Shown one piece after another: positions 1 to 11,469 of a stretch of DNA of 11,469 nt; positions within the stretch are counted from its first letter, which is position 1; each line of letters begins with the position of its first letter. The stretch is from Fidelibacterota bacterium (GTDB taxonomy: Bacteria; Fidelibacterota; Marinisomatia; SCGC-AAA003-L08; D37C17): assembly GCA_002705605.1 (NCBI GenBank), contig PAJD01000018.1:32136-43604 (forward strand), in the 5' to 3' direction. Below the pieces are notes generated by a model that was not told the DNA's origin, ran no database searches, and worked only from the letters and a program-made list of their open reading frames with translations. The translations under genes and the position numbers were made by a program.

Positions 1-1581
1 ATTCAAGATGTTATTTTATTAATTGGTCAAGTTCTAGGTAATACAACTCTAAATGATGAACAACTTGAACAAGCAGATCTTAATAATGATAATGTTATTG
101 ATGTTCTTGATATTGTAAATGTTGTTTCTAAAATATTATATCCTCAAGATCCAGAATGGAATTTAGAAGATAATTGGACAGGAAATGATTCTTATATCTT
201 TATACATTTTGATGCAAATGTTAATACATCAAGCGCATTATGGGGCTCTAATACTAGAGAACAATTATTAACTACATCACCAAATAATGTTCATTATTTT
301 TTCATTTCAAATAGAACTCAATATGAAACTGACATGCTTCAAATGAAAGAAATTTATGATGAAATATTAGAAGATTTTTCTCAAGAAGAACAAAATCACT
401 GGAATAATCATTTACACTTTATAAATGAAAAAACATCTAATCTTAATAATTGGTTAGCAACTGCTTTAACAGGAAAGTTTGCTTTAGCTATTGATAGTTT
501 TCAAAAATTAAGAGAGATTGGCTACCTGGGAAATCCCGCAACATTTTCAGGAACTTATATCCACTATTTAGCTCATGAAGCACTTTATTTTGATTATGAG
601 AATAGTATTTTTTCTGATACTGGAGAAGAATATGATGAAATAACTGTCTTTGAAAGAACGCACTATACAGGTGGATGGGCAGCTAGTATTTCTCAAACAA
701 TTGATATTCCTAGCCAAGAAGAATTATCTTCATATAATAAAATGGAAGTAGAATTATTAAGAGGTTGCCCAGATAGTGATATGAATTATAGTGATGCGGG
801 CTGTGATGATTATGATCGTATTGCAAGATTATACTTATGCGATTTAGATGGAGCAAACTGTTACGAAATTGCAAAATGGATAACTCCATTTGATAGACAA
901 CCTCATTCATTAACTGATATTAGTCCCTTTTTGTCAGTATTAAGAATAAATTCAGGGCAACAAAAAATATTGCGATTTCAAGAATCTGGATGGCCAAATA
1001 GTTTGCTAACAATTAAGCTAAGATTATATAATGGCCAAAATCAAAATGGATATGCACAAGAAATTTACCCTTTATGGAATAATACTGTTCAATTTAATCC
1101 AGACTATTCAGCCAATAGACCTGCTCAAGTTTTTTCAATTCCAGAAAATGCAACAAAGGTTGAATTTGTTTCTTATATAACAGGTCATGGGTGGGGTAGT
1201 GCTGGTTGTTTTAATTGCTGTGAATTTTGTAATTCAAGACATATTTTTTCTATAAATGGTGGCGTATTTGAATTTAATCAATCATTTCCTGATGCTTCAT
1301 CAAATAATCATTGTATGCAACCTGAAACAATTCAATCTACCGGTGTAATTCCAAATCAATATGGAACTTGGGGATATGGAAGGGCAGGATGGTGTCCGGG
1401 AAGAGATGTTACTCCATATATAATGGATATAACTGATTATCTAGCTATTGGCGATGATAATGTTATTGATTATGATGCATGTAGAGTGAGTGGTAATTCT
1501 TGTGTAAATCCACCTACATGTCAAGGAGATGGATATTGCCCAGAAATTGCAATGTCATCATATATAATAATTTATTATTAA
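1..1581 (+). CDS. Secreted PNGase F-like peptide-N-glycosidase with dockerin-like module (5' partial)
   Basis: The frame is open from the first base to the stop at 1579-1581, so this is the last 526 residues of a longer protein; the first in-frame ATG (334) is internal. Residues 1-46 resemble a type I dockerin. The calcium loop starts DLNNDN, with D26, N28, D30, D34 and D37 in EF-hand positions. Residues about 53-220 match no family I recognise. Residues about 223-526 follow PNGase F from Elizabethkingia meningoseptica across both of its beta domains. CDDYD matches CDEWD (D272 = PNGase F D60), FQESGW matches YTETW (E328 = E118), and CCEFC matches CAEWC (E408 = E206). The GTWGYGRAGWCPG block near residue 455 is the family's C-terminal hallmark. 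It should hydrolyse the GlcNAc-asparagine amide bond of N-glycoproteins outside the cytoplasm. Several cysteine pairs fit secretion. No C-terminal sorting domain is visible. Family assignment is strong; substrate is inferred. Confidence 0.88.
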   Translation: MQDVILLIGQVLGNTTLNDEQLEQADLNNDNVIDVLDIVNVVSKILYPQDPEWNLEDNWTGNDSYIFIHFDANVNTSSALWGSNTREQLLTTSPNNVHYFFISNRTQYETDMLQMKEIYDEILEDFSQEEQNHWNNHLHFINEKTSNLNNWLATALTGKFALAIDSFQKLREIGYLGNPATFSGTYIHYLAHEALYFDYENSIFSDTGEEYDEITVFERTHYTGGWAASISQTIDIPSQEELSSYNKMEVELLRGCPDSDMNYSDAGCDDYDRIARLYLCDLDGANCYEIAKWITPFDRQPHSLTDISPFLSVLRINSGQQKILRFQESGWPNSLLTIKLRLYNGQNQNGYAQEIYPLWNNTVQFNPDYSANRPAQVFSIPENATKVEFVSYITGHGWGSAGCFNCCEFCNSRHIFSINGGVFEFNQSFPDASSNNHCMQPETIQSTGVIPNQYGTWGYGRAGWCPGRDVTPYIMDITDYLAIGDDNVIDYDACRVSGNSCVNPPTCQGDGYCPEIAMSSYIIIYY

Positions 1582-1586
1582 CAAAC

Positions 1587-1661
1587 ATGAAAGGAGGTAA
1601 TCAATTGAATACGACGTATTTAAGTTATGGTTACAACCTTGGAGTTATTTTGAATTTCTAG
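1587..1661 (+). CDS. Possible small ORF of 24 codons behind a very strong SD
   Basis: An ATG at 1587 opens 24 codons that end at TAG 1659-1661. If the strong SD at 1589-1602 is used, the start would be the in-frame TTG at 1605, giving 18 residues that begin (M)NTTYLSYGYN and end GVILNF. The peptide is uncharged apart from the possible early lysine and is rich in Tyr, Asn and Leu. I do not recognise it. It lies 5 bases after the stop of the PNGase-like gene, and its end falls inside the hairpin at 1635-1692. It is not an attenuator leader in any obvious sense, since the next gene downstream is convergent. The case rests only on the SD and its spacing; a non-coding role or chance is equally possible. 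Confidence 0.3.
   Translation: MKGGNQLNTTYLSYGYNLGVILNF
1589..1602 (+). promoter_or_regulatory. Extended Shine-Dalgarno / anti-16S match
   Basis: The 14 bases GAAAGGAGGTAATC differ at one position from the reverse complement of the usual bacterial 16S rRNA 3' end (GATCACCTCCTTTC). This is far stronger than the ribosome binding sites of the larger genes here, most of which show none. It lies 8 bases after the stop of the PNGase-like gene and leaves 6 bases from GGAGGT to an in-frame TTG at 1605. It may initiate a small ORF. Whether it is used is unknown. Confidence 0.5.
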
Positions 1662-1712
1662 ATTTGTAATCTAAATAACTTAAATCAAGGTTTAGATGAC
1701 TCTACATCTAAA
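1635..1712 (+). other. Stacked inverted repeats, possible structured RNA
   Basis: The outer arms are AACCTTG (1635-1641) and CAAGGTT (1686-1692), 7 bp. Inside them AGTTATTT (1643-1650) pairs with AAATAACT (1673-1680), 8 bp. Inside that AGATT (1660-1664) pairs with AATCT (1668-1672) around a TGT loop, leaving a 9-base bulge on the 5' side. A second hairpin follows at once: TTTAGATG (1691-1698) and CATCTAAA (1705-1712), 8 bp with a 6-base loop. It shares two bases with the outer arm of the first, so the two may be alternatives. The clear terminator comes next. This much nested pairing between a stop codon and its terminator suggests a functional RNA or a 3' stabilising structure, but A+T-rich DNA gives some pairing by chance. 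Confidence 0.4.
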
Positions 1713-1717
1713 TTAAT

Positions 1718-1746
1718 AAAAGGGAGCTTTTAATAGCTCCCTTTTT
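1718..1746. terminator. Bidirectional intrinsic terminator
   Basis: AAAAGGGAGCT (1718-1728) and AGCTCCCTTTT (1735-1745) form an 11-bp stem around a 6-base loop. A run of T follows at 1742-1746 on the plus strand, and the A run at 1718-1721 gives U residues on the minus strand. It sits between the convergent PNGase-like gene (or the small element after it) and the GNAT gene, whose stop is a few bases away, so it can end both transcripts. Confidence 0.88.
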
Positions 1747-1753
1747 ATTATAT

Positions 1754-2719
1754 TTAAATTTCTTTTGAATAATCCAAGCTAAACGGAACGGGTTCAAATC
1801 CTAATTTCTCATTGATTTTATACATTGGATTATTTTCTTCATTATCTGTCCTTACTTCATAAATTCCTTTTTCTATTAACTTTTGAAAGGCTATAATTTT
1901 TAAAGCTGTTGCTATACCCATTCTTCTAAATTTTTTAATAACACCAAGTGAACCTGTCCATGCTTTATGAGGTTCTGCCTTAGGATAATACTCTAAATCA
2001 GTTGATGCTATATATTCATTATCTTTAACAGCAATAATTTCAGCTGCATAATAATTTTTTTCATAGTTATTTTGATCTTTTATAAACTCATTAAATGGCT
2101 CTCTTTCCCTCTTGATGCCTTTTGGCATAGGAATATCTTGACCATATATCCAGCATAATTCTTCTAATTTACGATAATGATTAGGCCAATTTTTCATTTC
2201 ATATTTAGAATCAAATAATTTTATACCCTTTGATTCTAAATTATTAATAAGATTTTTATATTTTGTAAAATCAATTTTTCTTATATCGCAAGAGTACTCT
2301 CTATTAGTTTGGACTAAATTAAATTTTTCTTTAATTAATAGTTTTTCATGCTGTTTATAATTTGGATGATCATATATTGTTGTGTGTAGTTGATTGCAAT
2401 TAAAAAATTTTACTCTATCTAACATTTTATTATATAATAATTTTCTATATCCATTATTATTATAAGCAGGGTCCAAATGCAATGTATAAAAACAAGTTCT
2501 ATTATTTTCATCTCTTCCTTGTGAATAATAAAGGACACCAATTAGTTGATCATTATTATAAAGCAGTAATCTATCTCTGATTAAACTTTTATCTCTTATT
2601 TCCCAATCATTTTTATCATCATCTGGATGATTTATCGAATCATGATTAACAATATTATCAATCCTTGCAAGTTCTTTAAACTCTTTATCAGTTTCAGTAA
2701 AATTTTTAACTGTTATCAT
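1754..2719 (-). CDS. Tandem GNAT-family N-acetyltransferase
   Basis: A 321-residue cytosolic protein made of two GNAT folds. The C-terminal domain (about 170-321) is clear: TGSLGVIKKFRRMGIATALK (255-274) holds the acetyl-CoA pyrophosphate loop (R265, R266, G268, A270). The block NPMYKINEKLGFEP (297-310) is the usual motif B ending. The N-terminal domain (about 1-145) keeps the strand-turn LHLDPAYNNNGYRKLL (80-95) with a weakened R/Q-x-x-G-x-A loop, so it may be structural. Tandem GNATs of this length include mycothiol synthase and many untyped acetyltransferases; the acceptor substrate cannot be read from sequence. ATG at 2717-2719 has no clear ribosome site upstream. The gene ends 8 bases from the terminator and starts 60 bp from the divergent class V aminotransferase gene. 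Confidence 0.85.
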   Translation of the reverse strand: MITVKNFTETDKEFKELARIDNIVNHDSINHPDDDKNDWEIRDKSLIRDRLLLYNNDQLIGVLYYSQGRDENNRTCFYTLHLDPAYNNNGYRKLLYNKMLDRVKFFNCNQLHTTIYDHPNYKQHEKLLIKEKFNLVQTNREYSCDIRKIDFTKYKNLINNLESKGIKLFDSKYEMKNWPNHYRKLEELCWIYGQDIPMPKGIKREREPFNEFIKDQNNYEKNYYAAEIIAVKDNEYIASTDLEYYPKAEPHKAWTGSLGVIKKFRRMGIATALKIIAFQKLIEKGIYEVRTDNEENNPMYKINEKLGFEPVPFSLDYSKEI

Positions 2720-2779
2720 ATCTTATAATAGTAATATTTTATAAATAATTTTTAAATATTTTAAATATAAAGAATATAT
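2720..2779. promoter_or_regulatory. Divergent intergenic region, promoters expected
   Basis: These 60 bases separate the starts of the GNAT gene (-) and the PLP enzyme gene (+), so a promoter for each must lie here or just inside the opposite gene. The stretch is almost all A and T. TATAAT at 2724-2729 (+) and TATAAA at 2740-2745 and 2766-2771 could be -10 boxes, but none has a convincing -35. No operator-like palindrome stands out. Confidence 0.3.
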
Positions 2780-3922
2780 ATGTTTTCAAAGATAAAATCA
2801 CAGTTTATGCTAGATCCTAAAATTATTCATTTAAACCATGGTTCATTTGGAGCAACACCAAAACCTATATTTAATTCGCTTGTAAATTGGCAAAAAAAAT
2901 TAGAACTAAATCCATCAAAACACATATATGATACCTTTGATCTTTTAAAAGAATCAAGAAGCGCATTAGCCAATTACATAAATTGTGATAAAGATGATAT
3001 AGCCTTTATGCCAAATCCTTCAACTGCTCTAAATACAATTATTAAAAGTTTAGATATAAATCCTGGTGATGAGATATTATCATCAAATCATGAATATGAG
3101 ACTTTAGATAGAACCTGGAAATATATATCAAAAAAAACAGGCTCAAAATATATACAAGTTCCTGTTTCCTTACCACTAGAATCAGAAAATGATTTTATTG
3201 AATCTTTGTTAAAACAAATAACAAGTAAAACCAAAATTATTTTTTTAAGCCAGATAACAAGTTCTACTGGTTTAATTTTTCCAATTGAAAAAATATGTCA
3301 AATTGCAAAAGAAAAAAATATTCTATCTATTATAGATGGTGCACATGTCCCAGGACACATTAACCTAGATATTAAAAAATTAAATCCTGATGTCTACACA
3401 GGAGCATGCCATAAATGGATGTGCTCTCCAAAAGGAACTGCATTTTTATATGTAGATAAAAAAATACAAGATATTATAGAACCACTTGTTATTAGCTGGG
3501 GCTATGATTCAGATATGCCTAGTCATTCTCAATTCTTAGATTATCTTCAATGGCAAGGAACTGATGATGTCTCATCCTATTTGACCATACATGATACAAT
3601 TGATTTTTTAAAAAAAAATAATTGGGGAAATGTATCTAAACAATGCAAAAAATTAAATATATGGGCTAGAAATGAAATAAATAAATTATTAAAAATAGAA
3701 CCTATATCAGATGATAGATTTTTAGGTCAAATGAGCAGCATACCAATAAAATCTAACAATATACTAGAAGATCAAATAGAATTTTACTCAAAATATAAAA
3801 TTCAAATTCCTTTTTTCAAATGGCACGATAAAGAATTTTTTAGAATTTCTATTCAGGCATATAACTCAAAAGAAGATATTTTCAAACTTCTTGAAGCTTT
3901 AGATAAAAAATATAATAACTAA
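2780..3922 (+). CDS. Class V aminotransferase-fold PLP enzyme, isopenicillin N epimerase-like
   Basis: A 380-residue cytosolic PLP enzyme of fold type I, the usual length. The N terminus has LNHGSFGATP (18-27), the substrate-loop signature of the CefD-like group. IIDGAHVPGHINLDI (184-198) supplies D186 for the pyridine nitrogen and H189 beside it. ACHKWMCSPKG (209-219) carries the Schiff-base lysine K212. R355 in FFRISIQAYNS fits the carboxylate-binding arginine. Proteins with this pattern are often annotated isopenicillin N epimerase, but the group also includes cysteine lyases/desulfurases and hercynylcysteine sulfoxide lyase (EgtE-like); no beta-lactam or ergothioneine genes are near. The substrate is unknown. 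The ATG follows a weak AAAGAA. The stop overlaps, tail to tail, the stop of the MATE gene at 3919-3922. Confidence 0.87.
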   Translation: MFSKIKSQFMLDPKIIHLNHGSFGATPKPIFNSLVNWQKKLELNPSKHIYDTFDLLKESRSALANYINCDKDDIAFMPNPSTALNTIIKSLDINPGDEILSSNHEYETLDRTWKYISKKTGSKYIQVPVSLPLESENDFIESLLKQITSKTKIIFLSQITSSTGLIFPIEKICQIAKEKNILSIIDGAHVPGHINLDIKKLNPDVYTGACHKWMCSPKGTAFLYVDKKIQDIIEPLVISWGYDSDMPSHSQFLDYLQWQGTDDVSSYLTIHDTIDFLKKNNWGNVSKQCKKLNIWARNEINKLLKIEPISDDRFLGQMSSIPIKSNNILEDQIEFYSKYKIQIPFFKWHDKEFFRISIQAYNSKEDIFKLLEALDKKYNN

Positions 3923-5340
3923 AGAACAATTTTTTTCCATTTTCCACTTTTAAATCTCCATGTTGTATACCCTGCAATAAAGGTAAGATGCATTGCAAAT
4001 GCAATCCATGCTCCCCAATAGCCAAGATTTAAAATAATTCCTAAAATATAGACCATAGGTATAAATAATATCCAATGAGATAATATATCAACAATAGCTA
4101 GAACTTTTGTATCTCCAGCCCCAGTTAAAGCAAACCAGAGAGTGAAGCAAATTGCATCAACAAATTGAATGAATCCAACAAATTTTAATCCAGGAACTGC
4201 AATATTGATTACATTAATATCATTTGTAAAAACAGGAATAATATAATCAGCAAAACAAACAAAACAAATACCCATAAAACCCATCATTAAGAATGAACCT
4301 CTAAGACTTTCATATATTGCAGTTTCAGCCTTTTCTGGATTTTTCTCACCTAAAAATTTTCCTACAAGAGTTGAGCATGCTTGACCAACTCCGATCGCAG
4401 GCATAAAAGATGCATGCATAATTCTAAAAACAACTTGTGTTGCAGCAAGTTCAAAAATCCCAATAATAGCAATAAGCTTATAAAATACAGCTAAGCTAAG
4501 GGCAACGAGTGTTTCTTGTATAGCAACAGGAGAGGCAATTTCAATTTGCCTTTTAAACATTTTTTTATCGAGTGTAATGCGAAGTACATTGAATTTCTTA
4601 ATAATATCACTTTTAAATAAATATATAAAATAATGGATAAAGAGCCATATACATGCAAACATCGTCCCAATTGCTGCACCTTTAACTCCAAGTTCTGGAA
4701 AATGATAAAAAGTCCATAAATTTGATAAAAAAGAAAATGCTGTTCCATCTAAATTTTCAATAATTTTATCTGTTCCAAAAATTAATCCAAAATTTAAATA
4801 TAGGTTTACAAGATTTGATGAAAGGGTTGCTTTCATATGAATTTTAGTTTTTTCAATCCCTGTATAAAAACCTTGAAATACAAAACTTGCATATAGAAAA
4901 AATAAACTCAAAAAATTATAATATGCATAATCAACACTTAAATTAAATGCTTCAACATTATCTACTTTACTTATAAATAAAGCCATAATAGTATCTATAT
5001 AGAAACATGTAATAAAAGTTACAGGTACACCTATTAAAAAAGATAAAAATAGCATATTCCAAAGCGCTGTTCTACACTTCTTATATTCCTTTTCTCCAAG
5101 TCTTCTTGCAACAAAACTTTGAGTTCCTGTTCGAAATGCAATCCCTAGACTAATAAAAGTCCATCCTACCATTCCAGCAATACCAACAGCTGCAATAGCG
5201 CTAGCACCTAAATGACCGATCATAATCAAATCTACAACACCCATTAAAACCCTACTGGTATTACTGATTATAACCGGTAATGCTAAAACAAATATATATT
5301 TAAATAATTTTTTATCCTTTGGAAGGAGAAAAGAAAGCAT
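3919..5340 (-). CDS. MATE family multidrug/Na+ (or H+) antiporter
   Basis: A 473-residue inner-membrane protein with about 12 hydrophobic segments in two similar halves. It fits the NorM-type MATE exporters, which expel cationic or amphipathic compounds using a Na+ or H+ gradient. The first half starts LPVIISNTSRVLMGVVDLIM (21-40); its D37 matches D36 of Vibrio cholerae NorM. The second half starts SPVAIQETL (270-278); E276 matches NorM E255, and D395 in FIQFVDAICF matches D371. A stretch of about 20 extra residues (190-210) lies between segments of the first half. The start codon shares one base with the stop of the upstream receptor gene (TAATG), so the two are probably translationally coupled. 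Its substrate may be linked to the receptor. Its tail overlaps the convergent PLP enzyme gene, leaving no room for a terminator between them. Confidence 0.92.
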   Translation of the reverse strand: MLSFLLPKDKKLFKYIFVLALPVIISNTSRVLMGVVDLIMIGHLGASAIAAVGIAGMVGWTFISLGIAFRTGTQSFVARRLGEKEYKKCRTALWNMLFLSFLIGVPVTFITCFYIDTIMALFISKVDNVEAFNLSVDYAYYNFLSLFFLYASFVFQGFYTGIEKTKIHMKATLSSNLVNLYLNFGLIFGTDKIIENLDGTAFSFLSNLWTFYHFPELGVKGAAIGTMFACIWLFIHYFIYLFKSDIIKKFNVLRITLDKKMFKRQIEIASPVAIQETLVALSLAVFYKLIAIIGIFELAATQVVFRIMHASFMPAIGVGQACSTLVGKFLGEKNPEKAETAIYESLRGSFLMMGFMGICFVCFADYIIPVFTNDINVINIAVPGLKFVGFIQFVDAICFTLWFALTGAGDTKVLAIVDILSHWILFIPMVYILGIILNLGYWGAWIAFAMHLTFIAGYTTWRFKSGKWKKIVL

Positions 5341-7913
5341 TAAAAACCAACATCCATTCCACCGCCTTGATTATATCCTCTTTGTTCTTCTCTCTTATAT
5401 TTTTTCTTTTGGAAATCTCCAAATCTATATTCAAAAGTTATAGATAAATTTCTTTTTCCTCTTCTATATTCCGATTTCAAAAATTCTCTACTGTCAAAAA
5501 TATCATCACCATCTAAATCAATAAGTTGATCAGTAATAATATTAAAACCACCTGTATCAAATAAATCTTTAATCTTTATTGTATAATTAAAACGTTTATT
5601 TGCTTTTTTCTTATAAGATAAATCAAAACGTTGCATTCCTTTTATTTCTCCAGATGATATTGTCATTGGAGATGAAAAATGTGAATAAATTCCTATTTGT
5701 TGACTATTTTTTAATCTAATTGTTGAATTCATCATTCCCCAAAACCCATATTCATTACCTTGCTGATCAGCTTCAATACCATCTAAAATATTATTCCAAT
5801 AATTTCCATTTATCATTAAATCCCAATTAGGCAAAGGCCTTGTCATAAAAGTAAAATCAATCCCTCTATCAACTGATTTTGAAACATTATCCCAAGATAA
5901 AACCATATAATTTGTTTCATCTGAGCTATCATTAGGATCGTTACATGTAGAACCATAACAATAGGTATCTTTATCTCTATCTAGTTTATCTGTTACTCTA
6001 GAGTAGTATAATGAGGCTTTTAAAAAACCTATTGGGATTCTATTTGAATAGCTAATTTCAGATTTATAAATATTTTCTGGTATTAAATAGGGATTCCCCT
6101 GCCTTATAAATCCAGCCTCTGCTTCTTCCAAATCAGGAATAGGATTTAAACTCCAATGTGAAGGCCTTTCTATTCTTCTTCCAAATTCGAATTTAAAATT
6201 ACCTTTACCTTGTGTATCATATAAGAAATATAACGAAGGATATGCTCTTGTATGATTGTAAGTGACATCCAAATCATTTCCTAAATTATTGAGTAAATTA
6301 CCAAATAATGTTTCAGCACAAACTCCATTATCCCAGCTACAAAAACCACTTGTTTCACATGTGCTTTGATCTAAGATAGAGCAATCTTGTTGATTAAAAT
6401 CAATAATAGATTGTTTTTCTTGATCTTCAAAACGAGCTCCAACTTGCATCCCAAATTTTTCTGTAAAATTATATAAAACATTTACATAAGCTGCTGATAT
6501 CGAATTATCGTAATCCCAATTAAAATCCTCTCCTTCTATTACCGAATAATGCTTATCATCCTCAGAATCCTGCTTAAATCCAATCTCATATTTAGCATCT
6601 TCATTAAATTCATTTTCTATTGGAGCAGTATAATCTATTCTAAATATTTTATTTATTCCTTCATCTTGAATTACCTCATCAGTATATCCAGTCCTTATTT
6701 CAGAGCCATTATGATCATCATAGTCAAATTGGATAGAAAAATTCTTTTTATTTTCTCTATCATCTATAAAATAACCTAACCCATAATTAAGGGCTGTACT
6801 TTCTTCATCTTCTATTGTTATAAATGGATTTTCTAAATCTTGATCTATAATAACAGTATTTGTATCTAATCCTTTACTTTGGATATAAGTAAGATCAAAG
6901 GCTAATAGTCCTATATCATTGGGATAATGTTCTATTCCAACTTTTAAATTATTTTTTTCAGGATATTTTTCAGAATACTCTTTGGAACTAGTACTAGAAG
7001 TAACATTATCATCTAAATCATAATATATTGTATTTCTCTCTCCTCTTCCTTGTTTCTGCCTTTGACTTGTGCTATAACTAGAAAATATATTCCAGTTATC
7101 TTTAAACGAGTTAAATGTTCCTGATAAATTTTTACCGTTCCACTCAGAAAGATTTAAATTTAAATTTCCACTTCTTCCAACAAATTCATTTTTGCTAAGA
7201 ACTATATTTATAATTCCTGCCATTCCATCTGGATCAAACTTTGCAGATGGAGTAGTCATTACCTCAACTTTTTCAATCATATTAGCATTTATCATATCAA
7301 CACTTAATTGTGACTTTCGACCATCAATCAATATCGTAACATTAGAGTTTCCTCTAAGAGAAATATTACCATCAGCATCCACTGTAATAGAAGGTAATTT
7401 TTCTAAGACTTCATCAGCAGAACCACCCTCTGCTCTTGCTGTTTCAGCTACTGGGTAGGTTGTTTTTGCAATATCTTCTATAATTGGAGCTAATTTATCT
7501 ACAACAGAGACTCCTTCTAACATGATTGTTTTAGCATTAATTCTAATTTGGCCTATATCTAATTCCATTTTATCTGGGGGTCTAATTACAATACCATCTA
7601 TAATCATATCTTCATATCCAATATATTGAACAACAAGAAAATACTTACCAAACGGGATCTTATCTATTAAAAACAATCCATTCTCATCTGTTATTCCACC
7701 AGCAATTATATCATCAGAGTCTTCTTTAACTATTGATATATTAGCATAAGCCTTTCCCTCTTCAAGCATATTATCAATTACACTACCTCTAATAATACCA
7801 GATGGCTTATATTTACGCTCTTTGTGCTGATGATTATCATGACTATGATCTTCTCCATGAGAGAAAAGAAAGGATAGATTGAAAAGTATAACTATAAATA
7901 ATTTAAATATCAT
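5340..7913 (-). CDS. TonB-dependent receptor-like outer-membrane protein with His-rich N terminus
   Basis: An 857-residue outer-membrane protein. Residues 1-18 form a signal peptide (MIFKLFIVILFNLSFLFS). Next comes a His-rich stretch HGEDHSHDNHQH (19-30). A carboxypeptidase-regulatory-like beta sandwich spans about 39-125 and a plug domain about 133-240 (LRGNSNVTILIDGRKSQLS, 186-204). The barrel from about 250 has the OMP_b-brl_3 signature: RRIERPSHWSLNPIP (579-593) and GNPYLIPENIYKSEISY (606-622). The last strand near 822-832 is followed by a Lys/Arg/Gly-rich tail ending in Phe. An insertion with C511, C519, C525 and C532 lies in a likely surface loop. The His cluster suggests a transition metal (Zn, Cu or Ni), but the ligand is inferred, and no clear TonB box is visible. 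ATG at 7911-7913 has no evident ribosome site. Its stop overlaps the MATE start by one base. Confidence 0.9.
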   Translation of the reverse strand: MIFKLFIVILFNLSFLFSHGEDHSHDNHQHKERKYKPSGIIRGSVIDNMLEEGKAYANISIVKEDSDDIIAGGITDENGLFLIDKIPFGKYFLVVQYIGYEDMIIDGIVIRPPDKMELDIGQIRINAKTIMLEGVSVVDKLAPIIEDIAKTTYPVAETARAEGGSADEVLEKLPSITVDADGNISLRGNSNVTILIDGRKSQLSVDMINANMIEKVEVMTTPSAKFDPDGMAGIINIVLSKNEFVGRSGNLNLNLSEWNGKNLSGTFNSFKDNWNIFSSYSTSQRQKQGRGERNTIYYDLDDNVTSSTSSKEYSEKYPEKNNLKVGIEHYPNDIGLLAFDLTYIQSKGLDTNTVIIDQDLENPFITIEDEESTALNYGLGYFIDDRENKKNFSIQFDYDDHNGSEIRTGYTDEVIQDEGINKIFRIDYTAPIENEFNEDAKYEIGFKQDSEDDKHYSVIEGEDFNWDYDNSISAAYVNVLYNFTEKFGMQVGARFEDQEKQSIIDFNQQDCSILDQSTCETSGFCSWDNGVCAETLFGNLLNNLGNDLDVTYNHTRAYPSLYFLYDTQGKGNFKFEFGRRIERPSHWSLNPIPDLEEAEAGFIRQGNPYLIPENIYKSEISYSNRIPIGFLKASLYYSRVTDKLDRDKDTYCYGSTCNDPNDSSDETNYMVLSWDNVSKSVDRGIDFTFMTRPLPNWDLMINGNYWNNILDGIEADQQGNEYGFWGMMNSTIRLKNSQQIGIYSHFSSPMTISSGEIKGMQRFDLSYKKKANKRFNYTIKIKDLFDTGGFNIITDQLIDLDGDDIFDSREFLKSEYRRGKRNLSITFEYRFGDFQKKKYKREEQRGYNQGGGMDVGF

Positions 7914-7934
7914 AAGGTAAATTTACATACCTTA
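7913..7934. promoter_or_regulatory. Inverted repeat at the receptor gene start, possible operator
   Basis: TAAGGTA (7913-7919) and TACCTTA (7928-7934) are 7-bp inverted arms around 8 bases. Overlapping them, GTAAATTTAC (7917-7926) is a perfect 10-bp palindrome. Together they fill the space just before the receptor's ATG, within the 47-bp gap after umuC. It may be a repressor site or an mRNA hairpin over the start region. It lacks a U run, so it is not a terminator for umuC. I cannot tie it to a known regulator. Confidence 0.3.
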
Positions 7935-7960
7935 AGACATATCCTACTAAGAGTATATGA

Positions 7961-9217
7961 CTATATATAAATTTTCAATAAATCGTTCCACCTTGTTGTA
8001 TAACATGGAGATAAACGTTCTTGCTTTAATTTCCATTTCCTAGAATATCCTTGCGAGGCATATCTGATACTATCTCGCCCCATTTTTTTATTAATAGAAT
8101 CTATGGTATTCATCATAATTTTACTTTTTTGACGATTTTTTGTATCAAACATATCACATTGAACATGATGCGTTGGAATAATTCCACTTAAAACAACTCC
8201 TGCTTTTTTATAATAATATCCTTTTTTATATATTTTTTTAAGTACACTTAAAATATAGTTTAACATCTCCTCCGTATCATCAGTATAAACGGGGAATTGT
8301 ATTGTTCTATAAATAATATTTTGCTTTAAATCTTTTCTAAAAGGATTAGTCATAATAAAAATATGTGCAATTTTAGCTGAACAAAACTGAGCTCTTAGTT
8401 TTTCTGCACATCGTGTTGTATACATTGCAATTGATGACTCTAAGTCAGCATAAGATGCAACCATTTTACCAAATGTTCTTGATGTGCATATACTCTTTTT
8501 ACCAACATTTAAATTATTAATTTTATCACATGAAATACCCCTTAATTCTTTAACCATTCTTTCTGAAACGACAGATAAATTTGAACGAATCCACCTTAAA
8601 TCACAATTTTTTAATTGTTTTGCTGATTTAATACCATATCTATTTAAAAAAACTTTAGTCTTAGATCCTACTCCCCATATTTTTTCAATAGGTATATCTT
8701 TTAATAAATAATCATAATTATTATTTGAAATTAAAAAAACACCATTTGTGCTATTATTTTTAGCTAGATAATTTGCAACTTTAGATAAAGTCTTAGTTTT
8801 AGCTATACCAATAGATACTGGAATTCCAGTACATTGTAATACTTTTTTTCTAATATTTTTTCCAACTTCTAATAAATCATCACTTTTAAATTCACTAAGA
8901 TCTAAGAAAGCTTCATCAATAGAATAAATTTCAATATAAGGAATAATATCTGCAACAATATTCATAACTCTTTGTGATATATCTCCATACAAAGCAAAAT
9001 TAGTTGAAAAAATTTCAATATTATGTTTTTTAATTAATGAAGAGATTTTAAATGCAGGCACACCCATTTTAATACCTATTTTTTTTGATTCATTAGATCT
9101 TGCAATAACACATCCATCATTATTAGATAAAACAATAATTGGTTTTTTATTTAATTTGGGATTAAAAATTCGCTCACATGAAGCATAAAAATTATTACAA
9201 TCTACAAGGCCATACAT
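7961..9217 (-). CDS. umuC: UmuC-like Y-family DNA polymerase (Pol V catalytic subunit)
   Basis: A 418-residue translesion polymerase, the normal UmuC length. It should copy past DNA lesions at stalled forks in complex with processed UmuD. MYGLVDCNNFYASCERIF (1-18) supplies the metal ligand D6 and the aromatic steric-gate residue Y11. YSIDEAFLDL (98-107) supplies D101 and E102. GIPVSIGIAKTKTLSKVANY (131-150) is the conserved palm/fingers stretch. WGVGSKT (181-187) is the helix-hairpin-helix of the thumb. QCDMFD (353-358) matches the sliding-clamp peptide (QLNLFD in Escherichia coli UmuC). The C-terminal block with GRDSIRYASQGYSRKWKL (380-397) is UmuC-specific. The ATG lies 2 bases after the umuD stop, giving the usual umuDC operon. 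No mutation of a key residue is seen. Confidence 0.96.
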   Translation of the reverse strand: MYGLVDCNNFYASCERIFNPKLNKKPIIVLSNNDGCVIARSNESKKIGIKMGVPAFKISSLIKKHNIEIFSTNFALYGDISQRVMNIVADIIPYIEIYSIDEAFLDLSEFKSDDLLEVGKNIRKKVLQCTGIPVSIGIAKTKTLSKVANYLAKNNSTNGVFLISNNNYDYLLKDIPIEKIWGVGSKTKVFLNRYGIKSAKQLKNCDLRWIRSNLSVVSERMVKELRGISCDKINNLNVGKKSICTSRTFGKMVASYADLESSIAMYTTRCAEKLRAQFCSAKIAHIFIMTNPFRKDLKQNIIYRTIQFPVYTDDTEEMLNYILSVLKKIYKKGYYYKKAGVVLSGIIPTHHVQCDMFDTKNRQKSKIMMNTIDSINKKMGRDSIRYASQGYSRKWKLKQERLSPCYTTRWNDLLKIYI

Positions 9218-9219
9218 AA

Positions 9220-9648
9220 TTATCTACAATGATGTATAGTATGAGTAACAACACCCCATATTTCAAAATCCATTTCATCTGTTATAGGAATCAATCCATA
9301 TTTTTTATTAGCAGGAATTAAAAAAACCTTATTATTCTTTTTGTATAATTTTTTAACTGTAAAATCTCCATTAATAACTGCAATGATGATATCATTTGAT
9401 TTTGGATTTAAAGATTTATCTACAATCATAATATCTCCACTATATATTCCATCGTCAATCATAGAATCACCTTTTACATAGATATAGAATGTAGAGGAAG
9501 GATGTTTAATTAAATATTTATTTAAATCTAATGATATATCTAAGTGATCATCAGCAGGAGAAGGGAACCCCGCTTCAACAGAGGATGAATATAAATCAAT
9601 TGATAATTTAGATTCTCCTGATGCTTTATATATTTTACTTTTATTCAC
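9220..9648 (-). CDS. umuD: UmuD-like S24 peptidase, Pol V accessory subunit
   Basis: A 142-residue LexA/UmuD-type serine peptidase that should cut itself when bound to RecA-DNA filaments and then bind UmuC. AGFPSP (26-31) matches the CGFPSP cleavage site of Escherichia coli UmuD, so cutting is expected between A26 and G27. S62 in GDSMIDDG is the nucleophile and K99 in FTVKKL the general base. Their 37-residue spacing equals that of E. coli (S60, K97). There is no DNA-binding domain, so it is not LexA. The start is GTG at 9646-9648: an in-frame TAA lies directly before it and the N-terminal arm has the right length. A weak GAG lies about 9 bases upstream. The GTG falls inside one arm of the 10-bp inverted repeat described separately. 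Confidence 0.95.
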   Translation of the reverse strand: MNKSKIYKASGESKLSIDLYSSSVEAGFPSPADDHLDISLDLNKYLIKHPSSTFYIYVKGDSMIDDGIYSGDIMIVDKSLNPKSNDIIIAVINGDFTVKKLYKKNNKVFLIPANKKYGLIPITDEMDFEIWGVVTHTIHHCR

Positions 9649-9688
9649 TTAATTACTCGTAAGTTTATCGTAAGTATTTTAAGTGAAT
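9643..9688. promoter_or_regulatory. Candidate SOS operator of umuDC: phased repeats in an inverted repeat
   Basis: On the plus strand ATTCACTTAA (9643-9652) and TTAAGTGAAT (9679-9688) are perfect 10-bp inverted arms, 26 bp apart. Between them TCGTAAGT occurs twice, at 9657-9664 and 9668-9675, with an 11-bp period. TTACTCGTAA (9653-9662 region) is a palindrome of the form TTAC-N2-GTAA. A third TAAGT lies at 9680-9684. The set sits between the likely -10 box and the umuD start, where a repressor would block transcription. It is neither the enterobacterial CTGT-N8-ACAG nor the Bacillus GAAC-N4-GTTC box. It resembles the TTAC-N3-GTAA box known for Bdellovibrio LexA. Binding by LexA is inference. 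Confidence 0.5.
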
Positions 9689-9694
9689 TTTATT

Positions 9695-9700
9695 ATTATA
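9695..9700 (-). promoter_or_regulatory. Likely -10 box of the umuDC promoter
   Basis: Read on the minus strand this is TATAAT, a perfect -10 consensus, about 47 bases before the umuD GTG. The matching -35 position (around 9718-9723, inside the end of the EamA gene) reads TCATTT, a poor match, as expected for a regulated promoter. A start site about 7 bases downstream would fall near 9688, the outer edge of the inverted repeat. Confidence 0.5.
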
Positions 9701-9705
9701 TCAAA

Positions 9706-10566
9706 CTATTTTTTGGAAAATGAAAACTCAGAACTAACTATACCTAAAACAACTATCATTCCACCAACCCAACCATATATACCTAGAATTTCTCCAGCAA
9801 AAGTGACTGAAAAAAGAGCAGCAAATACTGGTTCTAAACTTAAAAGAAGCGCTGTTTGATTTGCACTTAAAATAGTTTGAGCCCAGACCATAAGCATAAT
9901 TGCAATAAAGGTTGCTAAAAAACCAGTTACGAATATTGCAACAATAAGTCTTTGAGAAATTATTATTTCAGGACTTTCAAATATAAACACACTACCAGAA
10001 GAAAAAAGCGAAACAAACATAACTTGAGATAAAAATAAACGAGATACACTTGATCCTTTAGTAAGATAATAATCCTGCGCAATGACATGGATAGCAAAAG
10101 ATAGAGCACAACCAAATGTTAAAATATCTCCAATATTCACTTCTCCCCCTGAAGGATTTAATAATATATATAAACCTATCGTAGCCAATGAAACAGATAC
10201 CCATATTTTAAAACCAACTTTTTTAATTCTAAAAACTGATAAAATAATAGGTACTAGAATAACGCTAACACTCGTAATAAATGCTGATTTACTAGGTGTT
10301 GTTTGCATTAAACCATAATTTTGAAAGGCATATCCTCCAAATAGACAAAAGCCACAAACAAGCCCTCCTACCATTTCTAAATGATTTATTTTTTTAATAT
10401 TTTTATTTAAATATATAAGACCAATAAAAAAAGCCAACCCAAATCTCAAAGAAGCAAACATATAAGGTGGCGCATCATTCAGGGCTTCTTTGACCATAAC
10501 AAAAGTAATTCCCCATATCATGGTTATAAGAACCATAGATAACTGAGCAAGTCTTTGCTGTGTCAT
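9706..10566 (-). CDS. EamA/DMT superfamily transporter (RhaT/YdcZ-like permease)
   Basis: A 286-residue inner-membrane protein with about ten hydrophobic helices in two EamA repeats, the normal size for the drug/metabolite transporter family. The first repeat begins MVLITMIWGITFVMVKEAL (11-29) and includes PPYMFASLRFGLAF (33-46). The second runs from about 150 and ends with QTALLLSLEPVFAALFSV (237-254), the typical family ending with its LEPV motif, plus a final helix. Such proteins export or import small metabolites; the substrate cannot be told from sequence. ATG at 10564-10566 overlaps the upstream ubiE stop by 4 bases (ATGA), and GGGG lies about 8 bases before it, so coupled translation is likely. 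The promoter for umuDC lies at and just inside its 3' end. Confidence 0.9.
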   Translation of the reverse strand: MTQQRLAQLSMVLITMIWGITFVMVKEALNDAPPYMFASLRFGLAFFIGLIYLNKNIKKINHLEMVGGLVCGFCLFGGYAFQNYGLMQTTPSKSAFITSVSVILVPIILSVFRIKKVGFKIWVSVSLATIGLYILLNPSGGEVNIGDILTFGCALSFAIHVIAQDYYLTKGSSVSRLFLSQVMFVSLFSSGSVFIFESPEIIISQRLIVAIFVTGFLATFIAIMLMVWAQTILSANQTALLLSLEPVFAALFSVTFAGEILGIYGWVGGMIVVLGIVSSEFSFSKK

Positions 10567-11282
10567 GATTTAACCCCTGTATAAATTGTAGCTATACCAA
10601 AAGTATAATCTGAATAAGTAACTTTTTCAAATCCAATAGATTCCATTTTTTTTGAAAGATCTTTTCTACTTAAAAAATAGTCAACAGATTCAGGTAAATA
10701 TAAAAATGCATCTTTTCTAGATAACATAGAACCTAATAAAGGAACAATTTTATTAAAATAAAATCTAAAAAAAGGAATAAACCACTTAACTTTTGGTTTT
10801 GAAAATTCTAAGATTGCTATTTTACCTCCAGGTTTTAATACTCTATAAAACTCAGATAAACCCTTATCATAATCTCCTAAATTTCTAAACCCAAAAGAAA
10901 TAGTTAAACCATTAAAGCTATTATCAGAAAACCCTAAATCTTCAGCATCACCTTGAATAAATGATATGTCCTGATCTTCAAGGCCTTTTTTAGATTGTTT
11001 TAATTTAGCAAGACCAATCATTTTATCTGCTATATCAAGACCAACCAACCTATTTTTAAATCTTTTATACATACTAAAAACAACATCTCCTGTGCCTGTT
11101 GCTATATCAAGCAGATAATCTGACTCATTTAAATTAAATTTTCTAACAAGACTATATCTCCAATACCTATCTACACCAAAACTAGATATGGTATTAAATA
11201 AATCATATCGACCAGAAATATCATTGAACATATTCCTTACATATGTTTTTTTATCTTCTCCCTGATGAATAAATTTTGACAT
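10563..11282 (-). CDS. ubiE: Demethylmenaquinone/ubiquinone C-methyltransferase
   Basis: A 239-residue class I SAM-dependent methyltransferase that adds the ring C-methyl group in the last step of menaquinone synthesis (and of ubiquinone synthesis in organisms that make it). GRYDLFNTISSFGVDRYWR (24-42) is the UbiE/MenG N-terminal signature. LLDIATGTGDV (57-67) is the SAM-binding motif I, and GLDIAD (81-86) supplies the acidic residue for the ribose. GLTISFGFRNL (125-135) and LKPGGKIAILEFSKP (149-163) are the family's post-I and motif III blocks. YLPESV (195-200) is also typical. In an FCB-type bacterium menaquinone is the likelier product, so menG is an equal name. It is the first gene of a two-gene unit with the EamA permease; no other quinone gene is visible. 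The ATG has no clear ribosome site. Confidence 0.95.
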   Translation of the reverse strand: MSKFIHQGEDKKTYVRNMFNDISGRYDLFNTISSFGVDRYWRYSLVRKFNLNESDYLLDIATGTGDVVFSMYKRFKNRLVGLDIADKMIGLAKLKQSKKGLEDQDISFIQGDAEDLGFSDNSFNGLTISFGFRNLGDYDKGLSEFYRVLKPGGKIAILEFSKPKVKWFIPFFRFYFNKIVPLLGSMLSRKDAFLYLPESVDYFLSRKDLSKKMESIGFEKVTYSDYTFGIATIYTGVKS

Positions 11283-11373
11283 AATATTATTTTTTGATGT
11301 TAAAAGACTATAAAATATACGTTCTATAGATAAACTATTTTAAATAGATTTATGTATTAAATAAGATTAAAAA
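11283..11373. promoter_or_regulatory. Divergent intergenic region upstream of ubiE
   Basis: These 91 bases separate ubiE (-) from the partial plus-strand ORF. On the minus strand TTGCAT followed after 17 bases by TACATA, starting within the ORF at 11374, is a possible promoter for ubiE. CTATTT (11335-11340) and AAATAG (11342-11347) form a short palindrome that could be an operator. All of this is weak because the sequence is so A+T-rich. Confidence 0.25.
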
Positions 11374-11469
11374 ATGCAAAATTTTAAGTTTAAATCATTT
11401 TTAGATAATATATATAGAGAGAAACAAATCTCTAAAAAAAACTCTATTATAAAATATGAGGAGATTATT
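11374..11469 (+). CDS. Start of a possible gene of unknown function (3' partial)
   Basis: An ATG at 11374 opens 32 codons that run off the right edge without a stop. An in-frame TAA lies 6 bases before the ATG, so the start is well bounded. The peptide begins MQNFKFKSFLDNIYREKQ and is basic with alternating charged and hydrophobic residues, suggesting a helix. I do not recognise the family. In DNA this rich in A and T stops are frequent, so 32 open codons point modestly to a real gene, divergent from ubiE. No clear ribosome site precedes it. Confidence 0.45.
   Translation, partial: MQNFKFKSFLDNIYREKQISKKNSIIKYEEII

Follow-up and report, generated by a model that had tools for sequence, protein, structure and literature searches.

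The locus and its genes

The window (the whole 11,469-nucleotide stretch of DNA that we analysed) lies on contig 15 of a host genome of 1.64 Mb (43 contigs, 92% complete). The closest named relatives of this genome are metagenome bins of Candidatus Neomarinimicrobiota (phylum Fidelibacterota in tree labels), and their isolate codes are presumably marine. The lineage is also called Marine Group A or SAR406 (PMC11652737). The features of the locus are as follows.

1..1581, plus strand: open in frame 1; last 526 codons, with the stop, of a gene of 587 codons that spans L002:7954-9717
1..135, plus strand: 3' part of a type I dockerin; the whole module, at contig 32106-32270, begins 30 bases upstream of the window
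76-111, plus strand: second F-hand loop of the dockerin, DLNNDNVIDVLD (full-length residues 87-98)
157..558, plus strand: cysteine-free thioredoxin-like (Tx) domain, the portion that follows the dockerin insert; the first strand of the domain is upstream of the window
559..612, plus strand: linker helix between the Tx and PNGase domains (helix 230-247 of the L066 model, window residues 187-204)
613..1578, plus strand: PNGase F-type catalytic region, from phmmer, profile, model and Foldseek, with Pfam N-glycanase_C at 1123-1566
814..816, plus strand: D272, equivalent to PNGase F D60 and Ngly2 D421; 42/42 aligned rows
982..984, plus strand: E328, the third acid of the original prediction, opposite E118 of PNGase F according to phmmer; not conserved
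1186..1188, plus strand: H396, equivalent to Ngly2 H546 (Trp191 in PNGase F); 42/42 aligned rows
1222..1224, plus strand: E408, equivalent to PNGase F E206 and Ngly2 E555; 42/42 aligned rows
1754-7913 and 9706-11282: GNAT acetyltransferase, class V aminotransferase, MATE transporter, TonB-dependent receptor, EamA transporter and UbiE
7961-9648, minus strand: genes for a Y-family polymerase (IMS, DUF4113) and, next to it, an S24 peptidase, which we take to be a UmuCD-type mutagenesis pair

Recovery of the upstream DNA, a step suggested with the original prediction, gave the full protein: the gene opens 183 bases outside the window, on its upstream side, and its product has 587 amino acids; 12 of the first 61 codons read X owing to ambiguous bases. 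A signal peptide without a lipobox (MFTRYFKLLLLLLFLNVNALISDEF; both judged by eye) is followed by a complete type I dockerin, a middle domain and the PNGase F-type catalytic region. The predicted union of a PNGase F-fold glycoamidase with a real dockerin is supported by profile searches, by a confident model of an orthologue and by its match to solved structures. The structure model used here is that of this orthologue, L066, which is 88% identical to the window protein (mean pLDDT 88.6, pTM 0.85). An NCBIfam search gave no family for the window protein.

None of the neighbours at 1754-7913 and 9706-11282 is a glycan gene. A BD-FAE/carboxylesterase-type protein with a C-terminal dockerin is encoded on the opposite strand, two genes upstream of the N-glycanase and past an EamA-like gene. 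Among 16 loci compared for synteny, the complete set of neighbours recurs in three, all from the same genus, part of it in four (L072, L082, L086 and L087) and none of it in nine.

The catalytic region retains two acids essential in Ngly2

Pfam N-glycanase_C (PF09113) matched window residues 375-522 with 71.1 bits (cut-off 25), so that the C-terminal half falls, as predicted, above the curated threshold of this family. The other profile named in the original prediction, N-glycanase_N (PF09112), went unreported for the window protein at E <= 1, and its matches in four relatives stayed below threshold (15.6-19.6 bits; cut-off 22.4). This profile is probably too narrow, because the Foldseek match to PNGase F covers 341 columns for a chain of 311 aa.

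A homologue survey limited to one genome per species yielded 79 loci, 41 of which were aligned with the window protein for conservation (alignment A2, 42 rows); residue numbers of the equivalences were counted from printed alignments. The original prediction held that three catalytic acids are kept. For D272 and E408 this is correct in 42/42 rows, but E328 is retained in only 11/17 rows of the Neomarinimicrobiota clade and in 0/25 of the other aligned rows. Zebrafish Ngly2 carries Thr at this position in the phmmer alignment. E328 therefore does not look like a family-wide catalytic acid. Mutation of the equivalents of D272 and E408 abolishes the activity of Ngly2 (PMC12753239).

Other positions of the active site vary. 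Tyr replaces the active-site Trp59/Trp420 in 17/17 clade rows, and R273 occupies the position of Ngly2 H422, where Arg is common to PNGase F (Arg61). In our alignments, H422 of Ngly2 falls on Arg61 and H546 on Trp191 of PNGase F; the text of PMC12753239 pairs Trp59, Arg61 and Trp191 with Ngly2 residues otherwise than we do. By homology, N-glycanase activity is a well-supported prediction for this protein.

The middle domain is the thioredoxin-like domain of Ngly2

The likeness to PNGase F that was first proposed is real, but the closest solved structure, both by sequence and by predicted fold, is that of the fish enzyme Ngly2. With the single protein as phmmer query, the best match in the PDB was zebrafish Ngly2 (9lwg, E 1.7e-34, vs. 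1e-7 for PNGase F), and a 22-row profile widened the gap (8.9e-90 vs. 7.2e-26). The L066 model, searched with Foldseek, matched 9lwg at 7.0e-35 over 620 columns (TMq 0.68) and PNGase F at about 1.5e-18 over the 341 columns mentioned above. Among the 50 matches listed from a viral fold library, TMq was at most 0.24.

The 22-row profile aligns residues 82-199 and then 345-687 of the Ngly2 chain, skipping 145 chain residues that include the protease-associated (PA) domain as assigned in PMC12753239 (9lwg chain numbering is that of the paper plus 25, by our own count). With this jump from 199 to 345 of 9lwg, the Tx domain of the window protein contains no PA domain. A profile of the Tx region alone, built from 20 dockerin-free homologues, found 9lwg at 1e-6 as its sole PDB match under E 0.4. 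A model of the same region (pLDDT 91.4) matched 9lwg at 9.6e-8, followed by peroxiredoxins and thiol-disulfide oxidoreductases from about 5e-5. At E <= 5, the Tx part of the orthologue matched no Pfam family. Because the translation has no Cys between residues 53 and 255, the Tx domain lacks a redox motif, like that of Ngly2. The middle 180 residues are thus Ngly2's redox-dead Tx domain minus the PA domain; that they form an unknown domain is ruled out by these profile and model matches. By analogy with Ngly2, the Tx domain probably has a structural role, as a dimer interface or substrate platform.

The zebrafish acid PNGase Ngly2 (9LWG) has a Tx domain without a redox Cys pair, a linker helix and a PNGase domain in the same order (PMC12753239), and shares the catalytic Asp and Glu and the His at H546 with its bacterial relative, of which it is the top match by sequence and fold. 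In contrast to Ngly2, the window protein lacks the PA domain, bears a dockerin at a different site of the Tx domain, and has Arg in place of His422 and Tyr in place of Trp420. Ngly2 is lysosomal, whereas the window protein is bacterial and has a signal peptide. PNGase F of Elizabethkingia meningoseptica (1PNF, 1PNG and 1PGS) shares the catalytic fold, D60/E206 and the C-terminal GTW..RAGWCPG block, but its chains of 310-314 aa consist of the PNGase region only, with no Tx domain or dockerin; it has Trp191 where the window protein has H396, and its identity is 19-21% (Foldseek). PNGF-II and other PNGases (4R4X, 3KS7, 7ZGN and 9VLA) share the PNGase-fold domain (Foldseek E 3e-14 to 6e-11), with 9-14% identity.

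The dockerin is inserted into the Tx domain

The original prediction placed a dockerin-like segment about 180 residues before the enzyme. The dockerin is genuine, but it lies within the Tx domain and is not merely upstream of the catalytic region. Read over the whole frame, Pfam PF00404 reached 29.7 bits against a cut-off of 22.9; in the frame truncated by the window it reached 15.3. The first F-hand loop, DVNLDETIxIQD, spans full-length residues 53-64, with one residue ambiguous. None of 20,000 residue shuffles gave two F-hand loops and 19 gave at least one; together with the whole-frame score, this rules out a chance resemblance.

In the L066 model, the dockerin forms three helices (44-55, 62-68 and 78-89) at high confidence, flanked by the Tx strands 24-26 and 95-97. 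Dockerin-free homologues show the site without its insert: in the Tx-region model, strands 13-16 and 19-22 are linked by two residues, and the myxobacterial protein L094 runs LTLPTLDGDWNLAKNW unbroken. The start of the GPYG motif is separated from the next Trp by 23 residues in a Marine Group II archaeon (L117) and by 85-90 in the Neomarinimicrobiota clade, which has therefore gained about 63 residues here. Thus, the dockerin is an insert that replaces one turn of the Tx domain.

The insert is present in 25/25 clade loci with a readable N-terminus (L066-L090) and in 0/43 other readable loci. The clade count includes L080, L085 and L090, whose titles give only 'bacterium' or 'FCB group', and L082, which was read by eye, its first loop in L082 and its second in L019 on the same contig. 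Among the 43 insert-free loci is L123, whose title says Neomarinimicrobiota although its protein belongs to the Marine Group III type; the count leaves out L095. In the tree, 20 clade rows, the window included, form one group at 100/99, which fits a single insertion event.

The Tx-plus-PNGase core is widespread

The core without a dockerin occurs well beyond the clade. We found Tx-plus-PNGase proteins in Neomarinimicrobiota, Myxococcota, ruminant gut bacteria and Marine Group II and III archaea, as well as in bins titled Oligoflexia, Deltaproteobacteria and Proteobacteria. The Marine Group II/III loci (L105-L108, L111, L114, L116, L117, L119, L122, L124-L126, L128, L132, L136 and L137) represent a possible N-glycanase of planktonic archaea. 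The archaeal proteins that we read have TSP3-like calcium-loop repeats upstream, below the Pfam cut-off in L117 and L124; L108 had no Pfam match to such a repeat. Gut loci (UBP6, with titles naming Spirochaetales, yak, buffalo or reindeer) are L097, L098, L100, L102-L104, L109, L110, L112, L113, L115, L118, L129 and L131, and the proteins read from these bins are lipoprotein-like, with an acidic linker (lipobox by eye). Two proteins of Marine Group III type, L123 (G013:C59, titled Neomarinimicrobiota) and L130 (Flammeovirgaceae), are probably mis-binned; G013 was for this reason not counted as N-glycanase-positive. Five order mates have a second N-glycanase_C gene, with a frame of 555-619 aa, at L165 (G026:C34:66486-66902), G027:C33, G018:C12, G004:C208 and G021:C140; the one at L165 has no dockerin by eye.

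The tree comprised 59 of the 79 loci, the window protein, the zebrafish enzyme and PNGase F. It omits near-duplicates (L068, L071, L074, L079, L084 and L088), contig-end fragments (L092, L093, L096, L120, L133 and L141), the broken frame L091, L095 and L106, and Marine Group III copies (L123, L125, L126, L128 and L130). Three loci of PNGase F type without a Tx domain (L142-L144) grouped with PNGase F at 100/100, and zebrafish Ngly2 fell inside the Tx-type group at 100/100 in two trees, with and without its long-branch neighbour L099. The Ngly2 branch is long, and an AU test did not reject its grouping with the PNGase F type (p 0.179). The main evidence of kinship is the shared Tx domain rather than the tree.

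Dockerin proteins, cohesins and type IX secretion

Dockerins are abundant in the host genome: 75 places matched at E <= 0.1, 53 of them over the Pfam cut-off alone and 56 when in-frame neighbours are included. Among the best 30 of the 75, 25 dockerins are no more than 7 aa from the frame's end (for one of these, a contig end); for four the distance is about 200 aa and for one it is 44 aa. In four proteins (G000:C12:92527, C34:19283, C30:24820 and C33:10620) the dockerin precedes a C-terminal type IX sorting tail by about 200 aa, whereas most of the proteins examined end in their dockerin. We scanned ten of the best 30 for partner domains, several being cut at the locus end; three had a dockerin only, and the partners found were Peptidase_C10, Peptidase_S8, Glyco_hydro_16, Exo_endo_phos, PAD_porph, Beta-lactamase and PGA_cap. 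For type IX secretion itself, the genome has a SprA match over the cut-off, split across two frames, and 19 sorting tails over the cut-off. No sorting tail matched at the place of the N-glycanase, which could stay periplasmic, as it has neither a lipobox (by eye) nor a sorting tail for crossing the outer membrane.

The cohesin genes that the original prediction had suggested looking for have two candidates in the host genome, each with a single cohesin. L065 encodes a 258-aa protein with one cohesin, near the Pfam cut-off (26.6 vs. 24.1 bits), and a type IX sorting tail. L064 (G000:C28:8791-9150), on a short contig, encodes a cohesin protein of 179 aa in which a lipobox is seen by eye; none of the six cohesin places in the genus mates G001-G003 corresponds to it, and it may be a contaminant. 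The host genome, at 92% completeness, showed no multi-cohesin scaffoldin. A genus mate has a 2265-aa protein with one cohesin, and frames with at least two cohesins occur in G005:C36 (same family), G029:C11, G023:C14, G026:C1 and G033:C90. These are possible scaffold proteins for dockerins; larger scaffold-like proteins thus exist in the order, and a single anchor is not general.

We compared the distribution of the three features across 60 genomes. Dockerins (counted at E <= 1e-4; counts for the richest genomes are lower bounds, as 88 candidates were scored) numbered 7-69 per genome in the same family, 7-86 in f3, 80 in f5, 38 in f2, 0-2 in f4 and 0-8 elsewhere. L065-type cohesins matched in 31/60 genomes: 23/23 of the same family (weakly in G010 and G011), 5/5 in f3, 1/1 in f5, 0/1 in f2, 0/11 in f4 and 2/19 in the other genomes of the class, both weak. 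The N-glycanase was present in 20/23, 4/5, 1/1, 0/1 and 0/11 of these families, respectively (G013 excluded), and a protein search of the 19 other class genomes gave no strong match, G043 and G049 being weak at E about 1e-4. Overall, 27/28 genomes with at least ten dockerins have the small cohesin, vs. 4/32 of the others. Fisher tests on the dockerin, cohesin and N-glycanase tables gave p near 1e-11, which shows only that the three features occur in the same lineages, because the genomes are not independent; positives fall almost wholly in families f1, f3 and f5, and shared ancestry confounds the comparison. There are exceptions: dockerin-rich G023 lacks an L065-type cohesin, weak cohesin matches occur in G052, which has 0 dockerins, and in G054, which has 8, and G009 has 27 dockerins and a cohesin and no N-glycanase.

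Proposed function and alternatives

We consider it probable that the protein is a secreted N-glycanase of Ngly2 architecture, docked through its dockerin, that unmasks glycoproteins for docked proteases. The enzyme would leave the cytoplasm by Sec export. Its D272/E408 pair would hydrolyse the first GlcNAc-Asn amide bond, freeing the intact glycan and leaving Asp, while H396, shared with Ngly2, and R273, shared with PNGase F, would by homology line the sugar site and the Tx domain would serve as a platform. The dockerin probably binds a cohesin, for which the best candidate is L065, the small cohesin with a type IX sorting tail, and docking would take place on the surface of the cell, next to further dockerin proteins such as the C10 and S8 proteases. 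GH92 was found in 0/22 genomes searched and GH20 in 1/22, a member of the dockerin-poor family f4. The likely gain is therefore access to protein for docked proteases; the benefit would come from unmasking glycoproteins for proteolysis rather than from harvesting glycans. The absence of these two families does not exclude that other glycosidases are present.

A broader proposal, which we advance tentatively and rate well below this one, is a non-cellulosic form of docking. Small cohesins exported by the type IX system would anchor, or carry out piggy-back, dozens of dockerin hydrolases, most of them tail-less, and an animal-type N-glycanase would have been recruited to this set by a single dockerin insertion into its Tx domain.

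Cohesin-fold domains can also serve other purposes, and an alternative that we regard as unlikely, yet worth weighing, accepts the N-glycanase and takes the dockerin-like insert as a calcium-stabilised spacer or regulatory module that does not bind cohesin. The two cohesin places of the host genome, one perhaps a contaminant, are few against 53 dockerins over the cut-off, and archaeal homologues carry TSP3-like calcium repeats (sub-cut-off) upstream of the same core, so that calcium-binding additions do occur without cohesins. A mere spacer, however, fits poorly with the two-loop anatomy and three confidently predicted helices of a dockerin, with an insert kept in all 25 readable clade loci, and with a small cohesin protein in all but one of the 28 dockerin-rich genomes.

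It is improbable that the protein has kept the PNGase F fold and lost its activity, becoming a glycan-binding or otherwise non-hydrolytic protein. The lack of conservation at E328, the Tyr that replaces Trp59/Trp420 throughout the clade rows, and the absence or near absence of GH92 and GH20 in the genomes searched would be consistent with such a loss; however, H396 and the two acids essential in Ngly2 are invariant, and Ngly2 is active although it has Thr at the E328 position (PMC12753239). Least probable is a housekeeping role in which the enzyme trims N-glycoproteins of its own cell or of a partner archaeon instead of environmental ones: it would suit the lack of any visible outer-membrane export signal of its own and of neighbours pointing to glycan use, but protease and GH16 proteins of secreted appearance carry the same dockerin type, and the occurrence of homologues in marine archaea and gut bacteria is in keeping with a diet of foreign protein.

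Relation to known systems and significance

Dockerin-tagged hydrolases, S8 proteases among them, and a cohesin joined to a type IX tail are also features of cellulosomes and cellulosome-like complexes such as the one proposed for Ca. Stygibacter (PMC8542988). Ca. Stygibacter (Cloacimonadota) is described as having dockerin enzymes and a protein with several cohesins and a sorting domain at its C-terminus (same source), which makes it the nearest precedent that we found for the docking part of our proposal. Unlike these systems, the host genome had no multi-cohesin protein that we could find, and the dockerin of the PNGase is internal, not C-terminal. Our literature search did not find dockerin together with PNGase, peptide-N-glycosidase F, Marinimicrobia, SAR406 or Fidelibacterota; for Marinisomatota and Neomarinimicrobiota, covered by a mixed search only, there was no dockerin among the matches listed.

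The enzyme family itself is already known. The fish acid N-glycanase gene was identified in 2025, and its authors noted that Ngly2 is conserved in bacteria too, particularly aquatic ones, and left its importance there for future work (PMC12753239). Compact Tx-PNGase homologues from marine bacteria, archaea and gut bacteria offer material for testing the roles of the Tx and PA domains, and the determinants of pH optimum can be tested in them as well, given that H396 is common to Ngly2 and R273 to PNGase F. For the organisms themselves, the finding suggests that widespread ocean bacteria attack glycoproteins with a docked set of enzymes.
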